Assembly: GCF_004368405.1 (NCBI RefSeq)
Contig: NZ_SBJH01000104.1
Coordinates: 1-60,836 of the forward strand
Direction: 5' to 3'
Origin: Olivibacter sp. XZL3
GTDB lineage: Bacteria; Bacteroidota; Bacteroidia; Sphingobacteriales; Sphingobacteriaceae
Length of the DNA: 60,836 nucleotides
Shown: positions 1 through 60,836 of the stretch, one piece after another
Numbering within the stretch: position 1 is the first letter of the stretch
Layout of the letters: each line of letters begins with the position of its first letter
Position numbers and translations under genes: made by a program
Notes under the pieces: generated by a model
Told to the model about the DNA's origin: nothing
Databases searched by the model: none
The model's input: the letters and a program-made list of their open reading frames with translations, nothing else

Positions 1-391
1 ACTCCTCTGGAGTTTCCCACATTCCAACATCTTAATCAACAACAATAAAAGTGTCTACTTTTTTTAGGACATGACAAAGTTAAGTTGGAGAAAAAGCATC
101 AAGCCTCTCCATACCTGTACAAACAGTTTCAAGCTTTTCCGGCTGCCGTGCCCGATTCGGCCCACGCGACGCTGTCAACAAACAACGCTTGGATAAATGT
201 CACAACGGCCAATCCTTTTAGCCACGCACCACCCAATAAAGCATATATAAGCGTTTATATGCTGAATTGCACCTACCTCATTTAAACCCAAACACCTTCC
301 TTAGCTGTCGGCAGTCTACCGTTGGCTATACTTTACTCATCATTATTGAATAACCGTTACGCATAACCGTAACCCACAACGCATAACTACA
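1..391. other. Intergenic/edge region before the cus operon, no supported gene
   Basis: No recognisable gene lies in these 391 bases. The longest + frame (85-285) needs a TTG start and has no family features. A 42-codon hydrophobic frame on the minus strand (129-254) has no start codon. The last 35 bases before the pump gene carry a 9-bp direct repeat. The region presumably holds the promoter of the cus operon, but no clear -33/-7 pair was found. Confidence 0.5.
359..387. repeat. 9-bp direct repeat ACGCATAAC just upstream of cusA
   Basis: The sequence ACGCATAAC occurs at 359-367 and again at 379-387, offset by 20 bases (about two helical turns). It ends four bases before the ATG of the pump gene. 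Related copies of 'ataaccg' lie between them. The spacing would suit a dimeric regulator, but no metal-responsive regulator gene is in view, and simple low-complexity intergenic DNA is an equal explanation. Confidence 0.35.
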
Positions 392-1678
392 ATGGTCCAT
401 CGTATTATCGACTGGTCGCTACGCAACCGTTTTGTTGTATTAATTTTGAGCTTAGGTCTTTTTATATGGGGTGTTTTTGCTGTAAAAAAGAACCCGATTG
501 ACGCCATTCCCGACCTTTCTGAAAACCAAGTGATTGTTTTCACCGAGTGGATGGGGCGGTCTCCTCAACTGATAGAAGACCAAGTAACCTATCCTTTGGT
601 GACCAATCTCCAAGGCTTGCCCAAAATCAAGTATGTCCGCGGCAGTTCCATGTTTGGCATGAGCTTCATTTACGTCATTTTTGAAGATGAAGTAGATATA
701 TACTGGGCTCGGGAACGCGTGCTGGAGCGGCTCAGCACAGTCGGAAGGACACTTCCTGAAGGAGCGACGCCCACCTTGGGTCCGGATGGCACAGGAGTTG
801 GCCATGTACTTTGGTACACCTTAGATGCACCGAATATCGACCTGGGTGAGCAACGAGCCATTCAAGATTGGTACGTCAAATTTGCTTTGCAGAATGTTCC
901 GGGCGTCAGCGAAATTGCTTCTTTCGGAGGTTTTCAAAAGCAATATCAAGTGACGATAGATCCTAATAAGCTCCTCTATTACAAACTTTCTGCCGCCGAT
1001 GTGATCAGTGCCATCAGGACCAACAACAATGAAAGCGGTAGACGGAAGTTTGAGATGAGCGATGTTGGCTATATAATTAAGACGAACGGCTACCTGCAAT
1101 CAATCCAGGACATCGAACGTATACCCATCGGCAATCAGCAAGGGAATCCTATTTACGTTTCAGATATTGGTGTCGTGCAAATGACTGGCGAGGCGCGACT
1201 AGGTATATTTGATCAGAACGGTGAAGGCGAACGTGTCGGGGGCATTGTTGTGATGCGTTATGGTGAAAATGCGGCTGCGCTAACCGAACGCGTAAAGGAA
1301 AAAATGAAAGAAATAGCGAGAGGCCTACCGGAAGGAGTCAAATTTGACATTATTTATGACCGGGGTGAATTGATCAAGGAGTCTGTGGATTCCATTAAAC
1401 ATACCCTCATCGAAGAAATGATCGTTGTCTCTCTGGTCGTCATACTCTTTTTATTTCACTGGCGAAGTGCACTGAGTATTATTGTTCAAATTCCGATTAC
1501 CATTGCCATCAGCTTTATTTTATTGAATGCTTTTGATATATCATCCAACATTATGTCTTTAACCGGTATTGCCTTAGCCATTGGGGTCATTGTTGATAAT
1601 GGTATCATCATGAGTGAAAACGCGTACAAGCACCTCGCTGAACGGTATGCCGAAAAACATCCAACAAAAAAAAGATAA
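392..1678 (+). CDS. cusA: CusA/CzcA-family RND heavy-metal efflux pump, N-terminal part (frameshifted)
   Basis: This is the N-terminal 428 residues of an inner-membrane RND transporter that exports heavy metals (Cu+/Ag+ type by its neighbours) with a periplasmic adaptor and a TolC-like channel, driven by the proton gradient. Visible features are the first membrane segment at about residues 13-31, the porter-domain motifs, and transmembrane segments 2-4 ending in VIVDNGIIMSENAYKHLAE. The Asp of that motif (about residue 402) sits where the proton-relay Asp of the family lies. The frame stops in the TM4-TM5 loop, right after an A8 run at 1666-1673. The rest of the protein continues in the +1 frame, so a normal pump of about 1,070 residues is broken by one extra base. 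The annotation is firm. Whether the break is real is open. Confidence 0.93.
   Translation: MVHRIIDWSLRNRFVVLILSLGLFIWGVFAVKKNPIDAIPDLSENQVIVFTEWMGRSPQLIEDQVTYPLVTNLQGLPKIKYVRGSSMFGMSFIYVIFEDEVDIYWARERVLERLSTVGRTLPEGATPTLGPDGTGVGHVLWYTLDAPNIDLGEQRAIQDWYVKFALQNVPGVSEIASFGGFQKQYQVTIDPNKLLYYKLSAADVISAIRTNNNESGRRKFEMSDVGYIIKTNGYLQSIQDIERIPIGNQQGNPIYVSDIGVVQMTGEARLGIFDQNGEGERVGGIVVMRYGENAAALTERVKEKMKEIARGLPEGVKFDIIYDRGELIKESVDSIKHTLIEEMIVVSLVVILFLFHWRSALSIIVQIPITIAISFILLNAFDISSNIMSLTGIALAIGVIVDNGIIMSENAYKHLAERYAEKHPTKKR
1666..1673 (+). other. A8 homopolymer at the cusA frameshift
   Basis: Eight consecutive A residues end the first pump frame: the codons after it read AGA TAA. With seven A residues the reading would pass through K-K-D-N-N-M-S-W into the downstream frame without a stop. 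The run is therefore the exact site where one base must be lost, or skipped by slippage, to give an intact pump. Confidence 0.85.
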
Positions 1679-1682
1679 CAAC

Positions 1683-3617
1683 ATGAGCTGGATAAAAAGA
1701 ATATTCAAACATACATCTCCCTGGATATCAGAAAAGGAACGGATCGAAATTATCGGAAAAAGTAGCAAGCAGGTGAGCCGCGGTGTCTTTTTTGCCACGA
1801 TCATTATCATTACTTCATTCTTGCCCGTATTTATGCTTACCGGTCAGGAAGGTAAGCTCTTTCATCCATTGGCTTTTACAAAGACCTTTATTATGCTTGT
1901 TGACGCTTTATTGGTCCTCACGCTAGCGCCGGTTTTAATATCGTTTTTCATGAAAGGCAAATTCAAACCCGATCAAGCCAATCCCGTCAATCGTTTTTTG
2001 GAAAAACTATATGAACCGATCATACAAAAAGTGCTAACCTGGCGCAAGACCACTTTGGCGATCAACGTACTTGCTTTGCTGATTACCATCCCACTTCTGA
2101 AAAGACTTGGCACCGAATTTATGCCACCACTCGATGAGCAAAGCGTCCTTTTTATGCCTGTCACACTTCCTGACATCAGTAACAGCGAGGCGAAACGCAT
2201 TCTTCAAGTGCAAGACAAAATCATAAAAAGCGTCCCTGAGGTCGATAAAGTACTTGGCAAGGCCGGCAGGGCTAGTACGGCAACCGATAACGCGCCTATT
2301 AGCATGATTGAAACGATCATCATGCTGAAACCTAAGCATCAATGGCGGGACGGAATGACAAAGGATCAATTGATCCAAGAATTAGATAAGAAGTTACAAA
2401 TCCCTGGCGTTGTGAACGGCTGGACGCAACCCATTATAAACCGCATCAACATGTTGGCTACGGGTATCCGCACGGATGTTGGCGTAAAAGTTTTCGGACA
2501 AAACCTAGATACAATTGCTGCCGTTTCGGAACGGGTTAAAAAGGCGTTAGAAGGCACTGATGGAATTCAAGACCTCTACGTGGAACCGGTAACCGGCGGG
2601 AAATATCTAACTGTCGATATAAAGCGTGATGCGCTCGCTCGTTATGGCCTCACGGTAGACGATGTAAATCAAACCGTAGAAAGTATCATCGGTGGAGCAA
2701 CCATTGGCCAAACAATCGAAGGAAGAAGGCGCTTTAGTATTAATATCCGACTTGCGCAAGACTATCGGAATAGCTTAGCTCAACTGAACAGAGTTCCTTT
2801 ACGGAGCAGTTCTTTTGGTGAAGTACCTTTAAGTGCGGTGGCAGATCTCCGATTTGAAGACGGCCCACCAATGATTACGTCGGATAACGCGTTGCTTCGC
2901 GGAGCCGTAATGTTTAATGTCCGCAACCGCGACCTGGGAAGCGCCGTACAAGAAGCTGCTGAAAGACTGAATACTTCCGAAGGCATTTTGCCAACAGGTT
3001 ACTTTTTAGAATGGAGTGGACAATATGAAAATTTAATGCGTGGCCAACAAACGCTTCTGTGGATCACTCCAATTGTGCTCATCATCATCTTTTTTGCTCT
3101 CTATTTTGCCTTCCACTCCCTAAGGGAGGCTTTTCTTAGCCTCATAACTGTACCGTTTGCTCTTATCGGCGGAGCCTATATGATTTATTTCTGGGGCGTT
3201 CATCTCTCCGTCGCCGTGGCTGTCGGCTTTATTGCCCTATTTGGGATCGCCGTAGAAACCGGAATTGTCATGGTTATCTACCTGAACGATGCCATGCTGC
3301 AATTAGTAAAAGAGAAGGGCAACAGCCGTGAAACCATTACTAATAGCGATTTAAGAACTTATGTCATATACGGCGCTGCAAAGAGACTCCGACCAAAGAT
3401 TATGACGGTATGCGTGTCTCTCTTCGGCCTCTTACCGGTGTTATGGGCAACAGGAGTAGGTACAGACGTTATGCGGCCAATTGTTTTGCCAATGATTGGC
3501 GGCGTGCTCACCTCGTCCACTCACATTTTATTGGTTACCCCGCTTATCTTTTTAATGACCAAAGAATACGAATTGCGTACATATGGAAAATTGGAAATTC
3601 ATGACACCAAGCACTAA
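1683..3617 (+). CDS. cusA: CusA/CzcA-family RND heavy-metal efflux pump, C-terminal part (frameshifted)
   Basis: This is the C-terminal part of the pump started at 392, in the next reading frame. It resumes in the TM4-TM5 cytoplasmic loop and continues with ISEKERIEIIGKSSKQVSRG, TM5-TM6, the second porter domain (NRINMLATGIRTDVGVKVFG; RYGLTVDDVNQTVESIIGGA) and TM8-TM12 at the end. The start given is the first ATG in this frame. A GTG at 1614 also opens the frame, but neither is likely to be a natural start, because the product would lack the first four transmembrane helices. The stop overlaps the start of the TolC-like gene, consistent with one operon. Confidence 0.92.
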   Translation: MSWIKRIFKHTSPWISEKERIEIIGKSSKQVSRGVFFATIIIITSFLPVFMLTGQEGKLFHPLAFTKTFIMLVDALLVLTLAPVLISFFMKGKFKPDQANPVNRFLEKLYEPIIQKVLTWRKTTLAINVLALLITIPLLKRLGTEFMPPLDEQSVLFMPVTLPDISNSEAKRILQVQDKIIKSVPEVDKVLGKAGRASTATDNAPISMIETIIMLKPKHQWRDGMTKDQLIQELDKKLQIPGVVNGWTQPIINRINMLATGIRTDVGVKVFGQNLDTIAAVSERVKKALEGTDGIQDLYVEPVTGGKYLTVDIKRDALARYGLTVDDVNQTVESIIGGATIGQTIEGRRRFSINIRLAQDYRNSLAQLNRVPLRSSSFGEVPLSAVADLRFEDGPPMITSDNALLRGAVMFNVRNRDLGSAVQEAAERLNTSEGILPTGYFLEWSGQYENLMRGQQTLLWITPIVLIIIFFALYFAFHSLREAFLSLITVPFALIGGAYMIYFWGVHLSVAVAVGFIALFGIAVETGIVMVIYLNDAMLQLVKEKGNSRETITNSDLRTYVIYGAAKRLRPKIMTVCVSLFGLLPVLWATGVGTDVMRPIVLPMIGGVLTSSTHILLVTPLIFLMTKEYELRTYGKLEIHDTKH

Positions 3618-4887
3618 CATATTGACTTGTCGGAAACAGATCACACTGCTTCTTATAATAGCCTGCTTTTTCGCCGACAAAGCCTTTAGTCAGACGAAAC
3701 AGGTCGACATATTATCCTTGGACACCATTCTGACGCGTATTGAACGACAGCATATCAAATTGAAAGCCTATGACCTGAGGAGCAAAAGTTTCGCCTACCG
3801 GGCAAAAGCATCGTCTGCTTGGATGGCTCCTATGGTCGGCGCGGGTACCTTCATGACCCCCTATCCCGGACAGCGGCCCATGGAAGATGGCGATAAGGGC
3901 TCGATTATGTTCAATGTTGAACAAGAGATCCCGAATCCGGCTAAACAAAAAGCGAATAGCAGATATATTGCCTCACAAAGTGCTTCCGAGCTAGCCAACC
4001 GTGAAATAGATTTAAACAGCTTGCGAACAGAGGCTAAAAAGCTCTACTACACCTGGATAATTGCCGAAAAGCGTATTCAACTTCTAAAAGATAATGAGCA
4101 GGTGATCCAAAGCATGAAGAAACTGGAGGCGATAAGATATGAATACAACCAGGCGCAGTTAAGCAACGTATTTAAAGCTGATGCTGAATTAGAAGCTAAC
4201 CGAAACATGTTGCAAATGCAGGAGGCAGAAATAAGCCGTTCGAGAGCTTGGCTTAACAGTTTAATGAGCGTATCCGGAGACAACCCCTTTAAAGTTGACA
4301 CCAATTTAGTGCCCGCCTTTATCCCCCAAGCAAGGCTCGACACACTACTTTTAGCGCAGCGCCGGAAAGATATACAAAAGATGAATGCAGAGATGCAAAC
4401 GATGCGATATGGAATAGACGTTATGAGACATGAGCAAAAGCCCGACTTTAAAATCCGCTTCGACCATATGGCTCCTTTGGGAAAGATGATGCCAAATGCC
4501 TACAGCGTCATGGGAATGATCAGTATACCAATCGTGCCTTGGAGCAGCAAGATGTATAAAAATGAAGCAAAAGCAATGCAATTAGAACTTGAGGCCATGC
4601 AGGCAGAACGGAAGAGCATGTTGATAGAGAGCCAGGGTATGCTATATGGTATGCAGGCGGAAATTACAACGATGCAAGAACGGATTGACCGGATAGCTAA
4701 GAAGGTAATTCCCGCATTGCAAAGGGCGATGGAAGCCAACTTTCAATCCTACCGCGAAAACAAGCAGGAACTTCCCCTGGTGTTGGCCGATTGGGAAGCA
4801 CTGAACATGATGAAAAACACGTTGCTGGATGAACAGCTGAAGATGTATTTAATGATTGCAGATTATGAGAAAGAACTTTTTAACTAA
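3601..4887 (+). CDS. TolC-family outer-membrane efflux channel (CusC-like)
   Basis: Outer-membrane factor of the tripartite efflux system, forming the channel through which the RND pump expels metal. The roughly 430-residue length and the long Ala/Gln/Glu-rich helical repeats (for example KKLEAIRYEYNQAQLSNVFK in the middle and DRIAKKVIPALQRAMEANFQ near the end) are typical of TolC proteins. I prefer the ATG at 3601 because it gives a clean signal peptide ending at AFSQ. The ATG at 3583 would add six residues and overlap the pump gene by 35 bases. The gene sits directly after the pump and overlaps the adaptor gene by 23 bases. Confidence 0.88.
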   Translation: MTPSTNILTCRKQITLLLIIACFFADKAFSQTKQVDILSLDTILTRIERQHIKLKAYDLRSKSFAYRAKASSAWMAPMVGAGTFMTPYPGQRPMEDGDKGSIMFNVEQEIPNPAKQKANSRYIASQSASELANREIDLNSLRTEAKKLYYTWIIAEKRIQLLKDNEQVIQSMKKLEAIRYEYNQAQLSNVFKADAELEANRNMLQMQEAEISRSRAWLNSLMSVSGDNPFKVDTNLVPAFIPQARLDTLLLAQRRKDIQKMNAEMQTMRYGIDVMRHEQKPDFKIRFDHMAPLGKMMPNAYSVMGMISIPIVPWSSKMYKNEAKAMQLELEAMQAERKSMLIESQGMLYGMQAEITTMQERIDRIAKKVIPALQRAMEANFQSYRENKQELPLVLADWEALNMMKNTLLDEQLKMYLMIADYEKELFN

Positions 4888-7261
4888 CTGCTGTCGATTG
4901 AGCGTAGCGTTGCTTGCGTTAGGCTGCTCCTCTCAGGGCGAGTCCGACAATCCGATCAAGCTAAGCCGGCATCTAACGGATTCAAGCATTCGGGCACTAA
5001 CACAAGCTACCAATCAAGCAACCATCGACCGTGTGGTGACCATAGAAGCGGAAGCAGGACCGAAAGTTTTTCCGGTACATATAACGGGACGTGTAAGCTA
5101 CGACACCAAAAATAATATAACGGTTAGCAGTCGAGTAAACGGTAGACTTGAACGTATACATATAAAATATAACTTCCAACCTGTACAAAAAGGCCAGTTA
5201 CTTTTCGAAATATATTCTCCTGAATTGGTTGCAGCGCAACGGGAGCTGCTATTATTGCAGAGTGCGGGCGAGCAAAACCTGTTATCTTCGGCCAGAAAAA
5301 AACTTCACTATCTCGGCATGACCGATGCGCAGATACAAGGGCTGTTGCAAAACAAGCAAGTCGCCTATCGAGTACCCATCTATAGTCCGGCCAGCGGTTA
5401 TATCGTCGAAAAAAACAGGACAATGCCAGGTTCTACCATAACCACTTCAACTGCCAGCAACGAAGACCCTATGGGAAGTATGGGCTCATCCCCGGCTCCA
5501 AACACCTCATCAAATGCAGTTACGCAGTCAACAACCAGTCCGCTATTGATTAGACAAGGCGAATACGTCGGTACCGGTCAAGCCGTTTTTACAATTTATA
5601 AAAACAGCGAGCTGTTAGCAGAATTTGCTGTCCCACCTGCTTGGACTGCGAAAATAGTCAAAGGGAAAAAAATATTATTTCAGAGCCTAGAAGCTCCCAT
5701 GCAGTGGTATCAAGGAACGGTAGATCTTATTCAACCCACCTTCAATACCGGCGAAAATTTCGCTTTAGCGAGAATCTACCTGAAGGACACCAAGCTACCT
5801 GTAGGACAGCTTTTAAAAGGAATCTTTGCGGTTACGGAAAACACAGGATATTGGCTACCTAAAACGGCAGTTATATCCTTGGGAACTAAAAATATAGTAT
5901 TTAAGCAAGAAAGAAATACACTGCGACCTATGGTTGTAAAAGTGGGTGTTCGAACGGAAAACGAAGTGCAGATACTCAGCGATATTGCGTCTTGGCAAAT
6001 TGCTAAAAATGGCGCTTATTTAGTAGATAGCGAAGACTTTATTGTTGCAAAAAAAACTGAGGCAATGAATAGAAAACGATTTATACAGACGGTATTATTA
6101 TCAGCAGCTATGCCCTCTTTCCTATGGACATCATGCAGCGGTAGGCCTTCCGGTAAGGCAGGAGCAGTCGATATCACTTTTACATGCCCAATGCATCCGC
6201 AAATCGTGGAAAACCATGGGGACACCTGCCCGATATGCGGAATGGACTTAGTGCCTTTCGATAAAAGCAATAAAGACAAATTTCTGACACTTAGTGCCAA
6301 CCAACAAACCTTAGCTAATATCGCTACCGCAGTTATTGGTGTAGGAAGCCTAAGTGAATACACAGCAATAAACGGAAAATTTACCGTCAATCCAGAGCAA
6401 ACAAGCTATATCAGTAGCCGAACTGCTGGTAGAATCGAAGACTTGTATGTTAAAGAAACCGGCATTTCTGTTAAGCAAGGCCAGGCTCTTTATCGTTTGT
6501 ATGCCGAGGCACTTTTAGCATTACAGGAAGAGTTTCTCATGACCTATAAACAAGCCTTGCAATTTGCCGATGACCAGCGATTTGCAGACATTTTTAAAGC
6601 GGCTAAGCAAAAATTGCTGTTGTATGGCCAAACGGAGTCTCAGCTGGCAATATTACAAAAAAGGGGAAAAGTCGATCCCTATATTACTTTTTATGCACCA
6701 AGCAGCGGAACCATAGCGGAGCTATTGATTGGAGAAGGGCAATATATAAATGAAGGAACACCAGTCCTTCGTTTAGAGAGCTATGATACCATGTGGGTGG
6801 AGGCCGATATTTATCCAAGAGAAACCGTCTATATTAAAGAGGGGCAAGAGCTACGCGTAATTGCTAACGGTGATAGCAACAATCAGTGGATTATGAGGGT
6901 ACAGTTTATTACCCCAAATTATCAAAACAACACCCAAATCGCCCAATTACGGGGAACCGTGATAAACCGGGGCAGCAAACTCCAGGCGGGCATGCCGGCA
7001 ACCATTTTTTTGCCGAAAACGACTCAAAACGAAGCCCTAACAGTGCCTAGTAAAGCAATTATCCGCGAGGGCAGCCAGAGCCATGTATGGATAGCCAGTG
7101 GTCAAGAGCGATTTGAACCGCGACTCGTAAAGACAGGCATCGAGTCATTCGGCGAAACAGAAATCACCGCAGGACTTTCTCCTGGAGAAAAGATCGTGAT
7201 CAGTGGGGCCTATCTCTTATATAGCGAATATGTACTAAAGAAAGGGGCGCTTTTTAACTAA
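4865..7261 (+). CDS. cusB: Two CusB-family efflux adaptors read as one 798-residue protein
   Basis: Periplasmic membrane-fusion (adaptor) proteins that link the RND pump to the outer-membrane channel and pass metal to it. Residues 1-400 are one complete CusB-like adaptor with its own lipobox (LSVALLALGCSS). Residues from Met-401 are a second complete adaptor with a second lipoprotein-type signal (SFLWTSCSG), followed by a heavy-metal-binding domain with CPMHP and CPICGM motifs, then the barrel-sandwich and beta-barrel domains. An internal signal peptide in the middle of a lipoprotein makes no topological sense. The join lies just after an A8 run (6049-6056); with A7 the first adaptor would end in a TGA that overlaps the ATG at 6065 (ATGA). 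Two coupled genes are therefore the likely true arrangement. The ATG at 4865 is chosen over a TTG at 4856. Confidence 0.88.
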   Translation: MRKNFLTNCCRLSVALLALGCSSQGESDNPIKLSRHLTDSSIRALTQATNQATIDRVVTIEAEAGPKVFPVHITGRVSYDTKNNITVSSRVNGRLERIHIKYNFQPVQKGQLLFEIYSPELVAAQRELLLLQSAGEQNLLSSARKKLHYLGMTDAQIQGLLQNKQVAYRVPIYSPASGYIVEKNRTMPGSTITTSTASNEDPMGSMGSSPAPNTSSNAVTQSTTSPLLIRQGEYVGTGQAVFTIYKNSELLAEFAVPPAWTAKIVKGKKILFQSLEAPMQWYQGTVDLIQPTFNTGENFALARIYLKDTKLPVGQLLKGIFAVTENTGYWLPKTAVISLGTKNIVFKQERNTLRPMVVKVGVRTENEVQILSDIASWQIAKNGAYLVDSEDFIVAKKTEAMNRKRFIQTVLLSAAMPSFLWTSCSGRPSGKAGAVDITFTCPMHPQIVENHGDTCPICGMDLVPFDKSNKDKFLTLSANQQTLANIATAVIGVGSLSEYTAINGKFTVNPEQTSYISSRTAGRIEDLYVKETGISVKQGQALYRLYAEALLALQEEFLMTYKQALQFADDQRFADIFKAAKQKLLLYGQTESQLAILQKRGKVDPYITFYAPSSGTIAELLIGEGQYINEGTPVLRLESYDTMWVEADIYPRETVYIKEGQELRVIANGDSNNQWIMRVQFITPNYQNNTQIAQLRGTVINRGSKLQAGMPATIFLPKTTQNEALTVPSKAIIREGSQSHVWIASGQERFEPRLVKTGIESFGETEITAGLSPGEKIVISGAYLLYSEYVLKKGALFN
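6049..6068 (+). other. A8 homopolymer at the CusB-CusB join; hidden ATGA stop/start
   Basis: The A8 run at 6049-6056 is followed 8 bases later by ATGA (6065-6068). As sequenced, the frame runs through it. If one A is removed, the upstream frame reads K-K-L-R-Q and stops at the TGA of this ATGA, which is the usual overlap of translationally coupled genes. The second adaptor would then start at 6065. Confidence 0.8.
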
Positions 7262-7336
7262 TCGCCAAAACAGTGCAAAAAAACGACGCTAGTTTAATTG
7301 CATCTCACAGAAAACAGTTAATAAAATCGAACAAAT

Positions 7337-7894
7337 ATGAAAACAACAAACTTTAAAATCGGTATGGCTGTCGTAGCAGCCTCGTTCTTTCTGGCGTCGT
7401 GTAATGCCGGCAACCAAGCATCTAATGTAGCAAATAATTCTGGCGACCATCAGATGGCGGCTGATAGTGGCCGTTCGGCACCCGCGAGAACAAAAAGCGA
7501 GGCGCTTAATGCGCTCTATCCTCATTATCTTGCCTTACAAGAAGCCCTCGTGGATGGCCAGCTCACAAAAGCAAAAGAGGAGGCCCTACTGGTCGAGGAA
7601 GCCGGTAAGAGCATTGAGGGCGCGGAAAACCTGCAACGAGCTGCCGCCCAAGTGCTATCATCAGAAAGTTTAGAAAGCCAACGAAACGCCTTTTCTCCTT
7701 TAAGCGAGGCGCTTATTTCGCTTGTCAAATCAAACGGCGTGGCAGTCGGCGAATTCTATGTAGCACATTGCCCTATGGCCTTCAATGATAAGGGAGCGCG
7801 CTGGTTAAGTGCATCGAAAGATATTAAAAACCCCTATTTTGGTGACAAAATGCTGACTTGCGGAAGCCTTGAAGAAACACTATCAAAGCACTGA
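7337..7894 (+). CDS. DUF3347-family lipoprotein of the metal-efflux operon
   Basis: Secreted lipoprotein of 185 residues with a lipobox (FFLASCN, Cys about residue 22) and a DUF3347 domain over the rest. The family hallmark near the C terminus is visible: YVAHCPMAF, then W-L-S, then NPYFGDKMLTCG. DUF3347 domains are usually found beside or fused to CusB-type adaptors, and their Cys/Met/His residues suggest periplasmic metal binding. That role is inferred from context, not proven. It is the last gene of the cus operon, 75 bases after the adaptor stop. Confidence 0.85.
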   Translation: MKTTNFKIGMAVVAASFFLASCNAGNQASNVANNSGDHQMAADSGRSAPARTKSEALNALYPHYLALQEALVDGQLTKAKEEALLVEEAGKSIEGAENLQRAAAQVLSSESLESQRNAFSPLSEALISLVKSNGVAVGEFYVAHCPMAFNDKGARWLSASKDIKNPYFGDKMLTCGSLEETLSKH

Positions 7895-7949
7895 TAAATA
7901 GCTAGATAAAAAGCAGTGCTGTAGGCGCCTCCTATTATATATAAAAAAT

Positions 7950-7977
7950 CCACCTACCGACGAGCGTCAGTAGGTGG
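7950..7977. terminator. Hairpin downstream of the cus operon
   Basis: A perfect 8-bp stem (CCACCTAC 7950-7957 with GTAGGTGG 7970-7977) lies 55 bases after the last cus gene. There is no U-tract on the + side. An A-run directly upstream would be a T-run for a minus-strand transcript, so it may terminate better in that direction. Confidence 0.45.
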
Positions 7978-8210
7978 CTCTACACTTAAGTATCCAACCG
8001 TAACTGTAGAAGATCTTTATATAGGAGTCGCCTAAGCGACGCAAAAAGTAATTATTGCCTTCTATTGATTTACTTCTACCAATTAGAAATGGAGCACAAA
8101 AGTATGTAATAGTTTCTACTTTTTTATATTATAATTATACAAATGATAATTCTATGATGAATTGGCATACTTCTACTATGAAGAAGTGAGAAAAAAAACA
8201 GAATGTGGAA

Positions 8211-8249
8211 GAGAAGCGCCCGTTATTCTATAACGGGCGGCTGCTTCTC
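8211..8249. other. Strong 16-bp hairpin, candidate structured RNA
   Basis: A 10-bp perfect stem (8217-8226 with 8230-8239, 3-base loop) is extended by a 6-bp outer stem (GAGAAG 8211-8216 with CTTCTC 8244-8249) across a 4-base bulge. An A8 run lies 11 bases upstream. It is far from both flanking genes and lacks a normal T-tail for the + strand, so it may belong to a non-coding RNA or be a minus-strand terminator. Confidence 0.4.
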
Positions 8250-8562
8250 CAAACAGGCATTATTATGCCCATTCTTGGGCTACGGTTGGATTAAAATCTT
8301 TTTGATAAACGTGCTTGCGACACTAAATATCAATGACTATGATCTAAGACCAAGTCTTTCTTACATCACAAATATATAGATCTACGCTGTATCATTCGGC
8401 CTTTAAAACGCAATTGTATACTCCTCATTATAAAATGAGAAAAAGTGTGAAAAAATTGCACAGCCTATTCAAAAGTCGCCCCTGTCGACATGCCCAGCGT
8501 TTTTTAATTATTATAAGAGCACCGGGCTGCTGTCAATAAGCGCCCTCGACCTGAATTAACGA

Positions 8563-8593
8563 ATTGCTAATTGCCATCCATTCGGTACCTTTA
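8563..8593 (+). promoter_or_regulatory. Bacteroidota-type promoter for the DUF922 gene
   Basis: ATTG at 8563-8566, then a 19-base spacer, then TACCTTTA at 8586-8593. This fits the Bacteroidota -33 TTTG / -7 TAnnTTTG consensus with one mismatch in each box and the ideal spacing. The ATG of the next gene is 21 bases downstream. Confidence 0.55.
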
Positions 8594-8614
8594 TATGATA
8601 TTTAACCGTTTTTT

Positions 8615-9175
8615 ATGTTGAAAGCTTTTTTACGCCCTTGTTCATTTTTACTTTTATTATTTACCATGCTATTCGGTGATTCTTCAAAAGCATACGCGCA
8701 AGGATATCGCCAACTGACAAAATCTGACTTTCAAGGGAAACCGGATGAAAAAGACCCCTTTGTATCGCAAGTAAAATTGCGTATAGGCTATCAATCAACT
8801 ATCGTAAAGAAAGATAACTCTTATCGAGTCACCTTTCAGGTCTTTTTAGACGTAAATCAAAAGGAATCTTGGATAAAATTCGATAAAATTAAAAGCCCTG
8901 AAGCACTTGCAGAAGTATTAAATCATGAACAGGGGCATTTTAAAATCGGACTTCTAATGCAGCGAGAACTGATAAAGCGGCTCAATGCACGAAAATACAC
9001 CTCACATTACAAACAAGAGGCAGCAACGCTCTTCAATAGGGTTGCAGACAAATATCAGGCCATACAGCTTCGATACGACGCAGAAACAACACATATGATG
9101 AACAGAAAACAGCAAAGCATTTGGGATGCAAATTTAAATCAAGCGCTACAAAGTAACAGCTTATTGGGGCAGTGA
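8615..9175 (+). CDS. DUF922-family secreted putative zinc protease
   Basis: A 186-residue exported protein with a signal peptide ending near residue 29 (AYAQ). The DUF922 hallmark HEQGHF is present: His-104, Glu-105 and His-108 form an HExxH zinc-protease motif at the start of a helix, preceded by LAEVLN. DUF922 proteins are predicted metallopeptidases of unknown substrate. The gene is monocistronic with its own promoter, and its last 15 bases overlap the 3' end of the convergent phosphoesterase gene. Confidence 0.82.
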   Translation: MLKAFLRPCSFLLLLFTMLFGDSSKAYAQGYRQLTKSDFQGKPDEKDPFVSQVKLRIGYQSTIVKKDNSYRVTFQVFLDVNQKESWIKFDKIKSPEALAEVLNHEQGHFKIGLLMQRELIKRLNARKYTSHYKQEAATLFNRVADKYQAIQLRYDAETTHMMNRKQQSIWDANLNQALQSNSLLGQ

Positions 9176-10303
9176 CACTTGGTATTCGGGATAGCTGACA
9201 GGCACGTAAAAGCGCTCGAACAGTACCGCATCTTCCGTCTGCACATCACTCGAAAACGTAAAATATTCGCAAGTTATCAATATCCCTACCTCCTGCTTAT
9301 CGAGCTTTATCTTTAAAAAACCATGATAGCTGTCGCAATAGTTCTCTAAGTGCACCGATTTCATAATAGGCAAATCATCTAATACAGCAGGGTCGCCCGG
9401 CTCAGCGATACGATGTAGATCTGCATAGCCGCCGGCGCCTGCCACCACATAAGGCACCGTAGCACCGTCTTCATAATGTTTACTAAACCGTTGGTAATTG
9501 TGTACATGACCGCTCAGCACCAAATCGGGTTTAACACCGGCGGCATGAAACGATCGCTCTAAAAAGGTAATCATGTTTAAGCTGGAACCGTGATTGGTGT
9601 CAGCAGAATAGGGAGCCTGATGCACACAGACAATAATTGCTTTTTTCGGCCGATCCTTTTGCGCCGATAACAGCTCTTGTACAAACCAGGCTTCTTGTTC
9701 TTCGGAGATATAGCCATATTTCGTTGCGTTTCCATACAAACAGATGATATTCGCGAGTGGAGTAACCAGCGTCCAATAAACATTGGGCTGAGTCACACTT
9801 AACCGACTACTACTTTCAGAAAAGGGAACGCTATCGCTGGATTTCGCGCAGAAGACCTTCATAAAAGCGTCCAAGCTCTCATACCGAGCCGCCGCCTCTG
9901 GGTTAATATCTGCGTCGTGATTGCCTGCCAAAGCGAATATAGGTGCTGGATACTGCTCATAGGGCTTAAAAAATTGCGCGGGATATTCGCTCGCCTCCCC
10001 ATAATTATACACTACATCGCCCAAGTGCAGCATAAAAGAAGGGGCTGACAAGTTGTTTTCGACCAACAGTTGTTTGGTCATTTCCCTGGCTACCATGTGC
10101 TGAAAACTTCTTTGTTTCATACTCCCCGTATCTCCTACAACATGAAAGCTAATGCTCGATGCCCGTTCATCGATCTCTGGTAAAAATCGTTCCACCCTCA
10201 GCCTGTATGGCCATTTCCCATGTGGCTGTGGCAAAGGTTTAACCTTAAAAGTATCGTCTACCAAGGTTTCTAAAACAACCGGCTTTCTCCTAACATTTGT
10301 CAT
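9161..10303 (-). CDS. Calcineurin-like metallophosphoesterase
   Basis: A 380-residue enzyme with the full set of metallophosphoesterase motifs in order: GDTG, LGDVVYNYG, GNHD, VHQAPYS and GHVHNYQR. These bind a two-metal centre that cleaves phosphoester bonds. The layout resembles purple-acid-phosphatase-type family members. No signal peptide is visible, so a cytoplasmic site is likely. The substrate cannot be told from the sequence. The gene is alone on its strand and converges with the DUF922 gene. Confidence 0.9.
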   Translation of the reverse strand: MTNVRRKPVVLETLVDDTFKVKPLPQPHGKWPYRLRVERFLPEIDERASSISFHVVGDTGSMKQRSFQHMVAREMTKQLLVENNLSAPSFMLHLGDVVYNYGEASEYPAQFFKPYEQYPAPIFALAGNHDADINPEAAARYESLDAFMKVFCAKSSDSVPFSESSSRLSVTQPNVYWTLVTPLANIICLYGNATKYGYISEEQEAWFVQELLSAQKDRPKKAIIVCVHQAPYSADTNHGSSLNMITFLERSFHAAGVKPDLVLSGHVHNYQRFSKHYEDGATVPYVVAGAGGYADLHRIAEPGDPAVLDDLPIMKSVHLENYCDSYHGFLKIKLDKQEVGILITCEYFTFSSDVQTEDAVLFERFYVPVSYPEYQVSLPQ

Positions 10304-10338
10304 AACGCATTAACTTATAAACTCCGTTCCAACCAATG

Positions 10339-10346
10339 CAAATGTA
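10339..10346 (-). promoter_or_regulatory. Exact -7 box upstream of the metallophosphoesterase gene
   Basis: On the minus strand TACATTTG matches TAnnTTTG exactly, 35 bases before the start codon at 10303. No good -33 TTTG lies 19-20 bases upstream, so only half the promoter is supported. Confidence 0.4.
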
Positions 10347-10438
10347 CAGAGCAAGTATTATACCTTTATTAAAATATCGCATCATTATTATTAAGAAAAG
10401 TATCGTCTTTTACGCTTGTGTATCCTATGTATTTTCCC

Positions 10439-10446
10439 TAAGTTTA
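10439..10446 (+). promoter_or_regulatory. Possible promoter for the MBL-fold hydrolase gene
   Basis: TAAGTTTA at 10439-10446 matches the -7 box in seven of eight positions, with CTTG at 10415-10418 as a -33 box 20 bases upstream. It lies about 130 bases before the start codon, and the hairpin at 10521-10541 would fall in the leader. Confidence 0.35.
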
Positions 10447-10520
10447 GAGTTGGAATTACCGTTGTAAATAAAATGAACCTCCATAAATTGCCATCAACAA
10501 AAAGGATATGGATGGTTTAT

Positions 10521-10541
10521 GCCTGTCTGCGGTAGGCAGGC
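10521..10541. repeat. GCCTG...CAGGC hairpin repeat of the kind scattered in Bacteroidota genomes
   Basis: An 8-bp stem with one G-T pair (10521-10528 with 10534-10541) and a 5-base GC-rich loop. Palindromes built on GCCTGCC/GGCAGGC are common dispersed intergenic repeats in this group. It lies 34 bases before the ATG of the MBL-fold gene and would sit in its leader. Confidence 0.45.
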
Positions 10542-10575
10542 AAGCTTTCTTACCATTAAAAAACACTTTATGCTA

Positions 10576-11319
10576 ATGAAAACATATATCTTTTTTCTAT
10601 ACAGCTGTTTTACAATTCTTTTGTTTCCTGTCCATGCGCAGGATAAGATTGGCGAAATCAGCGTTCATCCCATTGAACATGCGACTTTCATGTTAACTTG
10701 GAAGAATAAACTCCTACTGTTCGATCCCAGCACCGACAAAGAGCGCTTGAACAAGTTAAAAAGCCCCGACATTATCTTCATAACGGATATCCACGGGGAT
10801 CACTTCAATATTTCAAGTTTAAAAAACGTCGATATTTCGAAATCAACTTTCATAGTTCCGCCTGTTGTTGCCGAACAGCTACCAGACGATTTGCGCCAAA
10901 AAGCGCATATCCTAAAGAATGGTGAAAGTGCCAATATTGCGGGAGTGAAGATCGAAGCCATACCGATGTATAATCTTCCTGAATCTGCTGATGCTTATCA
11001 TACAAAAGGAAGAGGAAATGGCTACGTTGTTTCGCTCGGCGGCCAACGTGTTTATGTAAGTGGGGACACGGAAGACATTCCTGAAATGCGCACATTAAAG
11101 GATATTGACCTTGCATTTATATGCATGAACTTACCTTACACCATGACTATTAAGCAAGCTGCTGAAGCGACCTTAGCGTTTAAGCCCCGGATTGTATACC
11201 CTTATCATTACAGAGGGCAACACGGAAAAAGTGATATTGCAAGCTATAAACAGCTGGTTAATGAAAAAGACTCGTCTATTCAAGTGATTATACGCGATTG
11301 GTATCCGAGCAAACCATAA
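10576..11319 (+). CDS. Secreted MBL-fold (metallo-beta-lactamase superfamily) hydrolase
   Basis: A 247-residue protein with a signal peptide (ends HAQ) and an MBL-fold resembling the L-ascorbate-6-phosphate lactonase-like/UPF0173 group. Metal-binding positions are visible: His in HPIEHATF, D-x-H-G-D-H-F (ITDIHGDHF), SGDTED and YPYHYRGQ. The canonical HxHxDH motif is replaced by a shorter D-I-H-G-D-H form, which is seen in this subgroup. The substrate is unknown. I chose the ATG at 10576. Upstream starts (10519, 10570) would lengthen the signal peptide, and the first would read through a hairpin. Confidence 0.85.
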   Translation: MKTYIFFLYSCFTILLFPVHAQDKIGEISVHPIEHATFMLTWKNKLLLFDPSTDKERLNKLKSPDIIFITDIHGDHFNISSLKNVDISKSTFIVPPVVAEQLPDDLRQKAHILKNGESANIAGVKIEAIPMYNLPESADAYHTKGRGNGYVVSLGGQRVYVSGDTEDIPEMRTLKDIDLAFICMNLPYTMTIKQAAEATLAFKPRIVYPYHYRGQHGKSDIASYKQLVNEKDSSIQVIIRDWYPSKP

Positions 11320-11431
11320 ACTGACGAGCTTTCGCTACCAGGTCAAAACTTGGGAGAAACTCCATTTCGATATAAAGAAAAATTCTTGGCCAATACAGTA
11401 TAGTCAAAAGGAGAAGCAGGAAAGCTTAACC

Positions 11432-11815
11432 TCATTCTGTCTTAACAAAACGCATCCCACACGCCTCAAAGCAAGGTGGGTTCAATGTTAATTGATTCCC
11501 TTCTAAATAATATCGATAAAGAAGTTTCTCCTCTCGATCTGAAGCAGCGATCTCCAAATGAACGCTGTCCACTATGGAATAAGAAACCATCGAACCTATA
11601 TTCGTTTCAATATCTCCATTTTCGCTTAAAACAATATACTGGTAATCTTTGGTTTTTTCCCACTTCCCGCTGCCATTGCCTATATCTGACAGGCTCTCCT
11701 TAAGCTGCCACTTTCCATATAAGGACGACTCCATATGTTCTTCTTTATCACATGACAAGAAAAACCATCCAAAAATTAATGTAAGAAAGCAGGTGCGTAA
11801 TTGATACGTGGTCAT
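11432..11815 (-). CDS. Small lipocalin-like lipoprotein
   Basis: A 127-residue lipoprotein: the signal ends in WFFLSCDK, giving a lipidated Cys near residue 22. The body (LYGKWQLKES, then alternating beta strands, ending GNQLTLNPPCFEACGMRFVK) is like the small lipocalin-like or META-type single-domain lipoproteins of Bacteroidota. The function is unknown. It stands alone, convergent with the MBL-fold gene. Confidence 0.7.
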   Translation of the reverse strand: MTTYQLRTCFLTLIFGWFFLSCDKEEHMESSLYGKWQLKESLSDIGNGSGKWEKTKDYQYIVLSENGDIETNIGSMVSYSIVDSVHLEIAASDREEKLLYRYYLEGNQLTLNPPCFEACGMRFVKTE

Positions 11816-11836
11816 AAGCTCAGATTTTTAGTTTTC

Positions 11837-11844
11837 CAAATATA
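11837..11844 (-). promoter_or_regulatory. -7 box for the small lipoprotein gene
   Basis: TATATTTG on the minus strand is an exact TAnnTTTG match 21 bases before the start codon at 11815. A matching -33 box at 19 bases is not present. Confidence 0.4.
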
Positions 11845-11939
11845 ACGTGTTTTATGGCTATAATGCTACATGAGCGCTGAGATATTTTTAAATTCCACTG
11901 TTAGAACACAAAAGAATAAGGATGTAGTCCCCTTTGTGA

Positions 11940-11971
11940 ATTGTATATAAGAAACGATTTATCTAAGTTTA
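11940..11971 (+). promoter_or_regulatory. Promoter directly abutting the antiporter start codon
   Basis: ATTG at 11940-11943, a 20-base spacer, and TAAGTTTA at 11964-11971 fit the Bacteroidota consensus with one mismatch in each box. The ATG is only four bases after the -7 box, so transcription would begin at or just inside the start codon, implying a leaderless mRNA if this is the real promoter. Confidence 0.4.
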
Positions 11972-11975
11972 CTAC

Positions 11976-13580
11976 ATGATTCATCAGAACCTGCTTTTGA
12001 TATTGGCCTTATTTTTTGCCATGGCGATGTTATACTTATTGAGTCAACGCCTAAAGATCTCTTATCCCATTTTGCTGGTGATTGGTGGATTAGGGATATG
12101 CCTCGTGCCCGGAATGCCGGCTATAAGCATCGACCCTGATTTAGTGTTTTTAATTTTCTTACCGCCATTACTTTTTGAAGCGGCCTGGTACACATCTTGG
12201 AATGACTTCTGGAAATGGCGACGTTCCATTGGGCTCCTAGGGTTTGGCCTGGTGCTTTTCACTTCATTAGCAGTTGCCTATTTCTCCGTAATGATTATCC
12301 CAGGCTTCACACTCGCTTTGGGATTTTTATTAGGCGGCATTATTTCGCCTCCGGATGCTGTTGCAGCAACATCTGTTTTAAAAGGTGTCAAAATGCCCAA
12401 AAGAGGTCTCGCTATTTTAGAGGGCGAAAGCCTGGTGAACGATGCCGCATCCTTAACGGTGTTTCGCTTCGCTTTGGCGGCCGTGTTAACCGGCCATTTC
12501 ATATTAAAGGAAGCCCTTATCGACTTCGCCGCTTTATCCATGATGGGCGTTATCGTAGGCTTAGTTATTGCTCACATTCTTTATGTCGTGCTCCGCTATC
12601 TCGCAAAATCGTCCAACATTACAACGCCGATTACACTAATTGCTCCCTACCTTATGTATCTTGTCGCGGAGTCTTTCGAATGGTCAGGTGTGTTAGCGGT
12701 AGTTAGCGGAGGCCTTTTTCTATCATTCCGTTCAAAAGATTTTCTAAACTACCATACGCGTATCCAAACAACCGAAGTATGGGCAACCATTGGATTTCTG
12801 TTAAATGGCTTCGTCTTTATCTTAATCGGGCTGGAACTACCGGTTATTGTAGCAGGACTGGAAGGCTATTCCAAAAGAGAGGCTATCGAATATGCACTTA
12901 TTATCAGCGCCATTGTCATTGTATTGCGCCTTATACTCGTTTACGCGGCAGCTTTTATTCCACGGCTTATCAGCAAAAGAATCCGCCAAAAAGAAAAGAG
13001 CCCCGGCCTGAAGCTCCCTTTTGCGATTGGCTGGGCAGGTATGCGAGGGGTGGTTTCGCTCGCCTCTGCCCTGGCCATACCCCTAACACTCGAAAATGGT
13101 GAGGCCTTTCCCCATCGCAATTTAATTTTATTCATCACCTTTGTGGTCATCTTGATCACCCTGGTTTTTCAGGGGCTCACGCTCCCGCTGTTCTTAAAGC
13201 TTTTAAAGATGGAAGAAATTGACGAATATGTTCCGCCGGAAGACCAGATGGAAGCCATTCGTTTGCAGCTTGCTAAATCGAGCATTCAATACCTTGACAA
13301 ACATTACCATCGCGAAATGGAAGAGCTTCCCACCATCGGTCGCATAAAAGAACAACTACAGCGAAGCATTGAGGCCACCGAAACTTCAGCGCAAGAGCAG
13401 CAAAAAAAGGAAAAACTAATCTCGGTTCGTATGCTATACAGACGGGTCATGTTGGAGCTGGTTAGCCATAGACGTGGTCAGCTCGACAAATTACGCAAGG
13501 AAAAAAAATACGACGATCATGTCATCAGACAACTGGAACATAACCTGGATTTAGAGGAATCAAGACTTACGAAACAATAA
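11976..13580 (+). CDS. CPA1-family Na+/H+ antiporter
   Basis: A 534-residue inner-membrane protein with about 12 transmembrane segments and a roughly 130-residue cytoplasmic tail. CPA1 signatures are clear: the first helices with LLVIGGLGICLVPG, then FLPPLLFEAAW, GGIISPPDAVAATSV, and LEGESLVNDAASLTVFR, whose Asn-Asp pair is the ion-binding site. It swaps Na+ (or K+) for H+ to control internal pH and salt. A DUF2721 gene follows at once, perhaps co-transcribed. Confidence 0.92.
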   Translation: MIHQNLLLILALFFAMAMLYLLSQRLKISYPILLVIGGLGICLVPGMPAISIDPDLVFLIFLPPLLFEAAWYTSWNDFWKWRRSIGLLGFGLVLFTSLAVAYFSVMIIPGFTLALGFLLGGIISPPDAVAATSVLKGVKMPKRGLAILEGESLVNDAASLTVFRFALAAVLTGHFILKEALIDFAALSMMGVIVGLVIAHILYVVLRYLAKSSNITTPITLIAPYLMYLVAESFEWSGVLAVVSGGLFLSFRSKDFLNYHTRIQTTEVWATIGFLLNGFVFILIGLELPVIVAGLEGYSKREAIEYALIISAIVIVLRLILVYAAAFIPRLISKRIRQKEKSPGLKLPFAIGWAGMRGVVSLASALAIPLTLENGEAFPHRNLILFITFVVILITLVFQGLTLPLFLKLLKMEEIDEYVPPEDQMEAIRLQLAKSSIQYLDKHYHREMEELPTIGRIKEQLQRSIEATETSAQEQQKKEKLISVRMLYRRVMLELVSHRRGQLDKLRKEKKYDDHVIRQLEHNLDLEESRLTKQ

Positions 13581-13612
13581 CACTCGTTTTGAGTTTAGAA
13601 AGAAAACTAAAG

Positions 13613-14074
13613 ATGCTTACCATTACCACCCCAGCCTTGTTATTTCCAGCCATCAGCTTGATTATGCTGGCCTATACGAATCGCTTTTTAGCGCTAGCCA
13701 GTTTGGTAAGAAGTTTACATGCCAAGTACTTAGAGAACAACCAAAGTGGCGTTATTCACGGACAAATAAAAAATCTACGTTACCGTTTACGACTGATTAA
13801 GTATATGCAGGCTTATGGTGTTTTAAGCTTTGTTGCTTGCGTTATATGCATGCTATTTATCTTCATGGAATGGCTCTTCTGGGCCGAAATGCTCTTCGGC
13901 TTAAGCTTGATATTTTTCACCGTATCGCTTATTATATCATTGATGGAGATACAAAAAAGCACGACAGCGCTCGAACTCGAATTAAGCAATATGGAAGAAA
14001 ACAGAGAAAATTCTTCCTTTGTTAAATATTTAAAGAAGAAGTTGGATAAAAAAGATAAGGACATCTCACCCTAA
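13613..14074 (+). CDS. DUF2721-family membrane protein
   Basis: A 153-residue protein with three transmembrane segments (about residues 5-25, 70-92 and 95-115) and a charged C-terminal tail. The family signature LMLAYTNRFLALASLVRSLH follows the first segment. DUF2721 has no known function. The ATG at 13613 is preferred. A TTG at 13589 would add eight residues. It lies 32 bases after the antiporter and is probably in the same transcript. Confidence 0.75.
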   Translation: MLTITTPALLFPAISLIMLAYTNRFLALASLVRSLHAKYLENNQSGVIHGQIKNLRYRLRLIKYMQAYGVLSFVACVICMLFIFMEWLFWAEMLFGLSLIFFTVSLIISLMEIQKSTTALELELSNMEENRENSSFVKYLKKKLDKKDKDISP

Positions 14075-14118
14075 ACACGTGCCACTGTTGGTCTTCCCCG
14101 TTCCATTATGACGTCTTT

Positions 14119-15546
14119 ATGAAAAACAAAAACTCGATTATACTTTTTATTGCTTGTTCCGCAGTTTTTTTGGAAGCGCTCGATTTAGCAATTATGAACC
14201 TTGCCCTCCCTTTGATACAGAAACACTTTAGCCTGCAAGAGGAACAATCCCAATGGCTGCAAACCATCTATGTGCTTATTTACGGCGGGTTTCTTATTAT
14301 TGGAGGCAAACTGGCTGACATATGGGGCAGAAAGAAGGTCTTTCTCACAGGTGCTTTTCTCTTTCTGATGACTTCTGTTTTCGCGGGAAATGCGGCTTCT
14401 TTTGAGTCGCTATTTTTATGCCGCGCAATTCAAGGCCTAGGAGCGGCGCTTTTGATGCCTTCTGCCATGGCAATTATTACAAATACCTTTACGGAAGAGA
14501 CGGCAAGAAGCAAAGCCCTTGGAATCTTTAGTTCTTTTGCTGCTATCGGATCGGGCTGTGGTTTATCATTAGGAGGAATTATCGCTTCTTCTCTCGGATG
14601 GCATTGGATCTTTTTCATTAATATCCCGATTATTAGCTTAAGTTTACTGCTCGCTTTTGTATTGCTCAAACCAGATCGCAGGCCAGCTGATCACATCCGT
14701 ACAGATTTGCTTTCGGGCGTACTATTATCTGCATGTATTTTACTCCTCTCCTATTTTATCCATGCGCTCCCCGCTTTAACGCAAAAACCTTTACTGGTTT
14801 TTCTATTCTTGCTTTTAATTAGCACTGGTTTATTTTATTTTTTTAATAGAACAAAAAACCACACGAATCCATTAATCGATTTCGCGTTATTGAAGGCGAA
14901 CAGCGCACAGATTGGAAATAAAACTATTTTTATTCTTGGAACTTTTTTTCTGAGCTATCTGTTAATCCTTTCCTTCTACCTGCAAGAGGTTCTGGGTTTT
15001 TCGGCTGCTAAAGCCGGCTTACTTCTTTTTCCTTTTAGCGTAGCATCGGCCCTCATATCCAGATTTCTATTACCTAGATTAATCAAGCGCGTAAAGGTTA
15101 TTAGGACTGCCACCCTAGGCATGTCCCTCATGTTTCTAGGAGCTTTCCTGCTGATTATAAGTATGGGTTATGGACTCTTTGCTCCGCTCGTATTTTCAAT
15201 CGCTTGCGTAACAGGAGCTGGAATGGCTATCTCTATTCCGAGTTTGACGGTGATGGCGTTACATCAAGTGCCAATTGAACATCAAGGAGTCGCTTCGGGC
15301 ATAAACACGACGGCCTACTTCTTCGGCTCGGGCATTGGACTATCTGCTGTTTCCTTAATCATGCAATTAACGACTGTCTTTCCGACCACTACCAAACAGT
15401 TAATTGCTTCTACAGCCCTTCTATTACTACTCACCGCCTGTGCTGCGTTATACCTATTCAAAAAGGGGTTTGAATTAAAGAAACACTACTTTATCATTTT
15501 TATTCTGACGGCTACGCTGTCTTCTCAACAATTCCTGTCCTTATAG
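14119..15546 (+). CDS. DHA2-family MFS drug exporter (EmrB/QacA type)
   Basis: A 475-residue inner-membrane transporter with about 14 transmembrane segments. Family motifs are visible: LDLAIMNLALPLIQ in TM1 (motif D1), GGKLADIWGRKKVF (motif A) after TM2, RAIQGLGAALLMPSAMAII (motif B), and GIFSSFAAIGSGCGLSLGG (motif C, typical of drug/H+ antiporters). It is likely to export small hydrophobic or cationic compounds. The substrate cannot be told. No adaptor (EmrA) gene is nearby. Confidence 0.88.
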   Translation: MKNKNSIILFIACSAVFLEALDLAIMNLALPLIQKHFSLQEEQSQWLQTIYVLIYGGFLIIGGKLADIWGRKKVFLTGAFLFLMTSVFAGNAASFESLFLCRAIQGLGAALLMPSAMAIITNTFTEETARSKALGIFSSFAAIGSGCGLSLGGIIASSLGWHWIFFINIPIISLSLLLAFVLLKPDRRPADHIRTDLLSGVLLSACILLLSYFIHALPALTQKPLLVFLFLLLISTGLFYFFNRTKNHTNPLIDFALLKANSAQIGNKTIFILGTFFLSYLLILSFYLQEVLGFSAAKAGLLLFPFSVASALISRFLLPRLIKRVKVIRTATLGMSLMFLGAFLLIISMGYGLFAPLVFSIACVTGAGMAISIPSLTVMALHQVPIEHQGVASGINTTAYFFGSGIGLSAVSLIMQLTTVFPTTTKQLIASTALLLLLTACAALYLFKKGFELKKHYFIIFILTATLSSQQFLSL

Positions 15547-15597
15547 CTAACGCCCCGGGTTATTAGCGTAAAAGTGCAGGAAGTGTTAAATAACAAT

Positions 15598-15614
15598 GTT
15601 CTTTTTTAAAGAAC
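15598..15614. terminator. Hairpin between convergent MFS and M1 peptidase genes
   Basis: GTTCTTT (15598-15604) pairs with AAAGAAC (15608-15614) around a 3-base loop of T. It lies 51 bases after the MFS stop. The stem is short and AT-rich, so it is a weak terminator candidate for either strand. Confidence 0.35.
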
Positions 15615-15757
15615 GATCAGATCGATTTAAGTGATCGGATAATAGACAAGCAGTTAAGTAAGGAAATAGTAAGTGACTTGGCTAAGAAGCCTTGAATAGG
15701 AACGCACACCATATCCTGATCCTTGACTGCTAAAAACTAATAACCAATCACGAATAA

Positions 15758-18091
15758 CTACTTTCTGGCCCGTTGCATTGGATTCTCCCCGCTCGAGCTG
15801 CCTCTCGGGGCATTCCGCTCTTTGAATATTTCAAATTTACTCGGCTCCTGCTGTCTAGGCCACGTGTTATTATCCTCATCAATATCTCCAGTCTCCCGAT
15901 CAGGATCTAGTTTGACGGATTGAATGAGCTTGCCCTTCACAAAGACCTTCGTCACCTCATTTTCATTTAGTCGCCAAATATAAGCAGGAATCCGGTCGAT
16001 CTCCTTGGTGCCGTCTACAAAAGTCCATTCGATAATAAGCGGCATCACCAAACCGCCGCGATTTGAAAAGGACAATTCGTAAAAGTGCTTTTTGCTCTCG
16101 AATATCGCTTTCTCTTCCGAACTCAAATTTGCATAATACTGCTGAAAAGCTTCGCGCTCATGCGGCGTTACCGCAAATCGGTCCCATTTATTATAAAAAT
16201 CTTTTAAGGAAGTATCGGTTTCAACCGCAAATTTGGTACCCGCAGCGATATTGCGTTTTCGTGTGATCGCATTCAGATCCGCTTGGTATTTTCGTTCCTC
16301 TTCCTTTTTCCAAGCCGCTGGATCTAAGTCGGCAATCTGATAATGTTTCACTGCATCTATGGAGATATCCACCGGATCCGTTCCATAGAACCAGCCTCTC
16401 CAAAACCAGTCCAAATCAACCGCTGAAGCGTCTTCCATCGTTCTGAAAAAATCCGTCGGCGTAGGGTGTTTAAAAGCCCATCTTTTTGCATATACTTTGA
16501 AGGCATAATCAAAGAGCTCGCGTCCCATAACAGTCTCCCGTAAGATATTGAGCGCAGTAGCCGGTTTTGCATAAGCGTTCGGACCAAATTGTACAATGTT
16601 CTCCGAATTGGTCATAATAGGTTCGAGCTGATCTTTCGGAAGCTTCATATAATCGACGATCTTATAAGCGGGCCCCCTTCGGGACGGAAAATCGGCATCC
16701 CACTCCTGTTCCGCTAAATATTGACAAAAAGTATTTAAACCTTCATCCATCCATGTCCATTGCCGCTCGTCGGAATTGACAATCATTGGAAAAAAATTGT
16801 GCCCAACTTCGTGAATAATCACCCCGATCATACCGTATTTTGTTGCTTCACTGTAGGTACCGTCTTTCTCTGCCCTTCCGTGATTGAAGCAGATCATCGG
16901 GTATTCCATCCCATTCGCCGCCTCCACCGAAATAGCCACTGGATATGGATAGTCGATGGTATGTTTTGAATACACCCTTAAGGTATGCGCCACCACTTTT
17001 GTCGAATAAGGCCTGTATAGCGGATAGGCTTCTGGCCCGTAATACGACATGGCCATAGGCTTATTGCCTTCGATGTCGTTTACGCGCATAGCGTCCCACA
17101 CCAGCCTTCTAGAAGAAACGAACGCAAAATCGCGCACATTTTTAGCTTGGTAGGTCCACGTCTTTTTCGTTGATGACCGGGACGACATAGCTTTTTTTGC
17201 CTCATCCAAAGTCACAATTTCAATGGGTTCTTGTGTCGTTTGTGCCTTCTTCCACCGATCAAGCTGGGCAGAGGACAAAACCTGTTGATAATTACCACAT
17301 TCTCCGGTGGCGCCGACAATATGATCAGCAGGTACGGTGATATTTACCTTAAAGTCGCCAAAGGCTAAGGCGAATTCTCCCCGTCCTGTAAATTGTTTGT
17401 TCTGCCAACCTTGGAAATCAGAATAAACCGCCATGCGGGGATACCACTGGGTAATGGTATACAAATAATTGCCATCCTCGGGAAAGAACTCGTAACCACC
17501 CCTACCGCCTTCAACCATTCTATCGGAGATATTATAATACCAGTCGACCTTGAAGCTTATTTTCGCCTTCGGCAAAAGCGGCTCGGCTAAGTCAATACGC
17601 ATCATGGTATAATTGATACGGTAGGTCATGGGCTTGCCTGAGACATCGCTTACCTTTTGAATATGTACGCCATAATCTTTATCGGTGCCAATAAGCGCTT
17701 GCACCTTCTTTAAGGACATCTGATCGCTCATACTGCTTGTGCTGAACCTTTTATTTTCGGCGTTTGCAGCATGTTCGTTTTCGTCCAATTGAAGCCAGAG
17801 ATAGGTTAACGGATCGGGCGAGTTATTCGTATACGTGATGGTTTCGGTCCCTATAATACGTTGCTTTTCATCGTCCAATTCTACATTGATGATGTAATCC
17901 GCTTTTTGCTGCCAATAGTTAGGCCCGGGTGCTCCGGAAGCGGATCGATACATATTTGGATCACGTAACATGCTTTCCAGTTGCTCAAACTTATTACCAT
18001 GATTTGAGCCGGGATTGTTTAAGCTTTGACCCAAAAGCAGGTTGCTGATCAACACCGATAAGAACAAAAGAGAAATCCTTTTTTCAAACAT
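15758..18091 (-). CDS. M1-family aminopeptidase (gluzincin)
   Basis: A 777-residue exported metallopeptidase with a signal peptide ending near LLGQ. The zinc site is complete: HEVGH (His-427, Glu-428, His-431) and, 18 residues on, the third ligand in WMDEGLN (Glu-450). The exopeptidase motif NGMEYPMICF lies upstream, where M1 enzymes have GxMEN; here it is GMEYP, a variant common in this Bacteroidota subgroup. It should remove N-terminal residues from peptides in the periplasm or at the surface. It follows the HupE gene by nine bases and is probably co-transcribed with it. Confidence 0.93.
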   Translation of the reverse strand: MFEKRISLLFLSVLISNLLLGQSLNNPGSNHGNKFEQLESMLRDPNMYRSASGAPGPNYWQQKADYIINVELDDEKQRIIGTETITYTNNSPDPLTYLWLQLDENEHAANAENKRFSTSSMSDQMSLKKVQALIGTDKDYGVHIQKVSDVSGKPMTYRINYTMMRIDLAEPLLPKAKISFKVDWYYNISDRMVEGGRGGYEFFPEDGNYLYTITQWYPRMAVYSDFQGWQNKQFTGRGEFALAFGDFKVNITVPADHIVGATGECGNYQQVLSSAQLDRWKKAQTTQEPIEIVTLDEAKKAMSSRSSTKKTWTYQAKNVRDFAFVSSRRLVWDAMRVNDIEGNKPMAMSYYGPEAYPLYRPYSTKVVAHTLRVYSKHTIDYPYPVAISVEAANGMEYPMICFNHGRAEKDGTYSEATKYGMIGVIIHEVGHNFFPMIVNSDERQWTWMDEGLNTFCQYLAEQEWDADFPSRRGPAYKIVDYMKLPKDQLEPIMTNSENIVQFGPNAYAKPATALNILRETVMGRELFDYAFKVYAKRWAFKHPTPTDFFRTMEDASAVDLDWFWRGWFYGTDPVDISIDAVKHYQIADLDPAAWKKEEERKYQADLNAITRKRNIAAGTKFAVETDTSLKDFYNKWDRFAVTPHEREAFQQYYANLSSEEKAIFESKKHFYELSFSNRGGLVMPLIIEWTFVDGTKEIDRIPAYIWRLNENEVTKVFVKGKLIQSVKLDPDRETGDIDEDNNTWPRQQEPSKFEIFKERNAPRGSSSGENPMQRARK

Positions 18092-18100
18092 ATAGAAACA

Positions 18101-18673
18101 TTAAAATCGTTCAATAGCCATGAGCAGAGCGATACTAAAAACGCCCGATGAGAGGAACAAATTCCACTCCCTTCGCGACACGTTAAAAATACGCATGAGT
18201 ATAGAAGAAACTATCAAAACACCTAAAACAATCAAGAGTTGACCAAACTCCAAGCCTACATTAAAGGCAAAAAGTGGCCCGGTAATACGCTCCTCTTTTC
18301 CTAAAACGCTCTTTAGGAAGTTTGAAAAACCTAGGCCATGTATCAGACCAAAGAACATGGCGAAGCAATAACTTACCCATAACAGCTTTTTGTCATATTT
18401 CTTATTCAGCATGTTGACGAATGCGGTGATGACAATGGTAACCGGAATCAAAAACTCAATTAAATCGGTGTTCACTCGAACGATATTGAACACGCTCAGC
18501 GCTAAAGTTATTGAATGCCCGATAGTGAAAGCCGTCACTAAGATAAGTACTTGGCGCCAATCTCTTAACAAGTAAACGCCGCATAACACAGCAACAAAAA
18601 GGATGTGATCATAACCATTCCAATCCAAAATATGTTGCCATCCGAGATTAAAGTACAAAGAGAAATCCTGCAT
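18101..18673 (-). CDS. HupE/UreJ-family membrane protein
   Basis: A 190-residue inner-membrane protein with about six transmembrane segments. The signature GWQHILDWNGYDHILFV at the N terminus and TAFTIGHSITLALS are HupE/UreJ hallmarks with conserved His and Asp that may bind metal. HupE proteins are linked to nickel transport, but members paired with M1 peptidases and DUF6702 genes in Bacteroidota have no proven role. The ATG at 18673 is chosen. The upstream GTG at 18685 would lie too close to the promoter. Confidence 0.85.
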   Translation of the reverse strand: MQDFSLYFNLGWQHILDWNGYDHILFVAVLCGVYLLRDWRQVLILVTAFTIGHSITLALSVFNIVRVNTDLIEFLIPVTIVITAFVNMLNKKYDKKLLWVSYCFAMFFGLIHGLGFSNFLKSVLGKEERITGPLFAFNVGLEFGQLLIVLGVLIVSSILMRIFNVSRREWNLFLSSGVFSIALLMAIERF

Positions 18674-18698
18674 AAATAAATTCACCGCGTTATTAGCG

Positions 18699-18730
18699 CA
18701 ATGTTAAAAGAAAATTAATGCTTTGGCAAT
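18699..18730 (-). promoter_or_regulatory. Promoter of the HupE-M1 peptidase operon
   Basis: On the minus strand ATTG (18727-18730), a 20-base spacer, and TAACATTG (18699-18706) match the -33/-7 consensus with one mismatch each. The start codon is 26 bases downstream. Confidence 0.5.
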
Positions 18731-18768
18731 AAATCTACAAAGAAAAACATTGTATAGCACATAATTTT

Positions 18769-18776
18769 TACCTTTG
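18769..18776 (+). promoter_or_regulatory. -7 box of the DUF6702 gene
   Basis: TACCTTTG is an exact TAnnTTTG match 24 bases before the ATG at 18800. An ATTG lies only 16 bases upstream, so the -33 element is poor. It is divergent from the HupE operon promoter about 70 bases away. Confidence 0.5.
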
Positions 18777-18799
18777 TCTTTTATTTTCGTTAGAAAGCA

Positions 18800-19276
18800 A
18801 TGTCGAACACCCTACTTTTTTTCTTATTTAATCTGCTACATCCCTTCTATGTAAGCGTAACGAGCATCGAGCACAATAAAGAAGAGAAGAAACTGGAAAT
18901 CAGCTGCCGCATTTTTTTTGACGATTTAGAAGATGCACTTGCGCAGAAGTACCAACAACGATTTAGTTTGATCAAACCAAAGGACCCTTCAACCGTCAAC
19001 CGACATCTGGCCAGTTATCTGCTACAGAATTTGGCCATAAGCATAAATGGGACCCCTAGTAAGCTCGAGTATCTTGGCTACGAAATAGAAGAAGATGCTG
19101 CCTGGTGCTATGTACAGGCAGAAGTAGGCAGTGTCATCCAAAACATAACGATAAACAATAAGCTTCTCTACCAATCACACAAACAGCAGTCGAACATCCT
19201 TCACGTTACCATTAACGGGATAAGAAAGAGCACCAAATTGGACTATCCGAAATCAAAGGTGAGTTTTAGCTATTAG
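18800..19276 (+). CDS. DUF6702-family exported protein
   Basis: A 158-residue protein with a short N-terminal signal (LLFFLFNLLHPFYVSVT) and a beta-rich body. The HPFYVSVTSIEHN start and the CRIFFDDLEDAL segment are characteristic of DUF6702 proteins, which in Bacteroidota lie next to HupE and M1 peptidase genes as here. The function is unknown. It is divergent from the HupE operon, so a shared control region is possible. Confidence 0.75.
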   Translation: MSNTLLFFLFNLLHPFYVSVTSIEHNKEEKKLEISCRIFFDDLEDALAQKYQQRFSLIKPKDPSTVNRHLASYLLQNLAISINGTPSKLEYLGYEIEEDAAWCYVQAEVGSVIQNITINNKLLYQSHKQQSNILHVTINGIRKSTKLDYPKSKVSFSY

Positions 19277-19300
19277 TTTTTGGTTGTGTTAGTAAAATTT

Positions 19301-19332
19301 ACTGATCACTGCTAACTGATCACTAATCACTG
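19301..19332. repeat. Short direct repeats ACTGATCACT
   Basis: ACTGATCACT occurs at 19301-19310 and 19315-19324, followed by the degenerate copy AATCACTG. It lies just after the DUF6702 gene. It looks like simple intergenic slippage-type repeat. No function is suggested. Confidence 0.45.
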
Positions 19333-19419
19333 CCCACCATCGCTACAGGAAGCAAGCTTTTGAATTTGAAACAAATTCGTCACAGCAAGAATCGGGTTCT
19401 ATGGTCGGTTAAGTTTACG

Positions 19420-19427
19420 TAATTTTG
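19420..19427 (+). promoter_or_regulatory. -7 box of the Ada-like/alkB operon
   Basis: TAATTTTG is an exact TAnnTTTG match 16 bases before the ATG at 19444. The position 19 bases upstream reads TTCT, a poor -33 box, as expected if an activator is needed. Confidence 0.4.
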
Positions 19428-19443
19428 TAAAAAACGGCTCACC

Positions 19444-20301
19444 ATGGAAACGCAACAACAAATAGACTTCAACAGAATCGCAGCTTCCATCGCTTTTATT
19501 AAGGAACACTTCAAAAGTCAGCCAAGCCTTGAGCAAATTGCTGATCATGTAAACCTAAGCCCCTTTCATCTACAGCGGATGTTTCAGGATTGGGCAGGAG
19601 TGTCACCTAAAAAATTTGTACAGTACCTTACTGTAGAGCACGCCAAGAGCATGCTGAAGGAAAACCGCTCCACCCTGTTTGATGCTGCTTATGAAAGTGG
19701 GCTTTCCGGCACGGGCCGGCTACACGACCTTTTTGTAAATATCGAAGGGATGACGCCGGGTGAATACAAAAATGGAGGGGCTGCCTTAACAGTTAGCTAC
19801 AGTTTTGCACCGACCCTTTTTGGTGACATGATTGTGGCCTCTACACATACAGGGATATGCTACATGGCTTTTGTCGATGAAGGAAGAGATATCGCCTTCG
19901 AGCGCCTTAGTGCAGCTTTTCCAAATGCCCGGTATCAGCAATCGGTTGACCATTTTCAACAAAATGTACTATCTTTTTTTGATCAAGATTGGAATAAGAT
20001 CAAAACGGTTAAGCTACATTTAAGGGGCACACCGTTCCAAATCAAAGTTTGGGAGACCCTTTTACAGATTCCAGCTGGAACACTCACCACTTACGCTCAA
20101 CTAGCCGAGCGGTCGGGAAACAGACTGGCATGTCGAGCGGTAGGCAGCGCCGTCGGCGCTAACCCTATCGCCTTACTCATACCTTGCCATCGTGTGATTA
20201 GATCCACCGGCGAAATTGGAAATTACCATTGGGGAAGCGCCCGCAAACAAGCGATTATTGGCTGGGAAGCTATACGCTCGGCTTATCATATGGCAGAATA
20301 A
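19444..20301 (+). CDS. AraC-type HTH / O6-methylguanine-DNA methyltransferase fusion (Ada-like)
   Basis: A 285-residue cytoplasmic protein. Residues about 10-105 are an AraC-type double HTH (SLEQIADHVNLSPFHLQRMF; DAAYESGLSGTGRLHDLF). The C-terminal half is an MGMT domain with the suicide-Cys motif PCHRV (Cys-248). It removes methyl groups from O6-methylguanine and is likely to act as a methylation-sensing regulator. E. coli Ada has an N-terminal zinc domain that takes methyl groups from phosphotriesters. That domain is absent here, so any switch must differ. An alkB gene follows 13 bases later. Confidence 0.9.
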   Translation: METQQQIDFNRIAASIAFIKEHFKSQPSLEQIADHVNLSPFHLQRMFQDWAGVSPKKFVQYLTVEHAKSMLKENRSTLFDAAYESGLSGTGRLHDLFVNIEGMTPGEYKNGGAALTVSYSFAPTLFGDMIVASTHTGICYMAFVDEGRDIAFERLSAAFPNARYQQSVDHFQQNVLSFFDQDWNKIKTVKLHLRGTPFQIKVWETLLQIPAGTLTTYAQLAERSGNRLACRAVGSAVGANPIALLIPCHRVIRSTGEIGNYHWGSARKQAIIGWEAIRSAYHMAE

Positions 20302-20314
20302 GATTCATAAGATC

Positions 20315-20902
20315 ATGCAGAAAAACTTATTACCAAAAGACGGAGAGGTTTATCTTACTGAAGGTTTCTTCTCCTCTTCAGAAGAAACTCGTTTATTTAC
20401 AGCACTTAAGCAACAGATAGCATGGCGTCAGGAACCCATTAAAATCATGGGAAAAGAAATCATGCAGCCGCGCCTAACAGCACTATATGGAGATGCCCAC
20501 AAAATGTACAGTTATTCAGGCATTACAATGAAGCCGGCGCCATGGCTTGAAGAATTAATCTTCATTAAGGAAAGGGTGGAAGCCTTTTTAGAAAGAGAAT
20601 TCAGTACCGTATTACTTAATTATTACCGCAACGGAGCCGACAGCATGGGTTGGCACCGTGATAACGAAAAGTCCTTGGGTAAAAATCCAACCATTGCTTC
20701 GGTGAGTTTTGGAGCAACTCGACCTTTTTTACTTCGCCACTATGATGACCCGAAACTGCAGGTAAAGATCGATTTACCGCCGGGAAGCTTACTTATCATG
20801 AAAGGAACTACGCAACATAACTGGCAACATAGTTTACCGAAACGACCACAGCTCCAAGAGGCAAGAATAAACCTGACTTTTAGAGCGGTTGCGGAAAAAT
20901 AG
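20315..20902 (+). CDS. alkB: AlkB-type Fe(II)/2-oxoglutarate DNA-repair dioxygenase
   Basis: A 195-residue enzyme that oxidatively removes methyl groups from 1-methyladenine and 3-methylcytosine in DNA. Iron ligands are in WHRDNE (His-114, Asp-116) and QHNWQHSLPK. The 2-oxoglutarate-binding Arg is in the C-terminal RINLTFRAV. The fold hallmark SVSFGATRPFLLRH is intact. The ATG at 20315 is chosen; an upstream in-frame start would overlap the Ada-like gene by 86 bases and adds residues not typical of the family. It is the second gene of an alkylation-repair operon. Confidence 0.93.
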   Translation: MQKNLLPKDGEVYLTEGFFSSSEETRLFTALKQQIAWRQEPIKIMGKEIMQPRLTALYGDAHKMYSYSGITMKPAPWLEELIFIKERVEAFLEREFSTVLLNYYRNGADSMGWHRDNEKSLGKNPTIASVSFGATRPFLLRHYDDPKLQVKIDLPPGSLLIMKGTTQHNWQHSLPKRPQLQEARINLTFRAVAEK

Positions 20903-20915
20903 CTTTATGCTAAAA

Positions 20916-20940
20916 TAAGGGAGAAAACGGTCCTCCCTTA
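20916..20940. terminator. Hairpin after alkB
   Basis: TAAGGGAG (20916-20923) pairs perfectly with CTCCCTTA (20933-20940) across a 9-base loop, 13 bases after the alkB stop. No T-run follows, so it is a modest terminator candidate. Confidence 0.45.
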
Positions 20941-21052
20941 GTACTTCATTCTTTAGTAATTTCCGATAGCTCTAAATACTAAGCGTAATTTGGATAAGCC
21001 AAGATAAACGTTCTTGACTGACATTACGACGAAGCATTTAATAGTCAGTTCT

Positions 21053-21769
21053 TTACTTTACTTCAAAGGAAAAAGTCGATCCGATCCAGGCAGCATCGAA
21101 ATCCTTTCCTTTATGATTGCCACCTACCTTCTCGAAATTCTGCGCTTCGGCCACATATCGTCCCGACCACAATGGTTGAAAACTTAACATACCATTTTCG
21201 TCTGTCATCACTTCCTTTGACCAACCCTCGGGCGATGCTACATTCACCGGCTTGTTGGCCAATGGCTTTCCATTTAAATAGGCAAACAACTTAACTGGTT
21301 TATTTTTTGCAAAAACTTGATGATTGTCAGCGTATAATTTCAACGCATTATCATTCAAATTGGCGTCTACCTTATTTGACTTACCAACGCTGACATAAGC
21401 AGAAGAAATAAAGTGATATTTAGTTGTACCGCCTAGGTCAGCGGCTTCATGACTTACCATCAGCGTATATACGCCTTCTTTTTCGGGCGTAAAACTACCG
21501 CTATAGTACGCCTGTTCAGGAACCGCCTTTAACTGACTCTTTTTACCATCGGGGGCTACAATCCAGAGCGTGAAATCTCTTACGTCTGAATACCATTTTT
21601 CAAGGGCATCTCTTTCGTTTAAAGCGAACTCGCCGTAAAAAATCTTGACATCGTGGGCAACACCCAACTTGCCTTGGCTGGCCGTCTCAATCCACAATGC
21701 GTGAGCTTTCGCTTGTACAGAGACGAAGAAGCATAAACCTACTAATAGGGTAAATTTCAAAGTTTTCAT
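21053..21769 (-). CDS. DUF4198-family periplasmic protein
   Basis: A 238-residue exported protein with a signal peptide ending KAHA. Family hallmarks are ALWIETASQGK at the mature N terminus, FYGEFA, and a C-terminal Ig-like/CarboxypepD-like segment (NKPVNVASPEGWSKEVMTDENGMLSF). DUF4198 proteins often lie beside nickel, cobalt or iron uptake genes and may bind metal in the periplasm. The TonB receptor and thioredoxin genes on the same strand upstream fit that role. The function is inferred from context. Confidence 0.82.
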   Translation of the reverse strand: MKTLKFTLLVGLCFFVSVQAKAHALWIETASQGKLGVAHDVKIFYGEFALNERDALEKWYSDVRDFTLWIVAPDGKKSQLKAVPEQAYYSGSFTPEKEGVYTLMVSHEAADLGGTTKYHFISSAYVSVGKSNKVDANLNDNALKLYADNHQVFAKNKPVKLFAYLNGKPLANKPVNVASPEGWSKEVMTDENGMLSFQPLWSGRYVAEAQNFEKVGGNHKGKDFDAAWIGSTFSFEVK

Positions 21770-21824
21770 GAATCTTATTCGTTTAATATTTGTCCAGAAC
21801 TCGTCAAACTAGCCGAGCTCCCGA

Positions 21825-21855
21825 CAAATATACATTTATTTAGAATTAGTACAAA
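21825..21855 (-). promoter_or_regulatory. Exact-match Bacteroidota promoter for the DUF4198 gene
   Basis: On the minus strand TTTG (21852-21855), exactly 19 bases, then TATATTTG (21825-21832). Both boxes and the spacing match the consensus perfectly. The start codon at 21769 is about 55 bases downstream, so DUF4198 can be transcribed separately from the thioredoxin gene. Confidence 0.7.
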
Positions 21856-21919
21856 TAAAGAAGAAACTCATAAAACCTTATCCCCAGGGGAAATGGCGAA
21901 TAGTATATAGTTGGTTTAC

Positions 21920-22399
21920 CTAGTCCGATAGAAGCTGCATGAGAATGCGACCGAGCTCTTCTTTCCGCAGGAATCCTTGATACCGGAAAAGCAGCTCATT
22001 TTCTTCACTTAAAATGCAAATAGTGGGAAAAGACAAGCTACCCGACTGATCGGTACCTAGGTAAGTTGCCAATTCATGCAGGCCGGTTGATGCTCCAGTG
22101 GGCCGGTAATAAAACAGATGCTTATTGAAGTTTATCGGCTCCTTCTCCTCGACATCCAATTTCAAAAAATAATAGCCTTGTTCAATAGCTTGCGGCCAAT
22201 CGGCAGTGATGTATCTCTCCATCGCTTCGCAATATTTACACCACTCCGTACCAATCAATACGAGCGTCAATCTTTTTTGCTTTTGTTGCAATTGAGATAA
22301 GCGGTCAAAAGATACCGTGTCTAAGGGCGCTGCCGATAAGGCAGCGACCCGTAGCACGACACAATAAATCAGCAAACATAAAATTGTCCTTTTTTTCAT
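21920..22399 (-). CDS. Exported thioredoxin-fold protein
   Basis: A 159-residue protein with a signal peptide (about residues 1-24) and a thioredoxin fold. The active site is WCKYC (Cys-54 and Cys-57) in the context LIGTEWCKYCEAM, and the cis-Pro is in SLSFPTICI. It should reduce or exchange disulfides in the periplasm. It lies between the TonB receptor and the DUF4198 gene on the same strand, 75 bases after the receptor, so it is likely to be co-transcribed with the receptor and may keep a metal-binding or secreted Cys partner reduced. Confidence 0.85.
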   Translation of the reverse strand: MKKRTILCLLIYCVVLRVAALSAAPLDTVSFDRLSQLQQKQKRLTLVLIGTEWCKYCEAMERYITADWPQAIEQGYYFLKLDVEEKEPINFNKHLFYYRPTGASTGLHELATYLGTDQSGSLSFPTICILSEENELLFRYQGFLRKEELGRILMQLLSD

Positions 22400-22474
22400 T
22401 ATAAGCTTTAAGCAATAGGCCTTAAGTGAACGGCACGGCTGCTAAATTGACTACTACTAAAACATTCAACGAAT

Positions 22475-24814
22475 TTAAATACGCACCCTTATACCTAAAA
22501 ACCCTCTAATTCCTTGGTTGGGGCCATATGAGTATCCGTCTGGATCAAACTGCAACGCATAGGGATTATCCGGAGTTGGAATGATCTGCCCGTCGTCCCC
22601 ATAAGTTACACTACTATTAAAAGGGTCAAAAGCCCTTGCAATGGGCGATTTTATCCCGGCCCCATCCCCTTCTTCGAAAGCGGGAACGCTTTTCGATATT
22701 GTCCAGTTTAACAAATTTTTTACGCCACCATATATTTCCAATTTGCTTCCATTAGACCATGTAAATTGGATGTTCTGGATACTCCATACCGGAGAGTACT
22801 CAGGTCTAGGATCCAGCTCGCTCAATAAGGCCAAACGCATAGGGCCGTACACATTACCGGTATAGTCGATTCCCAAATTCAGTGCATTAATGTGGTAAGA
22901 CAATGCCCACGTTGCCATCCAGTTCTCGGTTAAAATCGGCCTGAATTTTTCCAGCTGTCCTTCGTCGTTTCTTTCTTTATTAAAAACATTCATCCACGTA
23001 CCACCGGCGGTCAGCTTTAACCCGTTGTACATCGCCAAATCGGCATTTAGACTGATTCCCCGCGTTACGCCGTGGCCTGCCAAATTTCTGTAAATAATTT
23101 TTTGAGGATCTTCATCATAATTTGGCAAAATGCGATTGCTGAAATAAGTATACCACGCAGAAGATTCGAAATTAAGTAAATTGCCATCTGCCAGCTCTAA
23201 TTTTTTAATATAGTTGAGGTTTACATTGATACTCCGCTCTGGCTTTAAGTTTTCTTCGATCTCCACCTCTCGGGCACCTGTTGTGGCGGCATGATCTTCG
23301 GTAAACAGGTTCACTACCCGAAATCCGGTTCCGGCGTTTAACCGAAGGATATCATGATCGCTGATACTCCATTTATAGGCCATACGCGGCGTAAAAATAT
23401 TCCCGTGCTCCGAATTATAATCATATCGCATTCCAAGTAATAAGCTATGCTTGGAGGCCAGTTTTATCTCATCCTGAAGAAAAATCCCAGGCATTGTTAT
23501 TTTACTGGGATGATTGACTATTTCTCCGCTTCTTTCAGTAACCGTTGTCGCAGTTGTGTTGTCATCATAATAAGTATATCGCAATGCGGCACCTGCCAAT
23601 AAATCATGTTTGCCGATTTGCTTATCCCAGGTGAGCTGTCCGAAAGCTATGCGTTGTTTAGCTAGATACCATTCATCTCCGTAAACCGAGTTTTGATCAT
23701 GATCATTATAAGAAAACATGAAGAACATTTTTTCGCTTACAGGCAATTGATAATTACCTAACACTTCCCATCTTTTAGTGTAAATACTTTCACCATAAAT
23801 TTCGTCGCTTCCTCTATACGACTTATTCCACGTTGTTTGTCCTCCCCAGCGATCTTCGTATAGATATCGCCCCGCAACAGAGAACAGCCGATTCTCTTTT
23901 CGGTTAAAATTCCATTTTTGAAAAACAGACACCCGATTTTGTAAGGTCATATCAGTAAAACCGTCGTGGTTATGATCAATCTTATTAGCGAAATTAAAAT
24001 AGTTTAATCCGGTCAATACGTTTGCCTTTTTACCGATCGCTTGGCTCAAGCCTAAGTCGGCGTTATACTCTCCCCAGGTCGTTCCGAAAACATCTGCTGA
24101 TAACTTGGCGCTTTGTGACTTCTTTGTTATGATGTTAATCAGTCCGCCAACGGCCTCAGATCCGTACAAAGAAGAAGCCGGTCCCTTTACAACTTCCACC
24201 CGTTCAATTAAAGCCGAGGGGATACCTGACAAACCATAAACGGTCGACAAACCGCTGACAATAGGCATCCCGTCAATTAATACCATTGTATATGGGCCTT
24301 CTAGTCCATTAATATGAATGTCGCCTGTATTGCATACATTACAATTTATCTGTGGCCGAACACCATTAACCATTTGCAAAGCATCAAATAGCGTTGCTGT
24401 CGGATTTCTCTTAAAAAAATGGTGATTATACACTTCAACAGGAACGGGTGTTTCCAGGCGATTCACTTCCTTCATGGTACCTGTAACCACTACTTCTTCC
24501 AATCCGTCTTCCTTTTCTTCCAAACTGAAATCCAACCTAATAGTTTTTTGGTCCGTCACTTGAATTGCTTTCGTTTGACTTACAAAACCCAAACGGCTAA
24601 CCGACAATCGATAGGTTCCGGCCTGTAGCCCGGTAAAATAATATCTTCCGATGCTGTCGCTTACTCCTCCTATTTTTGTATCGTCTATTTTAACGGTTAC
24701 CCCTTCCAATGGCGATCCCTGATAAAAAATGGTGCCTTCGATGGTGGCACCGCTTTGTGCCATTGTGAATTTCCCGATTAAGAGGAAAAAGAAAAACAGG
24801 TATACTCGCTTCAT
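22475..24814 (-). CDS. TonB-dependent outer-membrane receptor (FecA/BtuB-like)
   Basis: A 779-residue receptor with a signal peptide, a carboxypeptidase-regulatory-like domain (about residues 25-105), a plug domain and a 22-strand barrel ending in the usual C-terminal aromatic/charged strand (GFLGIRVRI). Plug motifs are visible: EVVVTGTMKEV, the CNVCNTGDIHINGLEGPYT segment with two Cys, and VVKGPASSLYGSEAVGGLIN. Unlike SusC it is not paired with SusD. Receptors with the CNVC plug motif and a DUF4198 neighbour suggest uptake of a metal or metal chelate. The ATG at 24814 gives the best signal peptide. Confidence 0.9.
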   Translation of the reverse strand: MKRVYLFFFFLLIGKFTMAQSGATIEGTIFYQGSPLEGVTVKIDDTKIGGVSDSIGRYYFTGLQAGTYRLSVSRLGFVSQTKAIQVTDQKTIRLDFSLEEKEDGLEEVVVTGTMKEVNRLETPVPVEVYNHHFFKRNPTATLFDALQMVNGVRPQINCNVCNTGDIHINGLEGPYTMVLIDGMPIVSGLSTVYGLSGIPSALIERVEVVKGPASSLYGSEAVGGLINIITKKSQSAKLSADVFGTTWGEYNADLGLSQAIGKKANVLTGLNYFNFANKIDHNHDGFTDMTLQNRVSVFQKWNFNRKENRLFSVAGRYLYEDRWGGQTTWNKSYRGSDEIYGESIYTKRWEVLGNYQLPVSEKMFFMFSYNDHDQNSVYGDEWYLAKQRIAFGQLTWDKQIGKHDLLAGAALRYTYYDDNTTATTVTERSGEIVNHPSKITMPGIFLQDEIKLASKHSLLLGMRYDYNSEHGNIFTPRMAYKWSISDHDILRLNAGTGFRVVNLFTEDHAATTGAREVEIEENLKPERSINVNLNYIKKLELADGNLLNFESSAWYTYFSNRILPNYDEDPQKIIYRNLAGHGVTRGISLNADLAMYNGLKLTAGGTWMNVFNKERNDEGQLEKFRPILTENWMATWALSYHINALNLGIDYTGNVYGPMRLALLSELDPRPEYSPVWSIQNIQFTWSNGSKLEIYGGVKNLLNWTISKSVPAFEEGDGAGIKSPIARAFDPFNSSVTYGDDGQIIPTPDNPYALQFDPDGYSYGPNQGIRGFLGIRVRI

Positions 24815-25103
24815 AAGTTTTTTTATATTATAAAACAAAACTACAAAAGTTAGACTAACCTAACAAATAAAACTAAATAATTCTCTATAAAAAAGTAATA
24901 CACAGCCAAACTTAGCGATCAAGCATTGGCACTCGGCACCTTATGCATTGACAAACGACTAAAGTTTAAAAGAAAACCGAGCGACTAGGGCCAGATTAAT
25001 TTACGTTAAGAAATGGCCATTTCTGGTAAAAAAAGATGATATGCAATTAGCTAGTTTCGAAAAGTATTGATCTTTTTTCCTTTTATACCTAAAAACAGTT
25101 TGT

Positions 25104-28100
25104 ATGAAGCAAATTCTCTACTGCACATTTTTTTTCTTATTAACCGCATTGGCCATCGCACAAGAAAGAAGCGTGGGAGGCGTGGTTAGCTCAAAAGAGG
25201 ATGGACAACCCTTACCGGGAATCTCTATCCGAATTGAAGGCTCCACGAAAGGAACTACCACCGATGCGGAAGGTAAATTCGTAATTAAGGCGCTACCTTC
25301 GGCTACCTTAATAATCAGCGGTATCGGATACCGCGAACAACGGGTTCCAATTGGAAGTCGGACGACTCTCAACCTTATGCTGGAAACCGACGCCCAAAAC
25401 CTAGAGGAGGTCGTGGTTACATCCTTTGGCATTCAGCGCGACAGAAAGACCTTGGGTTATGGGGTAAGCGAAGTGAAGGCAGAACAGTTGGCAAAAGCGC
25501 CGACTACCGATGTAACGAATTCCCTGGCAGGGAAAGTCGCGGGTGTGCAAGTAAGCGGTGCCGGTGGCGGATTTGCAGGTTCCAATGTGACAATCCGTGG
25601 TTTTACCACCTTTACAGGAAGTAACCAACCGTTATACGTGATTGACGGTATACCGTTAGATAATAGCGGAGGTAACAACTCCGTGAACACGGGTGTTGTC
25701 AATTCCAGTCGTATTTCCGACATTAATCCGCAAGACATTGCAAGTGTAAACATTCTCAAAGGTGCAGCGGCAACTGTTCTCTACGGCTCTAGAGCTGCTT
25801 CGGGCGCTATCCTAATCACTACAAAAAGAGGACAAAAAGGTAGCCGTAACCAAATCAGTTTTTCCACCAATACCGCTATCGGCACAGTCAGTCGGTTTCC
25901 AGACTTTCAAAACGAATACGCTCAGGGCAGTAACGGAAACTATATTAACAACGTCTCCGGCTCCTGGGGACCAAAAATTGCTGGACAAACTGTCACTAAC
26001 TGGTTTGGCGACGAAGAAATACTACAGGCTTATCCCAACAACATACGCGACATTCTTCAGCATTCGATTTCCTCTCAGAACGATCTGAGCTTTTCGGGAG
26101 CGAATGATAAGTTTGACTATCGGGTTGCCTACGGCTTCACAACGGAGACGGGCTTAGTCCCAAACAACCGGCTTTATAAAAACAACCTCACGGTTAACGC
26201 AGGGGTACAGATGACAGAGAAATTCCGAATCGCTACTTCCTTCTCTTTTACAAACAACACGTCTGACAGAACACAATCGGGCAACCAAGGAGCGAATCCT
26301 TTGTGGCGCGGTATTTATGCACCCCGTTCTTATGATTTGACGAACCTCCCCTATCAAGATGCTGAAGGCAATCAATTATGGTACGCTGCAGAAGATCATC
26401 CCTATTGGGCTATCGAACATATCAAAAACCATCGCGAAGTGAACCGGTTCTACGGAAACCTCAACATGAAATACGACATCGTATCATGGCTACAGGCCGA
26501 CTTAAAAATCGGTGCAGACATATTTACTGCTCGCGTTAAAGGTTTTGATGATAAAGGCATTCGCAGTAATGGAAACACCAATTCAGCCGGCGCCGGAGGT
26601 TTACGCGAACAAGCTGATGCTGTTCGAAATATCAACTCCTATTTTACACTCAACGCAAACAAGAAGTTGAACGAGCATTTCAATTTAATGGCTACCGTCG
26701 GCAATGAGCTTATTGTAAACTATAGTAACAATCTGGAAGCGGTCGGCCTCGGTATTGTCGTTCCGGGTTTTGATAATCTGAAGAATTTCATTACCTATAA
26801 TCCATCAAGCTCTATTACACGCCAACGGGCCGTTGGTGTATTTGCAGACGTAGTACTCGACTATAAAAGTTTTCTCTCCGTCAATGCCAAGGCGAGAAAC
26901 GACTTTCCATCAACGCTTTTGACAGGAAATCGCTCAATTTTTTATCCGGCATTGGCCGTCAGCTTTGTGCCGACAGAGGCCTTTCCTACCCTAAAATCTG
27001 ACATATTGAACTCAGCAAAAATTCGCGCCAATATAGGGGAAGTAGGAAAAGGCGCTGATCCTTATGCCATTGGCAGCTACTATGGCCGCGCATCCGCCTC
27101 CGACGGCCTGGGATCAACCACCGTGAATTTTCCATTCAACGGTTTAGCAGGATACACTTTTAATAACAGCACGGGCAACCCAGACCTAACACCCGAATTC
27201 ACCCGAGAGTATGAATTAGGTACGGAACTAAGCCTATTTAATAATCGCCTGGCTATTGACGCTTCGGTCTACAGACGTGACACGCGAAATCTAATCTTCT
27301 CTGTCCCTGTGCCTTCCACATCCGGTTTTACCAGTCTGGTAACCAATGCAGGCAAGCTTTCGACAAAGGGCATTGAATTACTGGTATCGGCTATTCCCGT
27401 CGAAAAGGAGCATTTTCGCTGGGAAGCAAGTTTAAATTTCACTAAATTCAAATCCACCGTTGAAGAACTTGCGCCGGGTGTGACCAATATTTCCATAGGG
27501 GGCTTTACCTCTCCCAATGTGCGTTTGGTGGCAGGCGAAGAGTACGGCCAAATTTGGTCAAATGCCTATGTGAGGGACGATCAGGGACGCATGATTATCG
27601 GAACAAACGGTTTACCACAGGTAACCAGTTATGTTCAACAGGTTGGTAACCCGAATCCCCGATTTACAATGGGGCTTAGCAATACTTTTCAATATAAAGA
27701 CTTTAGTCTATCTTTTCTAGTTGATTTCAAGTATAAAGGGGATCAGCTTTCACGCACAATTGGCGACCTGCGAATAAATGGCGTCGCTGCAGAAACAGCC
27801 GAATATGCTCGTTTTAACGCTGATGGTTCTCCTACAACACCTTACATTTTCGAGGGCGTACAAGCGGATGGAAGCCCTAATACTGTAGCTGTAAGCGCCC
27901 AACAATATTACGGCTTACAGGGGAAATACGTCGCATGGGAAGGTTATGTGCTAGACGCAACCTACCTCAAGTTGCGCGAAGCCAACCTGACCTATAATCT
28001 GCCCGCCGCTACATTTGACCGTTTAAAATTTATTAAAGGACTCCAAGTAGCGGTATACGGCCGGAACCTTTTCATCTACGCGCCTCACTATCCGCATCTT

Positions 28101-28205
28101 GATCCCGAGCAAAACCTATTAGGGATAAGCAATGCACGTGGTTTAGAATTTGGTATACAGCCTACTTCAAGAATTATTGGTGGCAGTATAAGAGCACAGT
28201 TTTAA
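25104..28205 (+). CDS. SusC/RagA-family TonB-linked outer-membrane transporter (locus 1)
   Basis: A 1,033-residue outer-membrane transporter that imports bound oligomers with energy from TonB. It has a signal peptide, a carboxypeptidase-regulatory-like domain (VGGVVSSKEDGQPLPGISI), the TonB-box-like EEVVVTSFGIQRD, the plug (VDVT-type NSLAGKVAGVQVSG; YVIDGIPLDN), and a large barrel. There is no STN domain, so control through FecR is unlikely. The partner SusD lipoprotein gene follows 28 bases later, then two peptidase-type genes, which points to peptide rather than glycan uptake. Confidence 0.93.
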   Translation: MKQILYCTFFFLLTALAIAQERSVGGVVSSKEDGQPLPGISIRIEGSTKGTTTDAEGKFVIKALPSATLIISGIGYREQRVPIGSRTTLNLMLETDAQNLEEVVVTSFGIQRDRKTLGYGVSEVKAEQLAKAPTTDVTNSLAGKVAGVQVSGAGGGFAGSNVTIRGFTTFTGSNQPLYVIDGIPLDNSGGNNSVNTGVVNSSRISDINPQDIASVNILKGAAATVLYGSRAASGAILITTKRGQKGSRNQISFSTNTAIGTVSRFPDFQNEYAQGSNGNYINNVSGSWGPKIAGQTVTNWFGDEEILQAYPNNIRDILQHSISSQNDLSFSGANDKFDYRVAYGFTTETGLVPNNRLYKNNLTVNAGVQMTEKFRIATSFSFTNNTSDRTQSGNQGANPLWRGIYAPRSYDLTNLPYQDAEGNQLWYAAEDHPYWAIEHIKNHREVNRFYGNLNMKYDIVSWLQADLKIGADIFTARVKGFDDKGIRSNGNTNSAGAGGLREQADAVRNINSYFTLNANKKLNEHFNLMATVGNELIVNYSNNLEAVGLGIVVPGFDNLKNFITYNPSSSITRQRAVGVFADVVLDYKSFLSVNAKARNDFPSTLLTGNRSIFYPALAVSFVPTEAFPTLKSDILNSAKIRANIGEVGKGADPYAIGSYYGRASASDGLGSTTVNFPFNGLAGYTFNNSTGNPDLTPEFTREYELGTELSLFNNRLAIDASVYRRDTRNLIFSVPVPSTSGFTSLVTNAGKLSTKGIELLVSAIPVEKEHFRWEASLNFTKFKSTVEELAPGVTNISIGGFTSPNVRLVAGEEYGQIWSNAYVRDDQGRMIIGTNGLPQVTSYVQQVGNPNPRFTMGLSNTFQYKDFSLSFLVDFKYKGDQLSRTIGDLRINGVAAETAEYARFNADGSPTTPYIFEGVQADGSPNTVAVSAQQYYGLQGKYVAWEGYVLDATYLKLREANLTYNLPAATFDRLKFIKGLQVAVYGRNLFIYAPHYPHLDPEQNLLGISNARGLEFGIQPTSRIIGGSIRAQF

Positions 28206-28233
28206 CAAACTTCAGTTGAATTAAAAAAATATT

Positions 28234-29757
28234 ATGAAAGCATTAACAGTCGGTGCGATATTAGCAGTTGGTTTAAACCTATTTACCTCTTGTAGCCAAT
28301 TCCTCGATGTCAATGAGGATCCTAACAATATCAAGAAAGCTCAAATCAGTCAGATGCTACCTTCTATTACGGTAAACGTTGGCTATATGGGCGCCAGTGA
28401 TCTCTTTAGGGTAAGTAGTGTCTTTATACAACAATTTAGTGGCCATGGCCCGGTAGCGGGCTTTAGCGCTAATAAAGAATACGAGCGCTATAATGTAAAC
28501 GATTCGGATATCAATAACCAGTGGGTATCTATTTTTGCTACAGTATTAAGCGACCTGGAGCTGCTCATTGAGCAGGCTACGGCAGAAGGCAGTCCGCATT
28601 ATGCAGGTGTTGCCAAAATATTAAAAGCCTACGTTTATCAAATAGTGGTAGACACCTGGGGAGATGTGCCTTTTTATGAAGCTTCAAAACATACCGCTAA
28701 CTTTTATCCCGCATTTGATGATGACGAAGCAATTTACACAGAGCTGATCGCTTTGTTGAACGACGGCCTCGCCAATATCAAAGCCGAGCAATCAGCGCTA
28801 TCACCAAACCAGTACAGTACGATTTATAGTAGCAGCTCTTGGGAAAGCAGCCGCAACCAATGGGAGCGCTTTGCCAATACGTTAAAACTTAGGATATACT
28901 TACATTATAGTGCAAAAGATCCCTCCTTTACCGCGCAGCAGCTCAATGATCTGATAAATAGCGGCGCACCATTTATGCAAAGCAATCTAGACAACTTCGA
29001 AATGCCTTTCTTAGCCGAATCGCAACGACAAAATCCACTGTATAGCGCGGAAAATGGCCAATTTAAAAATCAATTCTTTCCACATCGATACCTGGTAGAC
29101 CTAATGAATGATCGCGAGGACCCAAGACGGAGTGCTTATTTCATACCATTTCCATATTATTCAGAACCGGCAACCTATAAAGGCTCCAGCATGCTAGAAG
29201 CAAATCCGTCGCTGGCTTATTCAAGATCATATCGCTATCTGTATGGAACACCTTCAGCCGTAGACCCGGCTTTAGTAAACGCCGATGGCAGCTTAAAAGA
29301 CGGAGCCATTACTTTTGGGGGCGACAGCCCAGCTCGTTTAATGAATTTCTCAGAGTACAATTTTATTCGGGCCGAAGCGGCACTCCGCTATGGAGTTGCC
29401 GGCGATGCACAATATTTCTTTGCCGAGGGAATCAAAGCTTCCTTTGAGCAAGCGGGACTTTCATCTCAACAGCTACAAACGTATTTAGCTCAGCACGGCG
29501 TATTAACTGGCACGCAAGACCAACAGCTCGAACAAATTATAACCGAAAAATATATTGCAAATTTCGGTGTACTTGTCGAACCATGGACTGACTATAGACG
29601 TACCGGCTACCCAAGGCTAACACCCCTATCACAACCTCAAGCTATTTATAATGAGGTACCCCGCTCACTTTACTATGCACAATCGGAAATTAACAATAAC
29701 CCAAATGCCAATCAAAAAAGTAACATGCTAGAACGCGTATTTTGGGATGTTCAATAA
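28234..29757 (+). CDS. SusD/RagB-like surface lipoprotein (SusD-like_2 type, locus 1)
   Basis: A 507-residue lipoprotein with a lipobox (LNLFTSCSQ, Cys about 20) followed by the usual QFLDVNEDPNNIKKA start of the SusD-like_2 group. It has the Tyr/Trp-rich helical body of SusD proteins, including VDTWGDVPFYEA and a C-terminal WTDYRRTGYP. It forms the lid over the SusC barrel and captures the substrate at the cell surface. It is the second gene of the locus, and its stop overlaps a possible far-upstream start of the next gene. Confidence 0.92.
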   Translation: MKALTVGAILAVGLNLFTSCSQFLDVNEDPNNIKKAQISQMLPSITVNVGYMGASDLFRVSSVFIQQFSGHGPVAGFSANKEYERYNVNDSDINNQWVSIFATVLSDLELLIEQATAEGSPHYAGVAKILKAYVYQIVVDTWGDVPFYEASKHTANFYPAFDDDEAIYTELIALLNDGLANIKAEQSALSPNQYSTIYSSSSWESSRNQWERFANTLKLRIYLHYSAKDPSFTAQQLNDLINSGAPFMQSNLDNFEMPFLAESQRQNPLYSAENGQFKNQFFPHRYLVDLMNDREDPRRSAYFIPFPYYSEPATYKGSSMLEANPSLAYSRSYRYLYGTPSAVDPALVNADGSLKDGAITFGGDSPARLMNFSEYNFIRAEAALRYGVAGDAQYFFAEGIKASFEQAGLSSQQLQTYLAQHGVLTGTQDQQLEQIITEKYIANFGVLVEPWTDYRRTGYPRLTPLSQPQAIYNEVPRSLYYAQSEINNNPNANQKSNMLERVFWDVQ

Positions 29758-29791
29758 TGTATCTATATCGTTAAACACTATAAGAGTAAAA

Positions 29792-31273
29792 ATGAATAAG
29801 CGAACACTATTTTTATGCATCATATTACTGATAGGCCAAACAAGCCTATGGGCGCAAAAGAAAATCAACCCCGACAGTACAGTTGTAACCAAACATCAGA
29901 CAACTATTAACGGTGAAGCAATCAGTTATTCAGCGGTCATGGGAACGCAACCTGTTTGGGATGAGTCGGGCAAAGCTATAGCCTCTGTGAGTTATACGTA
30001 TTACGAACGCGAAGGGATTAAAAACAAAGACGAACGCCCTTTGGTGATTTCCTTTAACGGCGGCCCGGGAACGCCTTCCGTTTGGATGCAAATCGCTTAC
30101 ACAGGGCCGGCCCTAATCCATATAGATGACGAAGGCTACCCGGTACAGCCCTATGGTACATCCGAAAACCCGTACTCTATTTTAGATGTGGCCGACATCG
30201 TTTACATCAATCCTGTTAATACGGGCTACTCTCGCATTCTCGAAAAGGAAGCCGATAAAGCGCAGTTTTTTGGAACAAATGCCGACATCAAGTATTTAGC
30301 CGATTGGATCAACACCTTTGTAACGCGCATTAACCGCTGGCCATCGCCCAAATACCTCATCGGCGAAAGCTATGGTACAACGCGTGTTTCGGGCTTGGCT
30401 TTAGCCTTGCAAAGCAGCCAGTGGATGTATTTAAATGGTGTTATTTTAGTCTCTCCTACCGATTTAGGTATCGATCGGGATGGGCCTGTCGGCATGGCCC
30501 TTAGCCTGCCTTATTTTGCTGCGACCGCTTGGTATCACAAGGCACTGCCAAATGAGCTACAGCAAAAAGACTTATTGGATATATTGCCTGAAATCGAAAA
30601 ATTCACAGTCGAGCAATATTTACCGGCATTAACTTGGGGAGGCGCTTTATCTAAAGAGAAAAGGCAGGCTATTGCTCAACAGGTTGCACGTTATAGCGGC
30701 CTATCCGAAAAAACGGTATTACAGCAGAACTTAGCTATCGCTACTAACTTTTTTTGGAAGGAGCTATTGAGAGACAGGGGCTTCACCGTTGGCCGCCTAG
30801 ACTCTCGCTATCTAGGCATTGATAAAAAAGATGGGGGCGAGCGCCCCGATTATAACGCTGAACTCACCTCATGGCTTCATTCGTTTACCCCTGCTATTAA
30901 TCACTATATGGCTAATGAGTTGAACTATAAAACCGACACCAAATACCATATGTTTGGCCCTGTACATCCATGGGACAGAAGTAACGATCATACCGGAGAG
31001 AATCTTCAACTTGCTATGGCGCAAAACCCCTATCTTCAGGTGATGCTTCAGTCGGGCTACTACGATGGTGCTTGCGACTATTTCAATGCGAAATACAATT
31101 TCTGGCAAATGGATCCAGGCGGCAAGTTCCAAGACAGATTTACAATAAAAGGATATCGTAGCGGCCATATGATGTATCTTCGCAAAGAAGATCTAAAACA
31201 AGCGAATGAAGATCTTCGTAATTTTATTAAAAGCAGCTTAGCTAAAAAGGGGACACCTGCTAAGTATGAATAA
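29792..31273 (+). CDS. S10-family serine carboxypeptidase, exported
   Basis: A 493-residue enzyme with a signal peptide ending LWAQ. S10 motifs are complete: NGGPGTPSVW (oxyanion region), GESYGTTR (catalytic Ser), the Asp in GYYDGACDYF, and the catalytic His in SGHMMYL. It removes residues from the C terminus of peptides. S10 peptidases are known in Bacteroidota but rarely sit in a SusCD locus. The ATG at 29792 is preferred over the start at 29747 that overlaps the SusD gene. The next gene follows within 65 bases. Confidence 0.92.
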   Translation: MNKRTLFLCIILLIGQTSLWAQKKINPDSTVVTKHQTTINGEAISYSAVMGTQPVWDESGKAIASVSYTYYEREGIKNKDERPLVISFNGGPGTPSVWMQIAYTGPALIHIDDEGYPVQPYGTSENPYSILDVADIVYINPVNTGYSRILEKEADKAQFFGTNADIKYLADWINTFVTRINRWPSPKYLIGESYGTTRVSGLALALQSSQWMYLNGVILVSPTDLGIDRDGPVGMALSLPYFAATAWYHKALPNELQQKDLLDILPEIEKFTVEQYLPALTWGGALSKEKRQAIAQQVARYSGLSEKTVLQQNLAIATNFFWKELLRDRGFTVGRLDSRYLGIDKKDGGERPDYNAELTSWLHSFTPAINHYMANELNYKTDTKYHMFGPVHPWDRSNDHTGENLQLAMAQNPYLQVMLQSGYYDGACDYFNAKYNFWQMDPGGKFQDRFTIKGYRSGHMMYLRKEDLKQANEDLRNFIKSSLAKKGTPAKYE

Positions 31274-31335
31274 GAGAAATGAGCACCCCTTATTTTCGAA
31301 GATTTGTTAAAAACAAGCAAAAGCCGAAGAACAAA

Positions 31336-34212
31336 ATGAAGCATTGTTTTCTTTTCACGTACCTATTTTATTGTTGTCTATCATTCGGCTACGCACAAGT
31401 CGACGATGTCAAGAGCGCTTTCCATGAACTTGAGAAAAGAAGGGAAGTGCTACGCCAAGAGCTCCAAGATTCACGCCCCTCATCCCGAGCTGACATATTG
31501 AAGAAAGGGCTACAATTAGGTATGTGGAAAGAACTTTTCCCTTTGATACAAAAAGAGGAACACCTACCTGCGGATGACCGCATGCTTTTGTTGGCTCAAT
31601 ATTACTGGCTGAATAATAATTTTCAATTAGCCGAAAGTTATGTAAACCAAGTACTTCAGCATGATCCCAAACACGTGGGCGCTTTAAAAGTGAAGGCTAC
31701 GCTATTAATTGAGGCGTGGAGATTGCAGGAGGCGGTTGATTTATGCAAGGCTTTACAAGAGCAATATCGCGACACAGAGGTCGCACTGATTTTAGGAAGA
31801 GCGCTCTTATTACAACGAAAATACGATGAAGCGCATTTAATAGCCAACAAGTTGCAATCGAGTAATCCTGATTTGGCCGCCGCTTATTTATTGGAAGCGG
31901 ACGTTTACTTTTGGAATCAGCAACCTGAAAAGGCCACGCCCTTCATTATAAAGTCGCTCGAACTGGATCCTTTCAATGCCGATGCACGCTTCAGTTACGG
32001 TTATGCAATTTGGCGGCGTGTTGATGCCACACTACTTAATCAAATGGCTGCGCAGTGGGATCTTGCTTTAGCTCTCAATCCCCTACACTTCCAAACCCAT
32101 TGGCATTGGGGTAATGGGCACACCAACCTAACTTTTGTAGATTATGCCGACCCCAACGAAACAATCATCCGGGAGAAACTAGAAACTGCCGATTCGTTTG
32201 TAAAACAAAACAAGATACAACAAGCCCTGGCTGTCACAAAACAGGCCGGTAAACAATTTCCCGAATCGGTGCTTCCCTCGATGCACCGCGCGTCAATTTA
32301 CTACAGCGATTTTGATAGCCGTACAAGAAAAGAAAACTTGGATTCAGCACAGCGGATTTTTCAAAAAATCCTAGATAAAAAACCCCATTACGGCCCTGCG
32401 CACAACGGACTTTCTGCAGTAATTAAATCCAAACGGATTCCTTATTTGAACACCTATGACTCAATAACGAGCGTGTTAAAACACGTCAAAATTGACGACT
32501 TAAACAGTTTCATAAGCGTATTTCCGGACGTAGCTTACTACCCCGGCGATTTAGCGAAAGCGATGGTGTGGAATCAATTGTATACCAGTACGGTCTATTT
32601 CCCTTTTCTAGCGAAACAGGGTAATACCTTTGTTATCCCTCCCCTTCACCAGGATTTAGCGATTGCAATGAAACGTCCCTTCTTTCGCTTCAGCACCACT
32701 TTTGACAACCGGCAATGGATGGACATAAGAGGTGTAGGTAGTGGCGCGGCCGCCATTGAGTACGTGGAACGCGGCGCCTACCAGGAACGAAACGTTATTT
32801 TACATGAGTATGTACATTTATTTCATGGCCGGGTATTAACCGATCAGGAAAACAGGAGAATTCGTGCGCTCTACTACCAGGCCATGCGAGAAAACCGGAC
32901 CTTAGATTACTATTCAAGAAACAACGAATCGGAATACTTAGCACAAACTTACCCGGCCTATTTCGAAACAGTAAAGGTGCATCCGCTCGACTTTAAATCG
33001 ATGAATACGCAGTCCGCTTTAATTGATAAAGATCCTGCGATGTACAGTTTTTTGGATAGCTTGGTTAACAAAGAAAGACGATACCTGGCCGGCGACAAAA
33101 AGGCTATGGCAACTAATTGGGCCGAAGTTTATATAAACCTTAGTAAACAGACGAAAGATAGTATACAGGCGGCACTTTTGTTAGATACCGCTCTGCAATT
33201 TGATAAAGCGTATCAGCCAATATACTTGGCCTATGCCGATCTTATGATGCGTAAAAAAGATTGGCAACAGGCCTATGCCTATCTTCATCAGGCGGAAGAC
33301 ATTAACCCCTCATATGCTCCGACCTACGAATCCTATGCGCTCTTAGAAGCGAACCGTATGGAAGAGCTGCCTATTGAGAAGCAACAGGAAAGCCTACAAA
33401 AGCAGGTTTCCTTCTTAAAAAAAGCTATGCAGTTAGAGGCGGATTATCAGAATCAGGCCGGCCTTGCAACCACATTACGTACACTTTACCATCAACAGGG
33501 CAAAGTCGGAGAGGCTATACAAGCTGCAGACGATTATATTGAAACGGGCGCTGATATATCTACTTATTTACGCGACAAGAAAGACGAGGCCCGCGTATTT
33601 GCCGCTGCGCAACGCGCTATGTTAGGTGACAAAGAGCAGCTCCCGGTGTTAGCCCGAATTGCCGGACAAAAACCCCAAAACTTTGCTATTCAACTAGCAT
33701 ACGCCGAAGCTTTGTCTTCTCAACGTCTTTTTAATGAAAGTAATCGACAAATTTTAAAAGCACAGCAATTATTGGCATCAAACCGCTCTCGACGACCGGA
33801 CTTTGATTTGATATTGGCCGATAATTATTTTTCGCTAGGGACGGTGGATTCCGCTTCTTTTTATCTAAAGCAGGCAATGGATAACGGAAGTAAGTTGTCT
33901 CCGGTAGAAAGGCAACAAGTTATCCAACTATTAACCGACTTAAATCGCTTGGATGAAGCGGCCAACTGGCTAGAAAACGCAGGCCATCTATCAAGTCCTT
34001 ACTATAGCGCACTTCGTTTTTACAGCGAGGGATCTTTACAGGAAAAGCGAGGGAACTTGGACAGCGCCATTGCCCATTATAAAGAGTCGCTACGTCACAA
34101 CCCTTATTTCAGAAAGACTTTTTACCGACTGATAGATCTATATCGTCAACAAGGGAATAAGTCAGCCGCCGAGCAGTTAACCAAAGAGCAAAATCTGTTG
34201 TTTATACCTTAA
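31336..34212 (+). CDS. Exported TPR protein with a central HExxH putative metallopeptidase domain
   Basis: A 958-residue protein with a signal peptide (ends GYAQ). Residues about 30-330 and about 600-950 are runs of tetratricopeptide repeats. The central part carries HEYVHLFH (His-490, Glu-491, His-494) and, about 50 residues on, NNESEYLAQTYPAYF, whose Glu can be the third zinc ligand, as in gluzincins of the peptidase-MA-like group. Bacteroidota proteins with TPRs around such a motif are uncharacterised. It is the last gene of SusCD locus 1, after the S10 peptidase, so a role in processing or docking peptides is plausible but unproven. The ATG at 31336 is chosen for the signal peptide. Confidence 0.82.
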   Translation: MKHCFLFTYLFYCCLSFGYAQVDDVKSAFHELEKRREVLRQELQDSRPSSRADILKKGLQLGMWKELFPLIQKEEHLPADDRMLLLAQYYWLNNNFQLAESYVNQVLQHDPKHVGALKVKATLLIEAWRLQEAVDLCKALQEQYRDTEVALILGRALLLQRKYDEAHLIANKLQSSNPDLAAAYLLEADVYFWNQQPEKATPFIIKSLELDPFNADARFSYGYAIWRRVDATLLNQMAAQWDLALALNPLHFQTHWHWGNGHTNLTFVDYADPNETIIREKLETADSFVKQNKIQQALAVTKQAGKQFPESVLPSMHRASIYYSDFDSRTRKENLDSAQRIFQKILDKKPHYGPAHNGLSAVIKSKRIPYLNTYDSITSVLKHVKIDDLNSFISVFPDVAYYPGDLAKAMVWNQLYTSTVYFPFLAKQGNTFVIPPLHQDLAIAMKRPFFRFSTTFDNRQWMDIRGVGSGAAAIEYVERGAYQERNVILHEYVHLFHGRVLTDQENRRIRALYYQAMRENRTLDYYSRNNESEYLAQTYPAYFETVKVHPLDFKSMNTQSALIDKDPAMYSFLDSLVNKERRYLAGDKKAMATNWAEVYINLSKQTKDSIQAALLLDTALQFDKAYQPIYLAYADLMMRKKDWQQAYAYLHQAEDINPSYAPTYESYALLEANRMEELPIEKQQESLQKQVSFLKKAMQLEADYQNQAGLATTLRTLYHQQGKVGEAIQAADDYIETGADISTYLRDKKDEARVFAAAQRAMLGDKEQLPVLARIAGQKPQNFAIQLAYAEALSSQRLFNESNRQILKAQQLLASNRSRRPDFDLILADNYFSLGTVDSASFYLKQAMDNGSKLSPVERQQVIQLLTDLNRLDEAANWLENAGHLSSPYYSALRFYSEGSLQEKRGNLDSAIAHYKESLRHNPYFRKTFYRLIDLYRQQGNKSAAEQLTKEQNLLFIP

Positions 34213-34265
34213 TCCTTATTAATCGGGACGATACTATATATTGCCGAGTCGATTCGTTAATGCTG

Positions 34266-35159
34266 CTACACGAACCGCTGTTGAATTGTATAGTGATGTT
34301 TGAGGTATCCCGAAGGCGACGAGCCTGTAACTTTTTTAAAAGTTCTGTTGAAATGCACTGCACTTTTGAAACCGGTACTATAAGCCGTTTGCGAAATCCC
34401 GAGGAAGTTTTCGCTAGTCATCTGCGTGATCGCTTCTTTGATCCTGATTTCGTTCAAAAAGCTATTAAATGTTTTTCTCGTTCTTTTTTTAAAATATTTA
34501 CAAAAGGCTTGTGGAGTCAGATTTGCGATGTCCGCAACATCTTTTAACGAGATATCGTCGCTAAAGTGGGTTAATACGTAACGATATATCCGGTTCCACT
34601 TAGCGCCTTCCTGTACATCCAATGAAACATTTAGATTATTCGAATTAATAGCATAATGTGAATCTGGTTTTTCACAAATAAAATTGAGTAAAGAAACAAA
34701 GTCGGCAAAGCGGTTAAGCCCGATCTCCTTTCTCAACGCCAGGATCCGATTGGCCATCCAAGCCTCGTCATTTTTATTGATTATAAAGCCGTGATCTACG
34801 CGACTTATGACGGCTCGGATAGGTTTGAACTCAGGTAAATTTTTCAGATGGCTAATTAATCTCTGATAATTGAAATAAACATGAATGGCTCGTGTCGTTG
34901 AAGACGCTGATTGCACCAGGAATTCGGGTTTCGACTTGAAAACATGTGGCGTATTTCCCTTTATTAAAAAAATCGTTGATGGAACATAGTCAAACGGGGA
35001 GTTTCCAATCAATGCTGTTCCTTCTCCCCTTAAAATTAAGGTCATTTGCATCTCTTCATGCTGATGCAGATAAGGAAACATAACAGGGGAATTTTCTTCT
35101 TCTATATGCACCGAATTGTTAGCGGACAAAGGGAGAGAAAAAGTAATGATCTTCTGCAT
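34266..35159 (-). CDS. AraC-family transcriptional regulator
   Basis: A 297-residue regulator. The N-terminal cupin-like sensing domain includes PYLHQHEEMQMTLILRGEGT. The C-terminal double HTH reads SLKDVADIANLTPQAFCKYF and ISQTAYSTGFKSAVHFNRTF, with the family ending TGSSPSGYLK. It lies between the two peptidase-SusCD loci and converges with locus 1, so it may control one of them; no binding site was identified. The ATG at 35159 places a normal N terminus. The start at 35198 adds 13 unconserved residues. Confidence 0.88.
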   Translation of the reverse strand: MQKIITFSLPLSANNSVHIEEENSPVMFPYLHQHEEMQMTLILRGEGTALIGNSPFDYVPSTIFLIKGNTPHVFKSKPEFLVQSASSTTRAIHVYFNYQRLISHLKNLPEFKPIRAVISRVDHGFIINKNDEAWMANRILALRKEIGLNRFADFVSLLNFICEKPDSHYAINSNNLNVSLDVQEGAKWNRIYRYVLTHFSDDISLKDVADIANLTPQAFCKYFKKRTRKTFNSFLNEIRIKEAITQMTSENFLGISQTAYSTGFKSAVHFNRTFKKVTGSSPSGYLKHHYTIQQRFV

Positions 35160-35281
35160 ATAACATTCTGTTAATGGGTTATCAGCATGAGCGTTCACTG
35201 CCGCCTACGACAGCACCTAGCAGATTAACGGCATATTTGATGCTTGTTTGTCACTCCGGAAATCTAAATGGTTTTCTTTAA

Positions 35282-35352
35282 ACCGATATTTCCCCCACGA
35301 CCGCTGAAGGGGAAATATCGGTAATAGTCAGGAATGTCGGAGAAATGCCGAC
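35282..35352. terminator. Two consecutive hairpins after the M14 peptidase gene
   Basis: The first is a perfect 14-bp stem (35282-35295 with 35309-35322) around a 13-base loop. The second is a 6-bp stem (TGTCGG 35335-35340 with CCGACA 35048-type arm at 35348-35353). They sit directly downstream of the minus-strand peptidase operon and upstream of the AraC gene. Neither has a strong T-run, but together they are good candidates for the operon end. Confidence 0.5.
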
Positions 35353-35360
35353 AACCATAT

Positions 35361-38078
35361 TTACTGCACGTTATACAATCCGTTAAACAACAGTTTGAAA
35401 GTTCCATGCGCCTGTCCCCTATTGGTGATCTCAGGCCCATAAGCATAAAAAGTACCTTTTCCTATCGGCGTATAAAAAGCAGCTATACCGTCCTTTAGGT
35501 AGTTTTGTCCCCAAGCCCAGCCGCTTTTCAATGGCTTCTCTGTATCAAACCATAAAAGTGGTTTGATTAAATCGGCCTTTCCTTTTGCCTTAAAAGTTTC
35601 GCTATTATTAAAAACGATATCGGCTTGGGATGCCATACCGAAATTAGGGGCTAAGGTAGTATCAACTCGCACTGTCAAAATACTGCTTGGGATATAGAAT
35701 TTATCGCCCGGTAATGGCACTGATTCACCCTTGTTGTTGTTACTGCTCAAAGCGTTCTCTACGGGCAACTCCAGATGATAAGCCAAACTGGCTGCACTGC
35801 CAACGGTGATAATGCGTCCTCCTTCCTGCATAAAAGATTTTAATTGTGGAATAGACTTCTCTACGCTCAGACTGCCAAGCATGTGATGATAGGCCTCAGG
35901 AACCTCTTCTTTGGCGGGCATTCGCCCAAATCGACTTCTGCTATTCTCTGTTTTTATCGGAGGGATTCCATTTCCGATAAACAAGATCACATCGTAATCT
36001 TTATGTAGCTGCCCCTTGTCAATATCCTGGGGATAAACAACTTGAAAGCCGAAATGATATTGCTCCATAATCCAACGCACCCATCCCGAAGGCATCGAAC
36101 CGCCATAGTAATCAAAAAGGGCAATTCTGCTGGGTTTAACCATCAAAAGATTGTTGGGCTTTGTCGTTGCCTGCTTTACAACAAGCCCGTAGTCCGACAC
36201 CGCTTTCTCCAGTAGATGCGCGCCTTTTGCTTCGATATAAAAAGACCCTTTTGCCAGGCCGTCATTTGCTTCTGCAGTTCGGTAGACCTTTATATTAGCT
36301 TTTAACAGATCGTTTACTGCTGCATACGAACCATTTGCCGCAGCATCCAACCAAAAACCTTGTTTTGAGCTAGCAAATTGGACAGCAGGAGGCCGCTGAA
36401 GTTCGCCATAAGGTAATCGCTCGAACGGCCCGTCGAAAGCGTCGATAACGCGATCAAATTTCACCCCCATTTGGAAAGCAAGCGTCCACCCGGCCGCATC
36501 GTAAGGCTTTACGGGAGGACCGCCCGGATATTGAAAATCATTGGGGTGATTTTGCGGCTCAAACATATCCAGCACATGGGCTCGGAACGCTTGCGCCGTC
36601 TTTACAACATACGACCCGGCGGGATAACGCTTTGATCCGACAGAAAAATCGGCGCTGGCTTTATGAATAAGTATTCCTGATTTTATAAGGGCATTGACGA
36701 ACTTTACAGCCGTAGGGAAGTCCGCTTGGTCGGCGGGAATTATGTATCCCCGAGCATCTCGGAACGCTGGATTTTTCAACACCGCATCGTAATAGTGCTT
36801 CGGTATCGAATCGCCCTTTAATTGTTTGGCCTCCTTATCGCGCTGATAGGCAACAGCGATGGAATCTGCATAACGCGGCAACATAGTCCAGCTATCGCTA
36901 TTTCCCTTATCAATAGCGCTTTTACCCATGACATACATATTGTAAAGTAATTCGTCGCCATGCCTTTGCGCATAATCGAGGATCGCGTAGTTCAACGATA
37001 CGGAATAATCGATTGATTGCTTAAAATGCCAAGCTTGCGGGGCAACCGGATTAGGAGTTGCATTATTGGGTATTAGCCGTTGTGGAACCACCGGAATCTC
37101 CTCCGGCGTTGGGTTACCAATAATCTCCGTCAAAATGCCGATCATATTATGAAAATAAGGCGTGGTCCGCAAGCCACCGTTCCACCAAGTGGAGAAAACG
37201 GAGCCACTTAAGCGCGTATAGCCGGGCTTATGCTCGGCATTTAAACGGTTGTTCATCGATGCGGCGACCCCATCTATACTGGTGATAATAAGCGGGTCGA
37301 AGACATGATTAAAGGGATCTCGATATGGAGGGCCTGCCAAAACAGATCCTTCGGGACCTCGTTGGTGGTGGTTGTAAATGATTTGAGGCATCCATTCTAT
37401 ATATTGCTGCCGCGCTATATGCGTACTCTCTTTCATATTCATCATGAAAAAATCGCGATTGTTGTCATGTCCAATGTATTTTTGATACAATCTCGGTACG
37501 CGCATATTCCGCTTTTTTGGATCCTTTTCCTGCATATACCAGCTGCTCATAAGCTCTTGTCCGTCTGGATTTACTTGTGATAACAATATAATGACGCCGT
37601 CTAGAATCTTTTTATTCTCCTCGTCATTACGACTTACCAACTGGTAAAAAGTTTCTATTAACTGATGCGCGCCGACTGTTTCATTAGCATGTAAACCACC
37701 ATCTATCCATACAATTGGTTTTCCTTCGAAAGACAGTCTTTTTGCCTGTTCGTTCGACAGCCCTTCGGCACGCGCCATTTGTTGCGAAATGTCCTTATAC
37801 TGCTTAATGTTCTGTAGGTTTTCTGGAGCGGAAACAATCCACACATACTGCTTCCTTCCTTCTTCGGTTTCCCCAATTTCCAACGTTTGTACACGATCTG
37901 AAAGGGCGTCAACCTTTTGAAAATATTCTTCCAATTGCCGATAGGTTGCCAAATGGTAATCCTCACCTATTGAAAAACCAAAATGTGATTTCGGGTCAGG
38001 AATGGCTTGTGCGTAGCCCCTTCCCGTTATGCACAAGCATAACAGAAGGAAGGCATAAATTTTGATGTAGTAATTCAT
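35361..38078 (-). CDS. M14-family zinc carboxypeptidase, exported (locus 2)
   Basis: A 905-residue protein with a signal peptide ending GYAQ and an N-terminal M14 domain. Zinc-ligand motifs are GGLHANET (His and Glu) and YNHHQRG (His). NPDGQELMS and HDNNRDFF are the substrate-binding Asn/Arg region, and TEIIG carries the likely catalytic Glu. The C-terminal half includes a segment like a class-I glutamine-amidotransferase fold (DYDVILFIGNGIPP), as in other large Bacteroidota M14 proteins. It cleaves C-terminal residues from peptides. It is the last gene of SusCD locus 2. The ATG at 38078 gives the signal peptide; the frame is open to 38120. Confidence 0.9.
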   Translation of the reverse strand: MNYYIKIYAFLLLCLCITGRGYAQAIPDPKSHFGFSIGEDYHLATYRQLEEYFQKVDALSDRVQTLEIGETEEGRKQYVWIVSAPENLQNIKQYKDISQQMARAEGLSNEQAKRLSFEGKPIVWIDGGLHANETVGAHQLIETFYQLVSRNDEENKKILDGVIILLSQVNPDGQELMSSWYMQEKDPKKRNMRVPRLYQKYIGHDNNRDFFMMNMKESTHIARQQYIEWMPQIIYNHHQRGPEGSVLAGPPYRDPFNHVFDPLIITSIDGVAASMNNRLNAEHKPGYTRLSGSVFSTWWNGGLRTTPYFHNMIGILTEIIGNPTPEEIPVVPQRLIPNNATPNPVAPQAWHFKQSIDYSVSLNYAILDYAQRHGDELLYNMYVMGKSAIDKGNSDSWTMLPRYADSIAVAYQRDKEAKQLKGDSIPKHYYDAVLKNPAFRDARGYIIPADQADFPTAVKFVNALIKSGILIHKASADFSVGSKRYPAGSYVVKTAQAFRAHVLDMFEPQNHPNDFQYPGGPPVKPYDAAGWTLAFQMGVKFDRVIDAFDGPFERLPYGELQRPPAVQFASSKQGFWLDAAANGSYAAVNDLLKANIKVYRTAEANDGLAKGSFYIEAKGAHLLEKAVSDYGLVVKQATTKPNNLLMVKPSRIALFDYYGGSMPSGWVRWIMEQYHFGFQVVYPQDIDKGQLHKDYDVILFIGNGIPPIKTENSRSRFGRMPAKEEVPEAYHHMLGSLSVEKSIPQLKSFMQEGGRIITVGSAASLAYHLELPVENALSSNNNKGESVPLPGDKFYIPSSILTVRVDTTLAPNFGMASQADIVFNNSETFKAKGKADLIKPLLWFDTEKPLKSGWAWGQNYLKDGIAAFYTPIGKGTFYAYGPEITNRGQAHGTFKLLFNGLYNVQ

Positions 38079-38150
38079 CGTGTCGCGATTAGTCCTCATA
38101 ATTATATCAGTTGTTTTCAAGTCCCTAAACGAAAGGCTTTACCGTTTACA

Positions 38151-40583
38151 CTACTGCTTCAACGTTCTGTTTTTCACATACTTCTCTAACCAGGCATCTT
38201 GCTCGTAGAACGTATGCATCAACGATTCTCTCGACCGGTATCCATGAAACTCGTTGGGCAATAGCACAAGGCGGACAGTACCACCGTGGCCTTTGATCGC
38301 GCTATAAAGTCTTTCGCTCTGAATCGGGAAAGTCCCTGAGTTTTCGTCATTCATACCGTGAGTCATCAAGAGCGGCGTTTTAATTTTGTCAGCATAGTTA
38401 AAGGGCGACATTTTACCGTATACATCCGGCGCTTCCCAAAAAGTACGGGCTTCGCCCTGAAAGCCAAAGGGAGTTAACGTTCTATTATAGGCGCCACTAC
38501 GCGCAATGCCCGCAGCAAAAAGATCGGTATGTGCCAACAGATTTGCGGTCATGAATGCACCGTATGAGTGGCCTCCAACGGCGATACGATTTCGGTCTGC
38601 CACCCCCATTTTAACCACATAATCTATAAGGGCTGTTGCATTGTCCTCAATTTGCTGTATAAAGGTATCGTTAGGCTCCTTGTCGCCCTCTCCAACAATA
38701 GGCATATCGGCTTGATCCAATACGGCGTAACCTCGGGTTACCCAAAATACAGGCGAACGAAAAGCCAGTCGTGTAAAGCGATAGGGAGATCCTTTCACCT
38801 GCCCAGCGGCTGCCAAGCTTTTATACTCCCGTGGGTATGCCCAAATTAACACAGGCAGGGGGCCATCTTCTTTCTTATACCCCTTTGGTAAATAGAGGGT
38901 GGCCGACAGCTTAATACCGTCTTTGCGTGGATACGCTAATAGCTCTTTATGAACGCCCTGCAAACTCGGATACGGATTGTCAAAAGAGGTCAACTGTTGC
39001 TCTTTCCGCGGCTTAATGGTGAGGGAAAATATATTTGGATTTTCCTCATTCGACTCCCGCGAAAAATAGATCACTCCTTCATTGTTAAAAAAAACAGGTT
39101 CTTCAAAATAGGGGGCTTTCGACTTAAAAAGCGTATCCTTGCGGTTGTTGCTGAGATTCCACCGTATTAGAAAAGGACGGTCTCCCTCCGGAGAAGCACC
39201 GATGCCAACGGTGAAAACAACTGCGCCTTTCCCCTTATCGAACAATAAAGTTCCATGATGGCTCCCGTTGTCTTTCGTTACAAAATCGCCCGGATCTGCA
39301 TAAGTGTCTTCGGAAGAGCGCTCATCAATAACCTTTATCAATTTTCCTGTCGTTGGATTAAACAAAGAGGTCTTCGTTTGCCTCGTTTTTCGCCAGCGCT
39401 CTTGCACAATCGCGTAGCTTTCGTTTCCCCACGTAAATCCGCTGAAACGAAGATTTAAACTAAACAGCTGTCGAGGACTACCTTCAAAGGGAGCGTCCCA
39501 ACTAAAAAGTGTTTCTCGATCTTTCACTTCTCGATTCGGATCACCTTCGTCTTGAGCCTCTACCCAATACACGGTAGCAGGAGCATCGCCGCGCCATTCA
39601 TATTGTCGTGGGCCCTTCATAACCGCATCAAAACCGGTTGGCAGGTTTTCTGCCAAAGGCGTTTGGTTAAGCGTTTTTATTTCCTGTCCATCTAGGTCTG
39701 TTACTGTAGTGTGAAAAGGGAAATATTGAATAGGAACCAAATAAGAGTAAGGCCGTTGAACAGTTTCCAAAAGTAAATATTTTCCATTGGGCGAGAGGTT
39801 AACTTTACGATAGATAGACGGCTTTCCTATCTTCTTTGTTTGGCCTTGCAAATTGACCAACTGCAGCTGGGAAGAAAGATAATAGTCCATCAACTGCTCA
39901 TCATATGCATTTTCTAACAAGTACTGATACGTACGGGCCGGCGCTTTAACACCCAGATTTTCTTGAATAACGGGCCCTGTGGGCACCAGGTTTTTGACCG
40001 GCACCGCGCCTCTACTGTCGTTTATAAATTGCGCTAAAATTGCCGACCCGTCGGACGTCCATTGTAAGGTCGTTCCTATAATGTCATTTAAATATCCGTC
40101 GCTCAGTTTCTTTGCCTGCATGCTTTCCAAATCACCGTACCAGAGTTCTATGCCGTCCCTTTTCTTGTTGCTAAAGGCAATTTTTTTTCCATCCGGACTC
40201 CATTGGATATTTCCGATACGGCAATCGGACGGTAATCCGCTTAGTTTCTGCTCGCTTTTCGTTAAAACGTCCTGAACGATCAAGGTTTTATAAAGGCCGG
40301 AAACTTCTGCCTCCGTACTACTATTTGATGGATTGACCCTTAAACCGGCCAAGCCGATAATAGGCTGTGAAATCTCTTCAATCGTCGGATAATTAGGCGG
40401 CGTTAAAATCAGCATTTTAGTCCCTTGCTCATTAAACATAGTTTGCGGAGCAGCTGGCGCATCTACTAATTCCTGGATACTTTTGGGTGGTAGGCGATAG
40501 GAAAGATTCTCCTGTGCATGAAGATCTCCTGTATAAAGACCTGCCAACATAAAAAGGTTGACTATTTTATAATACGTATTCAT
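38151..40583 (-). CDS. S9-family prolyl-oligopeptidase-type peptidase, exported (locus 2)
   Basis: An 810-residue enzyme with a signal peptide ending LHAQ, a beta-propeller of WD40-like/TolB-like repeats (QWSPDGKKIAFSNKKRDGIE) and a C-terminal alpha/beta-hydrolase domain. The catalytic triad is visible: Ser in GGHSYGAFM, Asp in HGMNDENSG, and His in EFHGYRS. It cleaves peptides internally or after two residues, often at Pro or small residues. It lies 105 bases after SusD and 73 bases before the M14 gene, all on one strand, and is likely to be one operon. Confidence 0.92.
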   Translation of the reverse strand: MNTYYKIVNLFMLAGLYTGDLHAQENLSYRLPPKSIQELVDAPAAPQTMFNEQGTKMLILTPPNYPTIEEISQPIIGLAGLRVNPSNSSTEAEVSGLYKTLIVQDVLTKSEQKLSGLPSDCRIGNIQWSPDGKKIAFSNKKRDGIELWYGDLESMQAKKLSDGYLNDIIGTTLQWTSDGSAILAQFINDSRGAVPVKNLVPTGPVIQENLGVKAPARTYQYLLENAYDEQLMDYYLSSQLQLVNLQGQTKKIGKPSIYRKVNLSPNGKYLLLETVQRPYSYLVPIQYFPFHTTVTDLDGQEIKTLNQTPLAENLPTGFDAVMKGPRQYEWRGDAPATVYWVEAQDEGDPNREVKDRETLFSWDAPFEGSPRQLFSLNLRFSGFTWGNESYAIVQERWRKTRQTKTSLFNPTTGKLIKVIDERSSEDTYADPGDFVTKDNGSHHGTLLFDKGKGAVVFTVGIGASPEGDRPFLIRWNLSNNRKDTLFKSKAPYFEEPVFFNNEGVIYFSRESNEENPNIFSLTIKPRKEQQLTSFDNPYPSLQGVHKELLAYPRKDGIKLSATLYLPKGYKKEDGPLPVLIWAYPREYKSLAAAGQVKGSPYRFTRLAFRSPVFWVTRGYAVLDQADMPIVGEGDKEPNDTFIQQIEDNATALIDYVVKMGVADRNRIAVGGHSYGAFMTANLLAHTDLFAAGIARSGAYNRTLTPFGFQGEARTFWEAPDVYGKMSPFNYADKIKTPLLMTHGMNDENSGTFPIQSERLYSAIKGHGGTVRLVLLPNEFHGYRSRESLMHTFYEQDAWLEKYVKNRTLKQ

Positions 40584-40688
40584 ATGCTGTTAGAATAAAG
40601 TGTCCACTTTTTTGCTTCCATAGTATTTTTGTACTCGGGCCGCATTATACGCCTTAGTTTGCAATTTACTACCATAGCGTTTATATTG

Positions 40689-42191
40689 TTAATTATTTTC
40701 CATTAACCTATTGAGAATCAACTCATCACTAGAAATGGGAAAAATGTAGTTCTGAGCATCAGGTGCTACCGCCGGAACAGCATGTTGCGCTTTAGCCGGC
40801 ACATTAAGTCCTAAACGCATAATATCTGCATTTCGGATTCCCTCCCCTAAAAACTCGATCCGTCTTTCCTCTGCGATAGCCGCAAGAAATGTTTGCATAT
40901 CTGGGAAGTCAATAGCCGCAAAGTTTGACGAAGGATCCGACCGCCGGCGAACCGCATTCAATAGAGCCAACGACCGTTCATCAACTGTTTGCGAATTCCG
41001 CGCAAGGGCCTCTGACAGATTTAATAACACTTCGGCATAACGAATAACGGGTGCGTAATCTGTATAAGGTGAGGCCTGCGTAAATTTAAAAAGCCAATAT
41101 TTGCCCGAACGTGGCCCCTGTTTTATGAAAGCACGCCGTGCATCATTCTCTTTCCAATTAGCACTTGAAATAACGCCATCCGGATTCAGCGAATATTCGC
41201 CGGCACCATTACTGGAACTTGTTCCGCCATCTGTTGTTCCAGGCAAATAATAACGAGCTAAGGACTGCCCTGGTGCATCATTATTGGTGAAAGGCATTGA
41301 AAAAATAGATTCATTCGTTGTATAAGGTGCTTTAAACACATTTTGGATATCGGCTTCCAACGCATGTTGAACGCCGTCAGTGGCTGAAAACGGTGCTGAT
41401 AAACTAACGATCTTGTTAGCCTCATTAATAACTTGTTCATAAGCCTGCATACTTAAATACACGCGGGTTTTCAAGGCTATTGCCGTATTGCGATGTGCTC
41501 TGGTAGTATTAAGAAAAGCGGAACTGTAAGATGTGGGCAGATTGGCTTCAGCAAAATCAAGGTCAGCAATGATTTGCTCGTAAGTCTCTTGCACACTGCT
41601 GCGAGCCAAATCATAGTTGCCTGGAGTGGTGTTCCCGTTAAGGCGAATGGGAAGTCCTGGTTTGCTTCCGTTTCCGTCCCAGAATGGCCGCGCATATAAC
41701 TGCAACAGACTGTAGTACGCAACCGCACGTAACAGACGCGCCTCTGCAATATATTGCTGTGCTTCTGCTTCGGTCAGCACTTCCTTTCCTTTCGCATTAA
41801 TACCATCGATGAAGACATTACAGGTATTAATGGCTAAATAACCATATTGCCAAATGTCGGTTACGTCGCCTGTGGTTGTTTGGGTCAGCATTTGATAAGT
41901 AATGGCGCCCGTAGCTGCATTTAGATTGGTACACAAAAAATCGCCCGCTCGTATATCACTGGCTATTAGGTACCAGCTTCCCCAAAATCGATCCGCTTTA
42001 AATTTGGCGTACATGCCGTTTACCTGATTAGCAATCCGCTCGGGCGTAGCAAATGCGGTTTCATCCGTTATTAAGGTGCTCGGTTCAGGGCTCAGCCACT
42101 CTTCCTTTTTACAAGCCCCCAACAAGAGGAAACCAACAGCTAAAACTGCGAAAAGTCCCCTTTTTGTTTTATTTATATTTACATCTTTCAT
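40689..42191 (-). CDS. SusD/RagB-family surface lipoprotein (locus 2)
   Basis: A 500-residue lipoprotein with a lipobox (LLLGACKK). The usual RagB/SusD start (WLSPEPSTLITDETAFATPE) and C-terminal features (RYAEVLLNLSEALARN; AEERRIEFLGEGIRNADIMR) are clear. It captures substrate over its SusC partner. The ATG at 42191 gives a good lipoprotein signal. An ATG at 42221 overlaps the SusC stop by one base (TAATG) and would suit translational coupling, but adds ten residues ahead of the signal. Confidence 0.93.
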   Translation of the reverse strand: MKDVNINKTKRGLFAVLAVGFLLLGACKKEEWLSPEPSTLITDETAFATPERIANQVNGMYAKFKADRFWGSWYLIASDIRAGDFLCTNLNAATGAITYQMLTQTTTGDVTDIWQYGYLAINTCNVFIDGINAKGKEVLTEAEAQQYIAEARLLRAVAYYSLLQLYARPFWDGNGSKPGLPIRLNGNTTPGNYDLARSSVQETYEQIIADLDFAEANLPTSYSSAFLNTTRAHRNTAIALKTRVYLSMQAYEQVINEANKIVSLSAPFSATDGVQHALEADIQNVFKAPYTTNESIFSMPFTNNDAPGQSLARYYLPGTTDGGTSSSNGAGEYSLNPDGVISSANWKENDARRAFIKQGPRSGKYWLFKFTQASPYTDYAPVIRYAEVLLNLSEALARNSQTVDERSLALLNAVRRRSDPSSNFAAIDFPDMQTFLAAIAEERRIEFLGEGIRNADIMRLGLNVPAKAQHAVPAVAPDAQNYIFPISSDELILNRLMENN

Positions 42192-42220
42192 GTCAATTCT
42201 TTGTTTATAGACTGTGTACA

Positions 42221-45200
42221 TTAAAAACCTACGTTTAATCCGAACGTAATCGTACGCGCATTTGGCGCCTGATTTTTATCTATTCCTTGTCGTATTGCGA
42301 CATTGGCGTTGGTGGAAACTTCCGGATCTAATCCAGAGTAACTGGTCAATAACGCAAGATTTTGGCCGCTTGCATATACGCGGAGACTATTAACATGGAG
42401 CTTTGCCAGTATGGAAGCGGGTAAATTATAGGCTAATAATACATTTTTTAACCGAAGATAATCAGTAGAACTAATGTTGGCATCAAGCGGCAAGGTATTT
42501 CCATTGGATACATTGTCACTATTTACAACACGGGGAATGTCCGTTATATCTCCGGGGTTTTGCCAGCGCCTCAATATATCCGTAGAGTTATTCCAGAAAC
42601 GTAAATCGCGCATAGTACCTTGTGTGCCGTTCATCATATAGCCTCCCAATTGATAAGTCAACAGTACGTTCAACTCAAACCCTTTGTATCTAAAGGTATT
42701 ATCCCAGCCACCAAAAACTTTCGGTGCGGTGGTTTTATAAGGGATCGCATCGGCAGCCGGCGTTATTGCCGGTGCCTGCGTTCCGTCTTCATACTCCCAT
42801 TGATACTGTACGCCATTATCGCCGGTGATAGCTTGCTGATAGTAAACTTTATTACCGTTTCCATCCAGGAAGATCCGCCGACCAGTTGCCGGATCGACAC
42901 CTGCGGTACGGACAGCATATAACATACCGGCAGCATAACCTGGCATAGTAATCGTCATACCATCTAAAGAACCTGTAATAATGCTAGGAACACCGTTTGC
43001 TAATGAAACCACCCGATTTTTATTGGTTGTAACATTGAAAGAGCTGTTCCAAGTAAAGGCTTTTCCGCTGATAGGTGATCCACTTAAGGAAACTTCAATG
43101 CCCTGATTATACATCTCACCGACATTCTGCATAATCACATTATTCGTAACCGCACCGTTATTGGTATTCGGAATACCGGCAGACGGTGGTAGCGGAACGC
43201 CAAAAATCAATCCGTCAATGCTATTTCTATAATAGGCGACTTCCCCCGTCAGTCGATCCTGAAACAGACCGAAGTTAATTCCCAGATCCGTTTTCTTACT
43301 GGTTTCCCAACGCAAATCGGGGTTTCCGGTCGCGGTGTATACCAAGCCCGACTGCCCACCGTACAAAATGGCGCTATAAGTATTCAGCGCTCCAAAATCA
43401 TTCAAGCCGCCTACATTACCAACCTTACCGTAACTGGCGCGTAATTTAAAGTTACTAAAGGTGTCGTTTAGTCCCGCATCTGCCCAAAACGACTCCTGGC
43501 TCATATCCCATCCGCCTGAAAAGCCCCAGAATGTGCCTTTTTTATTGTTTATTCCTAATGCCGAATACTCGTCTTGCCGGTAATTTGCGGTTATAAAGTA
43601 CCTCTTTTTATAATCGTACTGAACACGCGAAAACAAAGAAAACAGGTAATTATTGATGACCATATTATCCGTCCTGTACTCGAATACATTTTGCCACCCA
43701 CCCTGAATATTGGTATAATAAGGGTCGGTTTGCCCTTGGCGTTCTAAACCGAACTGCTCGCCTTTCGTTTTCTGCTGTTCTTGCCCCAAAAGAAGATTAA
43801 ACGAATGTTCTCCGAATGATTTATTAGCGGTAATGGTGTTGGTCCAGACCCACCGCTCGCGATTGAAATTCACACTACTTGCACTTCCATTGGTACTGAT
43901 CGCTTCACCAGAAAGCGGACTGAAGTAGTTGTTAAACGTCATGTAGCGGTAATCAATGCCATAGACAGAACGTAACGAAAGCCAAGGCAAAGGCATTACC
44001 TGCACATAGGCATTCGATTGGATTTGATTGACCTTATTATTGGAATAGTTGTTTTCAAGCGAGATGAGCGGATTATAAAAGCCCAAGCGGGATTGGTTCA
44101 AATGCCCAGCATTATCTTGCAGACCTAAAAATCCATTAGCTGTTGAATTATACGAGCCATCGTTATTGAATGGAGACGCAATAGGTGCATTAATCAAAGC
44201 CAAACGCGACATAGCACCGGAGCTACTGGAACTTTGGAAGCTGCTTCCTCCCGCTCCCGTTGACATCGCTGATAAATTATTTTCGTTAATGTAGTTGATT
44301 TTTGCGCCCACATGAAGCCATGATGTCGTCTTATTGTCTACATTAAACAGAGCCGATTTTCGGTTAAATCCATTTTCTTTAAAAATACCATCCTGCGCCG
44401 TATAGCCTACTGAACCGTAATAATTGGTGCTTTCGTTTGCGCCAGAAACGCTTAGGTTGTGGCTTTGCGAAAAGCCAGTTTGATAAATATAATCATACCA
44501 CCGGGTATCGATGGGCTGACCATTTGCATCGTACGACAAACTGTAATAGTTCGTTTCAGCGTTATAGGTTCCGTCATTTATGAGTGATTCATTTTTAATT
44601 TCTACGTATTGCTCAGCATTTAATAGGGAGGGTAATCGATTAGCCTTCGTCATCCCGAACCAGGTATCATAGGTCACCTTCGCTCTGCCGGATTTACCCT
44701 TCTTCGTGGTGATAAAAACAACCCCGTTGGCCGCCCGGCTTCCATAAATACTGGTTGCAGCTGCGTCCTTGGCGATGTCTATTGTTTCAATATCTGCCGG
44801 GTTGATTGACGACATTGGATTGTTGGCGGCATAGCTGGGGCCCGACTCATTGTCGTTAGTAAAAGTGGGTACACCGTCGATGACGATGAGAGGATATGAA
44901 CTGAGTGACAGCGAATTCGTTCCCCGGATCTTAAAAACAGGTGCTTGGTTAACCACACCCCCACTGGCCGTTATCTGAACGCCGGTTGCTCTTCCTCCTA
45001 AAGATGCGTCAAAACTTTGGACCGGAAGGGCTGTCAGCGCTTCTCCCTTCACACTGCTTAAACTACCCGTAGTTTCTTTACGTGTTTGTGTTCCGTAACC
45101 CACTACTACTACTTCATCAAGCTCCGAGCCGTCTTCTTCTAAAGTGATCGTCAGGTTTTGGCTAGCGCCCACGGGCACTTCCTGTGTTTTGAAACCTAAA

Positions 45201-45871
45201 TAGGAAACGACCAAAATACTTCCTTTCGGCACGCGTAAATTAAATTTACCTTCGTTATTGGCCGTGGTAGCCCTACCGCTTATATTTTTAGCACGAATAG
45301 AGGCTCCGGGAAGAGATTCCCCCTTACTGTCTTTCACCGTTCCGCTCAAATTGATATCTTCTTGAACAGCTAATACTGGTAAGTTTCCGGAACGGGCAGC
45401 TGTTGCTCTTATACTAACCGTGTTTCCGATTATTTTATAAGTTAGCTGCTTATTCTTAGTCACATAATTCAGCACCTCTCCGATGGAAGCATCCCTTACG
45501 TCTATGGTAACTGTTTCCAGCTTGTTAATTACGTCTTCGTTATATAAGAAGCGGTAATCCGTTTGCTTCCGAATTTCGAAGAATAATTGTTCAGGCTTTG
45601 CTTTCTCAATGGCGAGTGTTATTTTTTGCGCTAGGCCGTTCGCATTCGCCCCCACAACAAACACAATCACTAGAAAAAAAGTGAGTTTCATATACAAAAG
45701 AATTTTAAAAAAAATATCCCCCTGATTCAATTTTAACGGGAACAACAAGGCCTGTTCCGAGCGCCCGTTACGAACGGTTTTACACCGGAAAAGACCACGG
45801 AACAACAGACTACAAAAAGCGCGATAGCCATCGCTATAGCTGCACCTTTTGTCAAATGAGCTAGATTTCAT
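42221..45871 (-). CDS. SusC/RagA-family TonB-linked transporter with STN domain (locus 2)
   Basis: An outer-membrane transporter of about 1,216 residues from the earliest start. After the signal (FFLVIVFVVGANANGLAQ) comes an STN (secretin/TonB short N-terminal) domain of about 70 residues, then the carboxypeptidase-like domain, the DEVVVVGYGTQTRKETTG segment, the plug and the barrel ending TFGLNVGF. STN domains pass a signal from the receptor to a FecR anti-sigma protein, and a fecR gene lies just upstream. The start is uncertain: 45871 gives a long basic N terminus seen in many such proteins, while the ATG at 45691 gives a plain signal peptide. The locus partners are peptidases. Confidence 0.92.
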   Translation of the reverse strand: MKSSSFDKRCSYSDGYRAFCSLLFRGLFRCKTVRNGRSEQALLFPLKLNQGDIFFKILLYMKLTFFLVIVFVVGANANGLAQKITLAIEKAKPEQLFFEIRKQTDYRFLYNEDVINKLETVTIDVRDASIGEVLNYVTKNKQLTYKIIGNTVSIRATAARSGNLPVLAVQEDINLSGTVKDSKGESLPGASIRAKNISGRATTANNEGKFNLRVPKGSILVVSYLGFKTQEVPVGASQNLTITLEEDGSELDEVVVVGYGTQTRKETTGSLSSVKGEALTALPVQSFDASLGGRATGVQITASGGVVNQAPVFKIRGTNSLSLSSYPLIVIDGVPTFTNDNESGPSYAANNPMSSINPADIETIDIAKDAAATSIYGSRAANGVVFITTKKGKSGRAKVTYDTWFGMTKANRLPSLLNAEQYVEIKNESLINDGTYNAETNYYSLSYDANGQPIDTRWYDYIYQTGFSQSHNLSVSGANESTNYYGSVGYTAQDGIFKENGFNRKSALFNVDNKTTSWLHVGAKINYINENNLSAMSTGAGGSSFQSSSSSGAMSRLALINAPIASPFNNDGSYNSTANGFLGLQDNAGHLNQSRLGFYNPLISLENNYSNNKVNQIQSNAYVQVMPLPWLSLRSVYGIDYRYMTFNNYFSPLSGEAISTNGSASSVNFNRERWVWTNTITANKSFGEHSFNLLLGQEQQKTKGEQFGLERQGQTDPYYTNIQGGWQNVFEYRTDNMVINNYLFSLFSRVQYDYKKRYFITANYRQDEYSALGINNKKGTFWGFSGGWDMSQESFWADAGLNDTFSNFKLRASYGKVGNVGGLNDFGALNTYSAILYGGQSGLVYTATGNPDLRWETSKKTDLGINFGLFQDRLTGEVAYYRNSIDGLIFGVPLPPSAGIPNTNNGAVTNNVIMQNVGEMYNQGIEVSLSGSPISGKAFTWNSSFNVTTNKNRVVSLANGVPSIITGSLDGMTITMPGYAAGMLYAVRTAGVDPATGRRIFLDGNGNKVYYQQAITGDNGVQYQWEYEDGTQAPAITPAADAIPYKTTAPKVFGGWDNTFRYKGFELNVLLTYQLGGYMMNGTQGTMRDLRFWNNSTDILRRWQNPGDITDIPRVVNSDNVSNGNTLPLDANISSTDYLRLKNVLLAYNLPASILAKLHVNSLRVYASGQNLALLTSYSGLDPEVSTNANVAIRQGIDKNQAPNARTITFGLNVGF

Positions 45872-46022
45872 ACATTTGTAAGATTAAGGTTTTAACAAAA
45901 AAATTACTTAATGGGTAATGAAAAGCCTTTTCAGTAGGGGTGCTGCCAACACCCCTACTTTCGGCTGGTTTTTATTTAGGGTAAGTATAAAATGCTGACA
46001 TATTCTTAATTTAATTGAAATA

Positions 46023-47186
46023 TTACTTCTCTGGAAACAGCACACTCACTGTTCTATCATTTACTTCAAATCTTGTAGAGTCGTTACTCACAAAATTGAG
46101 CATTTCCAAGACTTCGGATAGTTTGGAGCCCCGACTGATATTTCCGCTGATTAACTTTTTAGGTATTTCACCACTGTAGGTGACATCGAAGTCGTACCAT
46201 CGCTGCAGCTCTTGCATAATTTCAACGATGTTATCCTTATCGAAATAAAAGTCACCTTGTTTCCATGCGACGACCTTATTTAGGTCCGCCGTTCTTACCG
46301 AAATTTTGTCAGCTTCAACCTTAGCTTCCTGGCCGGGTCGCAAAAGCTCTTCTACATCCTTGTGTGAAACCTTTACCGCTCCACTTATAAGCGTGGCCGC
46401 CGTGTTCGCTGTATAAGCGTTTATATTAAACGTTGTACCCAGTACGCTGACCTTTGTGTTCCTTACGTCTACCACAAAGGGTTTAGATGGATCCTCCGCT
46501 ACCTCGAAGTAGGCCTCTCCTTCCAAATACACTAATCTTTCTGTGCTTAAGAATTGAACCGGGAACTTTAAGGTCGACATAGCATTTAGCCATACCTTGG
46601 TGCCATCCGGTAATGTGAGCTGATAAGTACCTGTCTTTGGTACATTCAATGTATTGAAGATCAATTCTGTCCCAGCTGCGGGGCTATTCAAGTAATTAAG
46701 ATTTCCGCCCTCATCATGAATCCGTGTACCGTTACGCTCTTTTGTGTGCACGGGCTTCGTCAAATCTAACTTCGTTCCGTCTGATAAAATAAGTTCTGCT
46801 TTTTTACTTCCTGGTAGTATATCTTCGCCGTGGAACACGATCGAGGGACTAGACGGGGGACTCTTTGGCAAAACAAACCACAGCTTTAATCCGAATATGA
46901 GCGCAATGAGCGCTGCAAAAGAAGTCGTCCATTTTATTAACGATATACGGCGTTCTTTCCTGCCTTTCCGGGCGCTGACCCTCTTCCAGGCAGCATCGAC
47001 ATTTAGATGCTCAACAAATGCTATTTCCTTGTCGCTATAACCGTCTTGTTCAAAAGAGGCCAGTAAACGTTTATTCTGTTCGTTAGCCTTTAACCAAGCT
47101 TCCAGCTCGCTCATTTCCTCTTCGGAGATGGTATGTCGAAGGTATTTAACTATTAGAGGTGCTATTTGTTGCCTGTTTAGTCCCAT
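46023..47186 (-). CDS. FecR-family anti-sigma regulator, without an adjacent sigma gene
   Basis: A 387-residue inner-membrane protein. The cytoplasmic N-terminal region (EEEMSELEAWLKANEQNKRL) is followed by one transmembrane segment (TSFAALIALIFGLKLWFVL), the periplasmic FecR domain (LPDGTKVWLNAMSTLKFPV; YLEGEAYFEVAEDPSKPFVV) and a C-terminal DUF4974 region. It should hold an ECF sigma factor until the STN domain of the SusC receptor signals. The ECF gene normally lies directly upstream, but here the upstream 364 bases hold no gene and the mobile element begins there. The ATG at 47186 is chosen. The frame extends to 47228. Confidence 0.92.
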   Translation of the reverse strand: MGLNRQQIAPLIVKYLRHTISEEEMSELEAWLKANEQNKRLLASFEQDGYSDKEIAFVEHLNVDAAWKRVSARKGRKERRISLIKWTTSFAALIALIFGLKLWFVLPKSPPSSPSIVFHGEDILPGSKKAELILSDGTKLDLTKPVHTKERNGTRIHDEGGNLNYLNSPAAGTELIFNTLNVPKTGTYQLTLPDGTKVWLNAMSTLKFPVQFLSTERLVYLEGEAYFEVAEDPSKPFVVDVRNTKVSVLGTTFNINAYTANTAATLISGAVKVSHKDVEELLRPGQEAKVEADKISVRTADLNKVVAWKQGDFYFDKDNIVEIMQELQRWYDFDVTYSGEIPKKLISGNISRGSKLSEVLEMLNFVSNDSTRFEVNDRTVSVLFPEK

Positions 47187-47550
47187 ATTACAAACTAAAG
47201 GAACTCTTCCAAGCAATAAGGGTGACAAGTACGCGCTTTTTTTTAAAAAAAAAAGTTAGAAACGCTAAAAATAGCTTACAATGAGTAGTTTACGAGGTGG
47301 GGAATCGTTGTAGGTAACGATTTAGTAATGGTGCTTACTGCATTCATCTTCACTCGATTTCCTTGTAAATCAATAGCAAATATAAAAAAATCTATCCAGC
47401 TTATCCACTTTTTTGTATCTTAATCGCACATTCTTTTAAAGGGTTTCCACTTGCCGTTCTTACATCTCCGGTAAAAAAATCTTACCTGACTTCGGTTCGT
47501 ATCATGGAACAAGTTCATAGTAAAGGCTAATATTTGTATTTAGATAAATA
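47187..47550. other. Junction between chromosome (fecR) and conjugative element
   Basis: No gene is seen in these 364 bases. The fecR-proximal part has a T8A10 tract (47237-47254), of the AT-rich kind often found before fecR genes. The left end of the conjugative element must lie between here and the first RteC gene, but no repeat marking it can be fixed without the other end. No remnant of an ECF sigma gene was recognised. Confidence 0.5.
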
Positions 47551-47574
47551 GTGCCTGATTTAAAAACCGTGGCT

Positions 47575-48423
47575 ATGAAACATCCATTTCAGACCATTGT
47601 TGCCGAAATCCAAAAGCAGGAAAGAAAATTATCTGCTGGAGCATCCAGCTTTATTGACGAGGCTTTTAAAATGACGGGCTATCTTCAGGAGTTACTGCGC
47701 AGCGTCAAAGAAGATGTGCTGAAAGAAGGTTTTTCAAGCAAGGACGAAGAAATCCACTTTTTCAAATCCATTAAACCTAATATCCTCGGCAAACTCATTT
47801 ATTACAACAAAGTATATCGGATTGAAACGGCTTGCCCTGCGGAAAACGGACATTTACACCAAAGCTATTTTGCTATGCAGCTCCGGGAGCTAAAGCAGGA
47901 ATACCAAGAACATATTTGTAATTCTGAATTTTACAGGTACTACCGTTCCGGCAGAACCGACCGGGATGAAAATTATTATATGCTCGGTAACATCAACTAC
48001 TATGACGGGCTAAATAGCTTCGTGTTTGAAATTGACCCTAACTTCTCTACCTACTTCGATTACAAGGTGGCAAAAATCATTGCCAACGAACTCATCTATA
48101 ATTACCTCACCACAAAATTAAGCCCTGAACAAAGCCCCGATATTCTGTTGCAGGACAGCGACACCAAAGATATTTTTTGGACACAGACAAAGAATGCCCT
48201 TATTGAATTGATTTATGCGCTCCATGCCGCCGATGCCATTTCACACGGTAAATTGGGCATTCGCAAAATCAGCATGGTCTTTCAAATCCTGTTCCGAATT
48301 TCCCTCAATGACATACACAACAGCTTTCACCGGATGAAAACCCGTGCAGGCTCCCGCACTTTGTTTTTAGACCAACTCAAATACAGTTTGGAGGAATATA
48401 TGGATAAAGAGGACAATCAATAA
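47575..48423 (+). CDS. rteC: RteC-family regulator of conjugative-element excision
   Basis: A 282-residue cytoplasmic protein with the RteC domain. Visible family segments are KDEEIHFFKSIKPNILGKLI, then YRYYRSGRTDRDENYY, FDYKVAKIIANELIYNYL, and the C-terminal winged-helix-like part ending LEEYMDKED. In CTnDOT, RteC binds upstream of xis2c and switches on the excision operon. Here it is directly followed by such an operon on the same strand, after a strong terminator. The ATG at 47575 is preferred over a GTG at 47551. Confidence 0.88.
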   Translation: MKHPFQTIVAEIQKQERKLSAGASSFIDEAFKMTGYLQELLRSVKEDVLKEGFSSKDEEIHFFKSIKPNILGKLIYYNKVYRIETACPAENGHLHQSYFAMQLRELKQEYQEHICNSEFYRYYRSGRTDRDENYYMLGNINYYDGLNSFVFEIDPNFSTYFDYKVAKIIANELIYNYLTTKLSPEQSPDILLQDSDTKDIFWTQTKNALIELIYALHAADAISHGKLGIRKISMVFQILFRISLNDIHNSFHRMKTRAGSRTLFLDQLKYSLEEYMDKEDNQ

Positions 48424-48446
48424 CCCCAACCTTTATCGAATTATTG

Positions 48447-48478
48447 AGAACAGCATCATATGGTGCTGTTCTTTTTTT
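48447..48478 (+). terminator. Rho-independent terminator after rteC
   Basis: An 11-bp stem (48447-48457 with 48462-48472, one G-T pair, loop ATAT) is followed directly by a run of seven T (48472-48478). It ends 24 bases after the rteC stop and separates rteC from the excision genes. Confidence 0.88.
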
Positions 48479-48492
48479 GCCCGTTTGCCTAT

Positions 48493-48510
48493 ATGTGTAT
48501 ATAGACACAT
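48493..48510. promoter_or_regulatory. Inverted repeat upstream of the excision operon, candidate RteC operator
   Basis: ATGTGT (48493-48498) and ACACAT (48505-48510) form a perfect 6-bp inverted repeat with a 6-base spacer. It lies between the rteC terminator and the first HTH gene. CTnDOT RteC binds an inverted repeat upstream of the xis2c promoter, so position and form fit. The assignment is inference. Confidence 0.4.
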
Positions 48511-48681
48511 TCACCGCTTTTGCAACTCACTGGCAATGTAAAAAACGGCAAACAACTACAAAACAGCACTTTAAACAAATTGCAAAAAAGTTGAAAAAAG
48601 TGCCTTTTTGATAGACAGGTATCGGACGACAGCCCCAGCCAAACGCTCCAATTTTGTACAGGAATATTAAGATACTGTGCA

Positions 48682-49032
48682 ATGAAAATCATAACCATCG
48701 AAGAAGAAGCATGGAAGCTGCTCAACGAGCGCATCAAATCCATCAGCGAGTACATTTTGAAACTGGAAGACACCAGCTACGATAGCCTATGGCTCAATAA
48801 CCACGAGGTCTGCCAGTACCTACACATCAGCGAAAAAACGCTTTGGCGTATGCGTACCAAAGGTGAAATAACCTATTCCAAAATGTATGGACAATACTAC
48901 TACACCATAGGAGCCATAAAGGATATGCTCAATGCCCACGCCGTACAGACCAGCGAGGAATATATGCAGGAACTCATGGCAAAAGGCAAAAGCTACATCG
49001 AAAAAGGAAGAATAATAAAATCAGGGAAATAA
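48682..49032 (+). CDS. Small HTH DNA-binding protein, Xis2c-like excision factor
   Basis: A 116-residue protein with an N-terminal coiled segment (ITIEEEAWKLLNERIKSISE) and a MerR/excisionase-type HTH (LWLNNHEVCQYLHISEKTLW followed by a wing, GEITYSKMYGQYYYT). Proteins of this size and position in CTnDOT-type elements (Xis2c) bend DNA at the attachment sites to promote excision. It is the first gene of the operon and lies 15 bases before the second HTH gene. Confidence 0.82.
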   Translation: MKIITIEEEAWKLLNERIKSISEYILKLEDTSYDSLWLNNHEVCQYLHISEKTLWRMRTKGEITYSKMYGQYYYTIGAIKDMLNAHAVQTSEEYMQELMAKGKSYIEKGRIIKSGK

Positions 49033-49047
49033 TTAAAACGTATTGCT

Positions 49048-49356
49048 ATGAACATAGATAGAATGGAATTTTTTGCGTGGATGGAACGTATCATGGAGCG
49101 TTTCGATATTCTGAAACAGCACATCATAGATATACAGAAGCAACGCAATACCATAGACGGCGAAGAACTACTGGACAACCAAGACCTTCTGCAAATGCTG
49201 AAAATCAGCCACCGCTCCTTACAGCGTTACCGCTCGTCCGGCAAGCTGCCTTATTACACCATCAGCGGCAAGCTGTACTACAAATTATCCGATGTACACC
49301 AGTTTTTAAGGGATAGTTTCAATGTACCCCTGCAACGTACAAAGGACAACCAATGA
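49048..49356 (+). CDS. Small HTH DNA-binding protein, Xis2d-like excision factor
   Basis: A 102-residue protein with an N-terminal helix rich in Met/Glu/Arg, followed by an excisionase-type HTH: EELLDNQDLLQMLKISHRSL with the recognition and wing part YRSSGKLPYYTISGKLYYK. By size, pairing and order it corresponds to Xis2d, which acts with Xis2c and the integrase in element excision. It is related to, but distinct from, the preceding HTH protein. Confidence 0.82.
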   Translation: MNIDRMEFFAWMERIMERFDILKQHIIDIQKQRNTIDGEELLDNQDLLQMLKISHRSLQRYRSSGKLPYYTISGKLYYKLSDVHQFLRDSFNVPLQRTKDNQ

Positions 49357-49378
49357 CAAATACTGCCACTCAAAGACA

Positions 49379-49397
49379 GGTACGGCATAGCCGTACC
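49379..49397. other. Hairpin in the leader of the DUF3945 gene
   Basis: GGTACGGC (49379-49386) pairs perfectly with GCCGTACC (49390-49397) around a 3-base loop, 45 bases before the next start codon. No T-run follows, so it is more likely to be an RNA leader structure or protein-binding site than a terminator. A similar GGTACGGCA string recurs in the hairpin before the DUF1896 gene. Confidence 0.5.
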
Positions 49398-49441
49398 CGC
49401 TTCCATTATTTTCGGACGGTAACATTTAAAATATCAATATT

Positions 49442-50941
49442 ATGAGCGAACAGACAATTGAAAATCCAAAACAAGAGACACCGCAAAATACACAGCAAGC
49501 CCCCGAACAGCTTTCGGATGTTTTGCTGGTCATGGACAAAGAGAAAAAGAAAATCCAGGCGGTTACGGGTATTGATGAAAACGGCAACCTGAAAACCGTT
49601 GATGCCGACAGAAAGAACCAAAGCGAGTTCATGCGGGTGGATAAGAGCGGGGATTTATTTTCCAATTTCTTCTCCAACTTTTGGCGGCAGCTAAAAGACC
49701 CCACTCGCTTTTCATTCTTTAAAGTATCTGCACAGGAAGCAGTTGAAACAGCCCAAAAAATTCAGCAACAGGTTAATGCCCCCACCAAAGAGGGCGAGGC
49801 GGTTATGGCTAAACATGAGGTCAAAGAGCCAAAGGAACAGCAGCAGGAAAATAAACAGGAAAGCAAAAAAGATATGGAAACTACACAAGCAACACAGACA
49901 CCACAGGCAACGCCGGAAAAAAGCGATTACCGCTACAAGGCAGAGGACATTGATTGGAAAACTTTAGAGCAAATCGGGATAAGCAAAGACAGGCTTGAAA
50001 AAGACGGTGCGCTTGACACGCTGTTAAAAGGCTACAAAACCAACAAAGTATATCCCGTGGGTATCAATTTCGGTTCAGCCATTATCCGTTCGGAAGCAAG
50101 ATTGGGGCTTCAAAACGGAGAAGACGGGAAGCCCGTATTTGTCATGTATGGTGTCCGCCACGAACCGAACCTTAACGCTCCTTTCTTTGGTCACGAATTT
50201 ACCAAAGAGGACAAGGATAACCTGCTCAACACCGGAAACATGGGGCGTGTGGTGGATTTGACCTATCCCAAGACAGGTGAAAAAGTTCCGTCCATTCTTA
50301 GTATTGACAAGCTGACAAACGAGGTTATTGCCTTACGGCAAGACTGGATAAAAGTGCCGGATGAAATTGGCGGTGTGAAGCTAAATGAAGAACAAAAGAA
50401 AGACTTATACGAGGGCAAAGCCATCTATTTAGAAGGTATGGTTTCCAAGAAAGGAAAAACTTTCGATAGCGATGTTCAGTACAATGCGGATAAGCGTTAC
50501 CCTGAATACCTTTTTGACAGGGGTGCAAACTACAAACAATCCCAAAACCAACAGCATGCGCAATCGAAGGATAATCCAAAACTATTCAGGGGCAAGGAAT
50601 TTAGCGGTGAGCAGTACAAAAAGCTCACGGAGGGCAAGACGATTTATGTCTCGGATTTCAAGGATAGAAAAGGAAAACCATATAAGGGTTACGTTAATCT
50701 AAACTCCGCAACAGGCGACTATGAGTTTAGTTTCAGGAACCCGGACAAATTGAAAGACAAGATTGTTCCGGCAGAAGCCCATAAAACACAGGCCGCCGTC
50801 AATTCGGAGGGAAAGACCAACGAGGCTACCAAGCATATCAATGAGCCGTTAAAATCCCAGCAAACTGCGCCTGCCAACAAACAGCAGCAGGAAAAGCAGG
50901 AGCCGCCCAAAACGGCGAAGTCCAAAGGCATCAAAAGATAA
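49442..50941 (+). CDS. DUF4099/DUF3945 conjugative-element protein (orf3-like)
   Basis: A 499-residue soluble protein. The N-terminal part (DVLLVMDKEKKKIQAVTGID; FFSNFWRQLKDPTRFSFFKV) and the low-complexity Gln/Lys/Glu linker (about residues 95-160) are followed by a DUF4099-type segment (DIDWKTLEQIGISKDRLEKD) and DUF3945 repeats (VKLNEEQKKDLYEGKAIYLE and FSGEQYKKLTEGKTIYVSDF). The tail is again Gln/Lys-rich. It corresponds in position to orf3 of the CTnDOT excision operon, which has no proven function. It ends 20 bases before the topoisomerase gene. Confidence 0.82.
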   Translation: MSEQTIENPKQETPQNTQQAPEQLSDVLLVMDKEKKKIQAVTGIDENGNLKTVDADRKNQSEFMRVDKSGDLFSNFFSNFWRQLKDPTRFSFFKVSAQEAVETAQKIQQQVNAPTKEGEAVMAKHEVKEPKEQQQENKQESKKDMETTQATQTPQATPEKSDYRYKAEDIDWKTLEQIGISKDRLEKDGALDTLLKGYKTNKVYPVGINFGSAIIRSEARLGLQNGEDGKPVFVMYGVRHEPNLNAPFFGHEFTKEDKDNLLNTGNMGRVVDLTYPKTGEKVPSILSIDKLTNEVIALRQDWIKVPDEIGGVKLNEEQKKDLYEGKAIYLEGMVSKKGKTFDSDVQYNADKRYPEYLFDRGANYKQSQNQQHAQSKDNPKLFRGKEFSGEQYKKLTEGKTIYVSDFKDRKGKPYKGYVNLNSATGDYEFSFRNPDKLKDKIVPAEAHKTQAAVNSEGKTNEATKHINEPLKSQQTAPANKQQQEKQEPPKTAKSKGIKR

Positions 50942-50961
50942 TCACTAAATAAGGAAAAGAT

Positions 50962-53043
50962 ATGAAAGCAGTTATTGCGGAAAAACCAAGCGTAGCCCGT
51001 GAAATAGCCGCCCTGCTGGGAGCCACCGACAAAAAGGATGGCTACCTGACAGGCAACGGCTATCAGGTTACATGGGCATTCGGGCATTTGGTCGGGCTGG
51101 CTATGCCGGAAGACTACGGATTGCCGGGTTTCCAAAGGGAAGCCCTGCCCATTTTACCAAACCCTTTTTTACTGACGGTACGAAAAGTGAAAAAGGATAA
51201 AGCATACGTTCCCGATAGCGGAGCGGTAAAGCAGTTGAAAATCATAGAGCAGGTCATTAACCGCTCGGACAGCATCATCGTGGCTACCGATGCCGGGCGT
51301 GAGGGCGAACTCATCTTTAGGTACATTTATGAATACCTAAAATGTAGTAAGCCTTTTCAACGCCTGTGGATAAGCTCACTGACCGAAAAAGCCATAAAGC
51401 AAGGGTTTGATAACCTGAAAGCCGGAAGCGATTTTGACGGTCTTTATCAAGCCGGGCAAGGACGGAGCCAAGCCGACTGGCTTGTCGGCATCAATGCTTC
51501 GCAGGCATTGAGCATTGCAGGGCGTGGCGTGTACTCGCTCGGACGTGTACAAACGCCCACGCTTGCCCTTATCTGTAAACGGTATCTGGAAAACAAAAAC
51601 TTCAACGTCAAAAAGTATTGGCAGATACAATTAGGACACCGCAAAGAATTTGTGGACTTTAAGAGCCTTTCCAAAACCAAATGGGAAGAAAAGAAGCTGG
51701 CAGACAATATGCTTAAAGCCGTTGGCCGTGCCGGAACTGCTACGGTTACGGGAGTAGAAAACAAAACCGTTTCGGAGCAACCGCCTTTGCTGTTCGACCT
51801 GACAGGTTTGCAAAAGGAAGCCAACAAGCGGTTGTTTTTAACAGCCGAAGAAACATTGAACATTGCCCAAAGCCTGTACGAAAAGAAACTTATCACCTAT
51901 CCACGCACAGGGAGCAAATATATCCCCGAAGATATTTGGGCGGAAATACCTGCATTGGTGAGGTCGCTGGAAGCAAGGGCTCCGTATAAGGAAGCCGTTA
52001 AAAAACTGAAATGGGGTCGTTTCAATAAACGTATCGTGAACGATGTAAAGGTAACAGACCATCACGGTTTGCTTATCACCGAAACAGTGCCGTCCACCTT
52101 GCCATTGAATGAGCAAGCCATATACGATATGATTGCTCTGCGTTTGCTGGAAGCATTATCGCAAGCCTGCTCCAAAGAAATAACAGATATTACGTTACAG
52201 GCTTTGCACTACGATTTTACGCTGAAAGGCTGTAAAATTTTAGAACCGGGCTGGCGGGGCATCAAAGGAAATTTTAAGGAGGAAGACGGTGAGCCTGTAC
52301 AGGAATTGCCCGATTTAAAGGTCAGCGATGAACTGAAAATAAAAGAGGCATCCGTATTGGAAAAGAAAACCAAACCGCCAGTGCTGTATAACGAAGCGGG
52401 TCTATTGTCCGCAATGGAAAATGCCGGAAAGGAAATAGCGAACGAGGACGAACGGAAAGCCCTGCAAGGCATCGGCATTGGTACGCCCGCTACAAGAGCC
52501 GCCATTATCGAAACGCTTTTTAAGCGGGATTATATCAAGCGTGAAAAGAAATCCCTTATTCCTACTGAAAAGGGATTACAGGTTTACGAGGTGGTAAAGG
52601 ACAAAAGGATTGCTGATGTAGCCATGACCGCCGAATGGGAAATGGCTTTGCAGAAAATTGAAAACAACGAGGCAGATGCTACGGATTTTCACCAATCCAT
52701 GAAAGCCTATGCTTCCTCCGTTACTCAGGAATTATTAAGCATGAACATTGCAGGTCAAAACCAGCCTGAATTGACCTGCCCCAAATGCAAAAGCCATCAA
52801 CTGTTCATCAGGGATAAGGTGGTCAAATGCCCCGATGAAGCGTGTAACTGGCTCCTGTTCCGCAACATCTGCGGAGTACAGTTGAGCCTTAGCGAAGTGG
52901 AAAATCTTGTAAACAAAGGAAAGACAAGCCTTATAAAGGGCATGAAAAGCAAGGCGGGCAAAAAGTTCGATGCCCATATCGTGCTGAAAGATAACAGCGA
53001 AACCTCGTTTGAATTTGACAACAGCACATACAAAAAGAAATGA
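50962..53043 (+). CDS. topB: Type IA DNA topoisomerase III (Exc-like)
   Basis: A 693-residue enzyme that relaxes and decatenates DNA through a 5'-phosphotyrosine link. The N-terminal TOPRIM domain has VIAEKPSVAREIA and ATDAGREGELIF. The active-site Tyr-313 is in KLITYPRTGSKYIPED. A C-terminal zinc ribbon (CPKCKSHQL...CPDEACNW) is present. Its length is close to that of the CTnDOT Exc protein, a topoisomerase III encoded in the excision operon. The stop overlaps the ORF6N start (ATGA), so the two are probably coupled. Confidence 0.93.
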   Translation: MKAVIAEKPSVAREIAALLGATDKKDGYLTGNGYQVTWAFGHLVGLAMPEDYGLPGFQREALPILPNPFLLTVRKVKKDKAYVPDSGAVKQLKIIEQVINRSDSIIVATDAGREGELIFRYIYEYLKCSKPFQRLWISSLTEKAIKQGFDNLKAGSDFDGLYQAGQGRSQADWLVGINASQALSIAGRGVYSLGRVQTPTLALICKRYLENKNFNVKKYWQIQLGHRKEFVDFKSLSKTKWEEKKLADNMLKAVGRAGTATVTGVENKTVSEQPPLLFDLTGLQKEANKRLFLTAEETLNIAQSLYEKKLITYPRTGSKYIPEDIWAEIPALVRSLEARAPYKEAVKKLKWGRFNKRIVNDVKVTDHHGLLITETVPSTLPLNEQAIYDMIALRLLEALSQACSKEITDITLQALHYDFTLKGCKILEPGWRGIKGNFKEEDGEPVQELPDLKVSDELKIKEASVLEKKTKPPVLYNEAGLLSAMENAGKEIANEDERKALQGIGIGTPATRAAIIETLFKRDYIKREKKSLIPTEKGLQVYEVVKDKRIADVAMTAEWEMALQKIENNEADATDFHQSMKAYASSVTQELLSMNIAGQNQPELTCPKCKSHQLFIRDKVVKCPDEACNWLLFRNICGVQLSLSEVENLVNKGKTSLIKGMKSKAGKKFDAHIVLKDNSETSFEFDNSTYKKK

Positions 53044-53921
53044 ACAGCAACGCAATCATAAGCCGTAAAGAGATAGAAAACCTTATCTACACGGTACGGG
53101 GCAAGCAGGTCATGCTCGACAAAGACCTGGCTATGCTTTATCAGGTCGAAACCAAAAACCTGAACAAAGCCGTAAAACGGAATATTGAACGTTTTCCCGA
53201 AACATTCTGTTTCCGACTGACGGAACAGGAAAGCGAAACTTTGACGTTCCAAATTGGAACCTCAAACGCCGGGCGGGGCGGACGGCGTTATTTAGCCTAC
53301 GTGTTCACCGAACAGGGCGTAGCCATGCTATCCGCTGTATTGCGCAGCGATATTGCGGTTAAAGTCAGCATCGAGATTATGAATGCCTTTGTGGAAATGC
53401 GGAAAATGCTTATGGGGAACTCCGTGCTATTTTCAAGAATGGATAAAATCGAACTCAAACAGATTGAAGCGGATGGCAAATTTGAAGAAATCTTTAAGGC
53501 CTTGGAAAGCGGCAAGCTGCACAGCGAAAGGGGCATTTTCTATGACGGGCAGATATTCGATGCCTATACCTTTGTCGCCGACATTATACGGAGCGCACAA
53601 AGGTCAATCATCCTTATTGACAACTATGTGGACGATACGGTGCTTACGCTACTCGGAAAGCGTGAGCAATCCGTATCAGCCACCATTTATACCAAAAGCA
53701 TCAGCAACCAGCTACAACTCGATTTGCAACGCTACAACAGCCAATACCCGGCTATAACCGTTCAAACCTTTACTCATGCTCATGACCGTTTCCTCATTAT
53801 TGACGGTTCAGAATTGTACCATATTGGAGCATCATTAAAGGATTTGGGCAAAAAGTGGTTTGCTTTTTCCAAAATGAGCGCAGAGGCAAGCAAAATGCTT
53901 AGTTTCCTGAATACCATGTAA
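53040..53921 (+). CDS. ORF6N-domain DNA-binding protein with PLD-like C-terminal region
   Basis: A 293-residue protein. Residues about 5-90 form an ORF6N domain (IYTVRGKQVMLDKDLAMLYQ; FTEQGVAMLSAVLRSD), a KilA-N-related DNA-binding module common in phage and mobile elements. The C-terminal half (about 165-293) contains SIILIDNYVDDTVLTLL and HAHDRFLIIDGSELYHIGAS, which resembles one half of a phospholipase-D-type nuclease, but the full HxKxxxxD motif is not present (HDRFLIID). It starts inside the topB stop (ATGA), so it is translated with it. The role in the element is unknown. Confidence 0.8.
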   Translation: MNSNAIISRKEIENLIYTVRGKQVMLDKDLAMLYQVETKNLNKAVKRNIERFPETFCFRLTEQESETLTFQIGTSNAGRGGRRYLAYVFTEQGVAMLSAVLRSDIAVKVSIEIMNAFVEMRKMLMGNSVLFSRMDKIELKQIEADGKFEEIFKALESGKLHSERGIFYDGQIFDAYTFVADIIRSAQRSIILIDNYVDDTVLTLLGKREQSVSATIYTKSISNQLQLDLQRYNSQYPAITVQTFTHAHDRFLIIDGSELYHIGASLKDLGKKWFAFSKMSAEASKMLSFLNTM

Positions 53922-53974
53922 AGGTATTCTTCAATAACCTAAACCTATACAGCAAACCGTTACCCGGTCAAATC

Positions 53975-54015
53975 CTGCCACCAAAAGCCAACCCCTACCG
54001 CTTTTGGTACGGCAG
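53975..54015. other. Long interrupted hairpin before the DUF1896 gene
   Basis: CTGCC (53975-53979) and CCAAAAG (53981-53987) pair with CTTTTGG (54001-54007) and GGCAG (54011-54015), making a two-part stem around a 13-base loop. It lies 53 bases after the ORF6N stop and 52 bases before the next start. There is no T-run. It may be a regulatory leader or transcript-end structure. Confidence 0.45.
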
Positions 54016-54067
54016 TCTGTTACCATAATACTTTAGCTGCTCATTGAAAATTTTAAACAAAATCAAT

Positions 54068-54502
54068 ATGAGTACACAGCAAAAAGACCTCTCTTATTTT
54101 ACGCTAAGGTTACAGGAGTTACTGAACACCAGCTTCCCCGAAAAAGCAAGCGACAAACAATTTATCGAGCAACGCTCCAAGTGGGCGGCAAACGCCTACG
54201 AGGGTGCATTCCGTTCGGGAAACCCCATTGAGCAGTGTGACCATATCGCAGATTATATACTCTTTGAGGGGCTTTACTATTCCAAGTTCGACACCGTATT
54301 TCAAGTGGTCTGCAACGAGTTTAACAGCATCATGTTAGACGAGGAATTGCGCCCATTCGCATTAAAGATGCTCCCTATATGCGAACCCGTATTTGCCAAA
54401 TACGTGCTGACGGATGACTTTGCCTATACCACCGACCACGACCTGCTCTATACGGAGATTACCGGAACCATAGCCATTCATATCGAGGACTATGGCATTT
54501 AA
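54068..54502 (+). CDS. DUF1896-family conjugative-element protein
   Basis: A 144-residue soluble protein matching DUF1896, a family found in Bacteroidota conjugative elements next to the methylase-helicase gene. Visible conserved parts are YFTLRLQELLNTSFPEKASD, RSKWAANAYEGAFRSG and FDTVFQVVCNEFN. The function is unknown. The ATG at 54068 is chosen over a TTG at 54044. Its end overlaps the next gene by 11 bases. Confidence 0.82.
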   Translation: MSTQQKDLSYFTLRLQELLNTSFPEKASDKQFIEQRSKWAANAYEGAFRSGNPIEQCDHIADYILFEGLYYSKFDTVFQVVCNEFNSIMLDEELRPFALKMLPICEPVFAKYVLTDDFAYTTDHDLLYTEITGTIAIHIEDYGI

Positions 54503-56786
54503 TCAACGTGAACACCTGAAGCAGAATATTGAGGCGTTGCGGGTTATGTTCAGGTTGGAAAAGGAAAAACGCCAAGCTACCGAAACCGAACGGCAGCAGC
54601 TTTTGCTGTACAGTGGTTTTGGCGGGCTGAAATTCATCTTAAACCCCGCAGCGCATCCGGTAGATATAAAGCAATGGAAAGACTACGAACGAACCTATTT
54701 TGAGGAAACGCAGGAACTCCACCGGGTACTGAAAGAAAATGCCGGAGACGAAAGGCAATACAAACGCTACGTGGACAGCCTGCGCAGTTCGGTACTCACG
54801 GCGTTTTATACCCCGCCCGAAATTATCAATACAATATCCGATGTATTCAAAGAAAATGGGATTGCGATACAAAAGTTTTTGGAGCCATCGGCGGGTGTTG
54901 GTGGGTTTATCCAGTCTTTTACAGATAAGAGCGTACCACAGGTTACGGCTTATGAAAAAGACCTGCTGACGGGTAAAATCCTTAAACAGATATACCCTGA
55001 CAGGAATATCCGCATCAGCGGTTTTGAAGAAATATCCGAAAGGGAGCTGAACAGCTATGATGTAGTTGCCAGCAATATCCCATTTGGCACAAGTTCGGTC
55101 TTTGACCTTTCCTATTCACGGGGCAATGACCCTGCAAGGGCGCAGGCAGCAAGGGGCATCCACAACTACTTTTTCCTAAAGGGAACCGATACGTTACGGG
55201 ATGGTGGTATGCTCGCTTTCATCACCTCACAGGGCGTACTGGATAGTCCAAGTAACAAGCCTATCCGTGAGGCATTGATGAAAGAACATAACCTTGTTTC
55301 GGTGGTACGGTTACCGAACAATCTCTTTATGGATTACGCCGGAACCGAAGTCGGAACCGACCTTATCGTACTCCAAAAGAACATGGGCAAACAAGGTCTT
55401 TCGGAATTGGAGAAAGATTTTTGCAACACCCAATTGACCAAGCATAACGACCATTTGAATGATTTTGTGTATTACACCTCTCCGGTTGTCTTCAATCAAA
55501 TCATACAATCTACTGACCTGTACGGCAAACCCTATACCGTATATGTGCATGATGGCGGTATAGCCGAAATTGCAAAGGAAGCGAAGAAAATATTGTCTGC
55601 CGATTTTAAAGACAATTTAAACCTGAACCTTTACAAAGGGCTTTCGCCCGATGAGCCTGCGCTACAATCGGATATTACCCCCACACCTGACCCTACACCC
55701 ACACAGCCGGCTAAGGAGATAGTCAGGGAGGAAATACCGCAACCCGCATCGCTCAATATCTCAACTCCTGTAACGACTCAACCGACAACGAGCCAACCAC
55801 AGCCAAGCATGACGGTGGTTGCAGATACACCGTCAATGCAGGAAGAAGTACAGTTGAGTTTGTTCGACCTTTTTGGCGCACCACAGGCAACAGTAATTGA
55901 CCTGCCGAAAAAGGTCAGGATAAGAACGACCGTTACCAAGAAAAAAGCGGTCAACCGCCCGCAACAACCGGGGTTATTTGATTACATCCCCTTGCGTACA
56001 CCAAAAGAGGAAACGCCCAAGCCTCCTGCTACACCTCGGACAAACGAACGCCCGACCGAAATCGGCGATTTGTTTTCGGCTATCGGCATTAATAGTAAAG
56101 GGGAAATTGAGGATATACCCAAAAAAGAACCTGCTCCCGTTATTGATACCATACTCCCCGAACCTGCGCCGTACTCCGGCGAACTCCAATCATTCCACAG
56201 GGATGATTGCCTTGTGGTGGATAAGGGTTTTGTCGGGCATTTGCGGGATGTAGATTTAGAAAACAATTCAGCGGTATTTCACCCGCTATCATTGCCACCC
56301 AATCAGAAAGGTAGAACCGAAGCCTATATAGGTCTAAGGGATGTTTATCAGCGACTCTATAGTCAGGAAGCGCAATTTCATACCGAACATAAAGAAGAAC
56401 GGAAAACGCTGAACAGCCTCTATGATGACTTTGTAAAGAGATACGGCAACCTGAACAGTGCCGATAATATCAAGCTCATCAAGACCGACAGCGCAGGCAA
56501 GGAAATACCCTACTTGGAACGTGTGGTGGGCGGTGTAGTGCATAAGGCTGATATATTCCGCCAGCCTGTAAGTTTTTCAACCGCAACACTGGCAACAGAC
56601 AACCCGGACGAAGCATTGGCGGCATCGCTCAATAAGTACGGAACGGTGGATTTGGGCTACATGTCGGAGATAAGCGGAATGTCCGGCGAGGATTGTAAAA
56701 GATGCGCTGCATGGCCGCATCTTTTACAATCCTGTACAAAAGCAATACGAGATTGCCGAAAAATGGGTTTCGGGCAATGTGGTTGA
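54492..56786 (+). CDS. N6-adenine methylase / SNF2 helicase giant protein, N-terminal part (frameshifted)
   Basis: First part of a protein that would be about 1,860 residues long if intact. Methyltransferase motifs are visible: [13 protein letters not shown] (SAM-binding motif I) and SNIPFG (the NPPY-type catalytic motif IV). A Pro/Thr-rich linker follows (about residues 390-560). The frame is correct up to SGMSGEDCK at 56691-56699, after which the reading becomes meaningless and stops at 56786. Downstream residues resume in the next frame at about 56701. The break sits inside a perfect inverted repeat. In intact form the protein is thought to methylate and remodel element DNA; its exact role is not known. 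Confidence 0.88.
56690..56732. repeat. Perfect 17-bp inverted repeat spanning the frameshift
   Basis: The left arm (56690-56706) and right arm (56716-56732) are exact reverse complements over 17 bases, with a 9-base spacer. Removing any one base from the left arm restores the protein frame (C-K-[N or D][10 protein letters not shown]) and makes the repeat imperfect. Confidence 0.9.
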
Positions 56787-59700
56787 GAAAGCCGCAGAGG
56801 TACAGGCATACCTTGCCGGACAACCGGAAGACAAAGAAGCTGCGGAAAGCCTTAAAGCCCTCGAAGAAGCCAAGCCCCGCAGGATAGGGTTTGAAGAACT
56901 CGATTTTAACCTCGGCGAACGCTGGATACCTACGGGTATCTACAACCGTTTTGCATCACACCTGTTCGATACGGACGTCCGCATTCATTATTCCGAAAGT
57001 TCCGATGATTTTTCTATCCATTGCGACCGTAAGAATATCCATATCTCCGAAAAATATGCTATCAAATCCGAAAGCCGGACGTTTGACGGCATTAACCTGT
57101 TGAAACACGCCCTTGTCAATACCACGCCTGACATCACCAAAAAGGTAATGGTAGATGACAGGGAGGTCAAGGTGCGGGATATGGAAGCCATACAGATGGC
57201 GAACACCAAAATTGACGAGATACGCAGAGAGTTTTCGGACTGGCTCTTTGCGCAGAACGATGAATTTAAGCAACGGCTGACCGATAAGTACAACGACACC
57301 TTTAACTGTTTTGTTCGTCCGCAATATGACGGCAGCCATCAGGAGTTTCCGGGGCTTGACCGCAAGGCGTTGGGTATCGAAGACCTGTACCCAAGCCAAA
57401 AGGATGCCGTTTGGATGATTAAGATGAACGGCGGTGCTATCTGCGACCACGAAGTGGGTGCAGGTAAAACGCTCATCATGTGTACGGCGGCACAGGAAAT
57501 GAAGCGTTTGGGGCTGGCGCACAAACCGATAATCATCGGCTTAAAAGCCAATGTGCATGAGATAGCGGAAACCTACCGCAAAGCCTATCCCCACGCCAAA
57601 ATACTATATCCCGGCAAGGAAGATTTTACACCAAAGAAACGCCTGCGCATTTTCGGGGATATAAAAAACAACGATTGGGATTGCATCATCTTAACGCATG
57701 ACCAATTCGGAATGATACCGCAATCGCCCGAAATGCAAAAGCAGATATTGGAGGCAGAACTGGAAAGCGTGGAAGATAACCTTGTCGCTTTGGAAGCGCA
57801 GGGCAAGGAAGTTTCAAGAGGGATGCTCAAGGGGGTCATTGTCCGTAAACAGAATTTAGAGGTTAGGTTAAAAACGCTGGAGCATGACATCGAAAACCGT
57901 AAGGATGATGTTGTGGACTTTAAAATGATGGGCATTGACCACATTTTAATGGACGAAAGCCACCGTTTTAAAAATCTCATGTTCAATACGAGGCACGAGC
58001 GTGTAGCGGGATTGGGCAATATGGCAGGCAGCCAAAAAGCATTGAACCTACTATTCGCCATCCGCACCATACAGGAGCGTACCGGCAAAGACCTGGGCGC
58101 AACGTTCCTTTCCGGTACGACCATTAGCAATTCGCTTACGGAACTGTATCTGCTCTTTAAATACCTGCGCCCAAAGGCAATGGAAAAACAGGGCATCAAC
58201 TGTTTTGATGCGTGGGCTGCCATTTACGCCCGTAAGACCACCGACTATGAATTTTCGGTGGCGAACAACATCGTATCAAAAGAACGCTTCCGCTTCTTCA
58301 TCAAAGTGCCGGAACTGGCGCAGTTCTATTCGGAAATTACGGACTACCGGACAGCAAAGGATATTGGCATAGACCGCCCCGAAAAGAACGAGATACTCTA
58401 CCATATCCCGCCCACACCGGAGCAGGAGGTTTTCATCCAAAAGCTAATGGAGTTTGCCAAAACGGGCAAAGCCGAACTTTTGGGCAGACCTCCGCTAAGC
58501 GAAAGTGAGGAAAAGGCAAAGATGCTGATTGCGACAGACTACGCCCGTAAGATGTCGCTGGATATGCGGATGATTAGCCGGAAGTACGAAGACCATCCCG
58601 ATAACAAAGCCTCGCATTGTGCGGCAAACCTTGCTAAATACTATAACAAATACAATTCACAGAAAGGGACGCAGTTCGTTTTTTCCGACCTCGGCACTTA
58701 CAAGCCCGGCGAATGGAATGTCTATTCTGAAATCAAGCGCAAGCTGGTGGAAGACCACGGCATCCCTGCACATGAGATACGGTTTATTCAGGAAGCTAAA
58801 AACGAAAAGCAACGTAAGGAACTCATCAGGGATGTAAACGAGGGTAAAATACGGGTGCTGTTTGGCTCTACCGAAATGCTCGGTACAGGTGTGAACGCAC
58901 AGAAACGGGCGGTTGCCGTTCACCATTTGGATATACCGTGGCGACCCTCAGACCTTGCCCAAAGGGATGGCAGGGCTATCCGTAAAGGCAATGAAATTGC
59001 TAAATTCTTTGCAGATAATATGGTAGATATTTTTATTTATGCGGTGGAGAAATCGCTGGACAGCTACAAATTCAATACGCTGTATAATAAGCAGGTGTTT
59101 ATCGAACAACTCAAAAGCAACAGCCTCGGCAAACGTACCATTGATGAGGGTGGTATGGACGAAAAAACGGGTATGAATTACTCCGAATACGTGGCAATAC
59201 TTTCGGGCAATACAGACCTTTTGGAAAAGGCGAAACTGGAAAAACAAATTGCCGGACTGGAAAGCGAACGGCAGGCGCACAACCGCTCCAAACTCACTTC
59301 CAAATACAGGCTGGAAGATGCTGTGGCTACATTGGAAAGTACACAATCACGTTTTGACCGTATGAGCCTTGACCTCGAAAACCTGCAAAAGCGTATTCAG
59401 AAAAACAAGGACGGGGAAATGCTTAATCCTGTACAGCTTATCGGGCTTTCACCGAATGCCGATGTAAAACAGATTGGCGCAAAGCTCAACCAGCTTTCCG
59501 AAAAAGCCCGTACCGAAGGGCAATATGAGGAAATCGGTACGTTGTATGGTTTTACGCTCTTAGTGAAAACGGAAGTCTCTAAAAAAGACGGCGTGAATAT
59601 TAAGGACAACCGCTTCTTTGTACAGGGGGAGGGCAATATCAAGTACACGTTCAATAATGGCAGAATGGCGACCGATGCAAAAACGGCATCGCTCAACTTC

Positions 59701-59997
59701 CTGAATGCCCTTGAAAAGATACCCCGTATTTTGGAGCAGGAGCAAAAGAAAATCACGGAATTGCAAAAAGACCTGCCTGTTCTTCAGGAAGTGGTGAACG
59801 GCACATGGAAGAAAGAGCAGGCATTAAGCGACCTTAAAACGGAACTGGCGGCTGTTGAAAGAAAAATACAGCTATCTATCAAACCGGATACAGAAACTTC
59901 GGCTGGACAATCCGAGAAAGTTGAAAAGCAAAGTCAACATAATTCGGAGGCGATTGTACGGGTTAAAGGCGTTCATTTACCTCGTGGTGTGCTGTAA
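56779..59997 (+). CDS. N6-adenine methylase / SNF2 helicase giant protein, C-terminal part (frameshifted)
   Basis: The continuation of the protein that starts at 54492, in the next frame. The coding sense resumes at about 56701; the GTG at 56779 is only the first possible start. SNF2/superfamily-2 helicase motifs are complete: [13 protein letters not shown] (Walker A), [11 protein letters not shown] (DExH box), [10 protein letters not shown] (motif III), [11 protein letters not shown] and [11 protein letters not shown] (motifs V and VI). A coiled coil (about residues 825-880) and a C-terminal tail follow. If translated alone, the product would be a helicase without its methylase. Confidence 0.88.
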
Positions 59998-60020
59998 ATT
60001 GCAAACTGCTTAATAAAAAG

Positions 60021-60049
60021 AAAACGGGGGGCTGCAAGTCCCCGTTTTT
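60021..60049. terminator. Bidirectional rho-independent terminator
   Basis: AAAACGGGG (60021-60029) pairs perfectly with CCCCGTTTT (60040-60048) around a 10-base loop, followed by T. The A/T ends make it work on both strands. It lies between the helicase gene and the convergent second RteC gene. Confidence 0.88.
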
Positions 60050-60066
60050 ACTTTAGTTGTCATTAA

Positions 60067-60759
60067 CTACTTTTCGTCCTGCTCGTCCATTCTCCGTATC
60101 AGTTCCTCACGAAGTGCATCAAGAAATTTCGTGCGGTTCATCTTCCGGCTTCGCAATTCCAAATAAGTCTGGTAGAAATTACCTAAGTTAATATTAAAAG
60201 TGCTTTCGAAATATTTGGCTATCAATCGTATATCGGTGTTCCCGTTGTCGAATACCCCCTGATAATACAACGCATAAACCAACTCTATCAATGCTACCTT
60301 ACTACCCGTCCACTTGAGATTTGGCGGGGTCATCAATTTGTTCCCCTGTGATTTGTTATATAGCTGGCCTTCAAGATACACCTGTATCATATCGTTGGCA
60401 ATAATCTTGGCAACCTTATAATCGTGTGAGGTGGAAAAGCTGTGGTCGGCTTCAAAATAAAAAGTGTCCAAGCTTAATTTGATGTCGTGTTTGCCCCGAA
60501 CAAAATATTTATGGTCTAAATAGGTACTGTTTGTCCTGTAATATTTATAAAATTCCAGGTTATTGTCAAAGAATCGCTTTAGCTTCTCCAACTCTTTATG
60601 CAGGTATTTCCTGAGAGTTTTCTCGCATCCAAATGGCTTTTTTGTCTCAATTTTGAATATGGCATTATAGTAGATAAGTTTAGAAAGTATTTGAGGCTTT
60701 AGGCATTTAAAAAAATATATTTCTTCTTCATCATTTTTAAATCTTCTTTCTAAAATCAG
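60067..60759 (-). pseudogene. Second RteC-family gene, N terminus lost
   Basis: The minus-strand frame encodes an RteC domain: upstream of the TTG at 60591 the same frame still reads EEEIYFFKCLKPQILSKLIY and KTLRKYLHKELEKLKRFF, which align with the first RteC (EEIHFFKSIKPNILGKLIYY). Later segments are FYKYYRTNSTYLDHKYF and HDYKVAKIIANDMIQVYL. About 55 residues at the N terminus are missing and no in-frame ATG exists. The homology ends at about 60760, where a different sequence with features of an insertion-sequence end begins. It diverges clearly from the first RteC, so it is a paralogue and not a recent copy. Confidence 0.72.
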
Positions 60760-60836
60760 AGCTGTCCAAAATAAATTTTCGAGACAAAAAACAGGGGTTT
60801 CAACGGTCTAAAAAGCAATCCTAAAGCTTTTTATCG
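60760..60836. mobile_element. Possible end of an insertion sequence (runs off the window)
   Basis: The RteC-like coding sense stops at about 60760, exactly where the string GCTGTCCAAAATAAATTTTC begins. Ends of the GCTGTCC / TTTGGACAGC type are common in Bacteroidota insertion sequences. Only 77 bases are visible, and no transposase or second end can be seen. Confidence 0.35.

What the first reader, a model, noticed from the sequence alone, without database searches (positions are those of the whole stretch)
56690..56732. Frameshift that completes a perfect 17-bp inverted repeat: templated mutation
The methylase-helicase frame breaks by one extra base inside the left arm of a perfect 17-bp inverted repeat. 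Restoring the frame by deleting one base in that arm necessarily makes the repeat imperfect. This is the expected product of quasipalindrome correction, where the polymerase switches template onto the other arm during replication. It gives a direct mechanism for inactivating a conjugative-element gene.
Basis: partly seen in the sequence, partly recalled or inferred. Interest (0 to 1): 0.7.

Follow-up and report, generated by a model that had tools for sequence, protein, structure and literature searches.

The report
Template-switch frameshift in mobile-element gene
One extra base splits a mobile-element gene in a bacterium, and comparison with unbroken relatives shows that it turned an almost perfect hairpin into a perfect one, the known signature of DNA polymerase briefly copying from the wrong strand.

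Summary
The perfect inverted repeat is 18 bp (56689-56706 / 56716-56733); 0 of 100 shuffled windows reach 16-bp arms. The methylase-helicase frame breaks inside its left arm. All 117 relatives' loci whose alignment spans the site have one base fewer. The extra base aligns at 56695, between two Ts, so it is no homopolymer slip, and it is what the other arm would template. In L034's gene 1 of 19,975 single-base indels gives a perfect repeat of 16 bp or more, at this site; odds are weaker for L037 and absent for L036. Quasipalindrome correction by template switching is the best explanation. "Inactivation" is not shown: both enzymatic domains lie outside the break, a GTG-started helicase frame overlaps the methylase stop, and both halves show the constraint seen among intact relatives. 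Reads were unavailable, so an in-vitro hairpin artefact remains possible. Known mechanism; a clean natural example.

The parts
54492..56786 (+). 5' part of the methylase-helicase gene: about 733 codons in the ancestral frame, then about 31 out-of-frame codons to a stop
   Evidence: (N6_Mtase PF02384, residues 104-299)
56779..59997 (+). 3' part of the same gene, other phase: helicase half, GTG start overlapping the upstream frame's end by 8 nt
   Evidence: (Helicase_C PF00271, SNF2-rel PF00176)
56689..56706 (+). left arm of the perfect 18-bp inverted repeat; holds the frameshift
56707..56715 (.). 9-nt spacer, same letters in relatives L034, L036 and L037 (no spacer inversion)
56716..56733 (+). 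right arm, presumed template for the change; same letters as in intact relative L034
56695..56695 (+). place of the base that the window has and 117 of 117 spanning relatives' loci lack; position by alignment to the nearest relatives
47551..48423 (+). RteC-family gene of the same element (context)
   Evidence: PF09357
50962..53043 (+). type IA topoisomerase of the element (context)
   Evidence: PF01131
54044..54502 (+). DUF1896 gene just upstream (context)
   Evidence: PF08989

Best explanation
The frameshift is a quasipalindrome correction. The ancestral gene had, by coding accident, two nearly complementary segments about 9 nt apart, the right arm one base longer than the left. During DNA synthesis the growing strand switched for a few bases onto the other arm as template and switched back, copying in one base. 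The repeat became perfect and the reading frame was shifted by one. If the switch was the nascent strand folding back on itself, the change in the left arm implies that the strand complementary to the coding strand was being made (inference). The present state, the near-repeat in sister lineages and the match of the extra base to the opposite arm are shown; the exact ancestor, the polymerase event, its strand and its timing are inferred.
For: Perfect 18-bp repeat, chance excluded. Extra base absent from 117 of 117 spanning relatives' loci. In a screen of the 122 loci are in one frame without a stop across the site, 3 are copies of the window and 2 viral loci matched on one side only. Near-repeat with the same one-base gap in the nearest clade: 16, 15, 14 matched positions against 8-13 in 67 other distinct segments. 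A protein tree of the window and 22 chosen relatives places the window inside that clade (6 rows, 100/100; sister L037, 98/92). Of 19,975 single-base indels in L034's gene, 1 gives arms of >=16 bp and it is at the observed site; over 72 distinct intact genes 3 of 1,413,809 do, one of them this site. The extra base lies between two Ts, so no run or neighbour explains it. Single-strand DNA fold: -11.8 (L034), -9.5 (L037), -5.7 (L036), -18.9 kcal/mol (window).
Against: L036, the relative closest in DNA identity over this stretch (89%), has the poorest near-repeat of the clade (14 matched), and 0 of 19,987 single-base indels in its gene reach even 12-bp arms. In L037, the sister in the tree, the observed site gives 15-bp arms and the only indel reaching 16 lies elsewhere. 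The nearest relatives are far away (dS about 0.64-0.99), so the immediate ancestor is inferred and further substitutions in the arms are possible. No reads were seen, and no second genome with the allele was found.
Confidence: 0.8

Rival explanations
1. Laboratory artefact: the same templated copying happened in vitro (end repair or amplification at the hairpin) or in the assembly, and the living gene is intact.
For: Library preparation is reported to create indels at gaps and mismatches of imperfect inverted repeats in human targeted sequencing (PMC10908179, passages). The gene looks healthy: no other frameshift in the covered part of the window and normal constraint on both halves. Draft assembly of 122 contigs.
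Against: Those artefacts are described as low variant-allele-frequency calls, whereas a consensus base should need a majority (inference). The assembly shows no other frameshift in 47,546 covered window bases; the split CusA frame in the window is also split in relatives, so it is not an error.
Confidence: 0.12
2. Ordinary random one-base insertion that by luck completed the repeat.
For: Single-base insertions do occur outside runs (recalled); the near-repeat already existed in the clade.
Against: 1 of 19,975 single-base indels in the L034 gene has this result, 3 of 1,413,809 over 72 genes.
Confidence: 0.03
3. A functional arrangement: the split makes two separate proteins by translational coupling, or a programmed frameshift at the hairpin makes the fusion.
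For: Overlap of 8 nt with GTG start; both domains intact on either side; dN/dS of both halves against three relatives (N 0.127-0.142, C 0.041-0.053) is like that among those relatives (N 0.135-0.139, C 0.036-0.055).
Against: Among the 122 loci, 117 are in one frame across the site and the rest are window copies or one-sided, so it is not a conserved recoding site. A recent mutation also explains the constraint. The hairpin derives from coding sequence in relatives. A Chryseobacterium glaciei plasmid copy is annotated in pieces, but its helicase CDS begins about 690 nt upstream of the place that matches the break, and it lacks the extra base, so it is no precedent for this split.
Confidence: 0.05

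Closest known systems
Quasipalindrome-associated template-switch mutation in E. coli (PMC7202029: abstract and passages seen)
   Same: An imperfect inverted repeat becomes perfect or more perfect and the reading frame changes; the E. coli lacZ reporters use an 18-bp quasipalindrome, about the size seen here.
   Different: Laboratory reporters with a designed 4-bp frameshift whose removal is selected; here a natural one-base gain in a conjugative element, read from comparison only.
Quasipalindrome correction in bacterial genomes (van Noort et al. 2003, not read; seen only in the reference lists of PMC10434271 and PMC6060812 and in a sentence and reference of PMC7023247)
   Same: Same process, reported for bacteria.
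   Different: Recalled as a genome survey; here one disruption of a mobile-element gene with its intact relatives.
Arm homogenization by template switching in yeast coding genes (PMC8604942: abstract and outline seen)
   Same: Phylogeny used to show that one arm was copied onto the other in coding DNA.
   Different: There substitutions of several bases; here one base and a broken frame, without spacer inversion.

Membership tests
Quasipalindrome correction (template-switch mutation) | Ancestor carries an imperfect inverted repeat at the site | tested here: met
   Nearest clade matches 16, 15, 14 arm positions with one gap; other 67 distinct segments 8-13; clade support 100/100. The immediate ancestor itself is inferred
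Quasipalindrome correction (template-switch mutation) | Mutation makes the repeat more perfect and its sequence is given by the other arm | tested here: met
   18 of 18 in the window; site matches the completing indel of L034
Quasipalindrome correction (template-switch mutation) | Not explained by slippage or duplication of the neighbouring base | tested here: met
   Extra base differs from both neighbours
Quasipalindrome correction (template-switch mutation) | Present in the DNA of the cell, not only in the sequencing library | not testable with these tools
   No reads available; indirect support only
Quasipalindrome correction (template-switch mutation) | Dependence on replication strand and nucleases | not testable with these tools
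   Needs genetics
CTnDOT-like Bacteroidota conjugative element | Neighbouring RteC, DUF4099/DUF3945, topoisomerase IA, DUF1896 and N6-methylase-helicase genes (feature list recalled) | tested here: met
   Pfam matches in this order; DUF3945-topoisomerase-DUF1896-methylase order also in Bacteroides fragilis record NZ_OR675140.1 (RteC not in the stretch shown)
CTnDOT-like Bacteroidota conjugative element | Integrase, transfer genes, attachment sites | not tested
   Not looked for; they may lie on other contigs of this draft
Programmed frameshift site | Frame break conserved among homologues | tested here: not met
   117 of 117 spanning relatives' loci lack the extra base; 117 of 122 loci open across it

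The most novel reading that the evidence does not exclude
One template-switch event split a fused methylase-helicase into two proteins that are both still made, through the overlapping stop and GTG start, and both still selected: a domain fission created in a single step by a hairpin, possibly while the element was single-stranded during transfer.
Probability: 0.1. Interest if true: 0.55.

Novelty: new member of a known kind. Interest (0 to 1): 0.35.

Why it matters
It is an unusually clean natural case in which the imperfect repeat survives in sister lineages, so the mutation can be assigned to template switching with explicit odds instead of by resemblance. It also suggests that hairpins arising by accident in coding sequence can break genes of mobile elements.

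Tried and rejected
Random insertion (odds) and homopolymer slippage (extra base differs from both neighbours): rejected. Programmed frameshift: rejected as a conserved feature. A generally error-rich assembly: not supported by the frameshift screen, which covered 47,546 bases and used ORFs of selected relatives only. CusA at the window's left end first looked like a second frameshift, near an 8-A run; relatives carry the same split with open frames of 434-470 aa (alignments seen for two genomes), so it was dropped as evidence of error. Search for the same allele: the exact 16-mer in viral contigs gave 31 stretches, 0 of 31 with the whole repeat. The genome scans gave no second copy of the allele among the loci that span the site, but only part of their matches became loci (in one search the best 80 of 383; the best ones), and of the plasmid hits only H16 was aligned at the site (H23 was fetched but did not align there). 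Spacer inversion: none in L034, L036, L037. One search failed on my own coordinate error and was redone. Searches for print on natural cases in bacteria listed no paper whose title or abstract start concerns such a mutation in a conjugative-element gene; one search listed 12 of 154 papers, and most subscription papers are not in that library. One search (function of the gene) listed 10 of 15 papers; none was opened.

Full report
Setting. The window is one whole contig (C106, 60,836 bp) of a 5.36-Mb draft genome in 122 contigs. Two same-family matches lie on contigs whose lengths equal those of named records (G364:C7, 348,730 bp, Pedobacter nutrimenti; G351:C2, 913,634 bp, Sphingobacterium detergens), so the host is inferred to be a member of the Sphingobacteriaceae; its habitat is unknown. 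The right part carries RteC, DUF4099/DUF3945, topoisomerase IA, ORF6N, DUF1896 and a methylase-helicase gene. The DUF3945-topoisomerase-DUF1896-methylase part of this order is also in a Bacteroides fragilis plasmid record. Of 9 window proteins scanned with NCBIfam, 0 reached a drug-resistance cut-off among the families shown; the CusA halves and a DHA2-type transporter scored below the cut-offs shown (25 of 52 families shown for the latter).

Observation. Arms 56689-56706 and 56716-56733 are perfectly complementary over 18 bp with a 9-nt spacer. It is the only perfect repeat of >=16 bp (spacer <=50) in the window, and 0 of 100 shuffles reach 16 bp. The methylase frame (54492-56786) and helicase frame (56779-59997) meet in different phases here.

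Comparison. Of the 122 loci are in one frame without a stop across the break, 3 are the window itself and 2 viral loci matched on one side only. At the end, of 231 held loci that are not window copies, 125 had a hit and 117 spanned 56660-56760; 117 of 117 have 100 bases where the window has 101 (116 of 116, before plasmid stretch L234 was added). Several loci are copies of one element: the 116 give 70 distinct segments. Eight loci with a hit that does not span were dropped. For 3 loci (L078-L080) the aligner put the gap just outside the repeat.

Ancestor. The protein tree of the window and 22 chosen relatives (20 different rows in all) puts the window in a six-row clade (100/100) with L037 as sister (98/92), beside L036 with L033-L035 (98/93). 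Those intact relatives carry a near-repeat with one base missing from the left arm: L033/L034/L035/L127 match 16 positions, L037 15, L036 14. The other 67 distinct segments match 8-13. The near-repeat therefore belongs to this clade and, by parsimony, preceded the insertion. Result against: L036, closest by DNA identity over this stretch (89%), has the weakest near-repeat.

Odds. Of 19,975 distinct single-base indels in the L034 gene, 1 yields arms of >=16 bp (spacer <=50), and it is at the observed site; in L037 the single one of 19,989 is at another site and the observed site gives 15; in L036 0 of 19,987 reach even 12 bp. Over 72 distinct genes from L033-L112 (80 loci, longest open frame of each at least 1,777 codons) 3 of 1,413,809 reach 16 bp. 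The extra base differs from both neighbours, so slippage is no explanation. Single-strand DNA folding energies run -5.7 (L036), -9.5 (L037), -11.8 (L034), -18.9 (window) kcal/mol.

Mechanism. The template-switch model says that polymerase stalls in a quasipalindrome, copies for a few bases from the nascent strand and returns, making the repeat more perfect (PMC7202029, abstract and passages; intra- and intermolecular forms in PMC3820800, passages). The window fits. The spacer has the same letters as in L034, L036 and L037, so the switch left the spacer as it was. If it was intramolecular, the strand complementary to the coding strand was nascent (inference).

Consequence. The methylase domain (residues 104-299 of ORF 1) and the helicase matches (444-737 of ORF 2) lie away from the break, and a GTG start overlaps the upstream frame's end by 8 nt. 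Pairwise dN/dS of both halves against three relatives is like that among those relatives (N 0.127-0.142 against 0.135-0.139; C 0.041-0.053 against 0.036-0.055), and no other frameshift was found in the 47,546 covered window bases. So the split is recent, or both parts still serve, or the base is an artefact. The genome also holds a related gene on contig C48 with a 1,812-codon open frame, which might cover for a loss (inference). A Chryseobacterium glaciei plasmid copy is annotated in pieces, with breaks elsewhere.

Artefact. Library preparation can produce indels at imperfections of inverted repeats, reported as low-frequency calls in human samples (PMC10908179, passages). A consensus error is less likely but cannot be excluded without reads.

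Verdict. A well-supported natural quasipalindrome correction in a conjugative-element gene; the mechanism is known, and the claim of inactivation is open.

Noticed in passing
window 392-1678 and 1614-3617: CusA/CzcA metal-efflux gene is split into two open frames. In five of six genomes searched with the first half (G052, G063, G037, G015, G364) the best match has an open frame of only 434-470 aa, so the split is a shared arrangement and not an error; the sixth (G351) had only distant matches.
   Followed up: partly
L123 (G000:C48, 11,412 bp): A second methylase-helicase gene in the same genome, about 75% identical over the compared stretch, with an open frame of 1,812 codons, probably from another element.
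   Followed up: partly
   Followed up: no
window 60067-60591 (-): At the contig's right end a frame that looks by eye like a second RteC-type regulator; not searched against families.
   Followed up: no
window 35282-35322: 14-bp perfect inverted repeat in the gap between two minus-strand open frames, perhaps a terminator; not tested.
   Followed up: no
L037, about 817 bases upstream of the site: Another near-repeat in the same gene of Sphingobacterium detergens that a single base would complete to 16 bp.
   Followed up: no
L189 14473-14537: 27-bp perfect inverted repeat with 11-nt spacer elsewhere in this genome, outside open frames of 300 codons or more.
   Followed up: no
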